This document shows, piece after piece, positions 1 through 64,000 of a stretch of DNA of 64,000 nucleotides. Source of the stretch: Verrucomicrobiia bacterium (GTDB lineage Bacteria > Verrucomicrobiota > Verrucomicrobiia > Limisphaerales > DSYF01); the NCBI GenBank assembly GCA_035765895.1, contig DASTWL010000039.1:62001-126000 (forward strand), written 5' to 3'. Each line of letters begins with the position of its first letter. Position 1 is the stretch's first letter. Made by a program: the position numbers and the translations under genes. The notes beneath the pieces were generated by a model, which made no database searches, was not told the origin of the DNA, and saw only the letters and a list, made by a program, of their open reading frames with translations.

Positions 1-41
1 AACTTCAGGAGGGCAACTTTGACCGAATGGGTAAAGCGCAA

Positions 42-353
42 TTACAGGTGTAACCACTTTCGCAGCCGCTCATTCAACGCCTGTTGGTCGGCGATGGAGA
101 TGGTTCCCACCACTTTGAGGACGAGATGCTCCTCCACGGTGGCCAGCTGCGACTTGATGCCGGACGGAACATTTAGTCCGGCCGCACCCCAATCTCGGAG
201 CGGCAAATCGGTGTTGGCGAGGACGGAAGAGATCGGAACCAGGAACAGATCCGCCCCGTTGCGCCCGACGACGACTACCGGACGAACTTTGCGGCTGGTC
301 AAATCCGTGAAAGGAATTGGAAGCAGGACGACGTCATTTCTGTAGCAGTTCAT
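42..353 (-). CDS. MazF/PemK-family toxin (endoribonuclease)
   Basis: Small protein of 103 residues with the PemK/MazF fold signature near its start: YRNDVVLLPIPFTDL followed by the KVRPVVVVG strand. Members cut mRNA at short sequence motifs and are neutralised by an antitoxin from the same operon. The start at 353 puts the fold at the usual distance from the N-terminus; an ATG at 365 would add only four residues. Neither has a clear ribosome binding site, which fits translational coupling, because the start lies inside the end of the antitoxin gene (stop at 334, 20-nt overlap). The target sequence cannot be told. The rest of the window before 42 holds no gene. Confidence 0.85.
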   Translation of the reverse strand: MNCYRNDVVLLPIPFTDLTSRKVRPVVVVGRNGADLFLVPISSVLANTDLPLRDWGAAGLNVPSGIKSQLATVEEHLVLKVVGTISIADQQALNERLRKWLHL

Positions 354-540
354 TGAAGACGTCATCCGCGTCGTTGGCCCACACCTTGGTCAGCGACTCC
401 TCGGAAAGCTTTAGCCAGGCTTCCCGCTCGCCATCCCGGCTCTCGATGGTGACGCGCACCCGCGCGTGCTCGGGCAATGACAACGGCTCCGGGAGGAGAA
501 GTTTCCCGTTTTCGTAGATGGCATCCACGGTCGTTGACAT
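334..540 (-). CDS. Antitoxin of MazF/PemK pair (AF2212/DUF104-like)
   Basis: A 68-residue protein beginning MSTTVDAIYENGKLLLPEP. The pattern of a short beta strand, YENG and a leucine-proline stretch is typical of AF2212-like (DUF104) antitoxins; the C-terminal half (KLSEESLTKVWANDADDVF) would be the toxin-binding segment. It is the first gene of the pair and overlaps the toxin start. The open frame extends upstream to 621, but the ATG at 540 is chosen because a good promoter ends 6 nt before it and the upstream extension is low-complexity. The transcript would therefore be leaderless. The family name is from recognition only. Confidence 0.75.
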   Translation of the reverse strand: MSTTVDAIYENGKLLLPEPLSLPEHARVRVTIESRDGEREAWLKLSEESLTKVWANDADDVFNELLQK

Positions 541-546
541 GGTGTG

Positions 547-575
547 AGAGTATCGCGGGGTGGCGGGCTTGGCAA
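547..575 (-). promoter_or_regulatory. Promoter of toxin-antitoxin pair, leaderless layout
   Basis: On the minus strand TTGCCA (570-575) and TACTCT (547-552) are separated by exactly 17 bp. Only 6 nt separate the -10 box from the antitoxin ATG, so transcription should begin at or next to the start codon. Confidence 0.55.
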
Positions 576-733
576 GTTGGCGGCATTGGCGCGGTGGGCA
601 AGCTGGTGGAACTGCGCTCACCCGCGACGCCGGAGGCGATATGTAGCAATATTAACAGTTTGAGCAGAGGATCCCACTAATCTCGTTGCCAAAAGGACTG
701 CCACTGCTAAAACCCTCGGTGGAAAGGAAAGGT

Positions 734-1720
734 ATGGCTGACATCACTTTCAACTGCCCATACTGCGAACAGAAAATCGAGGCGCCAGAAGAACTCGCAG
801 GTATCAAGGCGGAGTGCCCCGAGTGTAAGTGCGAACTCCATATTCCCAACAAGCCTGCGCCACCTCCCCCACCGGTAACACCAGTTATTCAGCCAGCGAC
901 CGGGAGCACTTCACGTCAATCTTCAGCTCCTCCTCATTTTGTTGCCGCCAAATGCCCAAGTTGCGGCGGAGATTTGCAAGTTCCTGACAATCGTGAGCAA
1001 GTTAAGTGCATGTATTGCGGCGGCGCAGTAATCATTCGCCAAGCAATCCAGTTGGTTTCCTCCGCCGTGAATTTGGATAATTTGATGGAACTGGCTAGAG
1101 CCGCTCTGGATGCAAACAATCCCAAAGAGGCATACGACTACTTCACCAAAGTTTTAGAGCACGATCCTAAAAATCCTTCTGCGTGGGCAGGCAAGGGCGA
1201 GGCGGCTGGGTGGATGTCAACTTTGGGCAATTTCAGACTGACGGAGATGCTTGCAGGACTCAACAATGCGATCAGCTACGCGGACGATGAATCTCAGTCG
1301 TTAATGTGCGAGCGTTGCTCGAACACGGTCAACACGGTTGCGATGGCCTGCTTTTCCCTCGCTCGAAATCATGTGCTGGAGTTCGCGGGAGTAGAGGGTG
1401 CTTGGGTAGAATATTTGGACCGGTGTGAAACCATCGTTGCTGCTCTAGAGGCTGGCCTTTCTTTCGACCCGAGCAGCAGGACGGCGATAGAGAACATCAT
1501 CCTAATTTGCGTCAGAAATGCCGAAGGTCTCAGCTTCAAAAACTACGACAATCTTCCAAGTTCGCTTTTCGTAAGCGAACAATACGAATCAGTTCTGAGA
1601 GCTAGGATCGACAAGTATTCGGCAACAATGAAATTGTTAAACCCTGGTTTTACCAAACCTGTGATTCAAAAGGTTTCGAGCAGTGCCGGGTGGGATTTTC
1701 TGCGTGCCTTATCGGGCTAG
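734..1720 (+). CDS. Double zinc-ribbon protein with TPR-like region, function unknown
   Basis: A 328-residue cytoplasmic protein. Two zinc ribbons are visible: CPYC with CPEC near the N-terminus, and CPSC with CMYC around residues 75-100, separated by a proline-rich linker. A TPR-like helical repeat follows (about 115-165, with AYDYFTKVLEHDPKNPSAW), then a helical C-terminus with no recognised domain. Start chosen at ATG 734, which has a purine-rich ribosome binding site (GGAAAGGAAAGG) directly upstream; an upstream in-frame start at 686 lacks one. Codon use looks more AT-rich than in the flanking genes, which may point to separate acquisition. Ribbon-TPR proteins are often adaptors, but no partner is visible nearby. 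Confidence 0.7.
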   Translation: MADITFNCPYCEQKIEAPEELAGIKAECPECKCELHIPNKPAPPPPPVTPVIQPATGSTSRQSSAPPHFVAAKCPSCGGDLQVPDNREQVKCMYCGGAVIIRQAIQLVSSAVNLDNLMELARAALDANNPKEAYDYFTKVLEHDPKNPSAWAGKGEAAGWMSTLGNFRLTEMLAGLNNAISYADDESQSLMCERCSNTVNTVAMACFSLARNHVLEFAGVEGAWVEYLDRCETIVAALEAGLSFDPSSRTAIENIILICVRNAEGLSFKNYDNLPSSLFVSEQYESVLRARIDKYSATMKLLNPGFTKPVIQKVSSSAGWDFLRALSG

Positions 1721-1735
1721 CGGGCGAGGCGGTGC

Positions 1736-3067
1736 TTACTTCCCTGCCACCAGCGGATTCGCCTCCAGCCGCTCCCAGACGAGCTGGTCCAGCTCCTGCC
1801 GGACCGCTTCGTGGCGCACGCGTTCGATGATTTCACCGGCGAAGGCGTGAATCAGCATGCGCCGCGCGGTGTCCGGGCCGAGGCCGCGGGAGCGGAGGTA
1901 GAAAATGGATTCGTCGTTGAGCTGGCCAATCGTCGCGCCGTGCGTGCACTTCACATCGTCGGCATAGATCTCCAGTTGCGGCTTCGTGTCCGCCGTCGCG
2001 TCCTCGCTCAGCAGCAGGTTCTTGTTCGTCTGCTTTGCGTCCGTTTTCTGCGCCACGGGATGCACGTAGATGCGCCCGTGAAAAACGCCCTTGGATTTGC
2101 CATCGAGAATGCCGTTGAAATACTCGTGGCTGGCGCAGTTCGGCTGCGCGTGCTCAACCACCATGTGATGGTCCGCCAGCTGGTCGCCCTTGGTCAGGTA
2201 AAGTCCATTGAGCACTGCCTCCAGGCCTTCGCCCGCCAGGTTCGTGCGAATGTTGTTCCGGGACAACCGCGCCCCGAGCGCAAACGAGTGGCTGACGAAC
2301 TGGCTCGTCCGCCCCAGCTTCGCGTGCAGCGCCGCCACGTGGAAGGCAGCCAGGCTTTCGTCTTGATACTTGCAATGCTCCAGCACCGCATGGTCGCCCG
2401 CGACAACCTCGGTCACCACGTTGTTGAAATACGCGGCGTCGGCCGTGCTCGCGTAACTTTCCAGCACGGTGGCCTGGGCGTTGGCTTCCACGATCAACAA
2501 GTTGCGGGCCTGGGCGGTCGCCCCGGCCTCGTTCGCGGTCGAGAGGTAAAGCAGATGGACCGGCTGCTCGAGCACCTTGCCGGCGGGAACGTGAACGAAT
2601 CCCCCGTCCGTGAAAGCGGCGCTGTTGAGGGCCGTGAAGCCGTTGCCTTCGCCATTGGCCTGCCGGGCGAGGTGCGGTTCGATCAGGGCGCTGTTTTCGG
2701 TCAAGGCGGCAGCCAGGTTCTTGACCACGACGCCGGCGGGCAATGTGCCGACCTGGGACAAATCGGGCGCGAAGCGGCCGTTCACAAACACCAGCCGGTG
2801 GGCGGCCAGGGCGCCGAACGTGCACCGCTTCACCACCTCGGCATCGGGAGCCGAGCCCGGGCCGGCGGGTTTGAGCGCCAGTTTGGTGAGGGGCGCCACG
2901 TTGGTGAAACGCCAGTCTTCCTGCGCGGTGGTGGGGAACCCCTGCGCCGCAAAATGCGCGGCACCCGCTTTCCGGATGGGCGCAAGCCACGCGGGCTGGG
3001 CGGCGGTTTGGCTGGGGGCCAGTTGCTGCAACAAGGCGGCGGTGTTCTGAACTTCCTGATTTGCCAT
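1736..3067 (-). CDS. sufD: Fe-S cluster assembly protein SufD
   Basis: A 443-residue protein of the SufB/SufD family, a scaffold subunit of the SUF iron-sulfur cluster assembly complex (SufBCD) in the cytoplasm. Family features seen: an N-terminal helical part with EDWRFTNVAPL, a long beta-helix core, and the C-terminal region with CTHGATIGQLNDESIFYLRSRG, which holds the Cys-His-rich pattern typical of SufD, then a helical tail. The start is ATG 3067; the in-frame codon at 3073 is TTG. No sufB, sufC or sufS lies next to it: the upstream neighbour is tRNA-Arg and the downstream neighbour is a convergent zinc-ribbon gene. The partners must be elsewhere in the genome. Confidence 0.9.
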   Translation of the reverse strand: MANQEVQNTAALLQQLAPSQTAAQPAWLAPIRKAGAAHFAAQGFPTTAQEDWRFTNVAPLTKLALKPAGPGSAPDAEVVKRCTFGALAAHRLVFVNGRFAPDLSQVGTLPAGVVVKNLAAALTENSALIEPHLARQANGEGNGFTALNSAAFTDGGFVHVPAGKVLEQPVHLLYLSTANEAGATAQARNLLIVEANAQATVLESYASTADAAYFNNVVTEVVAGDHAVLEHCKYQDESLAAFHVAALHAKLGRTSQFVSHSFALGARLSRNNIRTNLAGEGLEAVLNGLYLTKGDQLADHHMVVEHAQPNCASHEYFNGILDGKSKGVFHGRIYVHPVAQKTDAKQTNKNLLLSEDATADTKPQLEIYADDVKCTHGATIGQLNDESIFYLRSRGLGPDTARRMLIHAFAGEIIERVRHEAVRQELDQLVWERLEANPLVAGK

Positions 3068-3195
3068 TTTCAAAAGTTTCGGTTCACGAAAAAGCGCGAC
3101 ACTTTTCCATGCCCGGCGCCCGCACGCAAGTGGCCAGAATGGGAAATTGGCGACACCCGGGCACGGTTCGGGCAGGCGAAAGCCAGAGGCGCGGC

Positions 3196-3271
3196 TGGCG
3201 CTCCCGCCCTGAATTGAACAGGGATCAACGGTTTAGGAAACCGCCGCTCTATCCATTTGAGCTACGGGAGC
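3196..3271 (-). tRNA. tRNA-Arg (anticodon CCT)
   Basis: Full cloverleaf on the minus strand: acceptor GCTCCCG paired with CGGGAGC, D-arm GCTC/GAGC, anticodon stem GCGGT/ACCGT with loop TTCCTAA (anticodon CCT, reads AGG), T-arm CCCTG TTCAATT CAGGG. The discriminator is G and CCA is encoded. Confidence 0.93.
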
Positions 3272-3288
3272 CGCCGGCCAACAAGCGC

Positions 3289-3318
3289 AGTCTATGCCAC
3301 GGCAAAAAGTCGCGGCAA
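3289..3318 (-). promoter_or_regulatory. Promoter of tRNA-Arg
   Basis: TTGCCG (3313-3318) and TAGACT (3289-3294) on the minus strand with an 18-bp spacer. The tRNA 5' end lies 17 nt downstream of the -10 box. Confidence 0.5.
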
Positions 3319-3369
3319 GCGGTTTGGCGCTTTGACAATCCGCGCGTTCGCCCCGAAATTCGGCGCAGC

Positions 3370-3398
3370 TTCACAATCAAGCTGGAACACGAACGATT
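3370..3398 (+). promoter_or_regulatory. Possible promoter of the adenylate-forming enzyme
   Basis: TTCACA (3370-3375), 17 bp, ACGATT (3393-3398), then 7 nt to the ATG at 3406. A stronger -35 (TTGACA, 3332-3337) lies upstream but has a weak -10 (GAAATT) at the right distance. Confidence 0.3.
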
Positions 3399-3405
3399 TG
3401 GCACG

Positions 3406-4644
3406 ATGCTGGCAACACCCGAAATCATTCAGGAAACCGAGCAGTGGAACCGCCTGGAACAGGCCCTGCCCCAGTGGTTCACGCGGCCCCTTTATCGGGC
3501 GCGAGGCGTGGCCACCCTCAACGCCGCGGGACTGGACCGGCTGCCATTGGTCACCAAGCAGGATCTGCGCGAGAATTTTCCCCAAAATTTTCTGACGCCC
3601 GCGGAGTCGTTGGACGCGTTGCTCGAAGCCAGGGCCGTTGAATTGGAATACACGTCAGGCACGTCCGAAGACCGGGTGCCGGTGCTGTTGCCGCAAGGCT
3701 GGTGGGACGCCCAGGAGGAGCGCGCCCTGCGGTTAAATCACCAGGTCGCCGCGATGCTGGACCAGCATCCCGCGCCACGCCGCGCCACGCTGACCACCCC
3801 CGTGTGCAACGGCCAGTCCTGCCCGTCCAAGTGGCTGACCCGTGCCCAACGAACCATCGGCCGCACGCTGTTCGTCAACCACGCCCGCCTCCCCTGGCTG
3901 CTGACGGACACGGAACTCGCGCAAATGGCCGCCGAAATCGCTGACTGGCAGCCGCAACTGCTGGACCTCGATCCCGTGCATGGCGCGTGGTTCGCCCTGT
4001 ATTGCGAGCGGCAAGGGCTGCGTTTCCCGTCGCTGCGCTTCATCCTGTGCAGCTATGAATTTGTGAGCGTCGTGCACCGACGGATCATCGAACGCGTGTT
4101 CGGCGTGCCGGTGTGGAACCTCTACGGCGCCACCGAGACCGGCCATTTGCTGATGGAAGGCGCGGATGGGGTAATGTTGCCCAGCCGGGAAACGGCGTTC
4201 CTCGAAGTGATTGAGCCAGACGTCCGCGGCATCGGCCAGCTGGTCGTCACCTCGCTGTCGAACGATCGCATGCCGCTGGTGCGTTATCGCATCGGCGATC
4301 TGGTCGAAGTGCAACGGCAACCCTACCGCACAACTTACCGCGTTCACGGCCGGACGCGCGACGCCTTGCGCAACGCGAATGGCCAGCGCGTCACCACGTG
4401 GGATGTCGATCAATGTTTTCACGGCGTCACCAACGTCGTGCATTACCAGTTGCGACAGGCCGAAAACGGCTCCTGCTCGCTGCGCTGTCTGCCGGAAGAC
4501 CGCGAACGTCCCCTGCCCGATCTGCAACCTGTGGCCCGCCGGCTGGAAGCGCTGCTGGGCTTGAGCGAGCCGCTGCAAATTGAGGTCGTGGACACCTTGC
4601 TGCCGGCACAATCCGGCAAGTTCCGCCTGACCTGCCCGGCCTGA
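3406..4644 (+). CDS. Adenylate-forming enzyme, phenylacetate-CoA ligase-like
   Basis: A 412-residue member of the ANL superfamily, closest in pattern to the PaaK/coenzyme F390 synthetase group. Visible motifs: the phosphate-binding loop EYTSGTSEDRVP, the NLYGATETGH motif that positions the adenine, and RYRIGDLVEV with the following RVHGRTRD hinge before a short C-terminal domain. The enzyme should activate a carboxylic acid with ATP to an acyl-adenylate; the acid and acceptor are not predictable. The start at 3406 gives a normal family N-terminus; the open frame runs back through the tRNA region and that part is not coding. Neighbours (HAD phosphatase, tRNAs) give no pathway hint. Confidence 0.75.
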   Translation: MLATPEIIQETEQWNRLEQALPQWFTRPLYRARGVATLNAAGLDRLPLVTKQDLRENFPQNFLTPAESLDALLEARAVELEYTSGTSEDRVPVLLPQGWWDAQEERALRLNHQVAAMLDQHPAPRRATLTTPVCNGQSCPSKWLTRAQRTIGRTLFVNHARLPWLLTDTELAQMAAEIADWQPQLLDLDPVHGAWFALYCERQGLRFPSLRFILCSYEFVSVVHRRIIERVFGVPVWNLYGATETGHLLMEGADGVMLPSRETAFLEVIEPDVRGIGQLVVTSLSNDRMPLVRYRIGDLVEVQRQPYRTTYRVHGRTRDALRNANGQRVTTWDVDQCFHGVTNVVHYQLRQAENGSCSLRCLPEDRERPLPDLQPVARRLEALLGLSEPLQIEVVDTLLPAQSGKFRLTCPA

Positions 4645-4744
4645 ACGAGCCTCACTTCACGCTGCCGCCAACCGCGATGACCGGGCAACGGCGCGGAATT
4701 TCCGCTTTCCTGACGCGCCCACTCGACGTCACCCTGTTCGCCGC

Positions 4745-5389
4745 ATGCAGCCTTTTCGCGCGGTGATTTTTGACATGGATGGCGTCATCGTGGACAGCGA
4801 ACCGCACCACGAACGCGCCTTCCGCGAGGTGCTGGCAGAACTCGGCTACCCGGACCTCGGCGGGCTGCGGTTTGCCGATTATGTCGGGCGCTCGGATCGC
4901 GAACTGTGGGTGGACTTCATCGCGCGCCATCAACCGCCCCAACCGCTGGATGAACTGCTTTCCCGCAAACGCGAGCGGGTGATTGAAGTGCTGCGCACCG
5001 TCCAGCCCATCTTTGCCGGGCTGCCGGAACTGGTGGAAAAGCTGGCCCGCCGCCATCCGCTGGCCGTGGCGTCCGGGTCCGAGCCGGCGGTCATCCAAAC
5101 GGTTCTCGACCTGCGCGGGCTGCGCCAGTTCTTCGCCGCGGTGGTGAGCGCAGCGGAGGTGAAACACGGCAAGCCAGCCCCGGACATATTCCTCCGCACG
5201 GCGGAACTGCTCGGCGTCGCCCCGCACGAATGCGTGGTGATTGAAGACTCCAGGCCCGGCGTGGCGGCTGGTTTGGCGGCGGGCATGCAGGTCATCGCCA
5301 TTACCAACACCCACGGCGCCGAGGACTTGCTGGACGCCACGTGCGTCGTCCGCTCCTACGCGGAAATCGAAGCTCTTTTGCAGCCCTGA
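4745..5389 (+). CDS. HAD-superfamily hydrolase, beta-phosphoglucomutase-like
   Basis: A 214-residue cytoplasmic HAD-IA protein. All core motifs are present: FDMDGVIVDSE (nucleophile Asp10 and acid/base Asp12), a motif II serine in VASGSEPAV, the motif III lysine in KHGKPAPDIF, and the motif IV acidic pair in VIEDSRPGV. The cap domain lies between residues 20 and 85. This pattern fits beta-phosphoglucomutase or a small sugar-phosphate phosphatase, and motif reading cannot separate the two. It follows the adenylate-forming gene by 100 nt on the same strand and could share its transcript. Confidence 0.8.
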   Translation: MQPFRAVIFDMDGVIVDSEPHHERAFREVLAELGYPDLGGLRFADYVGRSDRELWVDFIARHQPPQPLDELLSRKRERVIEVLRTVQPIFAGLPELVEKLARRHPLAVASGSEPAVIQTVLDLRGLRQFFAAVVSAAEVKHGKPAPDIFLRTAELLGVAPHECVVIEDSRPGVAAGLAAGMQVIAITNTHGAEDLLDATCVVRSYAEIEALLQP

Positions 5390-5429
5390 CCGGACGCCGG
5401 TCCGCGCCCGAACGGCCCGGCTTCCAACC

Positions 5430-5459
5430 TTGACGCCTCCGCGAAAGCTCGCCTACTCT
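5430..5459 (+). promoter_or_regulatory. Promoter of tRNA-Ser
   Basis: TTGACG (5430-5435), an 18-bp spacer and TACTCT (5454-5459). The tRNA begins at 5483, leaving a short 5' leader. Confidence 0.55.
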
Positions 5460-5482
5460 GGATTCACGACAGATCAACGGTT

Positions 5483-5575
5483 GGAGAGGTGGCCGAGTGG
5501 CTGAAGGCGATGGTTTGCTAAACCGTTATACGGTCAAAAGCCGTATCGGGGGTTCGAATCCCCCCCTCTCCGCCA
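5483..5575 (+). tRNA. tRNA-Ser (anticodon GCT)
   Basis: Class II tRNA: acceptor GGAGAGG/CCTCTCC, anticodon loop TTGCTAA (GCT, reads AGC and AGU), a long variable arm (TACGG/CCGTA hairpin), T-loop TTCGAAT, discriminator G and encoded CCA. Confidence 0.95.
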
Positions 5576-5685
5576 ATCTTCCCTGCGTTCCATCTCCCTC
5601 CGCCTGCGTTTGCTGTTTACTCTGCCGCCCATGTGCCTAACCTTCCCGTCGCGGCTCGCCACCAGAGGGCCGGGAAAAGACGGCC

Positions 5686-7200
<1,515 letters not shown>

Positions 7201-7290
7201 CAGCGCCGCCTCACGGCGTTGGGCAGGCGCACTTTTCCGGCTCGCGTTGTCCGCCAAACCCTGTCTAACTCGCCCCGTCTCAGAGGGGCC

Positions 7291-9048
7291 ATGAACGACT
7301 TCTACGCGATCGATTCCGCGCGGGTAAGCCATCGGGAATACTGGTGGGGCACCAAATCACCGCTGGTCATTGTAGGTTGGATCGCCAAGTGGCTGCGCCT
7401 GCGGATTCCGAGTTCAACCGACGATCCCAACTGCACGTCCACCCTGCCCGGTCAGGTCGAGGCGCTGCCCGCCGAGGTGATGACCCGGTTTCAACCGCTG
7501 GCCAACGAACTGGCGGCGCTTGGCTTTTACGACGTGGCGTATCACTGCTTCCACGACCCGGGCACCCAGACCACGATTTACTGGGCAACGTTTCTGCACG
7601 AGTCGGGCGTCCATTTTGCGCGGCTGCACCAGCGCCTCTGGGGGCAGGCCCAACGTTCCGACCGCGGCCTGTTCCCGATGTTTTTCACGGAGTTCACGGA
7701 CGGCACCTTTCTGGTCTCATCTGCCGGCAAGCCGGACCTGGCCACGCCGGCAACGGTCCGCATGAACCGGATGCCCGGCTCGCCTTGCGCCACCCTCTGG
7801 GCAGCGCACCAACAGCTCGTGGAAGCGGAGAGCGCCAAAAAAATGCCCGCCCGCATCGCCACGCCCGAGGAGGCGCTGGCCGCGACGGAACGTCACCACG
7901 TATTGCTGCGCGATTTCAATCTCACCCGGGGCGTGTTTCGGCCCCGCACAACGGTCGAACAAACCCAGGCGGAAAACTACGGAGCGGCCATGGCCCAGGC
8001 CCAGGCCAGCGGCTTTCAACATCCGGAAGTGCTCGCTGAACTGGAGCGGCTCCAGGCGAACAAGGCCAGCTGGGGCAACGCGATCTGGATTCTGCTGCTG
8101 TCCATCGTCGCGTTCGTTGCGCTGGGCGCCGCGCGCTGGAACTGGAAATTCACGCTCTGGCTCATTCCCGTGCTGCTTTTTCACGAAGCGGGCCACTGGC
8201 TCGCCATGCGGATTTTTCGCTATCGCAATCTGCGGATGTTTTTCATTCCGCTCTTCGGCGCGGCCGTGACCGGCCGGCATTGGAACGTGCCCGGCTGGAA
8301 AAAGGCCATCGTTTCGCTGGCCGGACCGGTGCCGGGCATCCTCGTGGGCGCGGTGCTCGCCGTGGTCGCGCTCATCGTGCAAAAGCCGTGGCTGAGCGAG
8401 GGCACGTTCATTCTGCTCATTTTGAATGGATTCAACCTGCTGCCCGTGCTCCCGTTGGATGGCGGACATGTGCTGCACGCCACGCTCTTCTGCCGGAATC
8501 GCTGGCTCGACATCGGCTTTCGCTGCGCGGCCATTCTCGGGTTGTTTCTGCTGGGGCTGGCCGGGCTGGGACGATTTCTGATTTACATTGCCGTGGCGCT
8601 GGGACTGGGCCTGCCGCTCGCATTCAAGCAAAGCAAGGTGGTGGATCAGATGCGCAAAACCGCCCTGCCGCCACCGCAACTGGACTCCGACCGAATCCCG
8701 CCCGAAACGGCCCAGGCCATCATCACCTCGCTGAAGGCGGAGCAGCCCAAGGGCATGTCCAACAAGATGCTGGCCCAGCAGACGCTCGCGGTTTACGAAA
8801 CCTTGAACGCCAAACCGCCCGGCGCGCTGGCCACGCTGGGCCTGCTCGCCGTTCATGGCGGCGCGTTCTTCCTCGCGGTCGTGTTCTGCTTTCTGCTGGT
8901 GAACGGTCGGGAACCAACTCGAACTTGGTCCTACAATTCCGCCACGCGGAAGCCAGTTAATGCAGTATCACACTGCATTCCCACCATTGCGTCTCCGTCA
9001 AATACGATTTCCACGACGCCTATTTCTTCGACGGCTTTGACGACCTGA
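7291..9048 (+). CDS. M50 (site-2 protease-like) membrane metallopeptidase
   Basis: A 585-residue polytopic membrane protein. The zinc-binding HEAGHW motif (about residue 298) lies in a transmembrane helix, followed by the partner motif LPLDGGH that supplies the third ligand, as in S2P/SpoIVFB proteases that cleave within membranes. Residues 1-260 form a large soluble region with no recognised domain. ATG 7291 is chosen because the next residues (NDFYAIDSA) look like a natural N-terminus and upstream sequence is non-conserved. The last 35 residues become a serine/threonine-rich tail that looks out of frame, while another frame over the same DNA reads an acidic tail ending at 9065. Substrate unknown. 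Confidence 0.75.
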   Translation: MNDFYAIDSARVSHREYWWGTKSPLVIVGWIAKWLRLRIPSSTDDPNCTSTLPGQVEALPAEVMTRFQPLANELAALGFYDVAYHCFHDPGTQTTIYWATFLHESGVHFARLHQRLWGQAQRSDRGLFPMFFTEFTDGTFLVSSAGKPDLATPATVRMNRMPGSPCATLWAAHQQLVEAESAKKMPARIATPEEALAATERHHVLLRDFNLTRGVFRPRTTVEQTQAENYGAAMAQAQASGFQHPEVLAELERLQANKASWGNAIWILLLSIVAFVALGAARWNWKFTLWLIPVLLFHEAGHWLAMRIFRYRNLRMFFIPLFGAAVTGRHWNVPGWKKAIVSLAGPVPGILVGAVLAVVALIVQKPWLSEGTFILLILNGFNLLPVLPLDGGHVLHATLFCRNRWLDIGFRCAAILGLFLLGLAGLGRFLIYIAVALGLGLPLAFKQSKVVDQMRKTALPPPQLDSDRIPPETAQAIITSLKAEQPKGMSNKMLAQQTLAVYETLNAKPPGALATLGLLAVHGGAFFLAVVFCFLLVNGREPTRTWSYNSATRKPVNAVSHCIPTIASPSNTISTTPISSTALTT

Positions 9049-9120
9049 GCGACGACTTGGAATAGCGCCCCGCCCGGCCAACGCGGTTGCCGCCCGGCCG
9101 GAATACGACCACATTACCGC

Positions 9121-9621
9121 ATGCAACTGCTGCTGCTCCGTCACGGCATCGCCGTCGAACCCGGCACCCCCGGCTATGCACGCGACAGCGAACGGCCCCT
9201 GACGCCGGAAGGCCGCCGCAAGACCCGGCAGATCGCCCGGGCTCTCGCCCAACTGAAACTGCGGCCCGAGGTCATCCTCACCAGTCCTTATGTGCGCGCG
9301 CATCAAACGGCGGAAATCATCGCCGTCACACTGCGCCGGAAAAAGCAACTGCACCTCTGCGCCCCGCTGGCCGGCGGCGGCGACCCGAAACAATTGATTG
9401 CCGCCATCAACCGACAGCACGGGGACGCCGAATCCGTCATGCTGGTTGGCCACGAACCGGACCTGAGCCAGCTGGCCTCCTGGCTGATCACCGGCGCGGC
9501 CGACGGTGCGGCGTTGGAATTGAAGAAAGGCGGCCTGTGCCTGCTCGAGGCGGAAACCCTGCGCGCCGGACGTTGCGCCCGGCTGCGCTGGCTTTTGCCG
9601 CCCAGGATCCTGCTGCGTTGA
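9121..9621 (+). CDS. sixA: Phosphohistidine phosphatase SixA-like
   Basis: A 166-residue histidine-phosphatase-superfamily protein. The catalytic RHG motif is at the N-terminus (LLLLRHGIAVEPG), the second arginine is in LTSPYVRAHQTAE, and the second active-site histidine is in MLVGHEPDLSQL, followed by the C-terminal strand GGLCLLE. Size and pattern match SixA, which removes phosphate from phosphohistidine (for example on phosphocarrier or phosphorelay proteins). A weak promoter (TTGCCG, 17 bp, CACATT) ends 5 nt before the ATG. It precedes mrp by 89 nt on the same strand. Confidence 0.82.
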   Translation: MQLLLLRHGIAVEPGTPGYARDSERPLTPEGRRKTRQIARALAQLKLRPEVILTSPYVRAHQTAEIIAVTLRRKKQLHLCAPLAGGGDPKQLIAAINRQHGDAESVMLVGHEPDLSQLASWLITGAADGAALELKKGGLCLLEAETLRAGRCARLRWLLPPRILLR

Positions 9622-9709
9622 AGCGCGGCCGCGGTTTTGCCGCAGGGCGCCCCCCGCAACGCCGGCTTGCGCCCACCGGCTTTATTCGCGACTTTCTTCC
9701 TTCGTTTTT

Positions 9710-10759
9710 ATGCAAACGCCCGATTCCATCCGCGAAGCGCTGAAGGCCGTGAAGTATCCCGGTTACAGCCGCGACATTGTTTCGTTTGGCCTCGTCAAGG
9801 ACGTCGCCGTCAACCACGGCGCCGTCAGCGTGGCGATTGTGTTGACCACGCCGCAACCCGAGACGGCCCGGCAAATCAAGGCGGAGTGCGAACAGGTGCT
9901 GGGCACGCTGCCGGGCGTGGACAAGGTTTTCGTGGAAGTCAAACAAAGCGGCGCCGCACCCACCAACCCGGCGCACGCGCAAAGTCCATGGGCCAGTCAG
10001 AATCGCGTGCCCGGCCTCAAACGCGTCATCGCCGTGGCCAGCGGCAAGGGCGGCGTGGGCAAGTCCACGGTCAGCGTGAACCTCGCCTGCGCGCTCCAAC
10101 ATCTCGGCGCCCGGGTGGGGTTGCTGGATTGCGACATTTATGGCCCCAGCATTCCGCTGATGATGGGCGCCCGGGAACGGCCGACCGTCAGTGACGACAA
10201 CAAGTTGATCCCGCCCGCCGCCCATGGCGTGAAGTTGATGAGCATGGGCTTCCTGCTGGAGGACGATCAACCGGTGATCTGGCGCGGACCGATGATTCAA
10301 AAAACCATCCAGCAGTTCATTCATTCGGTCGATTGGGGCGAGCTCGACTATTTGCTGGTGGATCTCCCGCCCGGCACCGGCGACGCCCAGCTTTCACTTT
10401 GCCAGACGGTGCCACTGGACGGCGGTGTGGTGGTCACGACACCACAGGAGGCCTCGCTGGGTGTGGTGCGCAAAGGCATCGCCATGTTTGAAAAGGTCAA
10501 CGTTCCCATCCTCGGCATCGTGGAGAACATGAGCTACTTCGTGACGCCCGCCGGTGACCGCGTGGAAATCTTCGGGCACGGCGGCGGCAAAGCCGAAGCG
10601 GCGCGTCAAGGCATTCGCTTTCTCGGCGAAGTGCCGCTCTTCACGGAAATCCGCATCGGCGGCGACCGCGGCGAACCCGTGGCCGCCACGGCACCAGAAA
10701 GCGCTCCCGGCAAGGCGTTTATACAAGTCGCCACGGCGGTCAAGGAGGCCACGGCGTAG
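9710..10759 (+). CDS. mrp: Mrp/ApbC-type Fe-S carrier ATPase, lacking the CxxC
   Basis: A 349-residue P-loop protein. Residues 1-90 are a MIP18-like (DUF59) domain; after a short linker the MinD-type NTPase begins with SGKGGVGKST (about 110-120), with a second conserved segment LLDCDIYGPSIP and switch regions DLPPGTGD and VVTTPQEASL. Family members carry Fe-S clusters to apo-proteins. The usual CxxC after ENMSYF, which holds the bridging cluster, is absent: the sequence reads ENMSYFVTPAGDRVEIFGHGGG, and the few cysteines elsewhere do not form a CxxC. Cluster binding is therefore doubtful, though the rest is typical. Confidence 0.88.
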   Translation: MQTPDSIREALKAVKYPGYSRDIVSFGLVKDVAVNHGAVSVAIVLTTPQPETARQIKAECEQVLGTLPGVDKVFVEVKQSGAAPTNPAHAQSPWASQNRVPGLKRVIAVASGKGGVGKSTVSVNLACALQHLGARVGLLDCDIYGPSIPLMMGARERPTVSDDNKLIPPAAHGVKLMSMGFLLEDDQPVIWRGPMIQKTIQQFIHSVDWGELDYLLVDLPPGTGDAQLSLCQTVPLDGGVVVTTPQEASLGVVRKGIAMFEKVNVPILGIVENMSYFVTPAGDRVEIFGHGGGKAEAARQGIRFLGEVPLFTEIRIGGDRGEPVAATAPESAPGKAFIQVATAVKEATA

Positions 10760-10929
10760 GTTGGTGGCGGCCGGGCAGCATTCATGCGGGGTTTGCGATT
10801 GCTGACGACGGGGGTGTTCCGCTAATACTGGCGTGGTCTTCGGTTGCCGGTTCGTAGCATCCACCACGCAAGTTTCTCCCGCGCAGGATTGCCACATCCC
10901 CACCGCCAAACGAAGCCCATTGATGGGTT

Positions 10930-11880
10930 ATGAATTACCGAACACTCTCAATCTTTCGCGTGGCGCTCATGGTCGCCAGCCTGTCGGCCGCCGGCCGCAC
11001 CCTGGCCAGCGAAAACGTTCCGCACGCGCCGTTCGCGCAGTGGGCTGATCTGCCGGCCAGAGGCGAATTCCGCGCCGGTGTCTTCTACGAGGAATCCGAG
11101 GCGTATCACATCTGGGCCGACAACACATATCATGATGTCACCTGGCACAAGAACGGGGAAACCTACGGCATCGACATCAACCAAGGCTATGTTGCCCTGC
11201 AATATGGCCTGACCGAAAAATGGGCGGCCGACCTGTCCATCGGCTACACCACGGCAGCCTGGCGTGATTTCGCCAACGGCGGCAACACGCACGGCACCGC
11301 CAAATCAACCACGGGTTTCATGGATGTGGGCCTGGGCGTGCGTTACCAGTTCTGGAACGAAACCAACGCGCCGTGCGCCTGGTGCCCGACGCTCACGTTT
11401 CGCGCGGGCGCCGTTTTGCCGGGTGGTTACAACAAGGATTTCCCCTTCGCCCCCGGCGACCGCTCCGCCGCCATCGAGCCGGAATTGCTCGCCAAAAAAC
11501 ACTTCGGCTGGACGGGCTTCGGCATGTATGCCGATGCGCTCTTCCGCTGGAACCGCACCACGCACAATGACCATTACATCGTTTCGACCGGATTCCTCCA
11601 GGAGATCCGGGACTGGGAATTGAACGTGGGCTACCGCCGCTTGGGAACGGTTTCCGGCGACAGCATCCAGTTCGATCCCACCACGCGCATCATCAGTTAT
11701 CCGCGCGAAGTCCGCGAAATCAACGATTCCCTCGAGGCGGGCTTCCGCTACACCACGCCCCACAAGCACATCGAGTGGGGATTCTACCTGCGCGATGTCC
11801 TCGACGGCGCCAACACCGACGGCAAATTCTGGGTGGGCGGCTACGTCAACGTGCCGTTTCATTTCGGCCACGCCAAATAA
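10930..11880 (+). CDS. Predicted outer-membrane beta-barrel protein
   Basis: A 316-residue exported protein. The N-terminus has a hydrophobic signal peptide ending near ALA-SEN (about residue 25). The mature part consists of alternating strands with aromatic girdles (YGLTEKWAADLSIGY, VGLGVRYQFWN, WELNVGYRRLG) and ends with a strand, WVGGYVNVPFHFG, which fits a barrel of 10-14 strands in the outer membrane. Two cysteines in CAWC could form a disulfide in a loop. No specific family is recognised; function may be transport or structural. A possible promoter (TTGCTG 10799, 18 bp, TAATAC 10823) lies about 100 nt upstream. Confidence 0.65.
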   Translation: MNYRTLSIFRVALMVASLSAAGRTLASENVPHAPFAQWADLPARGEFRAGVFYEESEAYHIWADNTYHDVTWHKNGETYGIDINQGYVALQYGLTEKWAADLSIGYTTAAWRDFANGGNTHGTAKSTTGFMDVGLGVRYQFWNETNAPCAWCPTLTFRAGAVLPGGYNKDFPFAPGDRSAAIEPELLAKKHFGWTGFGMYADALFRWNRTTHNDHYIVSTGFLQEIRDWELNVGYRRLGTVSGDSIQFDPTTRIISYPREVREINDSLEAGFRYTTPHKHIEWGFYLRDVLDGANTDGKFWVGGYVNVPFHFGHAK

Positions 11881-11938
11881 CCATCGCCGGCGCCGCGCCG
11901 CTTGACGCTGCGCCCATCCGCTGCGACTGTTCGCCCGC

Positions 11939-14900
11939 TTGGCGCAACCACCCCAGGTCGCGGCGGCAAGCAGCTTGTTCGACCGCCTCGCGCAGGCTCC
12001 CGCTGTGCAATCCCTTGTCCGGCGCCTGGAGCGGGGCGGAGCTTTGCGCGCCGCCGGCATCAGCGCACCCGCCCAGCCTTGCCTCGCCGCACTGCTGCAG
12101 CAAGACCGGTCGCCACACCCGCTCGTCATTGTCGCCGACAGCCTGAAAACGCAGGAATGGTTTCAACAGGATGTCACCACGTGGTTGCAGATTTCTGCGT
12201 CGCCGTCCCCCAACCTGCATCCCCCTTTGCCGACTTTGTTCTATCCGGCCTGGGAAATTTTGCCCCACGAAGCGAAGCTCCCGCACGCTGACGTCATCAG
12301 CGAGCGTCTGGAAACCCTGATCGCCCTGGCCGGCCCTGCCACCCGCGGCAGCGCGCCGCACCCGCTCGTGGTCACCAACGTGACCGCCCTGCTCCAGCGC
12401 ACCTTTCCGTCGGCTGAACTGGCCCGCCGCACCCGCGCGTTGCGACGCGGCGACCGCACCGAACCGCTCGACCTGGTCGAATGGCTGGAGGAGCAAGGCT
12501 ACGAACCCGAAGCGCAAGTCACTGCGAAGGGCGAACTCGCCTTGCGCGGCGGCATCCTCGACGTTTTTCCGCCCACCAGCCCGTGGCCGGTGCGGCTGGA
12601 ATTCTTCGGCGACGAACTGGAATCCCTCCGCGAGTTTGATCCCTTGACGCAGATTTCCCGGGATGAAATCGCCGCGGTTACTCTGCCGCCGGCGGGCGAA
12701 CTCGGCATTCTGAAGCAAACACTCGGGAACATCGCCGGAACGGACTCCGCCACCGGCAACGCGTTCGCCACGTTGCTCGATTATCTGCCGAACGACACAG
12801 TCGTTCTGCTCGCCGAGCCCGAAGCACTGGAGGAGCACGCGGCCATTTACGCGTCGCAAGTCCCCGCTGGCGACCCGTTCTTCGTGCCGTGGGCCGAATG
12901 GCGTCGCCAAGCCGCGCAACGCGGCCTGACGTTGGTGGAACTGGGCGAGGCCGAACCCTTGGAAGTCGCGGCGGCACAGGACGCCGGCACGCCGGAGACG
13001 ATTCCACTACGCCTGCCTTCGCTTGATGCGTTCCGGCCGCTCACCGACAAGCTGCCCGAGCCGCATGTGGCCGAGGCGCAGCGGCGCGAGTTTTTCCATC
13101 AACTGCACCGCTGGCTGCGGCAGGATTATGCCGTCCACGTGTTCTGCAACAACGACGGCGAGCGTCAGCGCTTCACGGAAATCTGGCAGGAAACAGAACT
13201 GGATGAGCCGAACGCCGGCCCCACCCTGCACCTTGGCTCGCTCGCCCGCGGTTTCATCTGCGACGACGCCCGGCTCGTCGTCGTGACCGACGCGGAAATT
13301 TTCGGGCGTTACAAGCGTCAGCAGCCGCGGCGTTTGAAATCCGCCCACGCGCAGGCCGCCCGCTCCGCGCTCGACATTGATTTCACCGACCTTGAAGAAG
13401 GCGATCTCGTCGTGCACCTGCAACACGGCATCGGGCGTTTTCTCGGGTTGAAGGAGCCGCCCGCCACCGTGGGCGCCCGCAAATCCGAAAGCGCGCCACA
13501 AAAATCCGAAGAATGCCTCGTCATCGAATACGCGCCCGCTTCACCGGAACAACCAGCGCCGCGGCTTTATGTGCCGGTGACGGAGGCTCATCTCGTCAGC
13601 AAATACGTCGGCGTTGGCAAGGTGCGCCCGCCGCTCAACACGCTCGGCGGCACGCGCTGGCAGAAGGCGAAGGAGCAGGCCGAACGCGCCGTGCGCGACG
13701 TGGCGGCGGAGTTGTTGCGCATCCAGGCCGCGCGCGAATCGCAGGCGGGATTTTCCTTTGGCCCGGACACGTCGTGGCAACGCGAGTTCGAGGCGGCGTT
13801 TGTCTTCGAGGAAACGCCCGACCAATGGCGCGCGATTCAAGAAACCAAAACCGACATGGAACGGCCAAAACCGATGGACCGCCTGATCTGCGGCGACGTC
13901 GGCTTCGGCAAAACCGAGGTGGCCATCCGCGCCGCGTTCAAGGCGGTGATGACCGGCAAGCAGGTCGCCGTGCTGGTGCCGACCACCGTTCTGGCGCAGC
14001 AGCATTTCAACACGTTCCGCGAGCGCATGGCGGATTACCCGGTGCGGGTCGAGCTGCTTTCGCGCTTCCGTTCCCGGCGCGCCCAGCAGAAAGTCATCGA
14101 GGACCTCGCCACAGGCGCGGTGGACATCGTCATCGGCACGCACCGGCTCGTGCAATCCGACGTGGTGTTCAAAGACCTCGGGCTGGTGGTGATTGACGAG
14201 GAACAGCGCTTCGGCGTGTTGCACAAGGAGAAGTTCAAGCGGCTCCGCACGCTCGTGGACGTGCTCACGCTGAGCGCCACGCCGATTCCGCGGACGCTGT
14301 ATCTCGCGCTGACCGGCGCGCGTGACATGAGCACCATCCAGACGCCGCCGCAGGACCGGTTGCCGGTGGAAACCATCGTCACGGCCTACGACGAACGGCT
14401 CATCCGCGATGCGATTCTGCGGGAATTGAACCGCGGCGGACAGGTGTTCTTCCTGCACAACCGCGTGATGACCATTGAAACGATGGCCGCCAAGCTGCGC
14501 GCCCTCGTGCCGCAGGCACGGATCATTGTGGGGCACGGCCAGATGCACGCGGACGATTTGGAGGAGGTGATGACCGCGTTCATCAACGGCGAGGCCGACG
14601 TGCTGCTCTCAACCACGATCATTGAAAGCGGCCTCGATATTCCGAACGCGAACACCATCATCATCGACCGCGCGGACCGCTTTGGCCTGAGCGATCTTTA
14701 CCAGCTTCGCGGCCGCGTGGGGCGCTACAAGCACCAGGCTTACGCGTATTTGCTGATCCCGCGGCACGCGGGTTTGTTGTCGGACGCCCGCAAACGCATC
14801 AGCGCGATGAAGCAATACGCCACGCTTGGCAGCGGCTTCAAGATCGCCATGCGCGACCTCGAAATCCGCGGCGCGGGCAACCTGCTGGGCGCCGAGCAAA

Positions 14901-15436
14901 GCGGCCACATCACGGCGGTCGGGTTTGAACTGTATTGCGACCTGCTGAAACACAGCATCGCGGCGTTGAAGGGCGAAAAGGTGAAGCCGCGCGTCGCCGT
15001 CGAGGTGCGGCTGGATTTCCTGGTTGTGGGCGCCGTCGACGAGCCGTTTCCATCCGGCGAAACGCCCGACTCAAGGGAACGCGCTTCCCACCAGGCCACG
15101 CTCCCGCACACCTACATTCCCGAGCCGCAGCAGCGCATCGAGATTTATCGCAAACTGGCACAGGCCGCCGACCGCGCCGCCCTGGCCGGGTTGCAGAAGG
15201 AAGTGCGCGACCGTTTCGGCCCGTTGCCGCCGCCGGTGGCCATGCTGTTGTTGCTTGGCGAACTCAAACTGCTCGCGGCCGAACGCGGCATCACGGCGGT
15301 TGAAGTGCGCGACGACAAGCTCATGCTCACCCGCCACGGCGATTTTGTGCAGGTCGGCGGAAAATTTCCCCGCCTGACGAAGAAGGTTCCCGAAGCCCGG
15401 TTGAAGGAAATCCGGCGACTTTTGCAGGCGATTTGA
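11939..15436 (+). CDS. mfd: Transcription-repair coupling factor Mfd
   Basis: An 1165-residue protein that releases RNA polymerase stalled at DNA damage and recruits UvrA. Domain order: UvrB-like N-terminal modules (1-350), the CarD-like RNA-polymerase-interaction domain with [16 protein letters not shown] (about 485-500), the RecG-like translocase with GDVGFGKTE (652-660) and DEEQRFG (about 753), helicase motif VI near QLRGRVGR, and the C-terminal UvrA-contact domain. The open frame begins with TTG at 11939; there is no ATG or ribosome binding site close by, so the exact start is uncertain. It begins 59 nt after the outer-membrane gene. Confidence 0.95.
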
Positions 15437-15442
15437 CGCGGC

Positions 15443-16069
15443 TTATTTGAGCGCAGCCAGATAGGCGACCAAGTCGCGCAATTCCGGCCGGGACAGCACC
15501 AGCCACAATCCCTCCGGCATCGGCGACACGGCATTGCGCCGCGATTGCACGTCCGCAACCTTGACCGTGCGCACGCCTTCATCCGCCGAATTCACCACCA
15601 GTTCGGTGGCCGACTCCCGTCGGAGCACGCCGGACGCGGCGTCGCCATTCTTGAGCAGCAGAATCACCGACTGATACCCCTCGGACGTCTGGGCGTTGGG
15701 AAAGATGATCGACTCCAAAATTTGCTCGCGAGTCTGGCGGGCGCCAAGGCCGTCCAGCGGCGGCCCCACGTCGCCACCCGAGCCGCCGACCTGGTGGCAT
15801 TTGCCGCAATTGGCCTCGGGTTTCTCGAAGAACACCTTGCGGCCGGCCCCGGCATCGCCGCCGGCCAGCAGGTCGCGGTAAGGCGCGAGCGCATTGGTCA
15901 CCGGCCGGGTCGCCGGGGGCGTGCCGATGTAGCGAAACCGCTCCACCCGGCGAACCTCGGCACTCACCCAGAGAATTGCGAGCAGCACGGCTACCACGAA
16001 CGCGGCCAGCACAAACCACGGCCAGACGAGTTTGGGATTGGATTTCGGCGCTTCGTCCACGGGCGGCAT
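15443..16069 (-). CDS. Membrane-anchored mono-heme cytochrome c
   Basis: A 208-residue protein. A single N-terminal transmembrane helix (WPWFVLAAFVVAVLLAILWV, about 15-35) anchors it. One heme-binding motif, NCGKCHQVGG, is followed by the axial-ligand region and then the segment SIIFPNAQTSEGYQSVIL, typical of the c-type domains attached to verrucomicrobial and planctomycete membrane-bound dehydrogenase-like proteins. The C-terminus ends LRDLVAYLAALK. The start at 16069 is chosen because the longer frame upstream is antisense to recF. It diverges from recF with 75 nt between starts and converges with mfd (6-nt gap). Redox partner unknown. Confidence 0.8.
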   Translation of the reverse strand: MPPVDEAPKSNPKLVWPWFVLAAFVVAVLLAILWVSAEVRRVERFRYIGTPPATRPVTNALAPYRDLLAGGDAGAGRKVFFEKPEANCGKCHQVGGSGGDVGPPLDGLGARQTREQILESIIFPNAQTSEGYQSVILLLKNGDAASGVLRRESATELVVNSADEGVRTVKVADVQSRRNAVSPMPEGLWLVLSRPELRDLVAYLAALK

Positions 16070-16144
16070 TATCTCACGCGCCAGCCGCCATCGCACAACT
16101 CGAAAATTCTCGCCGCCCCGGGCTGCGCTCCGCATCTTCTGCGC

Positions 16145-17221
16145 GTGCATCTGGCTCACCTGCGACTGCGGGACTTCCGCAATTACGCGCGTCTGGATGT
16201 TGATTTTGCCCCCGGTTTCCACCTGTTGCTGGGTGACAACGCCCAGGGCAAAACCAACATCCTCGAAGCCATTTACCTGATGGCCACGCTGCGTTCGTTT
16301 CGCGGGGTGGGCAGCGCGCAAATGGTCCGGCAGGGCGCGAAAGGTTATTTCGTCGGCGGCACGGTCGTCGGCCAGGGCCAGGCTGAGATTAAAATGTATT
16401 GGTCCGCCGCCGAACGCAGTCTGGGCTTGAACGGCCGCCCGGTGAAGAAGCTCAGCGATTATCTTGGCACGTTGCGCACGGTCGTGTTCTGCACCGAGGA
16501 TTTGCAACTCATCAAGGGCACGGGCCGCGTGCGGCGACGCTTCCTCGACCTGCTGCTGTCGCAAACGCAGCCGGGTTACCTGCCGTTGCTCCAGCGTTAC
16601 GCCCACGCGCTCCGGTCGCGCAACGCCCTGCTCAAGCAGCGCGTGGTGGACGAGGCGGCGCTCGAAGGTTTTTCGCGGGAGCTGGTCGCCGTCGGCACCG
16701 AGATCACGCGCCAGCGCCACGAACTCGTGCCCCGCATTTCGCCGCTGGCCCGGCTCGCGTATCGCCGCATCTCCAACGACGCCGAGGAACTGCGCATTGA
16801 ATACCTGCCGAGCGTAAAAAGGGATTTCGCGGTCGAACTGGCCGCCAGCCGCGCCCGCGAACGCGGCCAGCGCCTGACCCTCGTCGGCCCGCATCGCGAC
16901 GAGTTGCAGCTCGACCTGAACGTGCGCGCCGCCGCCCAGTTCGGCAGCGAAGGCCAGAAACGTTCCGTCGCCATCGCGCTCAAGATGGCGCAGGCGGAAT
17001 ATCTCACCGGCCTGCATGGTGCCGCGCCGCTGCTGCTGATCGACGACGTCATGGGCGAACTGGACGTGAAACGCCGCAGTGGCTTCCTGCCCTTGCTGGA
17101 ACAGGCGCACCGCTCGCGCGGCCAGGTCTTCATGACCTGCACGGAGGAGAACTGGCCCCGCGAACTGGGGCTGGAGCTGCAGCGGTGGGAGGTTCGTGAG
17201 GGGATGTTGTCCATTGCCTGA
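16145..17221 (+). CDS. recF: DNA replication and repair protein RecF
   Basis: A 358-residue SMC-like ATPase that loads RecA at gaps with RecO and RecR. Seen: the N-terminal strand LRLRDFRNYARLDVDF, Walker A LLGDNAQGKTN, the coiled middle, the signature stretch EGQKRSVAIALKMAQAEYL and Walker B LLLIDDVMGELD. The GTG at 16145 gives normal length and N-terminal alignment; the open frame extends antisense through the cytochrome gene and that part is not coding. recF is usually near dnaA, dnaN and gyrB, but none is in this window, so the ancestral replication cluster is broken here. Confidence 0.93.
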   Translation: MHLAHLRLRDFRNYARLDVDFAPGFHLLLGDNAQGKTNILEAIYLMATLRSFRGVGSAQMVRQGAKGYFVGGTVVGQGQAEIKMYWSAAERSLGLNGRPVKKLSDYLGTLRTVVFCTEDLQLIKGTGRVRRRFLDLLLSQTQPGYLPLLQRYAHALRSRNALLKQRVVDEAALEGFSRELVAVGTEITRQRHELVPRISPLARLAYRRISNDAEELRIEYLPSVKRDFAVELAASRARERGQRLTLVGPHRDELQLDLNVRAAAQFGSEGQKRSVAIALKMAQAEYLTGLHGAAPLLLIDDVMGELDVKRRSGFLPLLEQAHRSRGQVFMTCTEENWPRELGLELQRWEVREGMLSIA

Positions 17222-17249
17222 AAGCAGTGATTCGATGAGAACTCAAACA

Positions 17250-17277
17250 TTGCCACCGATTCCGTTTGAAATACTCT
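17250..17277 (+). promoter_or_regulatory. Promoter of the restriction-modification island
   Basis: TTGCCA (17250-17255), a 16-bp spacer and TACTCT (17272-17277) lie between recF and hsdM, predicting a leader of about 80 nt. Same box style as the tRNA and toxin-antitoxin promoters. Confidence 0.45.
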
Positions 17278-17365
17278 GCGGCTCAGAGTCATGAAGCGAA
17301 TCCGTCAACACAGGAACCTCTTGGCAACGCGCTCCTTCCGCCTTCTTTCCACGTAACACACATCC

Positions 17366-19528
17366 ATGCCCGCTGAAACCCACTCCCAAATCGCCAGCTT
17401 CATCTGGAGCATCTGCAACCTGCTCCGCGGGCCGTATAAACGGAACGAATACCGCAAAGTCATCTTGCCGCTCACCGTTTTGCGCCGCTTCGACTGCATC
17501 CTCGCGCCGACCAGGGCGAAAGTGCTGAAGGAGCACGCCGCCATCAAGGCCAAGGGGGAAAACATCATCCGCCATCGTCTCTCGCAGATCACCGGCGTGC
17601 CGTTCTTCAATCTTTCCAAGTTCACGATGGCCAAGCCCGCCGAAGGCAGCGGACTCAATGGCTTGCTCGACGACCCGAACCACCTCGCGCCCAATCTCAA
17701 TAGCTACATCAACGGCTTCTCGCCCAACGTCCGCGCCATCATCGAGCGCTTCAAGTTCCCCGAGCAGATCGCCTACATGGCCGAGAAAGACCTGCTCTAC
17801 CTCGTCATCAAGCAGTTCGCCGCCATCGACCTCTCGCCCGACCGCGTGGACAACGTCCAGATGGGCTACGTCTTTGAGGAACTCATCCGGATCGGCGCGG
17901 AACAATCCAACGAGGAAGCCGGGGAACACTTCACCCCGCGCGAAGTGATCAAACTCATGGTCAATCTCCTCCTCTCGCCGGAGAAAGACCTCGCCCGCAG
18001 CCACGTCGTCAAGACCATCTACGACCCCGCGTGCGGCACGGGCGGCATGTTGTCCGTTGCCGAGAAATACATCCGCGATCTCAACGCCGACGCCCAGCCC
18101 AAGCTCTTCGGGCAGGACTGGAACGACGAAGCCTGGGCCGTCTGCAAGTCCGACATGCTCATCAAGGGCGAGGACGCCGACGCCGTCATCCTCGGCGACA
18201 CCTTCACCAAGGACGGCTTTGACCGCACCGCTGACGGCAAGAAATGGACTTTCGATTACATGCTCGCCAACCCGCCCTTCGGCGTGGAGTGGAAGCAGCA
18301 ACAGAAATACATCGAGAACGAGCGTGACACCCTCGGGTTCAGCGGACGCTTCGGTGCGGGCACGCCCCGTGTGAATGACGGTGCGCTCCTCTTCCTCCAG
18401 CACATGCTGGCCAAGATGCGCGCCCCGCAGGATGGCGGCAGCCGCCTCGCCATCGTCTTCAACGGCTCGCCCCTCTTCACCGGCGATGCCGGCGGCGGCG
18501 AAAGCGAAATCCGCCGCTGGATCATCGAGAACGACTGGCTGGAGGCCATCGTCGCCCTGCCCGAGCAGCTCTTCTACAACACCGGCATCTCCACCTACCT
18601 CTGGGTGCTCACGAACCGGAAGGAAAAGCCCCGCAAGGGCAAGGTGCAGCTCATTGATGCCCGCCAGTTCTGGGTGCAGATGGAAAAAAGCCTCGGCAAC
18701 AAACGCCGCCGCATCGGCGACCCCTCCGACAAGGAGAAAGACCCCGACCACATCGGCGAACTCACCAAAATCTTCGGCAGCTTCCGCGACGGCCAGAAGC
18801 GCAAGTTCACCGTCGAAGACCCCATCACACATCAGGACGTGGAGCGCGAATTTGTCGTCAGCAAGATTTTCGACAACGAAGACTTCGGCTACCACAAGAT
18901 CACCGTCGAGCGCCCGCTGCGGCTGAACTTTCAGGCCAGTGCCGAACGCCTCGCCCGGCTCGACGACGAGAGCGGCTTCAAGAACCTCGCCACCAGCGCC
19001 AAGAAAGACCCCGCCATCCGCGAAAAGGAAATCGCAGCCGGCAAAGAGCGGCAGGAAGAAATCCGCGAACTGCTCCGCGCCTTCGGCAAGGCGACCAAGG
19101 AAAAGCTTTTCAAAGACCGCACGGCGTTCCTCACCGAACTGCGCGACCTCGACCGCGCGCGCGGCGTGCGCCTGAGCGCCCCGGAACTCAAGGCCGTGCT
19201 CGCCGCCCTCGGCGAACGCGACGACACCGCCGAAATCTGCCGCGACCGCGACGGCCAGCCCGAGCCCGACGCCGACCTGCGCGACACCGAGACCGTGCCG
19301 CTCAAGGAAAGCATCGAGGCCTACTTCAAACGCGAGGTGCTGCCCCACGTGCCCGATGCGTGGATTGACACCACCAAGACCAAGGTCGGCTACGAAATTC
19401 CGCTCAACCGCCACTTCTACCGCTACGAGCCGCCGCGTCCGCTGGAAGTCATCGAGACCGACCTCAAGCGCCTCGAAGACGACATCGTGAAAATGCTTCG
19501 GGAGGTAACCGCTTTATCCGCAGATTGA
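17366..19528 (+). CDS. hsdM: Type I restriction-modification methyltransferase HsdM
   Basis: A 720-residue N6-adenine methyltransferase subunit that pairs with HsdS to methylate the recognition site. It has the HsdM N-terminal helical domain (residues 1-140), the S-adenosylmethionine motif DPACGTGGM (about 220) and the catalytic NPPFGVEW (about 302). A long C-terminal region (480-720) with acidic/basic helices extends beyond the classic 500-residue form; this longer form is common in one HsdM subfamily. The last four residues (LSAD) are encoded by the first unit of a 10-bp repeat that starts the next gene, suggesting the original C-terminus was altered by insertion. First gene of the island. 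Confidence 0.92.
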   Translation: MPAETHSQIASFIWSICNLLRGPYKRNEYRKVILPLTVLRRFDCILAPTRAKVLKEHAAIKAKGENIIRHRLSQITGVPFFNLSKFTMAKPAEGSGLNGLLDDPNHLAPNLNSYINGFSPNVRAIIERFKFPEQIAYMAEKDLLYLVIKQFAAIDLSPDRVDNVQMGYVFEELIRIGAEQSNEEAGEHFTPREVIKLMVNLLLSPEKDLARSHVVKTIYDPACGTGGMLSVAEKYIRDLNADAQPKLFGQDWNDEAWAVCKSDMLIKGEDADAVILGDTFTKDGFDRTADGKKWTFDYMLANPPFGVEWKQQQKYIENERDTLGFSGRFGAGTPRVNDGALLFLQHMLAKMRAPQDGGSRLAIVFNGSPLFTGDAGGGESEIRRWIIENDWLEAIVALPEQLFYNTGISTYLWVLTNRKEKPRKGKVQLIDARQFWVQMEKSLGNKRRRIGDPSDKEKDPDHIGELTKIFGSFRDGQKRKFTVEDPITHQDVEREFVVSKIFDNEDFGYHKITVERPLRLNFQASAERLARLDDESGFKNLATSAKKDPAIREKEIAAGKERQEEIRELLRAFGKATKEKLFKDRTAFLTELRDLDRARGVRLSAPELKAVLAALGERDDTAEICRDRDGQPEPDADLRDTETVPLKESIEAYFKREVLPHVPDAWIDTTKTKVGYEIPLNRHFYRYEPPRPLEVIETDLKRLEDDIVKMLREVTALSAD

Positions 19529-19548
19529 CGCAGATGAACGCAGATTTT
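19516..19548 (+). repeat. Left 10-bp repeat array of the GxxExxY cassette
   Basis: Three copies of CGCAGAT start at 19520, 19530 and 19540, so the period is exactly 10 bp. The array covers the end of hsdM and the start of the GxxExxY gene. The mirror-image array is at 19931-19964. Confidence 0.85.
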
Positions 19549-19974
19549 CCAGACAAAGAGAAACGCGATCCCGAGACGTTTGCCATCATCGGTGCAGCCA
19601 TGGAAGTGCATCGGGAATTGAAGCATGGGATGCTGGAGGCGGTTTATCAGGACGCCTTGGAAATGGAGTTCCGGTTGCGTGGAATCGTGTTCGAGAGAGA
19701 AAAGTTGTTGCGCGTCCTCTACAAGGGCCAGGTTTTGAACAGCTTTTACAAAGCCGATTTTGTCTGCTTTGGAGGTGTGATCGTGGAGTGCAAAGCCCTC
19801 TCGCAAATGGGGGGAGTCGAGGATGCACAGGTGATCAATTATCTGAGGATTACCGGCCTTGAACGGGCGGTGTTGCTCAACTTCGGGACGCCCTCGCTCC
19901 AATACAAACGGCTCGTTTTCTCCCAAAAAGAAATCTGCGCCAATCTGCGTAAATCTGCGGATTTCTCCTTATGA
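19534..19974 (+). CDS. GxxExxY protein (PD-(D/E)XK nuclease-like)
   Basis: A 146-residue protein of the widespread but poorly characterised GxxExxY family: the eponymous motif is GMLEAVYQDAL, preceded by a helix (GAAMEVHRELKH). The nuclease-like core is visible as KADFVCFGGVIVECKAL, with the D and ExK of a PD-(D/E)XK fold. Both protein ends are encoded by repeat arrays: MNADF at the start and the CANLRKSADF stretch at the end. ATG 19534 is preferred; a TTG at 19525 overlaps the hsdM stop. It sits between hsdM and hsdS on the same strand and overlaps hsdS by 4 nt. Activity is unproven in the family. Confidence 0.8.
   Translation: MNADFPDKEKRDPETFAIIGAAMEVHRELKHGMLEAVYQDALEMEFRLRGIVFEREKLLRVLYKGQVLNSFYKADFVCFGGVIVECKALSQMGGVEDAQVINYLRITGLERAVLLNFGTPSLQYKRLVFSQKEICANLRKSADFSL
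19931..19964 (-). repeat. Right 10-bp repeat array of the GxxExxY cassette (inverted)
   Basis: Three copies of ATCTGCG at a 10-bp period (19933, 19943, 19953), the reverse complement of the left array. It ends 6 nt before the hsdS start codon. Confidence 0.85.
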
Positions 19975-21293
19975 AGCTCCCGGCCTACCCGCGCACCAAA
20001 CCCAGCGGCGTCGAATGGCTCGGCGACGTGCCGGAGCATTGGAGCGTAAAGGCAATTAAGTGGGAGACGCCGGTTCTGCGCGGCGCATCGCCGCGACCCA
20101 TTGACGACCCCATCTACTTCGATGACGACGACGGCGAGTATTCGTGGGTGAGAATCTCAGACGTTACCTCGGCAGGCACATATCTAAGCAGCACAGAGCA
20201 GAAGCTCTCCCGGCTCGGCAGCTCCCTGAGCGTGAAACTGAAGCCCGGCGCACTGTTTCTCAGCATAGCTGGTTCGGTCGGAAAGCCGTGCATCACCCAA
20301 ATCAAATGCTGCATTCACGACGGCTTCGTTTACTTCCCGCGTTTCAAGGGCGACGCGAAGTTTCTATATTACCTTTTTGCCAGCGGTGAACCATATCGCG
20401 GCCTCGGAAAACTGGGGACACAACTGAACCTCAACACGGACACGGTCGGCTCAATCGTTGCGGGATTCCCGGACGTCGCCGAGCAACGATCCATCGCGGC
20501 GTTTCTGGACCGGGAGACGGGGCGGGTAGACCGGTTGGTGGCGAAGAAGCGGGAGTTGATCGAGCGACTGAAGGAGAAGCGCACCGCGCTCATCTCCCAC
20601 ACCGTCACCCGCGGCCTGCCGCCCGCCGCCGCCCGCGCCGCCGGCCTCCCCGCCAACCCGCCCCTCAAACCCTCCGCCCTCGACTGGCTCGGCGACATCC
20701 CGGCGCATTGGGAAGTGAAGAAACTCAGTTGGCTCTTCCGTTACGCCAAAGGGCCAAGCGCCGCCATGCTGACGAAGGAATACGTCGCGGACAACGCAGG
20801 CGATTTTCCAGTCTTCAGTGGCCAAACTGAAAACGAAGGGCTGATGGGGATGATCGACTGGCACGAGTTCAACTTCGCTAGCCCAGTCATTTTCGTCACG
20901 ACCGTCGGCGCACGAGCCATGAGCACGCGAATTGTTTCGTGCAAGTTCAGCCTTTCCCAAAACTGCGCTCTCATCATTCCACGGAGCAAGAACGCGAATC
21001 CACGATACTACGAAGCAGTTCTTCGTCGCCTCTTTGATTACGAACGTCGAAGCATCTCCTTAATCATGCAGCCCTCGCTCCGTTTCGACGACTTGGACAA
21101 GTTTCGCGTCCCCCTTCCACCGCCCGAAGAGCAAGCCGCGATCGCCGCGTATCTGGACGAGGAGACGGCGAAGCTGGACGCGCTGGTGGGGAAGGTGGAG
21201 GCGGCGGTGGAGCGGTTGCAGGAATACCGCACCGCCCTCATCACCGCCGCCGTCACCGGCAAGATTGATGTGAGAAAGGAATCACATGGCTAA
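19971..21293 (+). CDS. hsdS: Type I restriction specificity subunit HsdS
   Basis: A 440-residue DNA-recognition subunit with two target-recognition domains. The first spans about residues 1-165 and ends in the conserved helix region EQRSIAAFLDRETGRVDRLV with a following coiled spacer; the second starts at about 225 (LDWLGDIPAHWEVKK) and ends EQAAIAAYLDEETAKLDALV. The two GxxWLGDxPxHW starts and the paired helices show the usual internal duplication, so the site should be bipartite. Intact, no frameshift. The start at 19971 lies just after the repeat array, and the stop overlaps the TIR gene by 8 nt. Confidence 0.92.
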   Translation: MKLPAYPRTKPSGVEWLGDVPEHWSVKAIKWETPVLRGASPRPIDDPIYFDDDDGEYSWVRISDVTSAGTYLSSTEQKLSRLGSSLSVKLKPGALFLSIAGSVGKPCITQIKCCIHDGFVYFPRFKGDAKFLYYLFASGEPYRGLGKLGTQLNLNTDTVGSIVAGFPDVAEQRSIAAFLDRETGRVDRLVAKKRELIERLKEKRTALISHTVTRGLPPAAARAAGLPANPPLKPSALDWLGDIPAHWEVKKLSWLFRYAKGPSAAMLTKEYVADNAGDFPVFSGQTENEGLMGMIDWHEFNFASPVIFVTTVGARAMSTRIVSCKFSLSQNCALIIPRSKNANPRYYEAVLRRLFDYERRSISLIMQPSLRFDDLDKFRVPLPPPEEQAAIAAYLDEETAKLDALVGKVEAAVERLQEYRTALITAAVTGKIDVRKESHG

Positions 21294-22026
21294 CAAATTC
21301 GAAGGCACAATCGAAGAATTGCAGGCACTGGTCAAAGCAGCCGGCATCAAAGGCAAATGGGAAGATGACGGCCAAGGCAAGCACACCTTCCGCAGCAGCG
21401 ACGGTGGCGTTCTTAACTGGTGGACATCGCGAGGAACGGTCCAGTTGCAAGGCCAAGACAAGGCAAAGCAAAAACTGGAAAAGGCGATTGCCGGAGGCGC
21501 GGAGTTAACGACGGGCCAAGAGACGCAACCGGCAGCAGCAGGGAAACAGCAACCGAAGCACATCTTCATCGTTCACGGGCACGATTCTGATGCTCGCGAC
21601 CAACTTGAACTCGCGTTGCACCGGCTTGGCCTGAAGCCGTTCATCTTGATGAACAGCAGTGGCGGCGGGAAAACCATCATCGAAGCACTGGAGGGCCAGA
21701 TTGGCCGCGATTACACATCCGACTTTGGCATCGTGCTGATGACGCCTGATGATTTCGGCTACGCCAAGAAAGACGGCGACAAGAAAGTCGAACCGCGTGC
21801 CCGACAGAACGTCATCCTTGAGGCTGGGATGCTGCTTGCCTCGCTGACGCGGGTGCGGATGGCGATCATCGTCAAAGGTCATCTGGAAATGCCGTCCGAC
21901 CTCCAGGGAATCATCCATCTCGCCTACAACGACCATGTGAAGGAAATCATCCCGAAGCTCTGCCAGCGTTTGAAAGAAGCCGGCTTCGACCTCGAACCAA
22001 ACCAAATCGCCGCCGCAGCGCAATGA
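21286..22026 (+). CDS. TIR-like domain protein (CAP12/PycTIR-type), possible NADase
   Basis: A 246-residue protein. Residues 1-70 form a small N-terminal module (HTFRSSDGGVLNWW, GTVQLQG) often seen ahead of this TIR type. Residues 91-235 match the predicted nucleotide-binding TIR-like family: strand HIFIVHGHD (92-100), helix, VLMTPDDFGYA (150-160), and NVILEAGMLLASL (175-187), where Glu179 is in the position of the catalytic glutamate of NAD-degrading TIR domains. The tail MPSDLQGIIHLAY is typical of the family. Related proteins act as effectors in CBASS and Pycsar systems, but no cyclase gene is present. The start overlaps hsdS, so it is translated with the restriction genes. NADase activity is inference. 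Confidence 0.8.
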   Translation: MANKFEGTIEELQALVKAAGIKGKWEDDGQGKHTFRSSDGGVLNWWTSRGTVQLQGQDKAKQKLEKAIAGGAELTTGQETQPAAAGKQQPKHIFIVHGHDSDARDQLELALHRLGLKPFILMNSSGGGKTIIEALEGQIGRDYTSDFGIVLMTPDDFGYAKKDGDKKVEPRARQNVILEAGMLLASLTRVRMAIIVKGHLEMPSDLQGIIHLAYNDHVKEIIPKLCQRLKEAGFDLEPNQIAAAAQ

Positions 22027-22086
22027 AGACGAACCAGCCCCCCATTGCGACCGCTGTGGCCGTCAAGGTTGACCTGCGCGGCAGTG

Positions 22087-22116
22087 TTGCCACTCACCGG
22101 CCAAAGCCAGTAACCT
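22087..22116 (+). promoter_or_regulatory. Possible internal promoter before the unknown gene pair and hsdR
   Basis: TTGCCA (22087-22092), an 18-bp spacer and TAACCT (22111-22116), ending 10 nt before ATG 22127. This is in the only gap (100 bp) inside the island, so the last three genes may be transcribed separately. Confidence 0.4.
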
Positions 22117-22126
22117 CTGCCAGCCC

Positions 22127-22504
22127 ATGAGCTACCGAGAGCCATTGCCCGACGGATGCCCGCCCGAAGCGGCGGAGGAAATTGTCGCGTCCAGGGAGGT
22201 TTTTCGTCTGGTTCGAAACAACCCGCCGGCGTTGGATGATTTCCGCTCGCAGCGCGCCGAGAAACCGCAGGCAGTTTTTCAGGTGTCGGAGTGCCAGGCG
22301 CGCGGGCTTTCGGTCTTTGCCGACCGTCGGGATGCCGAGGCGAAGGCGCTCAAGTTGCCCCGGTTTCGCGGTTGTTTGGTCTGCCGGGTCACGCTTCAGG
22401 CGGGAGCGGGGCGGATTCAACAGACGTTCCAACCCAGTCATCATACTTGGTGGCCGCTGGCGACCTTCGATATTTTGGCGCATTGTGGAATGGAGAACGC
22501 ATGA
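22127..22504 (+). CDS. Hypothetical protein, first gene of an island-internal pair
   Basis: A 125-residue protein with no family I can name. Visible pattern: an N-terminal acidic helix, then CQARGLSVFADRRDAEAKAL, LPRFRGCLVCRVTL, and a tryptophan-rich end HTWWPLATFDILAHC. The alternating small strands and conserved-looking Trp pair suggest a compact alpha/beta enzyme or binding domain. It has no signal peptide or membrane segment. It overlaps the next gene by 4 nt (ATGA), so the two are almost certainly made together, as in toxin-antitoxin or effector-regulator pairs. The position between the TIR gene and hsdR suggests a defence role, which is inference. Confidence 0.6.
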   Translation: MSYREPLPDGCPPEAAEEIVASREVFRLVRNNPPALDDFRSQRAEKPQAVFQVSECQARGLSVFADRRDAEAKALKLPRFRGCLVCRVTLQAGAGRIQQTFQPSHHTWWPLATFDILAHCGMENA

Positions 22505-23646
22505 AGACCGTCCGCCACACCACCACGCTGTTCTACTACGACGGCCCGCAGGTCTTCGAGGCTCGCGATGCCATCGGCGGTCACTATGTTGCCGTGATGG
22601 TCGAGCCTCAGAACGGGCAGGACCGGTATCTGGTTGCGGGTGTTGAACCAGAACGGTTGCGGCAATTTCGCGCTGGATGGGTTGACCTCAGAAGTCTGCT
22701 GGCGGAGCGGGCGGTCGAAGATTGGTTTCTGGCTCTTGCGCCCTCGGGATTAGATGAGCCGCTGGTTCTGCAACCGGCCGCCGGCAGCCTCGCGAACAGT
22801 GAGTTTCTTCCAGACCCCGGATTCGTCCTGCATGATCGCCCGACGGAGGAAGTCGCGCTGAAGGAGGCGCGCCAGCGAAACAATCTCGTGCTCGAAGTTG
22901 CCGCTGATCCTCCCGAAGCGGCGGCAGAGCACCGCATTCGCGTCAACACGCTCATCGGCCTGCTGGGACACGTGCAGACGATGGTCAAGCACGCCTATGG
23001 CGCGGCAGTGCGTGAACTCTCGCCTGACAATCGCCGCGCAATCGACAAGACGGATGCTCATCTCATGGACGTGGTGATTCCGGCGGGAGCGGGGTCGTTT
23101 CGCGTGGTTTTGGAGGCGGCGCAGAAGCCGAACCTGGTCGGACACAGTGAACTCGCACGGGCACTCCAGCGCGTGGATGTATTGTTTGAGAACGCAAGTG
23201 ATCCACAAAAGGCGCTGGCCACGGTGAAGGCGCATCGCGGCCATCTGGCCGGAGCTTACCTTCGGTTGCTGCGCTTCCTGGTGCAGCACAAGACGGGGCT
23301 GCGTTATTCATGGGCTGAACCGGGTTTCACCACGCCAAATCAGCGGGCGGTTGCCGAAGCGGAAGCCGGGCCGTTGGTAGATGTTCTTTCCGGAGTGTCC
23401 AACTTGGGCGGGGAATCGCTGACGCTGGTTGGCGAGTTTGAGAAAGTGAACCGGGGAACGGGCGCGTGGGGATTGCTGACGGAAGACGGCCTGGTATCCG
23501 GTAAAGTGCGTGACGGCGGACCAAGCCTGGACGGATTGAAGGTCGGAGCACGTTACCGGTTCGCGTGCGTGGAGGAAATTGAAGAGGTTGAAGGGACAGG
23601 CCGCGAACAACGCACGCTCTATTTGATCGAACACGAGCCTGCGTGA
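22501..23646 (+). CDS. Hypothetical protein (possibly DUF6575-like), second gene of pair
   Basis: A 381-residue cytoplasmic protein. The N-terminal 110 residues (TTLFYYDGPQVFEARDAIGG, YLVAGVEPERLRQFRAG) resemble a domain I remember as DUF6575; this is unverified. The middle (130-270) is helical and charged. The C-terminus reads like a small OB/S1-type barrel: GEFEKVNRGTGAWGLLTEDGLVSG, then ARYRFACVEEIEEV. An RNA- or DNA-binding role is possible. The ATG at 22501 overlaps the previous stop; the long open frame back to 22291 is antisense-like noise. It ends 1 nt before hsdR. No catalytic motif is obvious. Confidence 0.6.
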   Translation: MKTVRHTTTLFYYDGPQVFEARDAIGGHYVAVMVEPQNGQDRYLVAGVEPERLRQFRAGWVDLRSLLAERAVEDWFLALAPSGLDEPLVLQPAAGSLANSEFLPDPGFVLHDRPTEEVALKEARQRNNLVLEVAADPPEAAAEHRIRVNTLIGLLGHVQTMVKHAYGAAVRELSPDNRRAIDKTDAHLMDVVIPAGAGSFRVVLEAAQKPNLVGHSELARALQRVDVLFENASDPQKALATVKAHRGHLAGAYLRLLRFLVQHKTGLRYSWAEPGFTTPNQRAVAEAEAGPLVDVLSGVSNLGGESLTLVGEFEKVNRGTGAWGLLTEDGLVSGKVRDGGPSLDGLKVGARYRFACVEEIEEVEGTGREQRTLYLIEHEPA

Positions 23647-23647
23647 T

Positions 23648-26600
23648 ATGCCCGGCCAAACCACCGAACGCGCTTTTGAAAGCTACGTTGAGGAGATTCT
23701 CCTGACGCGCGGCGGCTGGAAGTCCGGCAGCAATGCGGAATGGGACAAGGAGCGGGCATTATTCCCGGCGCAAGTATTCGCGTTCCTCCAAGACACGCAA
23801 GCCAAGCTGTGGGCTGAGATGAAAATGCTGCACGCCACCGGCTTGGAGTCGTTGCTGCTCACCACCTTGATCAAGGAGTTGGATGCCAAAGGCTCGCTTC
23901 ATGTGCTGCGGCATGGGTTCAAGTTTTACGGGAAGACCTTTCGCCTCGCCTACTTCAAGCCCGCGCACGGCGCGAACTTCGAGGTGCTGGAGCAGTTCGG
24001 CAAGAACCGCCTTACCGTCACGCGCCAAGTGCCGTGTCATCCCGGCGACAACCGCACGCTCGACATGGTGCTCGCGGTCAACGGTCTGCCCGTGGCGACG
24101 ATTGAGCTGAAGAATCCCGGCACGGGCCAGAACTGGCGCAACGCGGTTCGCCAATACAAAGAGGACCGCGACCCGCGCGCGCCCTTGTTCGAGTTCAAGA
24201 AGCGCGCGTTGGTGCATTTCGCTGACGACCCGGACGAGGTCCACATGACCACCCGGCTGGCGGGTGAGAAGACGCATTTCCTGCCGTTCAATCGCGGCAG
24301 CCATCCCGGCCAGATCATCTGCGGCGCGGGCAATCCGCAGCACGAGTCCGGCTATCGCACCGGTTACTTTTGGGAGGACGTGCTCCAGTTCGAGAGCTTT
24401 CTCGACATCGTCGGCCACTTCCTGTTCCTCGAAAAGAAGGAGGAGAAGCAGGACGACGGTCGCGGCGGGCATCGCATCGTCGTGAAGGAGACGATGGTGT
24501 TCCCGCGATTTCATCAGATGGACGGCGTCCGCAAGCTGATTGCCGCCGCGCGAACCGAAGGGCCGGGGCGCAATTATCTCATCCAACATTCTGCCGGCAG
24601 TGGTAAGACCAACAGCATTTCGTGGCTCTCGCACCGGCTCGCCAGTTTGCATGATGCGAAAGACGCGAAGGTATTCGATTGCGTCGTCGTCATCACCGAC
24701 CGGCAGGTGCTCGACCGGCAATTGCAGGATGCGATTTACCAGATTGAACACGCGCAAGGCGTGGTGAAAGCGATAGACCAGGATTCAAAGCAACTCGCGG
24801 CGGCATTGATCGACGGGACGAAGATTGTCATCACCACCTTGCAGAAGTTTCCCTTTGTGTTGCGCGGCTTGCTTCATGCCGCCGGGGCGGAGAAGCAGGA
24901 CGAAGCAACCGCCGAGCAAAAGGCCGAGGCGGCGAAGTGGGAGGCGGAGATTGCCAAGCGCCGCTACGCCATCATCGTGGACGAGGCGCATTCCAGCCAG
25001 AGCGGCGAGACGGCGCGGGAATTGAAAGCCATTCTCGGCTCGGAGGCCAAGGGCGAGACTGACGAAGAAATGCCTGATTGGGAAGACCGCCTCAATCAGG
25101 TCATGCAATCGCGCGGCAAACAGCCGAACCTCAGTTTCTTCGCCTTCACCGCCACACCCAAGGGCAAGACGTTGGAGTTGTTCGGACGCAAGGGCGCGAA
25201 CGGGTTGCCCGAGGCGTTTCATCTGTATTCCATGCGGCAGGCCATCGAGGAGAGGTTCATCCTCGATGTGGTGAAGAACTACACCACCTACGCCACCTAT
25301 TACCGGTTGGTGAAAGCAATCGAGGACGATCCGAATCTCCCGAAGAAGAAGGCGGCGCGGGCGCTGGCCAAGTTCATGAGCCTGCACCCGCACAATATCG
25401 AGCAGAAGACCGAGGTGATGGTGGAACACTTCCGGCAGAAGGTGCGGTCGCATCTGGGCGGTCGCGCCAAGGCGATGGTCGTCACGTCCTCGCGGCTGCA
25501 CGCCGTGCGCTACATGCAGGCGTTCCAGCGTTACATCACGGAGAATCAGATTCACGATGTGCGTCCGCTGGTGGCGTTCAGCGGCACGGTCAAAGACCCG
25601 GAGACCGGTTTGGAATACACCGAGCCGGGGATGAACAAGGATTATGTCACGGGCGAATCCATCAGCGAGAAGCGTTTGCCCGAGCGGTTCGCTTCGCCGG
25701 ATTACCAGGTGTTGCTGGTCGCGAACAAGTATCAGACGGGATTCGACCAACCGTTGCTTTGCGCCATGTATGTGGACAAGCGGCTCGATGGCGTGCAGGC
25801 CGTGCAGACGTTGTCGCGGCTCAATCGCATGATTCCCGGCAAGGAGACGCCATTCGTGCTCGATTTCGTAAACGAGGCGGAGGACATCTACCGCGCCTTC
25901 AAGCCGTATTATGACGCGACCAGTTTGCAGGAGGCGTCCGACCCGCAGAAGCTGGAGGCGTTGAAGCACGAACTGGATGCGGCGCAGGTCTATTTCTGGA
26001 GCGAAGTGGAGGCGTTTGCGAAAGTGTTCTACAAACCAGTCGCCCGGCAGAGCGCGCAGGATCACGCGGGAATGCAATTGCATCTCCAGCCTGCCGTGGA
26101 TCGCTTCAAGGCGATGACCGATGACGCGAAGCGGAGCGAGTTCCGCGAGAAGTTGAGCGGCTATGTGAACGTCTATTCGTTCATGAGCCAGATCATGCCG
26201 TGGTGCGATCCGACGTTGGAAATGCTCTACAGCTTTGGGCGCTTTCTCCTGCCGCATCTGCCGCACGACCGTGACACGGAGCGGGTGAAAATCAGCGACG
26301 AGGTCGGCCTGCAATACTACCGGCTGCAACGCATTTACGCCGGGGAGATTTCACTGCGCGAAGGCGAACCGGAAGGCGTGAAAAGTCCGACCGATGTGGG
26401 CACCGGCAAGGCGAAGGATGAAAAAGTGCCCTTGTCGCAAATCATCCAGGTGCTGAATGAACGGTTTGGGACAAATTTCACCGATGAGGACCGGTTTTTC
26501 TTCGAGCAAATCCGCGAGAAGGCCACAACCAACGAACAGGTCATCAAGCTCCGTCGCGCGAACCCGTTCGACAAATTCCAGCTTGGATTGAAGCAGTTGA

Positions 26601-26752
26601 TTGAAAATCTCATGGTCGAGCGTATGGCGGACAACGACAAGATCGTCACCCGTTACATGGACGACAAGGAGTTTGGCAGCGCCGCATTCGATGTGTTATC
26701 CCGGGCAATTTACGAGTCAATCCCCACCGCCGAAGCGGCGGAAAAACCTTAG
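23648..26752 (+). CDS. hsdR: Type I restriction endonuclease subunit HsdR
   Basis: A 1034-residue motor and nuclease subunit that translocates DNA and cleaves it away from the recognition site. The N-terminal nuclease domain shows the PD-(D/E)XK core as Asp139 and Glu153-x-Lys155 (LDMVLAVNG, ATIELKNP). The SF2 motor has Walker A SAGSGKT ending at about residue 321, DEAH at 445-448, motif III FTATP and later motifs including TGFDQPLL and LSRLNRM. The C-terminal region (about 850-1034) is the helical part that docks on HsdM. Complete and in frame, so with hsdM and hsdS the restriction system looks functional. Confidence 0.93.
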   Translation: MPGQTTERAFESYVEEILLTRGGWKSGSNAEWDKERALFPAQVFAFLQDTQAKLWAEMKMLHATGLESLLLTTLIKELDAKGSLHVLRHGFKFYGKTFRLAYFKPAHGANFEVLEQFGKNRLTVTRQVPCHPGDNRTLDMVLAVNGLPVATIELKNPGTGQNWRNAVRQYKEDRDPRAPLFEFKKRALVHFADDPDEVHMTTRLAGEKTHFLPFNRGSHPGQIICGAGNPQHESGYRTGYFWEDVLQFESFLDIVGHFLFLEKKEEKQDDGRGGHRIVVKETMVFPRFHQMDGVRKLIAAARTEGPGRNYLIQHSAGSGKTNSISWLSHRLASLHDAKDAKVFDCVVVITDRQVLDRQLQDAIYQIEHAQGVVKAIDQDSKQLAAALIDGTKIVITTLQKFPFVLRGLLHAAGAEKQDEATAEQKAEAAKWEAEIAKRRYAIIVDEAHSSQSGETARELKAILGSEAKGETDEEMPDWEDRLNQVMQSRGKQPNLSFFAFTATPKGKTLELFGRKGANGLPEAFHLYSMRQAIEERFILDVVKNYTTYATYYRLVKAIEDDPNLPKKKAARALAKFMSLHPHNIEQKTEVMVEHFRQKVRSHLGGRAKAMVVTSSRLHAVRYMQAFQRYITENQIHDVRPLVAFSGTVKDPETGLEYTEPGMNKDYVTGESISEKRLPERFASPDYQVLLVANKYQTGFDQPLLCAMYVDKRLDGVQAVQTLSRLNRMIPGKETPFVLDFVNEAEDIYRAFKPYYDATSLQEASDPQKLEALKHELDAAQVYFWSEVEAFAKVFYKPVARQSAQDHAGMQLHLQPAVDRFKAMTDDAKRSEFREKLSGYVNVYSFMSQIMPWCDPTLEMLYSFGRFLLPHLPHDRDTERVKISDEVGLQYYRLQRIYAGEISLREGEPEGVKSPTDVGTGKAKDEKVPLSQIIQVLNERFGTNFTDEDRFFFEQIREKATTNEQVIKLRRANPFDKFQLGLKQLIENLMVERMADNDKIVTRYMDDKEFGSAAFDVLSRAIYESIPTAEAAEKP

Positions 26753-26814
26753 ATTCGACCCTCAATTTCAAATTCAGCTTTCAGCTCCCGCGCTTTCCTT
26801 ATTTAATCGCGCCC

Positions 26815-27777
26815 ATGCGAATTTTGTCAGGCATCCAGCCTTCGGGCACGCTGCATCTCGGGAATTATTTCGGCATGATGAAGCCGGCCATCGAGCTGCA
26901 GGACCAGGGCGAGGCGCTCTATTTCATCGCCGATTATCACTCGATGACGTCGCTGTTCGACGCCGGGGCACGGCGGCAGAACACGCTGGGCGTGGCGCTC
27001 GATTTTCTCGCGTGCGGCCTCGACCCGAAACGCGCCGTGTTCTTCAAACAGTCCGACGTGCCGGAAGTCTGCGAGCTGGCCTGGATGCTCTCCACGCTCA
27101 CGCCGATGGGCCTGCTGGAGCGCGCCCACTCGTTCAAGGACAAATCGGCCAAGGGCATTCCGGTGAACCACGGCCTCTTTGCCTATCCCGTGCTGATGGC
27201 GGCGGACATTTTGATTTACGATTCCAATGTGGTGCCGGTCGGCCAGGATCAGAAGCAACACGTCGAAATGACGCGCGACATCGCCATCAAGTTCAACGAG
27301 CAATATGGCCAGACGTTCATCATTCCCGAACCGAAAATCCGTGACGACGTGGCCAAGGTGCCGGGGCTCGACGGCGAGAAGATGAGCAAGAGCTACGGCA
27401 ACACCATTGAGATTTTCGGCGATGAAAAAGCGCTCCGCAAAAAGGTCATGGCCATCAAGATGGACAGCCGCACGCCCGCCGAGCCCAAGCCGGATGCGGA
27501 TCAGAATCTTGCCATTCAACTGCTAAAGGTGATCGATTCTGCAGCAGGCAGGGAATACGAGGAAAAGCTCCGCGCCGGCGGCCTGGGCTACGGGGATTTG
27601 AAGAAGAAACTGTTCGACGCCTACTGGGAGCACTTCGCGCCGGCGCGGGCCAAACGCGCCGAGCTGGTGGCCAATCTGGATTACGTCCACCAGGTGTTGC
27701 AGGACGGCGCCACCCGCGCCCGCGCGCTGGCCCGAACAGTGCTGGACCGCGCCCGTCAGGCCAGCGGGCTGGTGTGA
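26815..27777 (+). CDS. trpS: Tryptophanyl-tRNA synthetase
   Basis: A 320-residue class I aminoacyl-tRNA synthetase charging tRNA-Trp. The HIGH-type signature is TLHLGNY (residues 12-18) and the KMSKS loop is intact (GEKMSKSYGN, Lys189 onward). IQPSG at the start, HGLFAYPVLMAADIL and VGQDQKQHVEMTRDIA are typical of the bacterial enzyme. An AT-rich TATTTAAT stretch ends 7-8 nt before the ATG, fitting the near-leaderless promoter layout seen elsewhere, but the -35 is weak. It is the first housekeeping gene after the restriction island. Confidence 0.96.
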   Translation: MRILSGIQPSGTLHLGNYFGMMKPAIELQDQGEALYFIADYHSMTSLFDAGARRQNTLGVALDFLACGLDPKRAVFFKQSDVPEVCELAWMLSTLTPMGLLERAHSFKDKSAKGIPVNHGLFAYPVLMAADILIYDSNVVPVGQDQKQHVEMTRDIAIKFNEQYGQTFIIPEPKIRDDVAKVPGLDGEKMSKSYGNTIEIFGDEKALRKKVMAIKMDSRTPAEPKPDADQNLAIQLLKVIDSAAGREYEEKLRAGGLGYGDLKKKLFDAYWEHFAPARAKRAELVANLDYVHQVLQDGATRARALARTVLDRARQASGLV

Positions 27778-27809
27778 ACTTCCACTGAACCCGCGCTCGC
27801 TGCCGCGGC

Positions 27810-28565
27810 CTAGCGCCGTTTCTGCGCGAGCAACCACTCGTAAAGCTGCGGGTTGTTGTAGGTTTCCGTCCACGAATCGTGGAGCGCTTCGGGATAAATC
27901 GTGAGCTTCACGTGCTGGTTGCCCGCGCGGTCGCGCGCCGCTTTGACCATGCGCTCGGATTCCTCCATCGGCACCACCGGATCCTTGCCGCCGTGGAAGG
28001 CCCAAATCGGCAGCGTCCGCAGCGCCTCGGCGTCGGTCGGGCTGCCCAGCAACGCTTCGATGTAATTGCCCCCGCCGCAAATGGGCACGAGGGCCGCGAA
28101 GCGCTGCGGGTATTTCAATCCGAGGCTCCACGTGCCGAAGCCGCCCATGCTCAAGCCCGTGAGGTAAACGCGGTTGGTATCCACCCGGCAGGTGGCCTCC
28201 ACGTGATCCAGCAGGCGGACGAGCGGTTCCACCGCCCAGCGTTCATTGGCCGGGCATTGCGGCGCGACGATGATGAATGGGAAATTCGTCCCGGCCTGCA
28301 CGAGCTTGAGCGGGCCGTGTATCGCCACGCGCTGGAGGTCGCCGCCCCGCTCGCCCGCGCCGTGCAAAAACAGCATCAACGGCCAGCGCTGGTCGGGCCG
28401 GGCCTCATAATCCGGCGGGAGATACATCAAATAATGCAGTTCAAAGGCGTTGGTCACAACGCCGGAAAGAGTGTTGGGATGCATGGAGGGCTTCAGCGAA
28501 GTTTGCGCACGCGCCCCCACCGCAAACAGGGCGGCGAGCGTCAGGAGACAGAAGAGCTTTTTCAT
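27810..28565 (-). CDS. Secreted alpha/beta hydrolase (esterase / PHB depolymerase-like)
   Basis: A 251-residue exported hydrolase. The N-terminus is a signal peptide (LFCLLTLAALFAVGARAQ, cut near residue 20). The oxyanion region is LMLFLHGAGERG, the nucleophile elbow is GLSMGGFGTW, the acid is in AFHGGKDPVVP, and the catalytic histidine is in EALHDSWTETY. This pattern matches carbohydrate-esterase-1-like or phospholipase/carboxylesterase proteins such as the prolyl-oligopeptidase-like esterases common in Planctomycetes and Verrucomicrobia. It starts 23 nt after kdsD and is likely in the same transcript. Substrate unknown; acyl groups on plant or algal polysaccharide are plausible. Confidence 0.8.
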   Translation of the reverse strand: MKKLFCLLTLAALFAVGARAQTSLKPSMHPNTLSGVVTNAFELHYLMYLPPDYEARPDQRWPLMLFLHGAGERGGDLQRVAIHGPLKLVQAGTNFPFIIVAPQCPANERWAVEPLVRLLDHVEATCRVDTNRVYLTGLSMGGFGTWSLGLKYPQRFAALVPICGGGNYIEALLGSPTDAEALRTLPIWAFHGGKDPVVPMEESERMVKAARDRAGNQHVKLTIYPEALHDSWTETYNNPQLYEWLLAQKRR

Positions 28566-28588
28566 GGTCGTAACGGTTGCAATCGCAC

Positions 28589-29560
28589 CTACATCATCTT
28601 CAACTTCGGCAAATCCTGCGAATCCACCAGGCCGACGGGCTCGTGCTTCGCGTTCACGACGATCAGGTCGTCGATGTTGCGTTCGTTGAAAATCTTCAGC
28701 GCCTCGACCGCCAGGGCCGTGTCGCGGACGGTGATGGGATTGGGCGTCATCACCGATTTGAGCAAGCGCGCCAGCAGCCCGGCATCGGTGGACATGTGCC
28801 GGCGAAAGTCGCCATCGGTGAACACGCCCGTCAATTTGCCCCGGGCGTTGACCACGGCCAGGCTGCCGGATTTGGCGCGCGTCATGACCAGCAGCGCCTC
28901 CTTCACGGTGAGCGTCTCGCCGGCCACGGCGTTGCGCTCGCCCGCCCGCATGATTTCGCCGACGCGCAGGAGCATCGCCCGGCCAATGGCACCCGACGGA
29001 TGGTAGCGGGCGTAATCGCTTTGCTTGAAGCCGCGCGCCTGCAAAACCGCCATCGCCAGCGCGTCACCCATGACAAGCGTCGCGGTGGTGCTGGCCGTGG
29101 GGGCCAGGTTGAACGGGCAGGCTTCCTTGGGCACGCGGACGTTCAGGACCACGTCACTGTGCTTCGCGAGCGAGGACTTTACGCCGCCGGTGAGCGCAAT
29201 GATTTTGACGTTGAACCGCTTCATTGCGGGCAGCAGGTTGAGCAGCTCCTCGGACTCGCCCGAATAACTCAGGGCCAGCACCACGTCGCCGTCGTTGATG
29301 ATGCCCAGGTCGCCGTGCAGCGCGTCCACGCTGTCGAGCACGACGCTGGTGGAACCGGTGCTGGTGAGGGTGGCGGAAATCTTCCGGCCGACGGCGCCGG
29401 ACTTGCCGATGCCGACGATGATGAGTTTGGCGCGGTTGCGGAGCGCGGCCACGATGAGTTCCACGGCGCGGGTGAATTGTCCGTCCAACTCGGCCCGCAC
29501 GGCCCGCACGGCCGCGAGTTCGATGTCGAAGACTTCCCGCGCTCTGGCCAGATGACTCAT
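28589..29560 (-). CDS. kdsD: D-arabinose 5-phosphate isomerase
   Basis: A 323-residue enzyme converting ribulose 5-phosphate to arabinose 5-phosphate, the precursor of Kdo in lipopolysaccharide. Residues 30-180 are a SIS domain (GIGKSGAVGRKISATLTSTG, LALSYSGESEEL), followed by two CBS domains (VGEIMRAGE; LKSVMTPNPITVRDTALAVEAL). Domain order and length match KdsD/KpsF. Start at 29560; the longer frame upstream overlaps the divergent SYLF leader. It points to an outer membrane with LPS. A promoter ends 6 nt before the start codon. Confidence 0.92.
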   Translation of the reverse strand: MSHLARAREVFDIELAAVRAVRAELDGQFTRAVELIVAALRNRAKLIIVGIGKSGAVGRKISATLTSTGSTSVVLDSVDALHGDLGIINDGDVVLALSYSGESEELLNLLPAMKRFNVKIIALTGGVKSSLAKHSDVVLNVRVPKEACPFNLAPTASTTATLVMGDALAMAVLQARGFKQSDYARYHPSGAIGRAMLLRVGEIMRAGERNAVAGETLTVKEALLVMTRAKSGSLAVVNARGKLTGVFTDGDFRRHMSTDAGLLARLLKSVMTPNPITVRDTALAVEALKIFNERNIDDLIVVNAKHEPVGLVDSQDLPKLKMM

Positions 29561-29566
29561 TGGCGG

Positions 29567-29596
29567 AGCATACAAAGGCCGGACCGCCGATTTCAA
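29567..29596 (-). promoter_or_regulatory. Promoter of kdsD, leaderless layout
   Basis: TTGAAA (29591-29596), an 18-bp spacer and TATGCT (29567-29572) on the minus strand, with 6 nt to the kdsD ATG. Confidence 0.5.
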
Positions 29597-29630
29597 ACAG
29601 GATTCCCGCAGCGGTCGGCGCCGGGGCCAG

Positions 29631-29659
29631 TTGCGTTGACGCGCGGGATGCGGCAGATT
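29631..29659 (+). promoter_or_regulatory. Possible promoter of the SYLF gene
   Basis: TTGCGT (29631-29636), 17 bp, CAGATT (29654-29659), then 8 nt to ATG 29668. It is back to back with the kdsD promoter, so the two may interfere. Confidence 0.35.
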
Positions 29660-29667
29660 GGCAGCCG

Positions 29668-30351
29668 ATGAAAACACTGCTGCTCGGTTTCCTGATGCTG
29701 GGTTGTGTCGCGTCCGCCCTGGCCATCACGCCCCAGGAGCTGGACGCCCGCATTGCCAAACTGGCGGACAAGCTTGATGCCTTGCAGGACAAGCCGGACA
29801 AACGCATCCCCGCCGGCACGCTGGCCAAGGCCAAAGGGGTCATCCTGCTCGACCGCACCAAGGCGGGCTTCATCTTTGCCTACCAGGGCGGCGGCGGCGT
29901 GGCCATGGTCAAAGACGCCAGCGGCCACTGGAGCCCCGTGGCGTTTGTCAGCGCCAACGAAGCCAGCCTCGGCCTGCAAATAGGCGGCGAACAAAATTTC
30001 TACGTCATCCTGCTGATGAGCACGAACGCAACCAAATCGCTGACCGATTCGACCATTGATTTCGGCGGGGAAGCGCGGGGCACGGGCGGCAACCGATCGG
30101 AAGGCAAGGAGGCAAACTTCACGGCGGAACCCGCGGTGCAAATTTATGCGGACCGCACGGGCGTGTTTGGCGCCGCGGCCATCAAAGGCGGCGCGATCGG
30201 GCCGGATGAAAAGGCAAACGTTGCCTACTATCACCAGGCGTTGACGATGCGCGACATCTTGTTCGCTCAAAAGGTGAAGCCCAGCGAAGCCGCGACGAAC
30301 CTCGCCAAAAAGCTGGATGACTACGCGAAGAGCGAGTCCGGCAAGAAGTGA
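29668..30351 (+). CDS. Exported SYLF-domain (Ysc84-like) lipid-binding protein
   Basis: A 227-residue protein with a signal peptide (TLLLGFLMLGCVASALA, cut near residue 20). The SYLF domain fills most of the mature protein: LAKAKGVILLDRTKAGFIFAY, GGGGVAMVKDASGHWSPVAF, SANEASLGLQIGGEQNFYVIL and the family ending IKGGAIGPDEKANVAYY. SYLF domains bind phosphoinositides in eukaryotes; the bacterial role is unknown, presumably periplasmic or outer-membrane lipid binding. The ATG at 29668 directly precedes the signal peptide. It converges with pheA, leaving 26 nt with only a GC-rich hairpin and no T-tract. Confidence 0.8.
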   Translation: MKTLLLGFLMLGCVASALAITPQELDARIAKLADKLDALQDKPDKRIPAGTLAKAKGVILLDRTKAGFIFAYQGGGGVAMVKDASGHWSPVAFVSANEASLGLQIGGEQNFYVILLMSTNATKSLTDSTIDFGGEARGTGGNRSEGKEANFTAEPAVQIYADRTGVFGAAAIKGGAIGPDEKANVAYYHQALTMRDILFAQKVKPSEAATNLAKKLDDYAKSESGKK

Positions 30352-30377
30352 GCCCGCCGGCCCGGACAGGGCCCGGA

Positions 30378-31439
30378 TTATTCCACGTTGGGATACGACC
30401 CGAGCACTTTCACGAAGCTGCAGTGCTGCGTGAGCTGCTCGATTGATTTCGCCACGCGGCGGTCGGCCTGATGGCCGTCGCAATCCACAAAGAAGAAATA
30501 CTCCCACGCCTTCCGCTTGCTCGGGCGCGATTCGATTTTCGTCATGTTGATGCGGTAACGGCGAAACGGCGCCAGCGCGCGATGCAGGGCGCCCACGGCG
30601 TCCACCACGCTGAACATGAGGCTGGTGCGGTCATTGCCCGTGGCGGGCGGGCACTTGCGCCCGAGCACGAGAAAGCGCGTCGCGTTGGCCGTGTTGTCCT
30701 GGATGTCCTTTTCCAGCACGGTCAGACCGTATTGCCCGGCCGCCAAGGCACCGCCAATGGCGCCGGCCTTGGGATCCTTGGCCGCGAGTTCGGCGGAGCG
30801 GGCGTTGGATGAGGTTTCAATGATTTCCGCCTGGGGAAATTTCCGGGCGATCCAGCCGCGGCATTGCGCGAGCGATTGCGGGTGGACGTAAAGCTTCTGG
30901 ATGCGCGACCGCGCCACCCGGCTCATGAGGCATTGCTGAATCGGCAGGATGATTTGCGCGACAATCTTCAGGTCGCTGTCCACGAACATGTCGAGCGTGT
31001 GCGTCACCACGCCTTCGGTGGAATTCTCGACGGGCACCACGCCGTATTCGGCCCGACCGCGGCTGACTTCACGGAAAACGTCGGTGATGGTTTTTTGCGG
31101 CGCGTAACTGAGGCTGGCGCCGAATTTCTTGATGGCCGCCTGATGCGTGAACGTCGCTTCCGGCCCGAGATACGCAATGGTCATGGACTTTTCCACGGAC
31201 AGTGAACTCGACATGATCTCGCGATAGATGGCCCGGATGGAGTCGTCCGTGATCGGTCCTTCGTTGAGCTTGCACACGCGGTTGAACACGGCCAGTTCGC
31301 GGTGCGGTGCGTAGATTTCCTCGCCGTCCTTGCGCTTGAGATGGCCGATTTCGAGCACGTGCTTGGTGCGCTCGTTGAGCAGCCGGACAATCTGTGCGTC
31401 GAGCGCGTCGATGGCTTTGCGATGTTCGGAAATGTTCAC
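30378..31439 (-). CDS. pheA: Chorismate mutase / prephenate dehydratase (P-protein)
   Basis: A 353-residue bifunctional enzyme making phenylpyruvate from chorismate. Residues 1-85 are an AroQ-type chorismate mutase (IDALDAQIVRLLNERTKHVLEIG), 90-270 the dehydratase (IAYLGPEATFTHQAA, VVPVENSTEGVVT, NTANATRFLVLG), and the end is an ACT domain with GALH and ESRP elements that bind phenylalanine, so feedback control is expected. The start is GTG 31439, decided by a perfect AGGAGG at 31445-31450 five nt upstream. The longer frame runs antisense-like into scpB and is not used. Likely last gene of the scpA-scpB-pheA operon. Confidence 0.93.
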   Translation of the reverse strand: MNISEHRKAIDALDAQIVRLLNERTKHVLEIGHLKRKDGEEIYAPHRELAVFNRVCKLNEGPITDDSIRAIYREIMSSSLSVEKSMTIAYLGPEATFTHQAAIKKFGASLSYAPQKTITDVFREVSRGRAEYGVVPVENSTEGVVTHTLDMFVDSDLKIVAQIILPIQQCLMSRVARSRIQKLYVHPQSLAQCRGWIARKFPQAEIIETSSNARSAELAAKDPKAGAIGGALAAGQYGLTVLEKDIQDNTANATRFLVLGRKCPPATGNDRTSLMFSVVDAVGALHRALAPFRRYRINMTKIESRPSKRKAWEYFFFVDCDGHQADRRVAKSIEQLTQHCSFVKVLGSYPNVE

Positions 31440-31458
31440 GGCAGCCTCCTTGATCAAT

Positions 31459-32181
31459 TCAAGCCGTCGGCGGCACATCGGCCGGCGGTTCCGGCGCAGG
31501 CGGGGCCTCGGCGGCTTCCGGGGAATTCGCCGGCTCAACCGGCGTGGCCGCCAGCGGCTCCGGCGGCACGGTGGCCAGGCCGGGCTCGGCCGTTGCCAGC
31601 GGCGGTTTCTCAACCGGAATGCGCCGCAGTTCATCAGCCGCCGGCAAATCATCCAGCGCCCGCAGCCCGAAATATTCGAGGAACACCGGCGTCGTCCCGT
31701 AAGTCACGGGCCGGCCGGCGGCTTCCGCACGCCCGACCTGCTCGATGAGTCCGCGTTCCAACAGGGTCTGCATCACGCCGTCCACGCTCACGCCACGGAC
31801 TTGTTCAATCTCCGAACGCGTCAGCGGCTGGCGATAGGCCACGATGGCCAGGGTTTCGAGGGCCGGCTGCGACAACCGCGGCGGACGAGCCTTGTGGCCG
31901 ACCAATGCCTTGAGCCACGGCGCGTAGTCGGGTTGCGTCACGAACTGCCACGCGCCGGCCACGCACGCCAGCCGGTAGCTGCGGGCGGCCTGTTCGTGCT
32001 CCACCGCGAGCTGCTGCAGGGCGGACTCCAGTTCGGCTTCCTTCACCTTGCGGAATCCCCGGACGACCTCGTCGTTTTCCGCATGCTCGACGGCGCTGGC
32101 GAACACGTCACGCAATTCGCGGGTGGTCAGCGGCTTTTGCGCGGCAAACAGCAGCGCCTCCAGAATGAATTTCAACTCCAT
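31459..32181 (-). CDS. scpB: Segregation and condensation protein ScpB
   Basis: A 240-residue partner of SMC and ScpA in chromosome condensation, with two winged-helix domains: LKFILEALLFAAQKPLTTREL at the start and ETLAIVAYRQPLTRSEIEQVRG with the VDGVMQTLLERGLIE turn. The TPVFLEYFGLRALDDLP segment is the family C-terminal motif. A proline/alanine/glutamate-rich tail of about 50 residues follows and is probably disordered. It begins 1 nt after the scpA stop, a classic scpAB arrangement. Confidence 0.93.
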   Translation of the reverse strand: MELKFILEALLFAAQKPLTTRELRDVFASAVEHAENDEVVRGFRKVKEAELESALQQLAVEHEQAARSYRLACVAGAWQFVTQPDYAPWLKALVGHKARPPRLSQPALETLAIVAYRQPLTRSEIEQVRGVSVDGVMQTLLERGLIEQVGRAEAAGRPVTYGTTPVFLEYFGLRALDDLPAADELRRIPVEKPPLATAEPGLATVPPEPLAATPVEPANSPEAAEAPPAPEPPADVPPTA

Positions 32182-32182
32182 C

Positions 32183-32992
32183 TTAAGCGGTCTGGGTGTT
32201 GGCCTGGTCCAGCTCCCAAGCGTTGGTTTCCGGGGCAGGACTCAGGCTGGGCGCGGGCTCGGCCTGCGGGCCTCGGCCAATTTCGATGTCGCCAAATGCC
32301 TCGGATTGCAGGGCCACCAGCACTTTGAGGCGGATCAACTCCAGCATGGCCAGAAAGGTGACCACCACCTCGGTGCGGCTCGTGGCGTTCGCAAACAATT
32401 CGGAGAACTTCAGGCGCGACTGGGTGGAAATGGAGCGGCGCAACAAATCAATCTTTTCGCTCACCGACCATTTGTCCTCAAAGATTTCTCGCAGATCCTC
32501 CTTCTTCTCGCTGAATCGCTTGAGGATCGTGCTGACGGCATTGACCAGGTCGAAAATCGAGGCTTCGGCCTTGTTGGCCGGCGCATCCCGGTCAAATTCG
32601 AGCTTGGGCGGGAGGCGCGGGAAGATGGCCCCCTGACGGATTTCCATTTCCTGCAACCGGGCGGCGGCGTCCTTGAATTTCTTGTATTCGACGAGCTGCC
32701 GGATCAGTTCCCAGCGCGGATCATCGCCGTCCTCCTCGCCTTCGGTTTCGACCTGCTGCTCCTTCGGCAGCAGTTCACGGCTCTTGATATACATGAGGGT
32801 CGCGGCCATGACGACGAATTCGCCGGCGATTTCCAAATCGAGCATCCGCATCGTCTCGATGTATTCGATGAACTTGGTGGCGAGCTGGGTCAAATTGACT
32901 TCATAAATGTCAACCTCCTCCTTCTTAATGAGATAAAGAAGGAGGTCGAGCGGACCTTCGAAGACCTCGAACTGGACTTTGTATTCAGCCAT
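32183..32992 (-). CDS. scpA: Segregation and condensation protein ScpA
   Basis: A 269-residue kleisin that bridges the SMC heads. The N-terminal SMC-binding helix region reads YKVQFEVFEGPLDLLLYLI, followed by EEVDIYEVNLTQLATKF and EFVVMAATLMYIKSRELLP. The C-terminal winged helix (VVTFLAMLELIRLKVLVALQ) binds the other SMC head. ATG 32992 is the conventional start. The same frame stays open to 33202, with a strong AAGGAGG and a GTG in the region of the candidate small RNA; that 66-residue extension has no family look, so it is left out, but it is a real alternative. Confidence 0.92.
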   Translation of the reverse strand: MAEYKVQFEVFEGPLDLLLYLIKKEEVDIYEVNLTQLATKFIEYIETMRMLDLEIAGEFVVMAATLMYIKSRELLPKEQQVETEGEEDGDDPRWELIRQLVEYKKFKDAAARLQEMEIRQGAIFPRLPPKLEFDRDAPANKAEASIFDLVNAVSTILKRFSEKKEDLREIFEDKWSVSEKIDLLRRSISTQSRLKFSELFANATSRTEVVVTFLAMLELIRLKVLVALQSEAFGDIEIGRGPQAEPAPSLSPAPETNAWELDQANTQTA

Positions 32993-33102
32993 GACGCCCC
33001 AACCGGTAAACGCGGGACGGTGGATGCTATGCCGGGGCCGACCGGCTTGGCAACGCCGGAGCACGATTTGGCTGTCCCATTTTCTGTCCCCCGACGAACC
33101 AG

Positions 33103-33131
33103 TTGACAGGGGGCGGTGGGGAAACATAAGT
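33103..33131 (+). promoter_or_regulatory. Promoter of the candidate small RNA
   Basis: A perfect TTGACA (33103-33108), 17 bp and ATAAGT (33126-33131; CATAAG with a 16-bp spacer is also possible). The predicted start, 33138-33140, coincides with the first base of the inverted repeat below. Confidence 0.45.
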
Positions 33132-33139
33132 TGAAAACA

Positions 33140-33208
33140 GTTCGGGTGGCAGCACGTTTCTTCAGCGGGGTTCCCCACCCCCACCTCCTTGGCGTCTGCC
33201 ACCCGAAC
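33140..33208 (+). ncRNA. Candidate structured small RNA with paired ends and anti-SD segment
   Basis: A 69-nt segment whose ends are a perfect 13-bp inverted repeat: GTTCGGGTGGCAG (33140-33152) and CTGCCACCCGAAC (33196-33208). Inside, GGGGT (33167-33171) can pair with ACCCC (33177-33181) around a TCCCC loop. CACCTCCTT (33182-33190) matches the anti-Shine-Dalgarno end of bacterial 16S rRNA and is left unpaired in this fold. A promoter ends just upstream and TTTT occurs at 33212-33215. The conserved apical bases of SRP RNA are missing. On the opposite strand the same bases give a perfect AAGGAGGTG ahead of an in-frame GTG for scpA, so a leader role for scpA is the alternative. Confidence 0.45.
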
Positions 33209-33230
33209 GCAGTTTTGGCCGCCGTGAGGC

Positions 33231-33259
33231 TTGACGCTTCGCCGGCGGCCGACTACTGT
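33231..33259 (+). promoter_or_regulatory. Promoter of tRNA-Asp
   Basis: TTGACG (33231-33236), exactly 17 bp, TACTGT (33254-33259). The tRNA 5' end at 33274 is 15 nt downstream. Confidence 0.55.
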
Positions 33260-33273
33260 TTGCGCCCCATTGC

Positions 33274-33350
33274 GGGGGTGTAGCTCAATTGGTTAGAGCG
33301 CTGCCCTGTCACGGCAGAGGTTACGGGTTCGAGCCCCGCCACTCCCGCCA
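33274..33350 (+). tRNA. tRNA-Asp (anticodon GTC)
   Basis: Acceptor GGGGGTG/CACTCCC (one G-T pair), D-arm GCTC/GAGC, anticodon stem CTGCC/GGCAG with loop CTGTCAC (GTC), T-loop TTCGAGC, discriminator G and encoded CCA. The outermost T-stem pair is A-C instead of the usual G-C, a mild oddity. Confidence 0.92.
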
Positions 33351-33793
33351 CTTTCCCGCAGGCTCCAACTTCACACAACGAGCGCGAAGGCCGCAAACCA
33401 AGCAGTCTGCCGAACCACTCATACCCGCATCGGCCGATGGTTTGCAAATCTGGCTGTTGGATACGACCCATCGGTTCCTTTTGCCTTTGCGGCCTTGGCG
33501 GACGTTGCGCCAGGTTTCGCAGCAATCCAGTTCGTCGCAGGGCCGAAGGCAATTAACGCATCCTTTAATTTGGCCCCTCACAATTAAAGGTTGAGGCCTC
33601 ATCCTTTAATTGCTCCGAGGGGCTGGCCCAAATCGCCGGTTGCCCGATCCATTGTCCCGCGGTTGTCTTGCCAAGCAGGTCGCCAATTGAAGCCGGGCAA
33701 ACCGAAGCGCGGTTTTAACCGCCGTTCCAACATTGACGCCACCGATTGTCCCCGGGACTTTGACGATCACGACGTGCGGCTCGCCCAGATAAC
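33351..33793. other. Intergenic region with no gene
   Basis: No convincing reading frame. The only structure seen is the inverted-repeat cluster at 33562-33623. The moxR promoter follows at 33794. Confidence 0.6.
33562..33623. repeat. Nested inverted repeats around CCTTTAATT
   Basis: CCTTTAATT at 33562-33570 and again at 33603-33611, with the reverse complement AATTAAAGG at 33582-33590 between them, so the central copy can pair with either side. GCCCCTC (33573-33579) and GAGGGGC (33617-33623) form a second pair. The alternative pairings resemble a switchable hairpin, but no function is known. Confidence 0.5.
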
Positions 33794-33822
33794 TTGAGTC
33801 GGCTTCACTCGTTACCTAGATT
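33794..33822 (+). promoter_or_regulatory. Promoter of moxR, leaderless layout
   Basis: TTGAGT (33794-33799), 17 bp, TAGATT (33817-33822), then 7 nt to the moxR ATG. Confidence 0.5.
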
Positions 33823-33829
33823 GCCGGGA

Positions 33830-34810
33830 ATGAGCACACCGTTGAATGAGCAGGTGCAGGCAACTGCCCGTTGGATCAAGCAATTGCGCGAGGAAATCGC
33901 CCACGTCATCGTCGGCCAGGAACAACTCGTGGATCGCCTGCTCGTCGGCCTGCTCGCCAATGGCCACGTCTTGCTGGAAGGCGTGCCCGGGCTGGCCAAA
34001 ACCCTGTCCGTCCGCACGCTGGCCGCAGCGATTCACGCCACGTTTCATCGCATCCAGTTCACGCCCGACCTGCTGCCCGCCGACATCGTCGGCACGCTGA
34101 TTTACAATCCGCAGGACGGCAAATACCACGCCACGCGCGGCCCGGTCTTCGCCAACTTCGTCCTCGCCGACGAAATCAACCGCGCCCCGGCCAAGGTTCA
34201 ATCCGCCTTGCTCGAAGCCATGCAGGAACGCCAGGTCACGCTCGGTGGCGAAACCATGCCATTGCCCTCGCCGTTCCTCGTGCTGGCCACGGAAAACCCG
34301 ATCGACCAGGAAGGCACCTATCCGCTGCCCGAGGCGCAGGTGGACCGGTTCATGTTCAAGGTGCTGCTCGACTACCCTTCGTTTGAGGAGGAGCGAAAAA
34401 TTCTCGACCGGATGGCCTTCACCGCGCCGGAGACGGTGGTGAAGCCGGTCATTGCGCTCGATGAAATCCGCAAGACGCGCCAGCTGGTGGACCAGATTCA
34501 CGTGGACGACAAGGTGCGCGATTACATCGTCCACGTCGTGTTCGCCACGCGGCAGCCGGAGAAATACAAGCTGGACGTGAAGAACTTCATCCAATTCGGC
34601 GCCTCGCCACGAGCGACGATTTACCTGACGGTTGCGGCAAAGGCCTGGGCGCTCCTGCAAGGCCGCGCCTACGTCACACCCGAGGACGTGAAGAGCATCG
34701 GCCCTGACGTGCTCCGCCACCGCATCATCCTGACCTACGAAGCCGAGGCGCAGGCGGTGACGACGGACGCCATCATCAAGAAGATTTTCAACGCCGTGCC
34801 GGTGCCGTGA
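33830..34810 (+). CDS. moxR: MoxR-family AAA+ ATPase
   Basis: A 326-residue AAA+ chaperone-like ATPase. Walker A is LLEGVPGLAKT, Walker B LADEINRAPAKVQSALLEAMQE, sensor 1 LATENPIDQEGTYPLPEAQVDRF, and the C-terminal lid carries GASPRATIYL. MoxR proteins work with VWA-domain partners encoded nearby, here DUF58 and the Bat proteins, which start 3.3 kb downstream after an unusual insertion of two genes and a repeat cluster. ATG 33830 is chosen over the upstream in-frame start because the promoter -10 box ends 7 nt before it. Confidence 0.92.
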   Translation: MSTPLNEQVQATARWIKQLREEIAHVIVGQEQLVDRLLVGLLANGHVLLEGVPGLAKTLSVRTLAAAIHATFHRIQFTPDLLPADIVGTLIYNPQDGKYHATRGPVFANFVLADEINRAPAKVQSALLEAMQERQVTLGGETMPLPSPFLVLATENPIDQEGTYPLPEAQVDRFMFKVLLDYPSFEEERKILDRMAFTAPETVVKPVIALDEIRKTRQLVDQIHVDDKVRDYIVHVVFATRQPEKYKLDVKNFIQFGASPRATIYLTVAAKAWALLQGRAYVTPEDVKSIGPDVLRHRIILTYEAEAQAVTTDAIIKKIFNAVPVP

Positions 34811-34822
34811 GGAGAAACAGAA

Positions 34823-35284
34823 ATGGCAAACGAAACCATCCAGATTTGTCAGGAATGTGGAACCATTGGCCATACCACGACACGAACCAAAGGGAGTTTG
34901 GGACTTGAGATTTTACTTTGGCTCTTTTTCTTCGTTCCCGGTCTTTTTTACTCAATATGGCGACGGTCATCACAAGAAGAGGTTTGCGATCGTTGCGCTG
35001 GCAAGATGATTCCAGTAGATACGCCACGAGGGCAGATGCTTATGCAACAGTATTATCCTCCCAGCGATACTGCACATGCCCCGGCTAAGACACTCAAGCC
35101 CAAGGCAACGCATACCTATTCATACTTCTATTCTGTCGATGGCACTGATTCCGGCCCGCATTCCTTGGGACAAATGTTAGCGTTTCGGCATTCTGGAACA
35201 ATTGCCGACGATACTTTAGTTGTGCGTGAGGGAGATAAGGAGTGGAGAATGCTTTCCGAGTTTCCGGAGTTATCTGGGCAGTAG
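34823..35284 (+). CDS. Membrane protein with zinc ribbon and GYF-like domain
   Basis: A 153-residue protein. An N-terminal zinc ribbon is split around a transmembrane helix: CQECG (about 9-13), the helix LEILLWLFFFVPGLFYSIW (about 28-46) and CDRCAGK (about 55-61). The C-terminal 60 residues read as a GYF_2 (DUF4339) domain: YFYSVDGTDSGPHSLGQML, DTLVVREGDKEWRML. GYF_2 domains bind proline-rich peptides. It starts 12 nt after moxR with a good ribosome site (GAGGAGAAA). Codon use is noticeably more AT-rich than in moxR and the bat genes, suggesting later arrival. Function unknown. Confidence 0.65.
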   Translation: MANETIQICQECGTIGHTTTRTKGSLGLEILLWLFFFVPGLFYSIWRRSSQEEVCDRCAGKMIPVDTPRGQMLMQQYYPPSDTAHAPAKTLKPKATHTYSYFYSVDGTDSGPHSLGQMLAFRHSGTIADDTLVVREGDKEWRMLSEFPELSGQ

Positions 35285-35331
35285 CCATAAACCACGCTTT
35301 AGATTACATCGCCAAAAAGATTTTCAATCTC

Positions 35332-37656
35332 ATGAAGCTCCAAGCCCTCCTCGCCACGCTCGCTCTAGCCTCATGCAACGCCTGCATAGCACAACCCGTC
35401 CGGCCCACGCCCGCGAAGGCCGCGCACACATTCGCCATCGGCACAAATGATTTCCTGCTCGACGGCCAGCGGTTTCAGATTCGTTGTGGCGAAATTCATG
35501 CCGCGCGCGTGCCCCGGGAATATTGGCGGCACCGTTTGCAGATGGCCAGGGCGATGGGCTTGAACACCGTTTGCGCCTACCTCTTCTGGAACATGGTGGA
35601 GCCGCGCCCCGGCGAATTCGACTGGTCCGGGCAGGCCGACATCGCCGAATTCTGTCGCCTCGCGCAGGCGGAGGGTTTGTGGGTCATCCTGCGGCCCGGC
35701 CCCTACGCCTGCGCCGAATGGGAAATGGGCGGCCTGCCCTGGTGGCTGCTCAAATACGACGACATCAAGCTCCGCACCCGCGATCCGCGCTATCTCGACG
35801 CCGCCAAGCGTTACCTCAAGGAAGTCGGCCGCGTGCTCGGCCCGCTGCAAGTCACCAAGGGCGGTCCCATCCTCATGGTGCAGGTCGAGAACGAATACGG
35901 CTTCTACGGCAAGGACGCCGAATACATGGGCGAACTCCGCCAGGCGATGATTGACGCCGGGTTCGACGTGCCGCTCTTCGCGTGCAATCCGCCTTATGCG
36001 CTCAAGAATGGCTATCGCAAAGACCTGTTCCCCGTCGTCAACTTTGGCTCCGATCCCGCCGCCGGCTTCAAGGCGCTCCGCGAAATCCTCCCGCAAGGCC
36101 CGCTCATGTGCGGCGAATTCTATCCCGGCTGGTTCGATACCTGGGGTTCGCCGCATCACCTCGGCAAGACCGATCAATATCTGAAGGACCTCGAAACCAT
36201 GCTGAAGGAAGGCGCGTCGTTCAGCATCTACATGGCGCATGGCGGGACGAGCTTCGGCTTTTGGAGCGGCGCGGACCGGCCCTTCAAGCCTGACACATCG
36301 AGCTACGATTACGACGCGCCCATCAGCGAAGCTGGTTGGCCGACGGATAAATTCTACAAAACACGCGAGCTGTTCGCGAAGCATCTGCTCCCGGGCGAAA
36401 CCATTCCCGAACCGCCGGCGAAGAATCCGGTGATTTCGGTTCCCCCGGTAGAGGTGAAGGAGTTTGCGCCGATCGTTTCAAATGGCTTTGAGCCCGTTTC
36501 CGATGAACAACCACACAACTTTGAACAGTATGATCAAGGCTTTGGCTGCATCGTTTACCACACGATTGTCCCCTCCGGGTCAGCAGCGACATTAGAAGCA
36601 AAGGCCGTTCACGACAACGCGCAGGTGCTTCTGAATGGAAAGCGCATTGGCTTTATGGATCGCCGAAGCAACCATTACAAAGTTCAATTGCCCGACCGCA
36701 AAGAGGCTGGCGCGCTGACATTGATTGTTGAAGCAATGGGGCGGGTAAATTTTGGTGTTGAGGTACATGACCGCAAAGGGATTCACGGGCCTGTGACACT
36801 CGGCGGGAAAGAGTTGACGAATTGGGCGATCTTCAAGCTTCCACTCGATGGTACGATGCTTGGCGATTTGAAATTTTATTCCGCCAAACCGCCTGGTCCG
36901 GCCTTCTACCGAGCCACTGTGAACGTTGAAAAATCCGGCGACACCTGGCTCGACATGCGTCCATGGGGCAAAGGTTACGCGTGGGTCAACGGCCACAACC
37001 TCGGGCGCTATTGGAACATCGGCCCGCAGCAGACGATGTATGTCCCCGGCTGCTGGCTCAAGAAAGGTGCGAACGAAATCATCATCCTCGACCTGCTCGG
37101 ACCGGAGAAGCCCGTCATCGCCGCGCTCGATCACCCGATCCTCGACGAGCTGCACCCGGAGAAAGATTTCGCCCGCGTGCGGCGCGCCGAGGTGAAGCTG
37201 CATCTCGAAAGCGCGAAGCCCGTCCACGCCGCCGCGTTCGCTGCCGGAGCCGCGCAGCAGGACGTGAAATTCGCCGCGTCCGCCAAGGGCCGTTTCTTCT
37301 GCCTTGAAACCCTGAGCGCGCAAGACGGCCAGCCCTACGCCGCCATCGCTGAACTCGAATTGCTCGATGCCGACGGCAAACCGTTGAGCCACGAAGGCTG
37401 GACCGTCGCCTATGTGGACAGCGAGGAGCGGGCGAAGGAAGATGGCACCGCCGAAAACGCAATTGACGGTCAGACCGCCAACTTCTGGCACACCGAATGG
37501 AGCAACAAAAAGCCGAACCACCCTCACCGCCTCATCCTCGACCTCGGCCAATCCCGCGAAGTCGCCGGGTTCCGCTACACCCCGCGCCAAGGTCAGGGCG
37601 GCGGGCGGATCAAGGACTACAAGGTTTACGTGGGCGATGGTTTGGTCACCAAGTGA
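35332..37656 (+). CDS. Glycoside hydrolase family 35 beta-galactosidase, secreted
   Basis: A 774-residue exported enzyme removing beta-galactosyl residues. The signal peptide (LQALLATLALASCNACIAQ) contains an LASC that could be a lipobox. The GH35 TIM barrel includes GEIHAARVPREYW and FSIYMAHGGTSFGFW; the acid/base is Glu188 in QVENEYG and the nucleophile Glu262 in CGEFYPGW. Beta-sandwich domains follow, including GYAWVNGHNLGRYW, and the last 130 residues look like an F5/8-type C (discoidin) carbohydrate-binding module ending near AGFRYTPRQG. ATG 35332 is picked at the signal peptide. It separates moxR from the bat genes and suggests polysaccharide use. Confidence 0.9.
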   Translation: MKLQALLATLALASCNACIAQPVRPTPAKAAHTFAIGTNDFLLDGQRFQIRCGEIHAARVPREYWRHRLQMARAMGLNTVCAYLFWNMVEPRPGEFDWSGQADIAEFCRLAQAEGLWVILRPGPYACAEWEMGGLPWWLLKYDDIKLRTRDPRYLDAAKRYLKEVGRVLGPLQVTKGGPILMVQVENEYGFYGKDAEYMGELRQAMIDAGFDVPLFACNPPYALKNGYRKDLFPVVNFGSDPAAGFKALREILPQGPLMCGEFYPGWFDTWGSPHHLGKTDQYLKDLETMLKEGASFSIYMAHGGTSFGFWSGADRPFKPDTSSYDYDAPISEAGWPTDKFYKTRELFAKHLLPGETIPEPPAKNPVISVPPVEVKEFAPIVSNGFEPVSDEQPHNFEQYDQGFGCIVYHTIVPSGSAATLEAKAVHDNAQVLLNGKRIGFMDRRSNHYKVQLPDRKEAGALTLIVEAMGRVNFGVEVHDRKGIHGPVTLGGKELTNWAIFKLPLDGTMLGDLKFYSAKPPGPAFYRATVNVEKSGDTWLDMRPWGKGYAWVNGHNLGRYWNIGPQQTMYVPGCWLKKGANEIIILDLLGPEKPVIAALDHPILDELHPEKDFARVRRAEVKLHLESAKPVHAAAFAAGAAQQDVKFAASAKGRFFCLETLSAQDGQPYAAIAELELLDADGKPLSHEGWTVAYVDSEERAKEDGTAENAIDGQTANFWHTEWSNKKPNHPHRLILDLGQSREVAGFRYTPRQGQGGGRIKDYKVYVGDGLVTK

Positions 37657-37662
37657 CGATGC

Positions 37663-37690
37663 ATTTACGATTTACGATTTGCGATTTACG
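37663..37690 (+). repeat. Outer arm of repeat cluster (ATTTACG array), left
   Basis: ATTTACGATTTACGATTTGCGATTTACG-type array, roughly 7 bp per unit, just after the GH35 stop codon. The inverted array ATAAATCGTAA lies at 38077-38104. Confidence 0.7.
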
Positions 37691-37697
37691 CGTTGGT

Positions 37698-37795
37698 AGT
37701 GGCACGGGCGTCTCGCCCGTGAGGTCATTCTCTGGTTCCTGTTGCTCCGCCATCTCCCTGCAGCATCAACACACGGGCGAGACGCCCGCGCCACT
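37698..37795. repeat. Paired palindromes of the CACGGGCGNGACGCCCGTG type
   Basis: GTGGCACGGGCGTCTCGCCC (from 37700) is itself nearly palindromic, and its inverted copy CACGGGCGAGACGCCCGCGC is at 37772-37791. This type of element is familiar as an interspersed repeat in Verrucomicrobia and Planctomycetes genomes; copy number here cannot be measured. Confidence 0.75.
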
Positions 37796-37821
37796 ATTGC
37801 CTGGCCGCGCATCTGACGTTT

Positions 37822-37981
37822 TCTCCCTCACCCCGGCCCTCTCCCGCTGGGAGAGGGAGAATCCCTCGCCGTCTCGCGCGACAACCTGCGACTGGGTTCG
37901 CCGGACGGTCATCCGAAGAAACGTGATCCTCCGCTCGCTGTCTCCCTCTCCCAGCGGGAGAGGGATCAAGGGTGAGGGAGA
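37822..37981. repeat. Paired CTCCCTC/GAGGGAG palindromic repeats
   Basis: TCTCCCTCACCCCGGCCCTC at 37822, continuing to 37860 with CCCGCTGGGAGAGGGAGA, and the inverted copy at 37941-37981 (CTCTCCCAGCGGGAGAGGG, then GGTGAGGGAG). About 80 bp lies between the two arms. It could form a long cruciform or a strong RNA hairpin. Confidence 0.75.
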
Positions 37982-38076
37982 ACGCGTCGAATTTACCCGC
38001 GATTGTAAACCCATCGAATTCGAGGGGATTAGAATCCCAATCGCATCTCGCCGATCGCTCGAGATTTCATGGGCCT

Positions 38077-38104
38077 CATAAATCGTAATTCATAAATCGT
38101 AAAT
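38077..38104 (-). repeat. Outer arm of repeat cluster, right
   Basis: CATAAATCGTAATTCATAAA and following bases, the inverted counterpart of the array at 37663-37690. It ends 3 nt before the DUF58 start codon. The whole 450-bp gap between GH35 and DUF58 is taken up by these three repeat pairs. Confidence 0.7.
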
Positions 38105-38107
38105 CCC

Positions 38108-39148
38108 ATGAACCTCTCTGAACTCCTCGCCACTGTCCGCCGCGTTGAAGTGCGCACGAACCGGCTCGTGAACGACACGATGGTCGGCGCCTACCTCAGC
38201 CATTTCAAGGGCCGCGGCATGGACTTCGAGGAGCTCCGCGAATACATTCCCGGCGACGACGTGCGGGACATTGATTGGAACGTCACCTACCGCATGGGCC
38301 GCCCGTTCGTGAAGCGCTACCGCGAGGAACGCGAACTCGCCGTCGTGCTCGCCGTGGACATCTCGGCATCATCCGCCTTCGGCTCGCTGCGCCGGACGAA
38401 GCGCGAATTCGCCACCGAAATTGCCGCCACGCTCGCCCTCTCCGCCTCGCGCAGCAGCGACAAGGTGGCGTTGCTGCTGTTCACCGATGAAGTCGAACTT
38501 TACCTCCCGCCGCGCAAAGGTCGTCGTCACATCCTGCGCGTGCTCCGCGAAATGCTCGCGTTCGAACCGAAGCGCAAGGGAACAAACATCCCCGCCGCGC
38601 TGAATTTCGTGAACCACGTCATCAAGCGCCGCTCGATTGTTTTTCTGATGACGGATTTTCTGCACAGCTTCGGAGCGCCGAACTCCGATTCGGCGAGAGC
38701 GAAGAGTCACTCAAACGAACCCACCCCCGGCCCCTCCAGGGAGGGGAGCAGTTCACCGAGCGCGGCCACTTTCGGAGTTCCCCTCCTGGGAGGGGTCAGG
38801 GATGGGTTTCCCACGGCTGCCAACCGCGACGTCCTCCAAGAACTCGGCCTGACCAATGCCCGTCACGATCTCGTCTGCCTGCATCTGCATGATCCGCGCG
38901 AGAGCACGCTGCCGGGCGCGGGTCTGCTGACGATTGAAGATGCGGAAACTGGCGAGCTGCTCGAACTCGATTCCAGCCGTGCGGCCGTGCGGGAAAAGTT
39001 TGTCCAGGTCAACTCCGGGCGTCTGGCGGAACTCGACCGGGCCTTGAATCGCGCCGGCGTCGAAACGCTGCGCTTCACCACGGCCACGGACTTTGCGCCC
39101 ACGCTGCAGCGCTTCTTTGAAACCCGACGCGGAAGGAGGCGCGGGTGA
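38108..39148 (+). CDS. DUF58-domain protein with repeat-derived insertion
   Basis: A 346-residue VWA-like protein, partner of MoxR and the Bat proteins. Core family motifs: VGAYLSHFKGRGMDFEELR, YIPGDDVRDIDWNVTYRMG, VVLAVDISASSAFG (the modified MIDAS strand) and MTDFLHSF. After MTDFLHSF the fold is interrupted by about 50 residues (near 188-238) encoded by palindromic repeats, then resumes at ANRDVLQELGLTNARHDLVC. The reading frame is kept, so the protein is probably made with a disordered loop. First gene of the DUF58-batE operon; its stop overlaps the next start by 4 nt. Confidence 0.88.
   Translation: MNLSELLATVRRVEVRTNRLVNDTMVGAYLSHFKGRGMDFEELREYIPGDDVRDIDWNVTYRMGRPFVKRYREERELAVVLAVDISASSAFGSLRRTKREFATEIAATLALSASRSSDKVALLLFTDEVELYLPPRKGRRHILRVLREMLAFEPKRKGTNIPAALNFVNHVIKRRSIVFLMTDFLHSFGAPNSDSARAKSHSNEPTPGPSREGSSSPSAATFGVPLLGGVRDGFPTAANRDVLQELGLTNARHDLVCLHLHDPRESTLPGAGLLTIEDAETGELLELDSSRAAVREKFVQVNSGRLAELDRALNRAGVETLRFTTATDFAPTLQRFFETRRGRRRG
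38676..38809. repeat. Palindromic repeat elements inside the DUF58 coding region
   Basis: Hairpin CGCCGAA/TTCGGCG (38676-38695, 6-nt loop), then a larger inverted repeat: GAACCCACCCCCGGCCCCTC starting at 38717 against CCTCCTGGGAGGGGTCAGGG ending near 38801. Length and phase keep the frame open through the whole insertion. The type resembles dispersed intergenic repeats. Confidence 0.7.
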
Positions 39149-39762
39149 AGCGGCCCTTGATGATGGGGAATTGGCGCTTGGCGTCGGCCATTCTGCTGGT
39201 GGTGGGGACAACCGTCTTTGCCCAACCAGCATCAAACCCGGCTGACGACATCCCGCCGCTGGCGCCGCCGCTCCGCGAAATTCCGCCCACTCTGTGGGAG
39301 CGGTTCGGTTGGACGCTGTGGATTGCGATTCCCCTGCTCCTCCTGGCCCTTGCGTTCACCGTGTGGTGGTGGTTGCGTCCCGGCAAGCCGCCGGTGCTCG
39401 TGGCGCCCGCGGTGCAAGCCCGCGTCACGCTGATGGCGCTGCAAGGTCAGCCCGAGGACGGCGCCGTGTTGAGCCAGATCTCACGGGCGTTGCGGAATTA
39501 TCTGACCACGGCCTTCTGGCTCCGGCCCGATGAGTCAACGACGACCGAGTTTTGCGCCCGGTTGAACGCGAGCGAACGCATCGGCCCCGAACTCGCCGCC
39601 GCGCTGGGCGACTTCCTGCGGGCCTGCGACGAACGGAAATTTGCGCCGGCCGCGGGCGGGGAACCTTGCCGCGCCGCGAACCGGGCGCTTGCGCTGGTGG
39701 AACAGGCTGAAGCCCGGCGCGCCCGGTTGCGCGCCGCAGCCGGCCCGGCCCAATCCGCATGA
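39145..39762 (+). CDS. Membrane protein of Bat operon (DUF4381-like)
   Basis: A 205-residue protein with a signal-like N-terminal hydrophobic stretch (ASAILLVVGTTVFA), a proline-rich periplasmic stretch and one transmembrane helix (TLWIAIPLLLLALAFTVWWWL, about 52-72). The cytoplasmic part has QISRALRNYLTTAFWL, which matches the pattern of DUF4381-type proteins that sit between DUF58 and batA in many Bat clusters. GTG 39145 overlaps the DUF58 stop (GTGA) and has GGAGG upstream; ATG at 39160 is an alternative. Confidence 0.7.
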   Translation: MKRPLMMGNWRLASAILLVVGTTVFAQPASNPADDIPPLAPPLREIPPTLWERFGWTLWIAIPLLLLALAFTVWWWLRPGKPPVLVAPAVQARVTLMALQGQPEDGAVLSQISRALRNYLTTAFWLRPDESTTTEFCARLNASERIGPELAAALGDFLRACDERKFAPAAGGEPCRAANRALALVEQAEARRARLRAAAGPAQSA

Positions 39763-40799
39763 ACACCAGCTTCCAGTTTCAATTTCCCTGGGTGCTGGCG
39801 CTCCTCGCGCTCCTGCCGGTTTATGCGTTTCTGCGGGGGCGCGCTGGCAAGCTGTCCGCTCTGGTGTTTTCGAGTGCGGACATCGCCCGCGCCGCCGGGG
39901 CCACGGCACGGGCGGCCGTCGGACGGCTGTTTCTGTTCCTGCGGCTGCTTACCGCAGCGCTGCTCATAGTCGCCCTGGCCGGTCCGCGCTTTGCCAATGA
40001 CCGCACCGAGACGCACACCAGCGGCGTGGACATCATGCTCGTGCTCGACCTCTCGTGGTCCATGATTGCGCTGGACATGGGCAAGCCCGTGGAGCGGATC
40101 TCGCGGTTCGACATTGCATCGCAGGTCATGGAGGACTTCATCCGCAAGCGGCCGAATGACCGCATTGGGCTCATCGCCTTTTCCGCCGTGCCGTATCTCG
40201 CCAGTCCGCTCACGTTGAATCACGACTGGCTGGTCGAGAACCTGCAACGCCTGCACGTCGGCACCATCAAGGAGCTGGGCACCGCCATCGGCGACGCGAC
40301 GGCGGCCGCGGCAAAACGGCTGCAGGCGCAGAAGGAGGCCAAGAGCCGCATCATCATTCTACTGACCGACGGCGACAACAATCGCGGCGAGATTGATCCC
40401 GTGCCCGCCGCGCAGCTGGCCGCCGCGCTGGGCGCGAAGGTTTACACCATCGGCATCGGCATCGATCAGCCGTGCCAGCTGCCGCGGTTCGACCCAAACA
40501 CCGGCAAGCTGCTGCTCGACCCGGCGGGCAACGTCGTGCCGACCATGACCATCCAGCCGGCGAATTACGACGTGCTCGGCAAAATGGCGGCGCTGTCGGG
40601 CGCGCGGTTTTACCGCGCCACGAACCGCCGTGAGTTGCAGAGCATCTACAATGACATTGACCGGCTGGAGAAAACCGAGGTGAAGCTGCGCCGTTTCACG
40701 ACCTACACGCCGTTGTTCCAGTGGCCGTTGCTGGCCGCACTCGGGCTGCTGGCGCTGGAACTGGTGCTGATCAACACACGTTATCGGAGGGTGCCGTGA
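39759..40799 (+). CDS. batA: BatA, VWA-domain membrane protein
   Basis: A 346-residue inner-membrane protein. N-terminal BatA region with two helices (FPWVLALLALLPVYAFL and LFLFLRLLTAALLIVALAG), then a VWA domain with a MIDAS start DIMLVLDLSWSM, the RIGLIAFSAVPYLASPLT strand and LLTDGDNNRGEIDP, and a last helix (WPLLAALGLLALELVLI). Bat proteins are linked to aerotolerance and envelope stress, with MoxR as motor. The ATG overlaps the previous stop by 4 nt. Confidence 0.9.
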   Translation: MNTSFQFQFPWVLALLALLPVYAFLRGRAGKLSALVFSSADIARAAGATARAAVGRLFLFLRLLTAALLIVALAGPRFANDRTETHTSGVDIMLVLDLSWSMIALDMGKPVERISRFDIASQVMEDFIRKRPNDRIGLIAFSAVPYLASPLTLNHDWLVENLQRLHVGTIKELGTAIGDATAAAAKRLQAQKEAKSRIIILLTDGDNNRGEIDPVPAAQLAAALGAKVYTIGIGIDQPCQLPRFDPNTGKLLLDPAGNVVPTMTIQPANYDVLGKMAALSGARFYRATNRRELQSIYNDIDRLEKTEVKLRRFTTYTPLFQWPLLAALGLLALELVLINTRYRRVP

Positions 40800-41812
40800 A
40801 CTTTGCCGATCCCCATTTCGCCGAACCGGCCTGGCTCTGGCTCGCAGTGCTCGGTCCCGCACTGGTCGTGGTGTTGCAGCGTTACGCAGCGCGCGCCCGG
40901 CAGCAGCAACTGGCCCGCATGGCCGCGCCGGAACTGGTTGCCGCGCTCACGCGTTCGCACAGTCCGGGCCGGCGGCGCCTGAAGGACATCATGCTCGCCC
41001 TCGCCGTGGGCGGCATCGGCCTCGCGCTGTCCCGGCCCCAATGGGGCGAGGCACACCTTGGCGAAACCCAGCTGCTTGGCGACGATGTGGTCTTCGTCCT
41101 CGATTGCTCGCGCAGCATGCTGGCGGCGGACGTGGCGCCCAACCGGTTGCAGCGCGCCAAGCTCGCGATTCTGGATTTTGTCCAGCAGCGCGGCCAGGGC
41201 CGCGTTGGCCTCGTGGCGTTCGCCGGACAGGCGTTTTTGCAATGTCCGCTGACGCTGGACTACGATGCGTTTCGCGACGCTTTGATGGCCATGGACGACA
41301 GAACCATTCCCGTCGCGGGCACGGACGTGGGGCGCGCCCTGGACGAGGCGTTCCGCGCGATGGACAAGGAGGACCGCAGCAAGCTCGTCATCCTCATCAC
41401 GGACGGCGAGGACCTGGAAAAGAGCGGCGTGAAAATGGCCGAAGACCTCGCCAAAAAGGGCGTGCTGGTGTTTACCATCGGCGTGGGCACTCCGGCCGGC
41501 GCGGAGATTCAAGTGCTGAACGACCGGGGCCAGCCCACCCTGCTCCGCGATCCGCAGGGCAACGTGGTGCGCAGCCGGCTGGATGAGGCCACGTTGCGGG
41601 CCATCGCGAATGCCACGCACGGCGCGTATCATCCTCTGGGGCCGCTCGGTGAAGACCTGGCGCGCGTGCGCGCCGCGCTGGAGAACCGCATTGTCGCCGG
41701 TGAAGCCACCGCCCTGCGGAAACACGGCGTGGACCGTTTTCATCTGCCCATCGCTGCGGTATTATTGCTGGTCGTCGCGGAATCCTTGATGGGCACACGC
41801 CGCCGAACATGA
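40796..41812 (+). CDS. batB: BatB, VWA-domain membrane protein
   Basis: A 338-residue homologue of BatA with the same layout: N-terminal helices (WLWLAVLGPALVVVLQRY; IMLALAVGGIGLALSRP), VWA domain with VVFVLDCSRSMLAADV (MIDAS DxSxS), LITDGEDLEKSG, and a C-terminal helix (IAAVLLLVVAESLMG). The GTG at 40796 overlaps the batA stop (GTGA) and has a GGAGG nearby, which decides this start over the longer frame. It likely pairs with BatA at the membrane. Confidence 0.88.
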   Translation: MNFADPHFAEPAWLWLAVLGPALVVVLQRYAARARQQQLARMAAPELVAALTRSHSPGRRRLKDIMLALAVGGIGLALSRPQWGEAHLGETQLLGDDVVFVLDCSRSMLAADVAPNRLQRAKLAILDFVQQRGQGRVGLVAFAGQAFLQCPLTLDYDAFRDALMAMDDRTIPVAGTDVGRALDEAFRAMDKEDRSKLVILITDGEDLEKSGVKMAEDLAKKGVLVFTIGVGTPAGAEIQVLNDRGQPTLLRDPQGNVVRSRLDEATLRAIANATHGAYHPLGPLGEDLARVRAALENRIVAGEATALRKHGVDRFHLPIAAVLLLVVAESLMGTRRRT

Positions 41813-42825
41813 ACCACGACATCCAAATGCCGAATGCGGTCTGCGACGCCAGGAGCGGGCTGCGCTCCGGCTTTGCCCGACCTTTCGTTCGTGCGATGGG
41901 CGGCCTCGGGCTGACCTTGGCGCTGTTCTTCGGCCTGGGCAAAGGCTTCGCCCAAGCGGCCGACGGCGCGACCAACACCGTGGCCGATGCCGCACCGGTC
42001 ACGCCGCGGGAATACTTCAACGCCGGCACGCGGCTGCTGCGCGCGGGCAGGCTGCGCGAGGCCGAATCGTATTTGCAAACGGCGATTGGCAGGCAGGATC
42101 CGGCATTACAGCCGGCGGCGCTCTACAATCTCGGGCACGTCCGTTTTGCCCAGGGGGTTGAAGAACTCAAGAAGGCGCCTGATGGACGGCAGGCCGCGGC
42201 GCGCGCGCGTAATGCCGCGTGGCAGGGCGAGGCGGCCATTCGATCCGCTGACAACGCGCTGGCCGGCCAGGACGTGGACCGCCTGGTCGCCGCCTATCTG
42301 CAGGGCGCCGGCGCCCGCCATGAATTGAGCGGCGCGATGAAGGCCGTGCGGCAGGCGCTCGAGGCTTATGGCGGCGTGCTCCAACGCTGGCAGCGCGCGG
42401 CCGATGATTTCAAAAGTGCCGCCGAGTTGAACCCGCACGACGCGAACGCCCGCCAGAACGCGGAGGTCGTGGAACGGCAGATCGCGCGCCTGATCGACCA
42501 GATCCGCGAAATGCAACAGGCGATGGCCGCCGCGGCGCAAGCCCGGCAGCAGTTGAAGGAGAAGATGAAGCAGATGCGCGGCAAGATTCCCGATTCGCGG
42601 ATGCCGCCGGGTGCACCGGGCGAGGATGACGAGGACGAGGACATGCCCGAGGGCCCGCAACCGGGCATGCAGGAAGGCGCCGGCAAGACGGGCAAGGAAA
42701 TGAAGCTCAGCCCCGAAGAGGCGAGTCAGATCTTGAATGGCTACCGGCTTGATGGCGATCGCCGCCTGCCCATGGGTCAGGATCAACAAGGCAAGCCGCT
42801 CGATCCAAACCGCCCCACGTGGTGA
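41809..42825 (+). CDS. BatC-like TPR protein, periplasmic
   Basis: A 338-residue exported protein. A hydrophobic segment LGLTLALFFGLGKGFAQA (about 33-50) acts as signal or anchor. TPR-like helices follow (EYFNAGTRLLRAGRLREAES, ALYNLGHVRFAQGVEEL), then a long coiled-coil-like stretch (IDQIREMQQAMAAAAQARQQ) and an acidic, glycine-rich tail (GEDDEDEDMPEG). Position after batB and the TPR content match BatC; the sequence itself is divergent. It overlaps the batB stop (ATGA). Confidence 0.75.
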   Translation: MNHDIQMPNAVCDARSGLRSGFARPFVRAMGGLGLTLALFFGLGKGFAQAADGATNTVADAAPVTPREYFNAGTRLLRAGRLREAESYLQTAIGRQDPALQPAALYNLGHVRFAQGVEELKKAPDGRQAAARARNAAWQGEAAIRSADNALAGQDVDRLVAAYLQGAGARHELSGAMKAVRQALEAYGGVLQRWQRAADDFKSAAELNPHDANARQNAEVVERQIARLIDQIREMQQAMAAAAQARQQLKEKMKQMRGKIPDSRMPPGAPGEDDEDEDMPEGPQPGMQEGAGKTGKEMKLSPEEASQILNGYRLDGDRRLPMGQDQQGKPLDPNRPTW

Positions 42826-42829
42826 TATC

Positions 42830-44689
42830 ATGCGCCGTCCCGAGACATTGATAAATCACCCCGCACTGACCCGGTTCGCCGGGTTGTTGCTCGTCGTTGG
42901 TTGGAGCGCCACGAGTCCGGCCCAAACTGCACCGCCACCGGCCCCCGATCCCGCGGTGGCGTTGTTGACGTCGCAACCGCAGATCGACACCACCTCGCCC
43001 GTGGAAGCCACGGCGGAATTCGATCCGCCCGTCATCCGGCCCGGCGGAACGGCAACCTACCGTGTCACGTTTAACGCCCTGCAGGACTCAATCAAATGGC
43101 CGGAGGACGTCATCGCGCCCGACGCACTGACTTTGCGAGCCAGCGCGCGCGGCCAGATTTTTTCCAGCCTGGGCGGACAAATCCGGCCCTTCACTACGTT
43201 CAATTACCGGACAACCGCCGGCGCGGCGGGCACCTTCACCGCGCCGCGCTTCCTGGTTTATGTCTACGGCAAGCCCGTCACCGTGCCGGCGGCGCAGTTG
43301 ACCGTGGTCACCAATCCCGCCACGCCGGTCCCCGCGGCGCTCCAACTGCATCTGGAAACGGACGCCACCCATCCGTTCATTGGCCAGCCCGTCAACGTGC
43401 GCATCACCCTGCCTGCCGGGCCCGGCGGCATTGTGCAGGCGCTGAGCATGGTCACGCTGAACGGCGCAGGCTTCATGAGCGATCCGTTGTCGGCGCGGCA
43501 AATGGTCAAGCCGTTGAATCAGGGCGGCAGCAACGTCACGACGTTCATTTACGAAACCACCATCACGCCCATCCAGGCCGGTCGCATTGAGTTGTCGGCC
43601 CAGGGATTCACCGCCGGCAACCGGTTCTCCGGGCCGATCGTCATCACCGGACAGGCGGTGATTCCCGGCGGGGTGCCCCGCTACGTTCTGCTCGACACAC
43701 CGCCCGTAACGTTGCAGGTGCGCCCCGTGCCACGGGAGGGCGAGTTGCCCGGCTACAACGGAGCCATCGGCCAGTTCCAGCTCGACACACCGGTGCTGAC
43801 GGCCCGGCAATTGCACGTCGGCGATCCGTTGACGCTCACCGTCAACGTCCGCGGTGAAGGCAATCTGGCCCGGCTGGTGCCGCCGCCACCGCCCGCCGCC
43901 AGGGGCTGGCGGGTGTTTGCCGGCGAACCGGACAAGGCCCCGGCCCAGCTCATTCAAGCGCGGGGTTTCACCACCTTCACTTACACGCTGATTCCCATCA
44001 CCACCACGGAAGCGACACCGGTCATTCCGTTCAGCTACTTTGATCCAGACAAGGCCAAATTCGTCAATCTGAGCATTCCAGCCGTGCCGGTGCACGTTGC
44101 CCCCGGAACTGCGCCGGTGGACCTGACCGCACTGGGATCGACGGCTTCGACGCCCGCAACACGCGAGCGCGAACCGACGCTCGGCGCGCTCGCACCCACG
44201 CCGGGCCGCACGATGACCGGGCTGGTGTCGTGGCAAAATCGGGGCGGGTTTCTCCTGGCGCAGACCCTGCCCGCGCTCGTTTTGGGCGGTCTTTGGTGGT
44301 GGGATCGGCGGCGACGACTCTTCGCCGCGCACCCGGAAATTCTCCTGCGCCGGCGCGCCCGCCGGGCGTTGCGCCGCGAACGAACGGCGCTGCGCAAAGC
44401 CGCCAGCCACGGCGACACCCCACGCTTTACCGCCTGCGCCGTCAACGCCCTGCGGGTGGCGTGCGCACCACATTACCCGGCCGAACCGCGCGCGCTGGTC
44501 AGCAGCGACGTGCTGCCGTTGCTTGTGGAAAACCAACGCGCGGCGGAACTCGGTGCCGTGGTGCGCCATTTGTTCGCCGCCGCTGATGCGGAGCGTTTCG
44601 CCGCGCAAACCGCTCCCGCAAAGGACCTGTTGAGCCTGCGCACCGACCTGGAAACCGTGCTCGCGTGGCTGGAGGAGAAATTGCAATGA
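42830..44689 (+). CDS. batD: BatD-like protein
   Basis: A 619-residue membrane protein. Signal peptide (FAGLLLVVGWSATSPAQ), repeated beta-sandwich domains typical of BatD (AEFDPPVIRPGGTATYRV; HPFIGQPVNVRITLP; LTARQLHVGDPLTLTVNVRG), then one transmembrane helix (FLLAQTLPALVLGGLWWW, about 500-518) and a cytoplasmic helical domain of about 100 residues. Start ATG 42830, 4 nt after batC; the longer frame overlapping batC is not used. It probably forms the extracytoplasmic part of the Bat complex. Confidence 0.85.
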   Translation: MRRPETLINHPALTRFAGLLLVVGWSATSPAQTAPPPAPDPAVALLTSQPQIDTTSPVEATAEFDPPVIRPGGTATYRVTFNALQDSIKWPEDVIAPDALTLRASARGQIFSSLGGQIRPFTTFNYRTTAGAAGTFTAPRFLVYVYGKPVTVPAAQLTVVTNPATPVPAALQLHLETDATHPFIGQPVNVRITLPAGPGGIVQALSMVTLNGAGFMSDPLSARQMVKPLNQGGSNVTTFIYETTITPIQAGRIELSAQGFTAGNRFSGPIVITGQAVIPGGVPRYVLLDTPPVTLQVRPVPREGELPGYNGAIGQFQLDTPVLTARQLHVGDPLTLTVNVRGEGNLARLVPPPPPAARGWRVFAGEPDKAPAQLIQARGFTTFTYTLIPITTTEATPVIPFSYFDPDKAKFVNLSIPAVPVHVAPGTAPVDLTALGSTASTPATREREPTLGALAPTPGRTMTGLVSWQNRGGFLLAQTLPALVLGGLWWWDRRRRLFAAHPEILLRRRARRALRRERTALRKAASHGDTPRFTACAVNALRVACAPHYPAEPRALVSSDVLPLLVENQRAAELGAVVRHLFAAADAERFAAQTAPAKDLLSLRTDLETVLAWLEEKLQ

Positions 44690-45468
44690 AACCCGTGGCC
44701 GCCAATTTGAAGCCGACGACAACCCGCACAGGTCCGGGGCGGAGCGCGACCCGTGTGGCACTGCTGTTGTTGCTGCTGGCCGCGCCTCAATCGGGTCATG
44801 CCGGACCGGACGCCTTTCAGCAGGGCACCAACGCCTACGCCCTGGGTGACTACGCCACCGCCGCCACCGCCTTCGCCGCCGCAGCCGGGCAGATTCCCGC
44901 TGCAGGCACGCTGCAAAATCTCGGGCTGGCCGAGTGGCAAAGCGGACGGCGCGGGCGGGCCATTCTTGCGTGGGAGCGCTCGCTTTGGGTGGACCCCTTC
45001 AATGATGCCGCCCGTGCGAACCTGCGCTTCGCCCGCAAGACCGCGCAGCTCGAAGCGCCGGAATTGACGTGGTATGAGGCAGCGTCCGAATGGCTGCCGG
45101 TGAATGTCTGGTCCGCGCTCGCGGCCGGCAGTTTCTGGTTCGCCGTGGCCATGGTGATGCTGCCCCGCATCTTTCGCTGGCGGCGGACTGGCTGGCATCA
45201 AGCGCTGGCGGCCGGCGGTTTCGCAATATTTCTGCTGTGCCTGCCCGCACTGGCCGGCATCCACACCCGGGCGCGCATCGGGTTCGTGCTGGAAAAGGAC
45301 ACCCCGCTGCGATTGACCCCCACCGCCGATGCACAGCAGCTCTCCTCGCTGCCGCCAGGCGTGCCGGCGCGCTGGGAACGCACGCATGGCCAGTATGCCC
45401 TGATTCAAACACCTTACGGACGGGGCTGGGTGGAGCGCCGCCAGTTCAGCCGCATTTGTCCGGATTAA
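44686..45468 (+). CDS. BatE-like protein with TPR and SH3-like domains
   Basis: A 260-residue protein: signal peptide (ALLLLLLAAPQSGHAG), TPR-type repeats (AFQQGTNAYALGDYATAATAF; TLQNLGLAEWQSGRRGRAIL), two membrane helices (VWSALAAGSFWFAVAMVML and AGGFAIFLLCLPALAGI), and a C-terminal SH3-like domain (DTPLRLTPTADAQQLSSLPP, GRGWVERRQF). This matches BatE. ATG 44686 overlaps the batD stop (ATGA) and has GGAGGA upstream. Last gene of the operon. Confidence 0.82.
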   Translation: MKPVAANLKPTTTRTGPGRSATRVALLLLLLAAPQSGHAGPDAFQQGTNAYALGDYATAATAFAAAAGQIPAAGTLQNLGLAEWQSGRRGRAILAWERSLWVDPFNDAARANLRFARKTAQLEAPELTWYEAASEWLPVNVWSALAAGSFWFAVAMVMLPRIFRWRRTGWHQALAAGGFAIFLLCLPALAGIHTRARIGFVLEKDTPLRLTPTADAQQLSSLPPGVPARWERTHGQYALIQTPYGRGWVERRQFSRICPD

Positions 45469-45635
45469 GTGACGGACAGTAGCAAGCGTCCCCGGGTTAC
45501 AACAACGCAAGGTCGCTTTGCAATTTGCGGCAAATGCAGTTTGCCCGTTGCAACGTGCGAGAGCTTTGCACGGCTATATCCCGACTTTTCACCAGAAACA
45601 CGCCATTTTACGCGCGTGCCCGTGATTGCACCGGC

Positions 45636-45651
45636 TGGCATGCCTTCTGCA
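45636..45651 (+). promoter_or_regulatory. Sigma-54-type promoter
   Basis: TGGCATGCCTTCTGCA matches the -24/-12 consensus TGGCACG-N4-TTGCA at 14 of the fixed and free positions, with the correct GG-to-GC spacing of 10 bp. It lies 37 nt before the next ATG. The inverted repeat TTTGC-G-GCAAA at 45534-45544, about 90 bp upstream, could be an activator site. Confidence 0.55.
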
Positions 45652-45688
45652 CGGCAGATGTGGAGCCTCAAACCCTGAAAGGCAAATT

Positions 45689-46036
45689 ATGAAACTGAAC
45701 AAAATTGCAGTGATAGCTCTGAGTGCGGTGACGGTTGGCTGGCTTTACACGCCGGCGTTTGCCGCGGCATTACATTCGCCTGTTCCGGTGTCGGAAAAGA
45801 CAGCCGAGGTCAAACCGTTCCGCGGGAAAGTCGAAGCGGTGGACACCACGGCCAACACGCTCACGGTGGGCGGCAAAGCCTACAGCATCTCCGCGAACAC
45901 GAAGCTGACCAAAACCGGCAAGACAATCACCCTGGGCGAAATCGCCGTGGGCGATCAAGTCCACGGGCTGGCCAAGCTAACCGCCGACGGCAAGTCGGCA
46001 GCCACCATGGTAATGGTGGTTCCAGCGCCCAAATAA
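45689..46036 (+). CDS. Small exported DUF5666-like protein
   Basis: A 115-residue protein with a signal peptide (IAVIALSAVTVGWLYTPAFA, cleaved after AFA-A). The mature part is a small beta-barrel: FRGKVEAVDTTANTLTVGG, then KAYSISANTKLTKTGKTITLGE, IAVGDQVHGLA. This resembles DUF5666-type OB-like domains, which are secreted and of unknown role. ATG 45689 follows AAAGG. A sigma-54-type promoter 37 nt upstream suggests activator-dependent control (for example nitrogen or envelope stress). It converges with ridA, with a strong stem-loop in between. Confidence 0.7.
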   Translation: MKLNKIAVIALSAVTVGWLYTPAFAAALHSPVPVSEKTAEVKPFRGKVEAVDTTANTLTVGGKAYSISANTKLTKTGKTITLGEIAVGDQVHGLAKLTADGKSAATMVMVVPAPK

Positions 46037-46054
46037 AAGTCGCTGCAAACTCGT

Positions 46055-46108
46055 GGTCAGGAATCCGGGCTGCCACGGCATGAGCACATGCCGATCGGAT
46101 TCCTGACC
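46055..46108. repeat. Two-level stem-loop between convergent genes
   Basis: Outer arms GGTCAGGAATCCG (46055-46067) and CGGATTCCTGACC (46096-46108) are a perfect 13-bp inverted repeat. Inside is CGGCATG AGCA CATGCCG (46076-46093), a 7-bp stem with a 4-nt loop. There is no T-tract. It may act as a bidirectional transcription barrier or be a dispersed repeat. Confidence 0.6.
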
Positions 46109-46143
46109 TGCCCCCGCTCGAATCGAAGTCCCCAATGTCGCGC

Positions 46144-46527
46144 TTAAAAATGCGCGATGATCTCGATCTCCACGCTGGCGCCCTTGGGCAATGCCGCCAC
46201 CTGGATGGTGGAGCGCGCCGGGAAATCGCTGGTGAAATACTTCGCGTAGATTTCGTTCATCCCGGCAAAGTCGGCGAGGTTGGTGAGAAACACCGTGCTC
46301 TTCACCACGTTGGCAAACGTGAGCTTCTGATCCTCCAAAATCGCCTTCACGTTCTGCAACACCCGTTCGGTCTGCACCTTGATGTCGCCCGGCACGAGTT
46401 CGCCCGTGGCCGGATCGAGGGGAATCTGCCCGGCACTGAACAGCAGGTCGCCGGTGCGCACGGCGTGATTGTAAGGACCGACCGCAGCCGGTGATTTCGC
46501 GGGTTTGATGATGGATTTGGTTGCCAT
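46144..46527 (-). CDS. ridA: RidA family reactive intermediate deaminase
   Basis: A 127-residue protein of the RidA/YER057c/UK114 family, which hydrolyses reactive enamines and imines such as 2-aminoacrylate. Signature parts: AVGPYNHAVRTGDLLFSAGQIPLD, VQTERVLQNVKAILED and the conserved ARSTIQVAALPKGASVEIEIIA, whose arginine binds the substrate carboxylate. Typical length. A promoter with TTGACC and AAGACT precedes it. Confidence 0.93.
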   Translation of the reverse strand: MATKSIIKPAKSPAAVGPYNHAVRTGDLLFSAGQIPLDPATGELVPGDIKVQTERVLQNVKAILEDQKLTFANVVKSTVFLTNLADFAGMNEIYAKYFTSDFPARSTIQVAALPKGASVEIEIIAHF

Positions 46528-46538
46528 GTTGGGCCGGG

Positions 46539-46567
46539 AGTCTTGCGGCTTTGCCGGGAGCGGTCAA
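46539..46567 (-). promoter_or_regulatory. Promoter of ridA
   Basis: TTGACC (46562-46567), 17 bp, AAGACT (46539-46544) on the minus strand, 11 nt before the ATG. Confidence 0.45.
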
Positions 46568-47175
46568 GGCGGACGATGCTGCGGCACCTGTCGTGAACGC
46601 ACGGCCGGCGGGACGGCAGGCATGCGCCGCAGGCAGAAGATGCTCTTCACATCCACCGGAGGTTGCCGGGCGAGCAGATGCATGACGATGATTTCCAGGT
46701 TGGTGACCAGCGCCACGGTCATCAAGCCCAGCACCGCCCAGCGCCCGGCGGCAAACGCCAGCAAGGCCATCAGGGCGCCAAGCAGGCACAGCCCGTAGAA
46801 TTTTGCCAGCCATGAATGCGTGGCCGGATACTTGCCAAACTTCACGACGCAGACCGCGATGACGGCGATTTCGGAAAGCAGGATCGCCGCGATCGCCGCC
46901 ACATTATCCAGCACGACCGGCCGGCAACGCAGCCAAAGACAGGCCAGGATGAAGAGATAATAGATGACGTCGGTGATGCTGTCGTAGCGGCGCAACGCCG
47001 GCGTGGCCACGCCAAAACGACGCGCGAGGACGCCGTCGAAAATGTCCGAAAGCGTGCCGGCAAGGAGGAGCGGAACAAACACCCGCCGGTCCACGCCGGT
47101 CAGCGCGCAAGTGAGGGCAACCGGCCCCAGCAGCAGGCGCAACGTGGTCAGGGCAAAAGGCAGGTGCCGCTTCAC
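46564..47175 (-). CDS. CDP-alcohol phosphatidyltransferase family protein
   Basis: A 203-residue integral membrane enzyme of phospholipid head-group transfer. The signature D-x2-DG-x2-AR is seen as DIFDGVLARR, and the two metal-binding aspartates follow as YDSITD; the glycine normally between them is replaced by leucine (ALRRYD). Several helices follow (AAIAAILLSEIAVIAVCVV, GLCLLGALMALLAFAAG, AVLGLMTVALVTNLEIIVM). Product (PG-P, PS or other) cannot be assigned. The start overlaps the mtnP stop by a few bases, so the two are co-translated. Confidence 0.78.
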   Translation of the reverse strand: MKRHLPFALTTLRLLLGPVALTCALTGVDRRVFVPLLLAGTLSDIFDGVLARRFGVATPALRRYDSITDVIYYLFILACLWLRCRPVVLDNVAAIAAILLSEIAVIAVCVVKFGKYPATHSWLAKFYGLCLLGALMALLAFAAGRWAVLGLMTVALVTNLEIIVMHLLARQPPVDVKSIFCLRRMPAVPPAVRSRQVPQHRPP

Positions 47176-48041
47176 AGATACTTTGCCAACAGCGGCCGCA
47201 GTTCAGCCACGGTCCGCGCCGGCCACAGCTTGCGGTCGGTCATGATGGCGTTCTTCAAGGCGCGGTGGTTTTTGAAATTGGGTTCCGTGGGAATGCGCGG
47301 GATGGCGTCGAGGAGGATCCGCTTGGCGGTCGCGGCGTTCTTGTGCAGGCAGTCGATGACCATTTCCACGGTGACGTGATCGTGCGCCGCGTTCCAGCAA
47401 TCATAGTCCGTCACCATCGCCATGGTGGCGTAGGAAATCTCCGCCTCGCGGGCGCACTTGGCTTCGCCGAGATTCGTCATGCCGATGACGCTGTGACCGG
47501 CTTCATGGTTGGCGAGCGATTCGGCGCGGGTGCTGAAGGCCGGACCTTCCATGTTCACATAGGTGCCGCCATCGTGGACGCGCGCCTTGCAGGCACGGGC
47601 AGACTTGAGGAGCAGCGCTCGTAACCCTTCGCAAACCGGGTGCGCAAACGCGATGTGCGCTACGATGCCGCGCCCGAAGAACGTGTGCTCGAAACTGCGC
47701 TTGGTGCGGTCGAGGAATTGGTCCACGAGCACGACGTCGCCGGGCTTGAGTTTTGCCTGGAGCGAACCGACGGCGCTGACGCTGATGATCCACGAGACAC
47801 CGAGGCTCTTCATCGCCCAGATGTTGGCGCGGTGATTCAGCTCGCTGGGCAGAATGCGATGACCGCGGGCATGACGCGCGAGAAACACCACGTCGCGTCC
47901 GGCGATTTTCCCGGTCAGCAGGTCGTCCGAGGGCGGGCCAAATGGCGTTTTGACCTTCACCCACTTCTGCTGGGTGAAGCCGTCAATTTGGTAAAGGCCC
48001 GTGCCGCCAATGATGCCGATGCGCTGTGCTGCCGCTTTCAT
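47172..48041 (-). CDS. mtnP: S-methyl-5'-thioadenosine phosphorylase
   Basis: A 289-residue phosphorylase splitting methylthioadenosine into adenine and methylthioribose 1-phosphate in methionine salvage. Motifs: IGIIGGTGLY at the N-terminus, RHARGHRILPSELNHRANI, ISVSAVGSLQ, and NMEGPAFSTRAES; the base-binding VTDYDCWN marks the MTAP subfamily rather than guanosine/inosine PNP. Start ATG 48041, 7 nt after a -10 box. First gene of a two-gene operon with the CDP-alcohol transferase, an odd pairing. Confidence 0.9.
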   Translation of the reverse strand: MKAAAQRIGIIGGTGLYQIDGFTQQKWVKVKTPFGPPSDDLLTGKIAGRDVVFLARHARGHRILPSELNHRANIWAMKSLGVSWIISVSAVGSLQAKLKPGDVVLVDQFLDRTKRSFEHTFFGRGIVAHIAFAHPVCEGLRALLLKSARACKARVHDGGTYVNMEGPAFSTRAESLANHEAGHSVIGMTNLGEAKCAREAEISYATMAMVTDYDCWNAAHDHVTVEMVIDCLHKNAATAKRILLDAIPRIPTEPNFKNHRALKNAIMTDRKLWPARTVAELRPLLAKYL

Positions 48042-48048
48042 GGCACGT

Positions 48049-48077
48049 AATCTTCCGGAGGCGGTCGGCCGGGGCAA
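48049..48077 (-). promoter_or_regulatory. Promoter of mtnP, leaderless layout
   Basis: TTGCCC (48072-48077), 17 bp, AAGATT (48049-48054) on the minus strand, 7 nt before the ATG. Confidence 0.45.
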
Positions 48078-48139
48078 GCACATGTTCCGGCGAATCGGCC
48101 ACCCGGCGGGCGGAACGATGCCGCGCGCCAACCGCGGCT

Positions 48140-49210
48140 CTAAAACGGCCAGTTGACGCCCAGCGTCACGTAAACCTGCCCTTGCAGGTCCAGCCTGGCC
48201 GAGCGCCCCGGTCCGGTGATGGTGGAAGCACTCATGGGCATGTATTGCACACCCAGAAAAATATCGCCGTTTTCCTCGGCATGATAAACGGCCGTAACGT
48301 TCACGTAACCGCCGTAAACCACATCCGTGGCATCGAATGACCCGCGATTGTGGGCCGATGTGCCATCGGTAAAGGCAATGGCCTCGTCGTATTTGTAAGT
48401 CTCCGTGGCCAGCCCCACGGCGGGTCCGAGTCCGCCAGCCACGCTGAAGCGCGGGCTCAAATTGACGGACAACGTCGGCCCCAGCCGCAGGGAGTAGAGC
48501 GTGACGTCGAGTTTGCGGGAGCCGGTCAGCGTGCCCGAGACCGTGTCGCTGCCCACGAGCGTTGCCACGTCGTGAATGGTTGGCCCGACGCCGCCGGGAC
48601 CGCCCTGATAAGGGGCCGTGGGCAGGACGATGCCGCCCGTGTCAAAGGCATAAGTGGAGCGGTTCACGGTGGCAGGCATGGCGCCGTGATCCTTGAGGCC
48701 AATGGGCAGAAAGCCGAATCCCAGTTCCCAGCCGAGCGAGGTCCGTCCCCAACGCTTCAATTCACCGCCGTAAGCCAGTTCCACGCCCAACGCCACGTCG
48801 TCCTGCGCGCTGCCGGAACCCGTCGCCGAAAACGAGGACGAGCTGTGCATGAACAGCTGATGGGTTGCCGCATCGTATTGGGAGGCGCTGTCGTAACCCC
48901 AGTAGGAAGTCCATTGCTGCGCGTTGCCCGTGTCGTCCACCAGAACGTAACCGTCGTCGTAGCGATGGTTCACCCCGCTCACACCGGTCGCGCCCGCGTT
49001 GTTGCCGGACACGCTAAACATCCCATCCATCTTGAAATCGCCCTTGATGTTGAAGCCAGTCAGCGCGCCCACGCGAAAGTGCCGGGTCCAGTCAGGATTG
49101 AACTGCGCCTGCGTCGAATCCACCAGCGCCACCAGCCCCAAAAGACCGATCACAACCGCGCGCGGCATCACGCCCGGCGTGGAACGGAAGGAGGAGGTTC
49201 GTGCTTTCAT
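48140..49210 (-). CDS. Predicted outer-membrane beta-barrel protein
   Basis: A 356-residue exported protein. Signal peptide VVIGLLGLVALVDSTQAQ. The rest is rich in amphipathic strands (HFRVGALTGFNIKGDF; VALGVELAYGGEL; LDVTLYSLRLGPTLSVNLS; FLGVQYMPM) and ends VYVTLGVNWPF, with the terminal phenylalanine used as outer-membrane insertion signal. It starts 6 nt after the DUF11-like gene and is probably translated from the same message. No specific porin family is recognised. Confidence 0.68.
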   Translation of the reverse strand: MKARTSSFRSTPGVMPRAVVIGLLGLVALVDSTQAQFNPDWTRHFRVGALTGFNIKGDFKMDGMFSVSGNNAGATGVSGVNHRYDDGYVLVDDTGNAQQWTSYWGYDSASQYDAATHQLFMHSSSSFSATGSGSAQDDVALGVELAYGGELKRWGRTSLGWELGFGFLPIGLKDHGAMPATVNRSTYAFDTGGIVLPTAPYQGGPGGVGPTIHDVATLVGSDTVSGTLTGSRKLDVTLYSLRLGPTLSVNLSPRFSVAGGLGPAVGLATETYKYDEAIAFTDGTSAHNRGSFDATDVVYGGYVNVTAVYHAEENGDIFLGVQYMPMSASTITGPGRSARLDLQGQVYVTLGVNWPF

Positions 49211-49216
49211 GAGGCG

Positions 49217-50656
49217 TCAAGGGTTCAGCCGCACGCGATAGAAACGCGACATGACATTGGTCGGATGGCTGACCGTCTTTGGCGGCCCGTCGTCAATCCA
49301 CTGCACACGGTTGGCCGGTGCCACGACGGATGGCTGGGCCGCCTGGGCATTCGTGAACGTGCTGTCGGCGCTGTAGTAAATCGTATAGCTGCGGTTGGTG
49401 AGCGCCGCGAATTCAATCAGGATTCCCGCCGGCCCCAGATTGCTGATCACCGTAATATCAGGGGCCACCACGGACGGAGCCGACCAGTCCACCGCCGGGA
49501 CACCCACCGCGGTGTAAGCAGAATCGGGCACGTTGATGGGCAGCCGGGTCGGAACAAAGTATTCGAGGACCAAGCCCACCGATTGCCCCGCGTCCAGCGA
49601 CGCCGCATAAACCACATACGGGTTGCCGTCGTTGGTTCCGACCGCGTTGTAAAGCTGGTTGGTCAGGCCGGCCACAATCACGCGTGCCGCCGCCACGGAG
49701 TTGGTTCCTACATTCACCAACTGCACGTGTTGTTCCATCAACCCGGTTTGCGGATCGTAAGTCATAGCCGACGCGTTGGTGGCGATCAGCGGCGTCGCGT
49801 CAAAGGCCACCACGCTGAGATTGGTGCTGGCGGTGTTGTTGGTGAGGTTGACCTCCGAAATATTCGTGGCCGAAACCGTGGCCGACAACGCCAGCAGCCC
49901 GGCGTTGGTGGGCTGCACCGCGACTTGAAAGCTGCGGCCCGCATGGCCGGCCAGCGTGCCGGCGTTGAAGACCAGCGCGCCATTGGTCAGCGTGTAAGCC
50001 TGGTTTGCGGGCGAGAGACTGAGCAGACGCATCGCCGCAAAGCCGGTGTTCGTCACCAGCACATTCGCGACGGTGTTGGTCCCCAGATTGGTCACCGTCA
50101 GTCCATACGTCACCCAGTCATTCACAACGATCGGCGCTGCGGGTGGTGCCAGGGTCAACGCCAGATCCGCCGCGGGATAAGCCACGGCCACGACGACGTT
50201 GGTCGCGACGGAGTTGGTCAAAGTGGTCGTGCTGAAAGTAACCGCGTTGGTAAAGACGCCGCCCGTGGTGGGCCGCATGGTCACGCTCATTCGCGTCGCC
50301 GCGCCATTGCCAAACTGGTTGATCCCAAACAGCACGCTGGTCGCGTTGGTGAAAATCGTGCCGCCGCTCCAGTTGTTGGTGGCGTTCACAAATTGAACCG
50401 CCGCGCTGCCGGCAAACGCATTGGTCACGTAAACGTTTTGCAGGATCACCCCGGTCAGATTGGTCACATTGATGGTGAAGGTCACCGCATCATTGACCGT
50501 GGCCGAAATGGCAGAAACGCCAACCGAAAGCCCGATCCCCTGCGCGCCCGCGGGCGTGTCGGCGCCCACACCTAACAGCAGCAGCAGGGACAGCGCCCAC
50601 CCGCGGACCCGCGGTTTGACGAACAGCGCTTTGCCTCGTGAACCAAGGAATTTCAT
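49217..50656 (-). CDS. Secreted DUF11-like Ig-repeat protein
   Basis: A 479-residue exported protein. A signal sequence (WALSLLLLLGVGADTPAGAQ) precedes several DUF11/CARDB-like Ig repeats: VNDAVTFTINVTNLTGV, VVNDWVTYGLTVTNLGTNTV, AGHAGRSFQVAVQPTNAG. It is rich in Asn, Thr and Val and poor in charged residues. The ending PTNVMSRFYRVRLNP is typical of verrucomicrobial surface proteins. ATG 50656 is chosen from the signal peptide position. The protein may decorate the surface with help from the adjacent barrel. Confidence 0.72.
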   Translation of the reverse strand: MKFLGSRGKALFVKPRVRGWALSLLLLLGVGADTPAGAQGIGLSVGVSAISATVNDAVTFTINVTNLTGVILQNVYVTNAFAGSAAVQFVNATNNWSGGTIFTNATSVLFGINQFGNGAATRMSVTMRPTTGGVFTNAVTFSTTTLTNSVATNVVVAVAYPAADLALTLAPPAAPIVVNDWVTYGLTVTNLGTNTVANVLVTNTGFAAMRLLSLSPANQAYTLTNGALVFNAGTLAGHAGRSFQVAVQPTNAGLLALSATVSATNISEVNLTNNTASTNLSVVAFDATPLIATNASAMTYDPQTGLMEQHVQLVNVGTNSVAAARVIVAGLTNQLYNAVGTNDGNPYVVYAASLDAGQSVGLVLEYFVPTRLPINVPDSAYTAVGVPAVDWSAPSVVAPDITVISNLGPAGILIEFAALTNRSYTIYYSADSTFTNAQAAQPSVVAPANRVQWIDDGPPKTVSHPTNVMSRFYRVRLNP

Positions 50657-50777
50657 TTTGCCCCAAATGCCGCTGACGATTGCCGGCCCGTCCACTTTTA
50701 AAGGATGCGCAGCCGTTCGGCAAAGCCTAATGCGCACGGAAGACCCGCCCGAAACCGCAGCCGGACAGCCTGACCAA

Positions 50778-52727
50778 TCACGCTTCCAGCTCAGTCAATT
50801 TGCTGGCGGCGGCTTCCCATTCGGAATTGAGGCGTAGCAACTCTTCCTCATTATGGCTCATCTCGCGATTGAGCTGCGTGGCGGAACCGCCTTTCTCGTA
50901 GGTCTCGGGCTTTTCCAACTCGGCGGTGATTTCAGCCTGACGTTTCTCCAGCTCCTGAATCTGCTTCTCCAAGTGGTGAACAATCTGTTGCTGGGCTTTG
51001 CGCTCGCGGGAACGGGCGTTGCGTTGCTCGGCTTCGAGACGCTTTTGGGCTTTGCGATCCAGCGCGGGTTCGGAGGCGGGCCGAACTTCACGAGCACTGC
51101 TGGTCGTCCGCGAAGGCGATGCTCCAGCGGTCAGTGCAACGCGGGCGTCCGTGGCCGCCGTCTTGTCGAGGTAGTATTGGTAACCACCGCCGTAATGAGT
51201 CAGCGTGCCGGCGTTCACATGGACGACGTGATTCGCGAGCTGCTTGATGAAATACACATCGTGGCTGATGAAGATGATCGTGCCGGTATATTCCTCCAGC
51301 GCACCGAGCAAGGCGTCCACGCTCGACAGATCGAGATGCGTGGTCGGCTCGTCAAGGAGCAGTAGGTTCGGTGGATCGAGCAGCAGCTTCACGAGCGCGA
51401 GGCGGCTTTTTTCGCCACCGCTCAACACGCTGACCTTCTTGAAGACATCATCGCCGCGGAACAGGAAGCAGCCGAGCACGCTGCGGACGAACGTCTCGGT
51501 GACACGTTGCGGCGTATCGAGCGCCTCTTCGAGCACGGTCAGATCGCCGCGCAGCGTATCGCCACGATATTGTGAGAAGTAACCCACCTTCACGTTGTAG
51601 CCCGGATCGCGTTCGCCCTGTTGCACGGGCAGCACGCCGGCGATGAGCTTCAGCAACGTGCTCTTGCCCGCGCCGTTCGGCCCGACGAACACGATGCGCT
51701 GGCCGCGTTCCGCCTGGAAATCCACGCCGCGATAAATCACGTTCTCACCGTAGGCGTGGTGAATGCCCTTCATTACTGCAACCTTCTGCCCGCTGCGCTC
51801 GGGCTGCGGGAAGCTGAAATCCACGGTCGCCTCGGGGCCGGTCGGCGCCTCGATTTTGTCCATGCGCTCAATCTGCTTCAACTTGGCCTGCGCCTGTGAG
51901 GCCTTGCTGTTCTTGGCGCGGAAGCGGTCGGCAAACTCCTGCAATCGCGCGATCTCACGCTGCTGGTTCTTGTAGGCGGCAAGCAGTTGCGCTTCGTTGG
52001 CTTCGCGTTGTTCGAGGAACGAATCGTAGTTGCCGCGGTAACGGAACAGGCGGCTCATGCGCAGCTCGACAATACTGTCCACGAGGAAGTTCAGGAACTC
52101 GCGATCATGCGAGATGACGAGGATCGCACCGGGATAATGGTAAAGGTATTCCTGAAACCAGAGGACGGTCTCGAGGTCGAGATGGTTCGTGGGCTCGTCG
52201 AGCATGAGCACGTCGGGCTCCCAGACGAGCAGGCGGGCGAGGTGCGCGCGCATCACCCAGCCGCCGCTGAGCTGGCGCGCGGGCCGGTCGAAATCCTTGT
52301 CGCGAAAGCCGAGGCCCTTGAGGATCTGCTTGGCCTTGGCTTCGAGCTGGAAGCCGCCAAGGTCGTTGAAGCGGCTGTGCACGTCGTCGTTCCAATCCAC
52401 GTGGTCGTGGTGACCAGCTTCGATGGCGATGACCTGCTTGCGCAGGCGGACGTATTCCTCGGAGACGGCGGTGGCGAGTTCAATCACGGCCTCGTCGCCG
52501 ACGGGCGCGCTTTCCTGCGGCAAATAGCCGATGCGCGTGTTGCGCTCGACGATGACCTTGCCCTCGTCGGCTTCCTCGCGCCCAAGGATGAGATTAAACA
52601 ACGTGGTTTTGCCTGCGCCGTTCGGCCCGACGAGCCCCACGCGGTCGCCGCGCGTCAGCGTGAGCGTCGCCCCGGTGTAGAGCATCTTCTCGCCGTAGGA
52701 TTTGGAGACTTCGGAAAGGGTGACCAT
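50778..52727 (-). CDS. ABC-F family ATPase
   Basis: A 649-residue cytoplasmic protein with two ABC domains and no membrane segment. Walker A motifs are GPNGAGKTT (about 36-44) and GPNGAGKST (about 345); signatures LSGGW and LSGGEKSRLAL; Walker B LMLDEPTNHLDL and LLLDEPTTHLDL. A linker (REIARLQEFADRFRAKNSKA) joins them, and a C-terminal coiled coil (about 560-649) follows, as in Uup/EttA-like proteins acting on ribosomes or DNA. The first signature is LSGGW rather than LSGGQ. ATG 52727 follows the typical start MVTLSEVSKSYG. Confidence 0.9.
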   Translation of the reverse strand: MVTLSEVSKSYGEKMLYTGATLTLTRGDRVGLVGPNGAGKTTLFNLILGREEADEGKVIVERNTRIGYLPQESAPVGDEAVIELATAVSEEYVRLRKQVIAIEAGHHDHVDWNDDVHSRFNDLGGFQLEAKAKQILKGLGFRDKDFDRPARQLSGGWVMRAHLARLLVWEPDVLMLDEPTNHLDLETVLWFQEYLYHYPGAILVISHDREFLNFLVDSIVELRMSRLFRYRGNYDSFLEQREANEAQLLAAYKNQQREIARLQEFADRFRAKNSKASQAQAKLKQIERMDKIEAPTGPEATVDFSFPQPERSGQKVAVMKGIHHAYGENVIYRGVDFQAERGQRIVFVGPNGAGKSTLLKLIAGVLPVQQGERDPGYNVKVGYFSQYRGDTLRGDLTVLEEALDTPQRVTETFVRSVLGCFLFRGDDVFKKVSVLSGGEKSRLALVKLLLDPPNLLLLDEPTTHLDLSSVDALLGALEEYTGTIIFISHDVYFIKQLANHVVHVNAGTLTHYGGGYQYYLDKTAATDARVALTAGASPSRTTSSAREVRPASEPALDRKAQKRLEAEQRNARSRERKAQQQIVHHLEKQIQELEKRQAEITAELEKPETYEKGGSATQLNREMSHNEEELLRLNSEWEAAASKLTELEA

Positions 52728-52830
52728 CTTGGTTAAAGACGAGGATTGAGAATAGAGGCTGGAGAATGGCCCCAAGGTGCGGCCGATTTCCGTGTTTGAA
52801 TGACCAACACAGGGCTGTTAGCCTGCCAAG

Positions 52831-53070
52831 GTGAGTCCGACAATTTTCCGGTATCGTAATTACCGGTTTTATTTCTTCTCACGCGAGGAGCCGCGTCTGC
52901 ACGTGCATGTAATTTCGCCGGACGGCGAGGCCAAGTTCTGGTTGGAGCCGGCGATTGAGCTGGCCTTGAACAAGGGCCTTGGCTCGACCGAACTGAACGA
53001 GTTGCAGAAAATTGTTGAGGAACGGGAAAATGAAATCCGCGAACATTGGCAGCGCCACTTCGGGCGTTGA
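52831..53070 (+). CDS. DUF4160 protein
   Basis: A 79-residue protein beginning SPTIFRYRNYRFYFFSREEP and continuing HVHVISPDGEAKFWLEP, the recognisable DUF4160 pattern. Members sit next to DUF2442 genes and behave like toxin-antitoxin-style pairs, but the role is not established. The start is GTG 52831. Overlaps the DUF2442 gene by 41 nt in another frame. Confidence 0.8.
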   Translation: MSPTIFRYRNYRFYFFSREEPRLHVHVISPDGEAKFWLEPAIELALNKGLGSTELNELQKIVEERENEIREHWQRHFGR

Positions 53071-53299
53071 AGTGCTGAACGTCTCGCCGCACGGCTTCTG
53101 GCTGATGGTGGCTGACCGCGAGTATTTTCTCGGGCACGACGACTTCCCGTGGTTTCGCAAGGCCACGCTGGATCAGTTGTTCAACGTTGAACTGTCGCAC
53201 GGCGATCATCTCTACTGGCCGGATCTCGATGTGGACTTGGACCTGGATCGCATCGTTCACCCGGAAAAATATCCATTGGTTGCTGGCACGGCTCGCTGA
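53030..53299 (+). CDS. DUF2442 protein
   Basis: An 89-residue partner of the DUF4160 gene. Core pattern: VEVLNVSPHGFWLMVADREYFLGHDDFPWFRKAT, and the ending WPDLDVDLDLDRIVHPEKYP, typical of DUF2442. The start overlaps the upstream gene by 41 nt. A structure similar to NE0471 N-terminal domains is known for the family; its function is not. Confidence 0.8.
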   Translation: MKSANIGSATSGVEVLNVSPHGFWLMVADREYFLGHDDFPWFRKATLDQLFNVELSHGDHLYWPDLDVDLDLDRIVHPEKYPLVAGTAR

Positions 53300-53337
53300 C
53301 GCACTTCCATCATCACCCTCCGTCCGCCTTCCTCGCG

Positions 53338-54510
53338 TCAGGCTTCCGCCTCGGCTTCCTCCACCGCCTCGCGCATCAGCTTCTTGAACTTGTCGATGCC
53401 TTCGTCGAACGCGGCTGAGATGGGCAGAACGGGCGTCTTCTTGATCTTGCGTTTGAAGGCCTTCAGGTTCGCCTCGGCTTGCGGCTCGTCCATCTTGTTC
53501 GCCACGACGTAGCGCGGGCGTTCGAGCAGTCCGGGGTCGTAAAGCTCCAACTCGTCCAACAGCGACTTGTAATCGTCCCACGGCGCGCGGTTGTCGGTGC
53601 CCGCCATGTCGAGGAGGAGGATGAGAATCTTGCAGCGTTCGATATGACGCAGGAATTTGTGGCCGAGCCCGACGTTGTCGTGTGCGCCAGCGATGAGTCC
53701 GGGCACGTCGCAGACAGTAAGGCGCTTCCAGTCCTCGTATTCCACGATGCCAATTTGCGGCGTCAGCGTGGTGAAGGGATACGGCGCGATCTTCGGACGC
53801 GCTTTCGAAATGGCGGTCAGCAGCGTGGACTTGCCGGCGTTGGGATAACCGACGAGGCCGACTTCGGCAACGATGCGCAGTTCGAGCAGGTATTCACCTT
53901 CGTTGGTGCCAGATTCGCCGGGCTGGGCGAAACGCGGCGTCTGCCGACGCGCGGTGGCGAAGTTGCGGTTCCCCAAGCCGCCGCGCCCCCCTTTGCAAAG
54001 CGTGAAACGCTGGCCGTGTTGCGTGAGGTCGCAGACGAGTTCGCCCTTTTCGAGGCTGAAGGACTCGGTGGCATCTTCTTCCGCGGACAAGTCCACTTCC
54101 ATCGCCCGCTCATCGCCTGACGTGCGAATGATGGGGCGATGACCGGTGCTGATTTTCAGCCCGGAGCTTTTTGGGGTGTCGGCTTCTGATCCCGCTTCCG
54201 CCATCGGGGCACTCGGCAGTCTCCACACCAGCGTGCCGCAGGGAACTTTGATGACGAGATCCTTGCCCGCCTTGCCATCCATGCCTTTGCCCATGCCTGC
54301 CTGCCCCTCCTGCGCGACGAGGCGCGGTTGATAGTATTGGGCGATGAGGTTGTTCAGATCATGGTCGGCTTCAAGGATGACATCGCCACCGCGGCCGCCA
54401 TTGCCGCCACTCGGGCCGCCCTTGGTGATGTAGGCTTCGCGATGGAACGCAACACAGCCCTTGCCGCCGTGGCCGGCGCGGGCATAGACCTTGATTTCAT
54501 CAATGAACAT
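53338..54510 (-). CDS. obg: Obg/CgtA GTPase with an internal insertion
   Basis: A 390-residue ribosome-associated GTPase. Glycine-rich Obg fold at 1-200 (GGPSGGNGGRGGDVIL; GGRGGLGNRNFAT), G1 GYPNAGKST (221-229), switch region FTTLTPQIGIV, G3 DVPGLI, G4 NKMD. The Obg fold contains about 55 extra residues (about 98-155, acidic, with EVDLSAEEDATES) between GTLVWRL and GELVCDLTQHGQ, where other bacteria have a short turn. No TGS/OCT C-terminal domain. It lies after a terminator that ends the rplU-rpmA transcript. Confidence 0.93.
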   Translation of the reverse strand: MFIDEIKVYARAGHGGKGCVAFHREAYITKGGPSGGNGGRGGDVILEADHDLNNLIAQYYQPRLVAQEGQAGMGKGMDGKAGKDLVIKVPCGTLVWRLPSAPMAEAGSEADTPKSSGLKISTGHRPIIRTSGDERAMEVDLSAEEDATESFSLEKGELVCDLTQHGQRFTLCKGGRGGLGNRNFATARRQTPRFAQPGESGTNEGEYLLELRIVAEVGLVGYPNAGKSTLLTAISKARPKIAPYPFTTLTPQIGIVEYEDWKRLTVCDVPGLIAGAHDNVGLGHKFLRHIERCKILILLLDMAGTDNRAPWDDYKSLLDELELYDPGLLERPRYVVANKMDEPQAEANLKAFKRKIKKTPVLPISAAFDEGIDKFKKLMREAVEEAEAEA

Positions 54511-54546
54511 GGCGGGCGAAGTTTGAAACGTCAGGCAACGGCCTCA

Positions 54547-54578
54547 AATAAAAAACGGCGAGGCCGAAACCTCGCCGT
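54547..54578 (-). terminator. Rho-independent terminator after rpmA
   Basis: On the minus strand ACGGCGAGG - TTTCGG - CCTCGCCGT, a perfect 9-bp stem, is followed by TTTTTATTT. It lies 18 nt after the rpmA stop and 37 nt before obg, so obg is at most expressed by read-through. Confidence 0.88.
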
Positions 54579-54595
54579 GTTGCGGAAAATTGGGC

Positions 54596-54859
54596 TTAAT
54601 TCGCGGCGGCGGCGGCGAGCGGCGCGATGTTGACGCGGCGGCTTTCCTGGTCGAAGAAGACCTTGCCATCCACAAGGGCGAACAGGGTCCAGTCGCGGCC
54701 CGTGCCGACGTTCTGGCCGGCCACGAACTTGGCGCCGCGCTGACGGACAATGATGCTGCCCGCGCTGACGACCTGGCCGCCATAGCGCTTCACGCCCAGA
54801 CGCTTGCTGTGACTGTCGCGCCCGTTGTGTGTGCTGCCTTGACCTTTTTTATGTGCCAT
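54596..54859 (-). CDS. rpmA: 50S ribosomal protein L27
   Basis: An 87-residue ribosomal protein near the peptidyl-transferase centre. Starts [20 protein letters not shown], with the conserved [19 protein letters not shown] and [19 protein letters not shown] standard short N-terminus without the cleavable extension of Firmicutes. Five nucleotides after rplU. Confidence 0.96.
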
Positions 54860-54864
54860 AAAAT

Positions 54865-55176
54865 TTACGCGTTGATGTTGGTGATCTTCACCACGGTCAG
54901 CTCCTGGCGGTGACCGATGGTTTTATGATAGCCCTTGCGGCGCTTCATTTTGAAGGTGACAACCTTGTCGCCACGCTTGTGGGCAACGACATCCGCCACG
55001 ACCGTGGCACCGGTCACCGTGGGCGCACCCACGGACACCTTGCCGTCGTTGTTCACAAGCAACACGCGGTCGAACGTAACCGGCTTGCCGGCCTCGATTT
55101 CAAGGCGTTCGATTTCCAGCGTATCGCCGTTGGTAACGCGATACTGCTTCCCACCAGTTTCTAAAACAGCATACAT
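54865..55176 (-). CDS. rplU: 50S ribosomal protein L21
   Basis: A 103-residue ribosomal protein with the signature [13 protein letters not shown] at the N-terminus, [15 protein letters not shown], and the conserved [13 protein letters not shown] near the C-terminus. ATG 55176 is the family start; the upstream frame is intergenic. First gene of the rplU-rpmA operon. Confidence 0.96.
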
Positions 55177-55201
55177 AGCTCTATCCCGCAAAGGGGCACA
55201 G

Positions 55202-55230
55202 ATAACACCAAAACGGTCCCGGCAAGTCAA
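55202..55230 (-). promoter_or_regulatory. Promoter of rplU-rpmA
   Basis: TTGACT (55225-55230), 17 bp and TGTTAT (55202-55207) on the minus strand. It gives a leader of about 20 nt with GGGATAG ahead of the ATG, so this gene is not leaderless. Confidence 0.4.
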
Positions 55231-55343
55231 TGCCAGTTTTTGGGGCGTTTTGGGCCGGTTTCCGCGGCGGCCTCCCGCCAACGGCCTGGTGGAGCCGTGA
55301 ATCCGCGATTTTCCGATTTGCCGGGGCGGCCCCATCGCGCCGT

Positions 55344-56264
55344 CTAAGCCCGCGGATGAAATCGCCGGTGCACCTCGCGCAGGCGGTTTCCGCTAACGTG
55401 AGTGTAAATCTGCGTCGTGCTGATCGTGGCGTGCCCGAGCATTTCTTGAATCACACGCAAGTCCGCGCCGTGTTCGAGCAAATGCGTCGCGAAACTGTGC
55501 CGCAGCATGTGCGGCGTGACGTTGCGGGCCACGCCGGAGCGCCGGACGCGGTCCTTGATGCGCTTCCAGAGCGTAACGGCGGCGAAGGGTGAACCGCGCT
55601 GCGTAAGGAAGACATTGGCAGGCGAACGGGCCGTCACCAGCTTCGGCCGGCCGGCGGCCAAATAGCGATGCAACGCGGCCACGGCGGTTTGACCCACCGG
55701 CACCACGCGTTCCTTGTTCCCCTTGCCAATGACGCTGATGAAGCCGGCCTCCAGGTGCAATTGCTCCAGCCGCAAACCGCGCAACTCGGCCAGCCGCAGG
55801 CCTGACGCATACGCCAGTTCGAGCACCGCCTGATCGCACAACGTAGCCGGCGTCTCGGGCGATTCGGGCTGCAAAAGCCGGTTGATCTCGGCGTCCGTCA
55901 GCGCCTTGGGAAGCCGTTTCCAGCGGCGGGGGAGCGCAAGATTCTCGGCGGCATTCAACGGCAACAGCTTTTCGTTTTCGGCAAAGCGGTAAAACGCCCG
56001 GAGCGCCGCAATTTCCAGGTAAACGCTTTCACTGCTGAGGCGCTGCGTGGATTCCTTGGGTTCGCCGGCCAGCGGGCGCGCGCGCTCGTGTTGCAAAAAC
56101 GCTGTGAGATGCTTCAACTCGACCTGACGCCAGTCCGTCAGCCCTTGCGTTTCCGCCCAGGCCACGAATTTGCCCAGCAACGCCGCGTAAGTGCGCTGCG
56201 TGTGCTCCGCCTGCCCGCGTTCATGGCGCAGATAAACCAGGAAATCTTCGACGAGAGCCTGCAC
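55344..56264 (-). CDS. Tyrosine recombinase XerC/XerD
   Basis: A 306-residue site-specific recombinase. N-terminal SAM-like domain (LVEDFLVYLRHERGQAEHT; NTYAALL-type helix), then the catalytic residues R in ASGLRLAEL, K in GKGNKERVVPV, HxxR in HMLRHSFATHLL, H in LGHATI, and nucleophile Y in TQIYTHV. Overall length and spacing are those of XerD/XerC that resolve chromosome dimers at dif. The start codon is GTG 56264. Not next to any mobile element, so a housekeeping role is more likely than phage integration. Confidence 0.88.
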   Translation of the reverse strand: MQALVEDFLVYLRHERGQAEHTQRTYAALLGKFVAWAETQGLTDWRQVELKHLTAFLQHERARPLAGEPKESTQRLSSESVYLEIAALRAFYRFAENEKLLPLNAAENLALPRRWKRLPKALTDAEINRLLQPESPETPATLCDQAVLELAYASGLRLAELRGLRLEQLHLEAGFISVIGKGNKERVVPVGQTAVAALHRYLAAGRPKLVTARSPANVFLTQRGSPFAAVTLWKRIKDRVRRSGVARNVTPHMLRHSFATHLLEHGADLRVIQEMLGHATISTTQIYTHVSGNRLREVHRRFHPRA

Positions 56265-56434
56265 GGCAGGCAGCGTAATCGGCCAGCCCGAAAAATCACG
56301 CCAATGGTGAGATTCCTCCGATTGGACTCGCCCACCGGTAAAGGCAATGTTCCCGCTGTCCGCGCGCAGCCGCCCGGGCCGACGTTCGCGGATTTGCCGT
56401 GGACGCCGACGCCTCCGCCTCGCACATTGCGCCC

Positions 56435-56932
56435 ATGTTTGAACTGAAGCCGCCAGACTTGGCGGACAAGACGGCCGCCTACGCCGCTATGGAAAAGCAA
56501 CTGCGCGCCTTGCTGGCGGTTGAAAGGGACTTCATCGCCAATGCGGCCAACACGGCCGCGCTGTTGTGGCATTCGCTCCCCGACCTGAACTGGGCCGGCT
56601 TTTATCGTCTCGCCGGCAACGGACTGGTGCTGGGACCGTTTCAAGGCAAACCGGCCTGCGTGCGCATCGCACCCGGCAAGGGCGTATGCGGCACAGCCGC
56701 CGCCACCCGCCAAACCGTGCGCGTGCCGGACGTCAGCCAGTTCCCCGGCCACATTGCGTGCGATGCGGCTTCGCGTTCGGAAATTGTCGTGCCGCTGGTG
56801 AAAAACGGGCAGTTGCTCGGCGTGCTCGATCTGGACAGCCCAAAGCTCAACCGTTTCGACGCCGCGGATCAGGCGGGTTTGGAAACACTGGCGCAGGTGC
56901 TGGTGGGGGCTTCGAACTGGCAGCGCGAGTAA
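56435..56932 (+). CDS. msrC: Free methionine-(R)-sulfoxide reductase (GAF domain)
   Basis: A 165-residue GAF protein that reduces free methionine-R-sulfoxide with thioredoxin. The three catalytic-region cysteines are in KPACVRIAPGKGVCGTA and FPGHIACDAASRSEIV, matching the YebR/MsrC pattern closely. The strand LLGVLDLDSPKLNRFD follows. ATG 56435; a weak TGGACG-17-CACATT pair ends 6 nt before it. Converges with purC, 10 nt apart. Confidence 0.92.
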   Translation: MFELKPPDLADKTAAYAAMEKQLRALLAVERDFIANAANTAALLWHSLPDLNWAGFYRLAGNGLVLGPFQGKPACVRIAPGKGVCGTAAATRQTVRVPDVSQFPGHIACDAASRSEIVVPLVKNGQLLGVLDLDSPKLNRFDAADQAGLETLAQVLVGASNWQRE

Positions 56933-56942
56933 TGACGTCTCG

Positions 56943-57833
56943 TCACAGCTTTTTGCCGGTCAACCGCTCGTAGGCTTCGAAATATTTGGCCGCCGTCTTG
57001 GCGACCACCTCCGGCGGTAACACCGGTCCGGGCGGGGTTTTGTTCCAGTCCAATGTCTCCAGGTAGTCGCGGACAAACTGCTTGTCAAAGCTCGGCTGGC
57101 TGCGGCCGGGCGTGTATTGGTCGGCGGGCCAGAAGCGCGAGGAATCCGGCGTCATGACTTCATCAATCAGAATCAACTTCCCGTCGCACACGCCAAATTC
57201 AAATTTCGTATCGGCGATGATGATGCCGCGTTCCCGCGCGTAATCACGACCCGCACGGTAAACCTTCAAACTCAGGTCGCGCGCCTGCACAGCCAGATCT
57301 GGCCCCACGATTTCCTGCGCGCGGGCAAACGAAATGTTCTCGTCGTGGCCTGCTTCAGCCTTGGTGGACGGGGTGAAAATCGGCTCCGGCAGTTCGGCGG
57401 ATTCGGTCAAGCCGGCGGGCAATTGGATGCCGCAAACCGTTTGCGACTTCTGATATTCCTTCCAGCCCGAGCCGCTGAGATAACCGCGCACGATGCATTC
57501 GATGGCCAGGGGTTTGGCCTTTTTTACGATCATGCACCGCCGGGCAAGCTGGGCGGCGAAGGGCTGTAAATTCGCGGGCAACGGATCGTCCGGCCCGGCC
57601 AGGAGGTGGTTCGGCACAAGCGCGGCGAACTTCGCGAACCAGAAGTGGGAAATCTGCGTCAGCACCTCGCCCTTGCGCGGGATGCCGTTGGGCATGATGA
57701 CGTCGAACGCGGAGATGCGGTCGCTCGCAACGAGCAGGAAGGCGTGGCCGAGGTCAAAAATCTCGCGCACCTTGCCGCTTTTGAGCTTTTTGACGCCGGG
57801 CAAATCGAGTTGGAGCAACGGCTGAACACTCAT
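56943..57833 (-). CDS. purC: Phosphoribosylaminoimidazole-succinocarboxamide synthase (SAICAR synthetase)
   Basis: A 296-residue purine-biosynthesis ligase joining aspartate to CAIR. Motifs: [26 protein letters not shown] at the start, [30 protein letters not shown] and [10 protein letters not shown]...[14 protein letters not shown]. The length is that of the yeast/alpha-type enzyme rather than the short E. coli form. ATG 57833; the longer upstream frame is not used. Single gene, divergent from the ABC-2 permease. Confidence 0.94.
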
Positions 57834-57960
57834 GGCGCTGGCCAAGATGGCGAGGGACGCCGAAAGTTCAAGGCAAACGCGCCGGGGCCGGCCCGGCCGG
57901 AATCCTGCTAACGGTTTGCAATGAGCCCGCAGTCGAGTAACCTCTGCGGACCAAAACCAG

Positions 57961-58923
57961 ATGCGACAGTTTGCCACCATTGCCCGGAACGCCTTCATGG
58001 AACTCATCCGGCAGCCCGTGTTCTTGCTGCTCATGACGGCGTCGGTGGCGTTTATTCTGTTTCTGGCCACACCCTACTACTTTGCCTTTGGCGACGAGCC
58101 CAAACTGGTGAAGAACAGCACGCTGGCGGTGATGCTGCTGGCGGGGCTGTTCGGCGCGGTGGTGAGTGCTTCTGCCTCATTGGCGCGTGAAATTCGCGCC
58201 GGCACCGCGCTCGCTGTGCTGGCCAAACCGGTCGGCCGGGCGCAGTTCATCTTCGCCAAATTCATCGGGGTGGCCGTCGCGCTGGCCCTGCTCGCCTACG
58301 TCAATCTGCTGGGCTGTCTGCTGGCGAGCCGGATGGCGTTTGACGCCTACGGCTCGACGGACCTGTTTGCGCTCGGCGTGTTTGCCATGGCACTGGTGAC
58401 GGCTTACGCACTGGGCGGCTTCAGCAACTTCTTCCTGCGCCGGCCCTTTGTTTCCGACGCGGTGCTGGGCGTCATTCTGATGGCGACGCTGGCGTTCGTC
58501 GTGATCAACTTTTTCAACCAGCACGGCAAGGCGCAGGAATTCGCGCACGGCGTGGATTGGAATGTGGTGCCGGCGGGCATCTTGATTTTGTTTGCCCTTT
58601 GGATTCTGGCCGCGCTGGCCATTGCCTGCTCGACCCGGCTGGACATGATTCCCACCCTGGCCATCTGCTCGGCCCTGTTTTTGCTGGGCCTGATGTCGGA
58701 TTACCTGTTTGGCCGCGCCGCGGACAAGGGCCATTGGTGGGGCACGGTGCTTTACAGTGTGGTCCCGAATTGGCAACAGTTCTGGGTTGCCGACGCGTTG
58801 TCCACGGGCCGGAGCACGTTTCACTGGGGTTATGTGGCGAAGGCAGCGGGCTACATGGCCTGTTATGTCGGCGCGGCGCTGGCCGTCGCCACCGCCATGT
58901 TTGAGGACCGGGAACTAAGTTGA
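57961..58923 (+). CDS. ABC-2-type permease-like membrane protein
   Basis: A 320-residue polytopic protein with about six helices: [96 protein letters not shown] and a C-terminal [18 protein letters not shown]. The segment [21 protein letters not shown] is the coupling-helix pattern of ABC-2 permeases (ABC-2_3 type). No ATP-binding subunit is adjacent. It precedes the SPFH genes by 71 nt on the same strand and may be in their operon. Confidence 0.7.
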
Positions 58924-58994
58924 ATTTGAAGCCATAAATCGCGCGAAATTGAACCGGTTTGGTCGATTTCGTGTCTTTTGTGGTTGAAACCAAA

Positions 58995-60875
58995 ATGGAA
59001 CGCAGCATTCAGAAAAACGGACTGGTGAACTGGCTGGCGCTGCTGGCCGGCGCCGTGACGACCTTTGCGCTGGCCCGAACCGGTCACGCGCTGGCCGGTC
59101 TGTTGACCGCGGGCTTCATGGCCATTGGCGCGCTCATCGCCATCGTGAGCTGGTTCCAGATGCGGCTGGAGGAGCGCGAGAGGGCCGAAAAGCTGGAATT
59201 TGACGAGCTGGCCCGGACCAAGGGCGGGTCCAGCCTGTTTGAAACGCAGGACGCCGGCAATTTTCCCGCCCAACAATCGCGGGAACAGTTTGAAAAGTGG
59301 TTCGTGCCGGCGTTCACCATCATCATCTTCCTCCTGCAAGCCGGCGGCGCCTGGCTCGCGTGGAAGTGGCTCGCCCTGCCAACCACACTCACCGGACTCA
59401 AGCAGCCGATGGTGACGCTGTCGTTGCTGGCGTTGTTCGCGTTAATCCTGTTCCTGCTGGGCAAATTCTCGGCCACGATTGCGCGGCTGGAAAACCACCG
59501 GCTGCTGCGCCCGGGCTCCAGCTACATGTTGCTCTGCGCCTATCTGGCCGCCGTCGGCGCGGGCGCGGTGGCCGGCGTGCAGGCCGGGGTGCCGAATCTC
59601 GATCTGGTGGTGGCGAAGGTGCTGGCCGTTCTGCTCGGCCTGACCGCCGTCGAGACGCTGCTCAATTTGATCCTCGAAATCTACCGGCCGCGCGTGAAGG
59701 GCAAGCTCACCCGGCCGGTTTACGAAAGCCGCCTCGTGGGGTTGCTGGCCCATCCGGAGGACGTTTTCACAACCGCCGCCCACACGTTTGATTACCAGTT
59801 TGGTTTCAAGGTTTCCGACACGTGGATCTTCAAGTTCTTCGAGCGTGCCCTGGGCTGGTTGCTGATCCTGCAATTCGCCGTGCTGCTTCTGTCCACGTGC
59901 GTCGTGTTCGTCGATCCGGGCGAACGCGCCTTGCTGGAACGCTGGGGCAAGCCGGTGGCCGGCCGCAGCGAACTCATGCCTGGCCTGCATTTCAAGTGGC
60001 CCTACCCGATTGACCGTGCCTACCGCTACCGGACCGAACAGGTGCAGGTGTTCACCATCGGTTCGCAGCCGGACCCGACCAAGACCAATTCACCGGTGAT
60101 TTTGTGGAACTTGGCGCATTCCAAGGAGGAACTGCTGCTGGTCGGCAACAAGGACCGGGCTTCGGTGGACAGCGCCAATCAGGCCGCCGGCAAAACCACT
60201 CCGCCGGTCAGCCTGCTGACGGTCAGCTTCCCGGTCCACTACGTCATCAGCGACCTCAAGGCCTGGGTTTATCATCACAAGGATTCCGCGCAGTTGTTGC
60301 AGGACATCGCCACCCGGGAAGTTATCCGCTATCTGGCGGAGTCGGACATCACCGACGTGCTGGCGCGCAACCGGCTGGAATCCGCCGAGTTGCTCCGCCG
60401 GCGCATTCAGGCGGCCGTGGCCGCGGTCCAGCCGAGCCTCGGCGTCACCGTGAACTACATCGGCCTGCAGGACATTCATCCACCGGTCACCGTCGCCTCC
60501 GAGTTTCAAAAGGTCGTCGGTGCCGCGCAGGAAAAGCAGGCGAAGATTCTTGCCGCGCAGGCCGAGGCGATCCGAACGAATGCCATCGCCGGAGCAGATG
60601 CGTTCAAGGCCATTGCCGAGGCGGAAGCCGACCGCCAGCGGGCCGAGGTGAACGTCGGTGCCCGCGCCGCCCTGTTCACGAACCAGATTCCCGCCTACGA
60701 AGCCGCCCCGGCGGTTTACGCGCAGCGCGCCTATTTACAGACGTTCGCGAAGGCCACGGCCAACGCGCGGAAATACATTCTGGTCACCACCAACACGCAG
60801 GACGTGATCGTGTTCGACTTGCAGGACAAAATCAGCCGCGACCTGCTCGACGTGACCGTCCCCACCAAAAAGTAA
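58995..60875 (+). CDS. SPFH (band 7) protein with polytopic membrane domain, HflK-like
   Basis: A 626-residue protein. Residues 1-300 carry about seven membrane helices (LVNWLALLAGAVTTFALA; FTIIIFLLQAGGAWLAW; VTLSLLALFALILFLLG; LLILQFAVLLLSTCVVFV), followed by an SPFH domain from about 310 (FVDPGERALLERWGKPVAG; PGLHFKWPYPIDRAYRYRT) and a long coiled region with EKQAKILAAQAEAIRTNAIA. The end (ILVTTNTQDVIVFDLQDKI) resembles HflK. Bacterial SPFH proteins organise membrane domains and modulate FtsH. Fusion to a multi-helix domain is unusual for HflK. Start ATG 58995. Confidence 0.78.
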   Translation: MERSIQKNGLVNWLALLAGAVTTFALARTGHALAGLLTAGFMAIGALIAIVSWFQMRLEERERAEKLEFDELARTKGGSSLFETQDAGNFPAQQSREQFEKWFVPAFTIIIFLLQAGGAWLAWKWLALPTTLTGLKQPMVTLSLLALFALILFLLGKFSATIARLENHRLLRPGSSYMLLCAYLAAVGAGAVAGVQAGVPNLDLVVAKVLAVLLGLTAVETLLNLILEIYRPRVKGKLTRPVYESRLVGLLAHPEDVFTTAAHTFDYQFGFKVSDTWIFKFFERALGWLLILQFAVLLLSTCVVFVDPGERALLERWGKPVAGRSELMPGLHFKWPYPIDRAYRYRTEQVQVFTIGSQPDPTKTNSPVILWNLAHSKEELLLVGNKDRASVDSANQAAGKTTPPVSLLTVSFPVHYVISDLKAWVYHHKDSAQLLQDIATREVIRYLAESDITDVLARNRLESAELLRRRIQAAVAAVQPSLGVTVNYIGLQDIHPPVTVASEFQKVVGAAQEKQAKILAAQAEAIRTNAIAGADAFKAIAEAEADRQRAEVNVGARAALFTNQIPAYEAAPAVYAQRAYLQTFAKATANARKYILVTTNTQDVIVFDLQDKISRDLLDVTVPTKK

Positions 60876-60890
60876 ATTGAATTCCCAGCT

Positions 60891-61796
60891 ATGAGTCGCA
60901 ATCCCGTCAGCATCACCATCGGTGTTATTCTGCTCTTCGTCTTCATCGTGCTGCTCTTTGTCTTCCAGGTGCGGCAATCGGAGGTCGCCATTGTGACGAC
61001 CTTCGGCAAGCCCACTGGCGCACCGTGCCTGGCGGGACCGCACTTCCGCCTGCCCTGGCCGATCCAGAAGGTTTACAAGTTCGACCAGCGCGTGCAGTCC
61101 TACGAGAGCAAGGAGATCGAAGGCCTGACCAGCGACAGCATCAACCTGCTCGCCCAGGTTTACGTGGGCTGGCACATCACCGATCCCGAGGCGTTCTTCC
61201 CCAAGTTCGGCGGCGACTCGACCGCCGAAGCGGAGCAAAAGGTGCTGGAAGGCATGGTGCGCAGCGCCACCGCCGGCGTCGTCGGCAATCATCCCTTCAG
61301 CGATTTTGTTTCGGCCAGCGGCGGGGCCAAATTCCCCCAGATCGAAAACGAAATCCTCGCGAAGCTGCAAAGCCAGCTCACCACCAACAGTTACGGCCTG
61401 ACCGTGGACTTCCTGGGCCTCAAGAAAATCGGCCTGCCCGAAAGCGTCACGCAATCCGTCTTCGACCGCATGAAGCGCGAACGCGAAGTGCTCTCCAGCG
61501 ATTATGAATCGAAGGGCACTGCCGAGGCGGAGAAGATCCGCTCCAAGGCGGACAGCGACGCGGCCAAGACCCTGGCCAACGCCGAACGCGAGGCCCGCAG
61601 CATTCGCGCCGAGGGCGAAGCCTACGCCGCCCAGGTGCTGCCCACCTTCCAGAAGAATCCCGACCTCGCCGTTTTCCTGCTGCGCCTGGACGCCCTGGAA
61701 CAATCCTTGAAGGAACGCTCCACGCTGATCTTTGACGCGAATACGCCGCCGTTCGACCTGTTCAACGGCGCCTCGACCAACCTCCTTAGCAAGTGA
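60891..61796 (+). CDS. hflC: SPFH protein, HflC-like
   Basis: A 301-residue protein: one N-terminal helix (VSITIGVILLFVFIVLLFVFQ), then the SPFH domain (EVAIVTTFGKPTGAPCLAGP; LLAQVYVGWHITDPEAFFPK) and the coiled tail KADSDAAKTLANAEREARSI. It follows the first SPFH gene by 15 nt and precedes the next by 4 nt. In E. coli HflC pairs with HflK to inhibit FtsH; the order HflK-like/HflC/HflK-like here suggests a three-member complex. Confidence 0.85.
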   Translation: MSRNPVSITIGVILLFVFIVLLFVFQVRQSEVAIVTTFGKPTGAPCLAGPHFRLPWPIQKVYKFDQRVQSYESKEIEGLTSDSINLLAQVYVGWHITDPEAFFPKFGGDSTAEAEQKVLEGMVRSATAGVVGNHPFSDFVSASGGAKFPQIENEILAKLQSQLTTNSYGLTVDFLGLKKIGLPESVTQSVFDRMKREREVLSSDYESKGTAEAEKIRSKADSDAAKTLANAEREARSIRAEGEAYAAQVLPTFQKNPDLAVFLLRLDALEQSLKERSTLIFDANTPPFDLFNGASTNLLSK

Positions 61797-61800
61797 GCGC

Positions 61801-62964
61801 ATGAGCCAGGACCACGATCACCCGCACGATCATTCGCACGAGCCCGAGGGCGGCCACCCGCACGACCACGGGCACGCGCATGCGCGTCCAGCCACGCCCA
61901 CGAGCCGGCCAGCCGAACCGGAAATGCCCCTCGACCCGGGTGCACAGGCCTTGTCCGAAGCGCTCAAGAGCAGCTTCGGCATCGTCAAGATTGTCATGGT
62001 CCTGCTGGTGGGCGTCTTCCTGGTCTCCGGGTTCTTCGTCGTGAACCCGCAGGAGCGCGCCATCATTCTCCGCTTTGGCCGGCCCGTGGGCGAAGGTCAG
62101 AAGGCGCTGCTCGGGCCTGGACTGCACTTCGCCTTTCCGTATCCGGTGGACGAAGTGGTCAAGGTGCCGTTCACCGAGATCCAGCAGGTCACCTCCACCG
62201 TGGGCTGGTTCTTCGTCACACCCGAACAGGAACTCGCCGGCACCGAGCCGCCGCCGATGCCTTCGCTGAATCCCGCCGTGGATGGCTACGTGCTGACCGC
62301 AGATCAAAACATCATCCACTCCCGCGCGGTCCTGAATTATCGCATCGAGGACCCCATCACCTACGTGTTCAACTTTGCCGGCGCATCGAACGCCGTGCTC
62401 AACGCGTTGAACAACGCGCTCGTGCAGGCCGCTTCGGAGTTCAAGGTGGACGACATCCTTTCCCGCGACGTCTTTGGATACAAGGACACCGTGCGCCGTC
62501 ACACCGTTGAGCTGCTGGCCCGGCAAAAAGTCGGCGTGGTGGTCGAGCAGCTCGAGGTTTCCAGCCGGCCGCCGTTGTATCTGAAGACGGATTTTGCCCG
62601 GGTGGCCGACGCCGCACAGAAGCGCGACGACCTGATCAGCGCGGCGCGCACCTACCAGAACCAGGTCATCAGCAAGGCCGACGCCGACGCCAGTTCGCTC
62701 ACCAACACCGCGGAGTCCGACCGCACCTGGTATGTGGAAAGCCTGAAAGCCGAGGCCTCCCGGTTCAAAGACCTGCTGCCGCGCTACGAGGAAAACCCGC
62801 AACTGTTCGTGCAGGCCCGCCTCATGGAAACGCTGGGACGTGTGATGACAAACGTGCAGGACAAGATATACCTTTCCGAGGCCGCCAACGGCAAAACCCG
62901 CGAATTGCGCCTGCTGCTCAATCGCGAACCGCCGAAGATCAAGACCGAAAAGCCCTCGCCTTGA
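61801..62964 (+). CDS. hflK: SPFH protein, HflK-like with His-rich N-terminus
   Basis: A 387-residue protein. The first 28 residues hold ten histidines (DHDHPHDHSHEPEGGHPHDH and on), a likely metal-binding tail facing the cytoplasm. A single helix (VKIVMVLLVGVFLVSGFFVV, about 60-80) is followed by the SPFH domain (NPQERAIILRFGRPVGEGQ; GPGLHFAFPYPVDEVVK; QNIIHSRAVLNYRIEDP) and a coiled tail. ATG 61801 starts 4 nt after hflC. The next gene is a metal-transporting ATPase 30 nt downstream, so the tail could link the complex to metal handling. Confidence 0.85.
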   Translation: MSQDHDHPHDHSHEPEGGHPHDHGHAHARPATPTSRPAEPEMPLDPGAQALSEALKSSFGIVKIVMVLLVGVFLVSGFFVVNPQERAIILRFGRPVGEGQKALLGPGLHFAFPYPVDEVVKVPFTEIQQVTSTVGWFFVTPEQELAGTEPPPMPSLNPAVDGYVLTADQNIIHSRAVLNYRIEDPITYVFNFAGASNAVLNALNNALVQAASEFKVDDILSRDVFGYKDTVRRHTVELLARQKVGVVVEQLEVSSRPPLYLKTDFARVADAAQKRDDLISAARTYQNQVISKADADASSLTNTAESDRTWYVESLKAEASRFKDLLPRYEENPQLFVQARLMETLGRVMTNVQDKIYLSEAANGKTRELRLLLNREPPKIKTEKPSP

Positions 62965-62994
62965 GCGGGCGCCAGTGTTCAACGTTTTAACGCC

Positions 62995-64000
62995 ATGCAA
63001 GTCACATCGCTCCTCAGCCGGGAAGAGCACGGACATCATCACCATCACCATCATCACGATGGCGAAACGTGCGACGCCTGCGGCATCGAGCATTCGCACA
63101 CGCAAATCCGCCTGCAACAGACGCTGATCGGCGTCGTGTTCGTGCTGAACGCCTTCATCGTGGACTGGCTGTTCGAGGGCGGCCACACCGTGGCCAGCGT
63201 CAGCGGCTTCATCGGCGCCATCATCCTGGGCCTGCCCATCATCATGACGGCGGTGAAAGACCTGCGGCTCGGGCTGCTCAGCATCAACGAACTCGTCGCC
63301 ATTGCCGTGCTCGCGGCGTTTGCGAGCGGCGATTACAAGACCGCCGGCGTGGTGGCGTTCTTCATGTTGATGGGTGAAATCATTGAAACCCGCACGGCGG
63401 AAGGGGCGCGGCTGTCCATCGAGTCGCTCATCAAAATCACGCCCACCAAGGCGCGCCGGCTCAAGAAAGACGGCTCCGAGGAGGAAGTTCCCGCCAGCGA
63501 ACTGGCCGTGGGCGATCTCATCCGCATCCGGCCCGGCGACAACGTCGCGGCGGACGGCGTGATTGCGGCGGGCGAAGGCTCGTTCAATCAGGCGACCATC
63601 ACCGGTGAATCACTGCCTGTGGACAAACGCCCGGGCGATCAGGTGTTCGCGGGCACGCAGAACCTGACCGGCGTCCTGGAAATCAAGGTCAGCCGCGCCG
63701 GCACCGACACCACCATCGGCCGGGTGCGGGAACTGATTCTCGCCGCGGAAAAAACCAAGCTCCCGATCATGAAGATCGTGGACCAATACATGGGCTTCTA
63801 CACGCCGCTGGTGCTGGTCATCGGCGCGCTGGTGTGGGCCTTCACCCGCGATCTCGAACGCGTCATCGCCGTGCTCGTCGTGGCCTGCCCGTGCGCGTTC
63901 ATCCTCGCCACGCCAACGGCGATGGTGGCTGCCCTGTCCGCCGCGGCGCGTCTGGGCATTCTCATCAAGAACGTCGCGGACATCGAAGCCGCCGCCAAAA
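62995..64000 (+). CDS. P1B-type heavy-metal ATPase, truncated by window end
   Basis: At least 335 residues, running off the window. The N-terminus has eight consecutive histidines (14-21) and a CDAC motif (26-29), a metal-binding tail. Then come membrane helices (TLIGVVFVLNAFIVDWLF; IGAIILGLPIIMTAVKDL), the actuator motif TITGESLPVDK (TGES at 203-206), and the transport helix with CPC (298-300, VACPCAFIL). This is a P1B ATPase of the Zn/Cd/Pb or Cu class; the metal cannot be told from CPC alone. The phosphorylation DKTG lies beyond the window. Start ATG 62995. Confidence 0.9.
   Translation, partial: MQVTSLLSREEHGHHHHHHHHDGETCDACGIEHSHTQIRLQQTLIGVVFVLNAFIVDWLFEGGHTVASVSGFIGAIILGLPIIMTAVKDLRLGLLSINELVAIAVLAAFASGDYKTAGVVAFFMLMGEIIETRTAEGARLSIESLIKITPTKARRLKKDGSEEEVPASELAVGDLIRIRPGDNVAADGVIAAGEGSFNQATITGESLPVDKRPGDQVFAGTQNLTGVLEIKVSRAGTDTTIGRVRELILAAEKTKLPIMKIVDQYMGFYTPLVLVIGALVWAFTRDLERVIAVLVVACPCAFILATPTAMVAALSAAARLGILIKNVADIEAAAK

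Follow-up and report, generated by a model that had tools for sequence, protein, structure and literature searches.

The window analysed here, a stretch of 64,000 nucleotides from a bacterium of the order Limisphaerales (Verrucomicrobia subdivision 3), carries at positions 33103-33216 a short element located between the divergent gene scpA and a tRNA-Asp gene (Table 1). The initial annotation, made from the sequence alone, had proposed that a consensus TTGACA promoter starts a 69-nt segment closed by a perfect 13-bp inverted repeat and followed by T residues, the interior of which equals the core of the 16S rRNA tail and stays unpaired in the simplest fold. Most of this description held. The inverted repeat is perfect and bounds 69 nt, the predicted fold of this segment (-40.6 kcal/mol, z -6.4) leaves CACCUCCUU unpaired, and the corresponding DNA, CACCTCCTT, matches the 16S 3' tail of the own genome (GGCTGGATCACCTCCTTTCTA) in 9 of 9 bases. 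The promoter claim held only in part: the TTGACA was confirmed, but the -10 is poor, its best placement, TAAGTT, agreeing with the consensus in 3 of 6 bases, and this promoter was absent from the output of a generic promoter scan. The T residues are present as well, even though they are weaker than had been stated, with only TTTT in the window copy.

Table 1. Features of the element and its neighbours, and copies in small genomes (window positions unless a locus is named)
Feature	Position	Strand	Remarks
scpA, divergent neighbour	32183..32992	-	True start ATG 32992; conserved start MxxYKVxFEVFEGPLDLLLYL in relatives
-35 hexamer TTGACA	33103..33108	+	Exact match; also frequent upstream of the copies of relatives
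Probable -10 TAAGTT, weak	33127..33132	+	Spacer 18; 7 nt before the hairpin
Small RNA gene (very likely; transcription inferred)	33140..33216	+	Start at or near 33140; stem doubles as terminator; covariance-model and order-wide matches
Outer stem, 5' arm GTTCGGGTGGCAG	33140..33152	+	Perfect 13-bp inverted repeat; covaries with the 3' arm
Inner stem, 5' strand ACGUU	33154..33158	+	Pairs with GGCGU (33191-33195) in the fold; conserved pairs including U-G wobbles
Apical hairpin GGGG-UUCCCCA-CCCC	33167..33181	+	C-rich loop; consensus structure
Unpaired anti-Shine-Dalgarno strand CACCUCCUU (DNA CACCTCCTT)	33182..33190	+	Same bases as the 16S tail of the own genome
Outer stem, 3' arm CTGCCACCCGAAC	33196..33208	+	Other half of the perfect 13-bp inverted repeat
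3' U-tract TTTT	33213..33216	+	Four bases beyond the stem; relatives have longer ones
tRNA-Asp(GTC)	33274..33350	+	Gene in its own right; the usual next gene downstream within the order
Small-genome copies	L111:2463-2530, L088:414-471, L134:3118-3183, L110:2456-2517		Single copies

When 324 bp of the locus were compared with 57 relatives, most sampled families of Limisphaerales proved to have a 67-nt core, 88-99% identical, between flanks that are not conserved, and since this core is kept at such identity across the order, chance can be excluded as the origin of the window element. Within the order, the family is present in 124 of the 146 sampled genomes, with 1-10 copies in each (80 of 87 if only genomes of good quality are counted); 53 genomes have two or more copies, and the own genome has a single one. 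The covariance search in relatives that the initial annotation had suggested as a check found homologues across the order and in other classes. Short matches to the core in another class of the phylum sample proved to belong to complete homologues whose stems differ throughout in sequence, and those outside the order include contigs of Kiritimatiellae/Kiritimatiellia (L107 and L227 carry the same sequence). A covariance model from the other class, built from 11 members, all of them outside Limisphaerales, scores window positions 33141-33207 at 55.2 bits (E 5.9e-10, in 184 kb). With the combined covariance model R2, which also gave the counts within the order, members were found in 34 of the 388 genomes of a phylum-wide sample, which drew only one other member of Limisphaerales, and most other orders of the window's class lack the family. 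Three divergent members of the same class (G224, G070, and G315) share the GATTCGGGT stem and miss the CCCC hairpin, with an anti-Shine-Dalgarno (anti-SD) segment reduced to CUCCUU or UUCCUU. At L230, L231, and L232, in other families of the class, divergent members retain the stem together with C/UUCCUUGGCG and have lost the CCCC apical hairpin.

Beyond these lineages, four genomes of 0.7-0.8 Mb (G633-G636), two of them titled Taylorbacteria/Patescibacteria, have one copy each, whereas only 1 of 380 genomes of the Patescibacteria phylum has the family; horizontal transfer is the likely origin of these copies, misbinning not being excluded. The copy in L111 lies amid a gene for a DUF6159 membrane protein and an IS110 transposase gene, about 270 nt upstream of the transposase. 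In IMG/VR, one phage contig carries a member (L360:6406-6470, 54.8 bits), located between structural genes and on the opposite strand, the contig encoding a terminase, a portal protein, a protease, and a major head protein; apart from this contig, the plasmid and phage collections searched for the family gave no match. No match was found either in Rfam 15, for the window element at E<=1 or for ten other loci of the family at E<=10.

Regarding the genomic neighbourhood, a tRNA-Asp gene follows on the same strand, 54-376 nt downstream, in 50 of the 82 testable copies of the order type, and scpA is the divergent neighbour of some of them. A second type of copy (TTTGATTCGGG) is located elsewhere. 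In other classes, 24 of 33 nearest upstream genes and 22 of 31 nearest downstream genes are encoded on the strand opposite to the RNA, so that it is not the leader of a downstream gene. Tandem copies occur in G303 (L236:1010-1216), where they are nearly identical, 140 bp apart, and each has its own upstream region, and also in L044 and L141. In L282, a gene for bS21 (rpsU), whose start is cut off by the contig end, lies about 1.4 kb from the sRNA copy. In the window, GGGACAGAAAATGGGACAG occurs once, just upstream of the sRNA promoter (33072-33090, minus strand), and it resembles a RAYT/REP-type end; CTGTCCC stretches similar to it flank the sRNA copies in L065 and L107. The scpA mRNA has a near-perfect inverted repeat, CCTCCTTCTT...AAGAAGGAGG (32913-32946, minus strand), formed by an internal SD-like AAGGAGGAGG and its complement, and the 44 nt at the scpA start (32950-32993) show 79-95% DNA conservation across the order.

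The structure of the family is supported by compensatory changes, another check that had been proposed. Among 102 aligned members (92 distinct), pairing is kept in 89.7% of cells and double changes occur at 17 of the 22 pairs, with 252 double-changed cells against 74.4 +/- 6 in shuffled alignments and 24-78 in slid controls; this alignment was fitted to the model, which makes the statistic slightly favourable. RNAalifold, run on the likewise model-fitted A3 alignment, agreed in the outer stem, the pairs of the inner stem, and the apical hairpin, in which GGGA/UCCC and GGGC/GCCC occur within the family as compensatory changes. UCCUU shows essentially no variation among the 102 members, in contrast to the freely changing stems; this invariance is partly ascertained, since one of the locus sets, and not the others, was fetched with a pattern containing the anti-SD. 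The question of whether CCTCC stays unpaired can also be answered: the CCUCCU segment is open by folding, with a mean unpaired probability of 0.90 across these members. Taken with the 9-nt match to the own 16S, this openness meets the criterion of an open anti-SD seed kept by selection.

Three lines of evidence agree on the plus strand as the transcribed one. The standard pairs of the family include 326 GU cells against 26 AC cells, an excess that identifies the plus strand as the RNA. Of 147 distinct copies, 81 have an exact TTGACA in the 70 nt before them and none has one when the opposite strand is read from the other side, and a run of four or more T within 12 nt after the stem is found in 103 of these copies, compared with 8 on the other strand. 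The aligned copies of the order have TTGACA/TAnnnT directly upstream and T-runs downstream, and at the place of the weak -10 of the window the relatives have TAAAAT or TATAAT, ending mostly 7-8 nt before the stem, for which reason transcription should begin at the stem base. On the criterion that the RNA has a promoter and a terminator of its own, the flanks with such features are thus strongly enriched on one strand, in the absence of transcript data. Comparative evidence therefore shows a family with a defined structure and strand, an invariant and open anti-SD, and promoter- and terminator-like flanks. The small-RNA reading of the initial annotation is supported by conservation, compensatory changes, wobble asymmetry, the one-strand promoter and T-run, and the invariant anti-SD, and we consider it very likely (about 0.93) that the window element is a real structured sRNA of the plus strand, its transcription being inferred.

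The anti-SD of this RNA occurs in a genome that hardly uses SD sequences. In the 1.26 Mb covered (loci L372-L431 and the window), SD 4-mers precede 11.0% of first ATGs against 10.4% after shuffling, whereas E. coli, by the same crude counting, reaches 51% against 11%. Most ribosomal-protein genes with homology-fixed starts lack an SD, and only 13 ORFs have a 6-nt SD match. Despite this near-absent enrichment, the own 16S keeps CACCUCCUU; SD scarcity with a conserved CCUCC has already been reported for some Verrucomicrobia (PMC10783764). Carriers from other classes show an SD usage of 23-35%, against 12-15% after shuffling. A link between the presence of the sRNA and the loss of SDs was considered and rejected, because these carriers use SDs moderately and some SD-poor genomes do not have the RNA. 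As for targets, each genome has about one perfect CCAAGGAGGU-N3-9-AUG site, close to the chance expectation, and these sites point to no evident conserved gene; several of the CCAAGGAGGU-before-AUG matches are antisense to sRNA copies, and genomic CGCCAAGGAGGT sites are mostly not beside start codons. The RNA had been suggested to bind ribosome sites of many mRNAs; binding is inferred, and a small set of targets is to be expected, since the own genome has almost no SD usage.

The explanation that we favour is a stand-alone, trans-acting RNA of about 70-77 nt that would be transcribed from its own promoter on the plus strand and would end at its own stem and U-tract. Its long outer stem, free in sequence, holds an asymmetric internal loop and a short apical hairpin, keeping two putative pairing seeds open: the 3' strand of the internal loop, CACCUCCUU, and the C-rich apical loop, UUCCYC. 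These seeds would pair with purine-rich SD segments of particular mRNAs, and this pairing would block or, less likely, remodel the initiation of translation. As SD sequences are rare in the own genome, the seed would reach few mRNAs. Pairing with mRNA is the likeliest mechanism because an open and invariant anti-SD, variable stems, and multiple copies are also found in the alpha-r14/cuckoo RNAs. We give it only a modest advantage (about 0.6), since the pairing itself is inferred, as are repression as its outcome and the participation of any chaperone. Against it speaks that no conserved target emerged from the pattern search and that the scarcely enriched SD motifs of the own genome leave little general substrate. 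It is also possible to object that protein-binding functions would leave the same sequence pattern, and that the divergent G224, G070, and G315 may tell against it by keeping only part of the anti-SD and no CCCC hairpin.

Several known RNAs resemble this family. The alpha-r14/cuckoo sRNAs of Rhizobiales, such as NfeR1, are multi-copy RNAs with hypervariable stems and an ultraconserved unpaired anti-SD, whose motifs repress mRNAs in trans at translation initiation regions (PMC10746234, PMC7143759). The ultraconserved anti-SD, the hypervariable stems, and the several copies are shared with the Verrucomicrobiota sRNA, a likeness of kind rather than homology. Cuckoo RNAs have three hairpins, each with an unpaired CCUCCUCCC, whereas the Verrucomicrobiota sRNA consists of one outer hairpin with a nested apical hairpin and carries ACCUCCUUGG once, in the internal loop, plus UUCCYC; moreover, there is no sequence match, the phylum is different, and there is no Rfam hit, although the existence of a cuckoo model in Rfam is unconfirmed. 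The 6C RNA of Actinomycetales is also a conserved small RNA with C-rich single-stranded loops (PMC4046766), features found in the Verrucomicrobiota sRNA. However, it is characterized by two stem-loops with six or more C each, which the Verrucomicrobiota sRNA does not have, and there is no covariance match. In staphylococci and Bacillus, C-rich regions of the sRNAs IsrR, RoxS, and FsrA pair with SD sequences, and in staphylococci the specificity of these seeds is aided by the rarity of G-rich stretches apart from SDs (PMC9410917). By the same argument, an anti-SD seed would be selective in an SD-poor transcriptome, even though these multi-stem RNAs of AT-rich Firmicutes, with a separate terminator, have no homology to the family described here. 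Lastly, OLE RNA is a ligand of bS21 and imitates a portion of the 16S tail region (PMC12054373), but this RNA of Bacillota has about 600 nt and mimics the ASD-SD duplex. The Verrucomicrobiota family is thus a new one, absent from Rfam 15 and akin by kind to anti-SD sRNAs while unrelated to the known ones; its expression, targets, and partners are inferred.

The main rival to mRNA pairing, which we regard as unlikely, is that the RNA mimics the rRNA tail and titrates the proteins holding it (bS21/bS18/bS6, or assembly factors) instead of binding mRNA; such titration would change the number of ribosomes able to read SDs. In its favour, the layout of a hairpin followed by ACCUCCUU resembles h45 and the anti-SD at the 16S 3' end, and the lineage is SD-scarce and yet its 16S keeps CCUCC. 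In SD-scarce Bacteroidia, bS21/bS18/bS6 sequester the 16S tail and rpsU is regulated through it (PMC9976891), and this sequestration lends support to the idea, as does the binding of bS21 to OLE RNA (PMC12054373). However, the family is also present in classes with moderate SD usage, and neither the h45 sequence nor the GGAUC before the anti-SD is copied. A pairing of the apical-loop UUCC with the GGAA loop of h45 was also considered and dropped, as the As of this loop are normally dimethylated. Nor do we find it probable that the RNA is a C/U-rich decoy or sponge for other proteins (for example Hfq, a cold-shock protein, or Rho), with a merely coincidental likeness to the anti-SD. The three loop segments are indeed all pyrimidine-rich and the divergent class members retain the anti-SD only in part, but an exact match of 8-9 nt to the 16S tail is kept across classes despite freely varying stems, which a general affinity for pyrimidines can hardly account for.

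It is highly improbable that the element is a REP/MITE-like repeat, mobile DNA, or simply a terminator hairpin, without any function as an RNA. Such a view could invoke the multiple copies of many genomes, the perfect inverted repeat, and the sporadic copies in distant small genomes, one of them beside an IS110 transposase, and on a phage contig. Contrary to the many near-identical copies that would define a REP or MITE, the own genome has one copy, and the 13-mer arm searched in it gave only chance-level matches, fewer than the reversed control; within one genome, copies differ in the stem and not in the seed; the GU/AC asymmetry, promoter, and T-run are strand-specific; and the anti-SD loop is better kept than the stem, the reverse of what a terminator would show. 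Finally, a cis-acting leader can be all but excluded, whether a minus-strand one for scpA (or an extension of its N-terminus) or a plus-strand one for tRNA-Asp. The AAGGAGG and the GTG in frame with scpA to which the initial annotation had pointed are present on the minus strand, and tRNA-Asp lies 67 nt downstream in the window and follows in many relatives. Nevertheless, the scpA alternative failed: the frame between the hairpin and the conserved ATG has stops in nearly all relatives examined, so that the extended N-terminus was rejected, most copies are not beside scpA, and the strand tests exclude a minus-strand RNA. Many copies have neither scpA nor tRNA-Asp alongside, and a promoter-like sequence lies between the sRNA and tRNA-Asp.

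Our preferred reading thus remains a trans-acting anti-SD sRNA. A bolder one, which we only raise as a possibility, is that a family of RNAs mimicking the 16S tail controls the SD-anti-SD step itself, in bacteria that have given up most SD sequences and retain the anti-SD; it may have spread across Verrucomicrobiota and been picked up by phages and small-genome bacteria, and competition for SD-bearing mRNAs or for tail-holding proteins might decide when the few SD-bearing genes are read.

A survey from 2022 lists, for the PVC group as a whole, 8 distinct sRNAs (PMC9029176). The family described here would add a structured sRNA absent from Rfam to a phylum with hardly any described sRNAs, and the segment of it that varies least copies the ribosomal anti-SD, in a lineage where most mRNAs have no SD. 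This makes it possible to test what purpose the universally kept anti-SD serves in bacteria with few SDs, and whether RNAs are able to make use of it or to control it.
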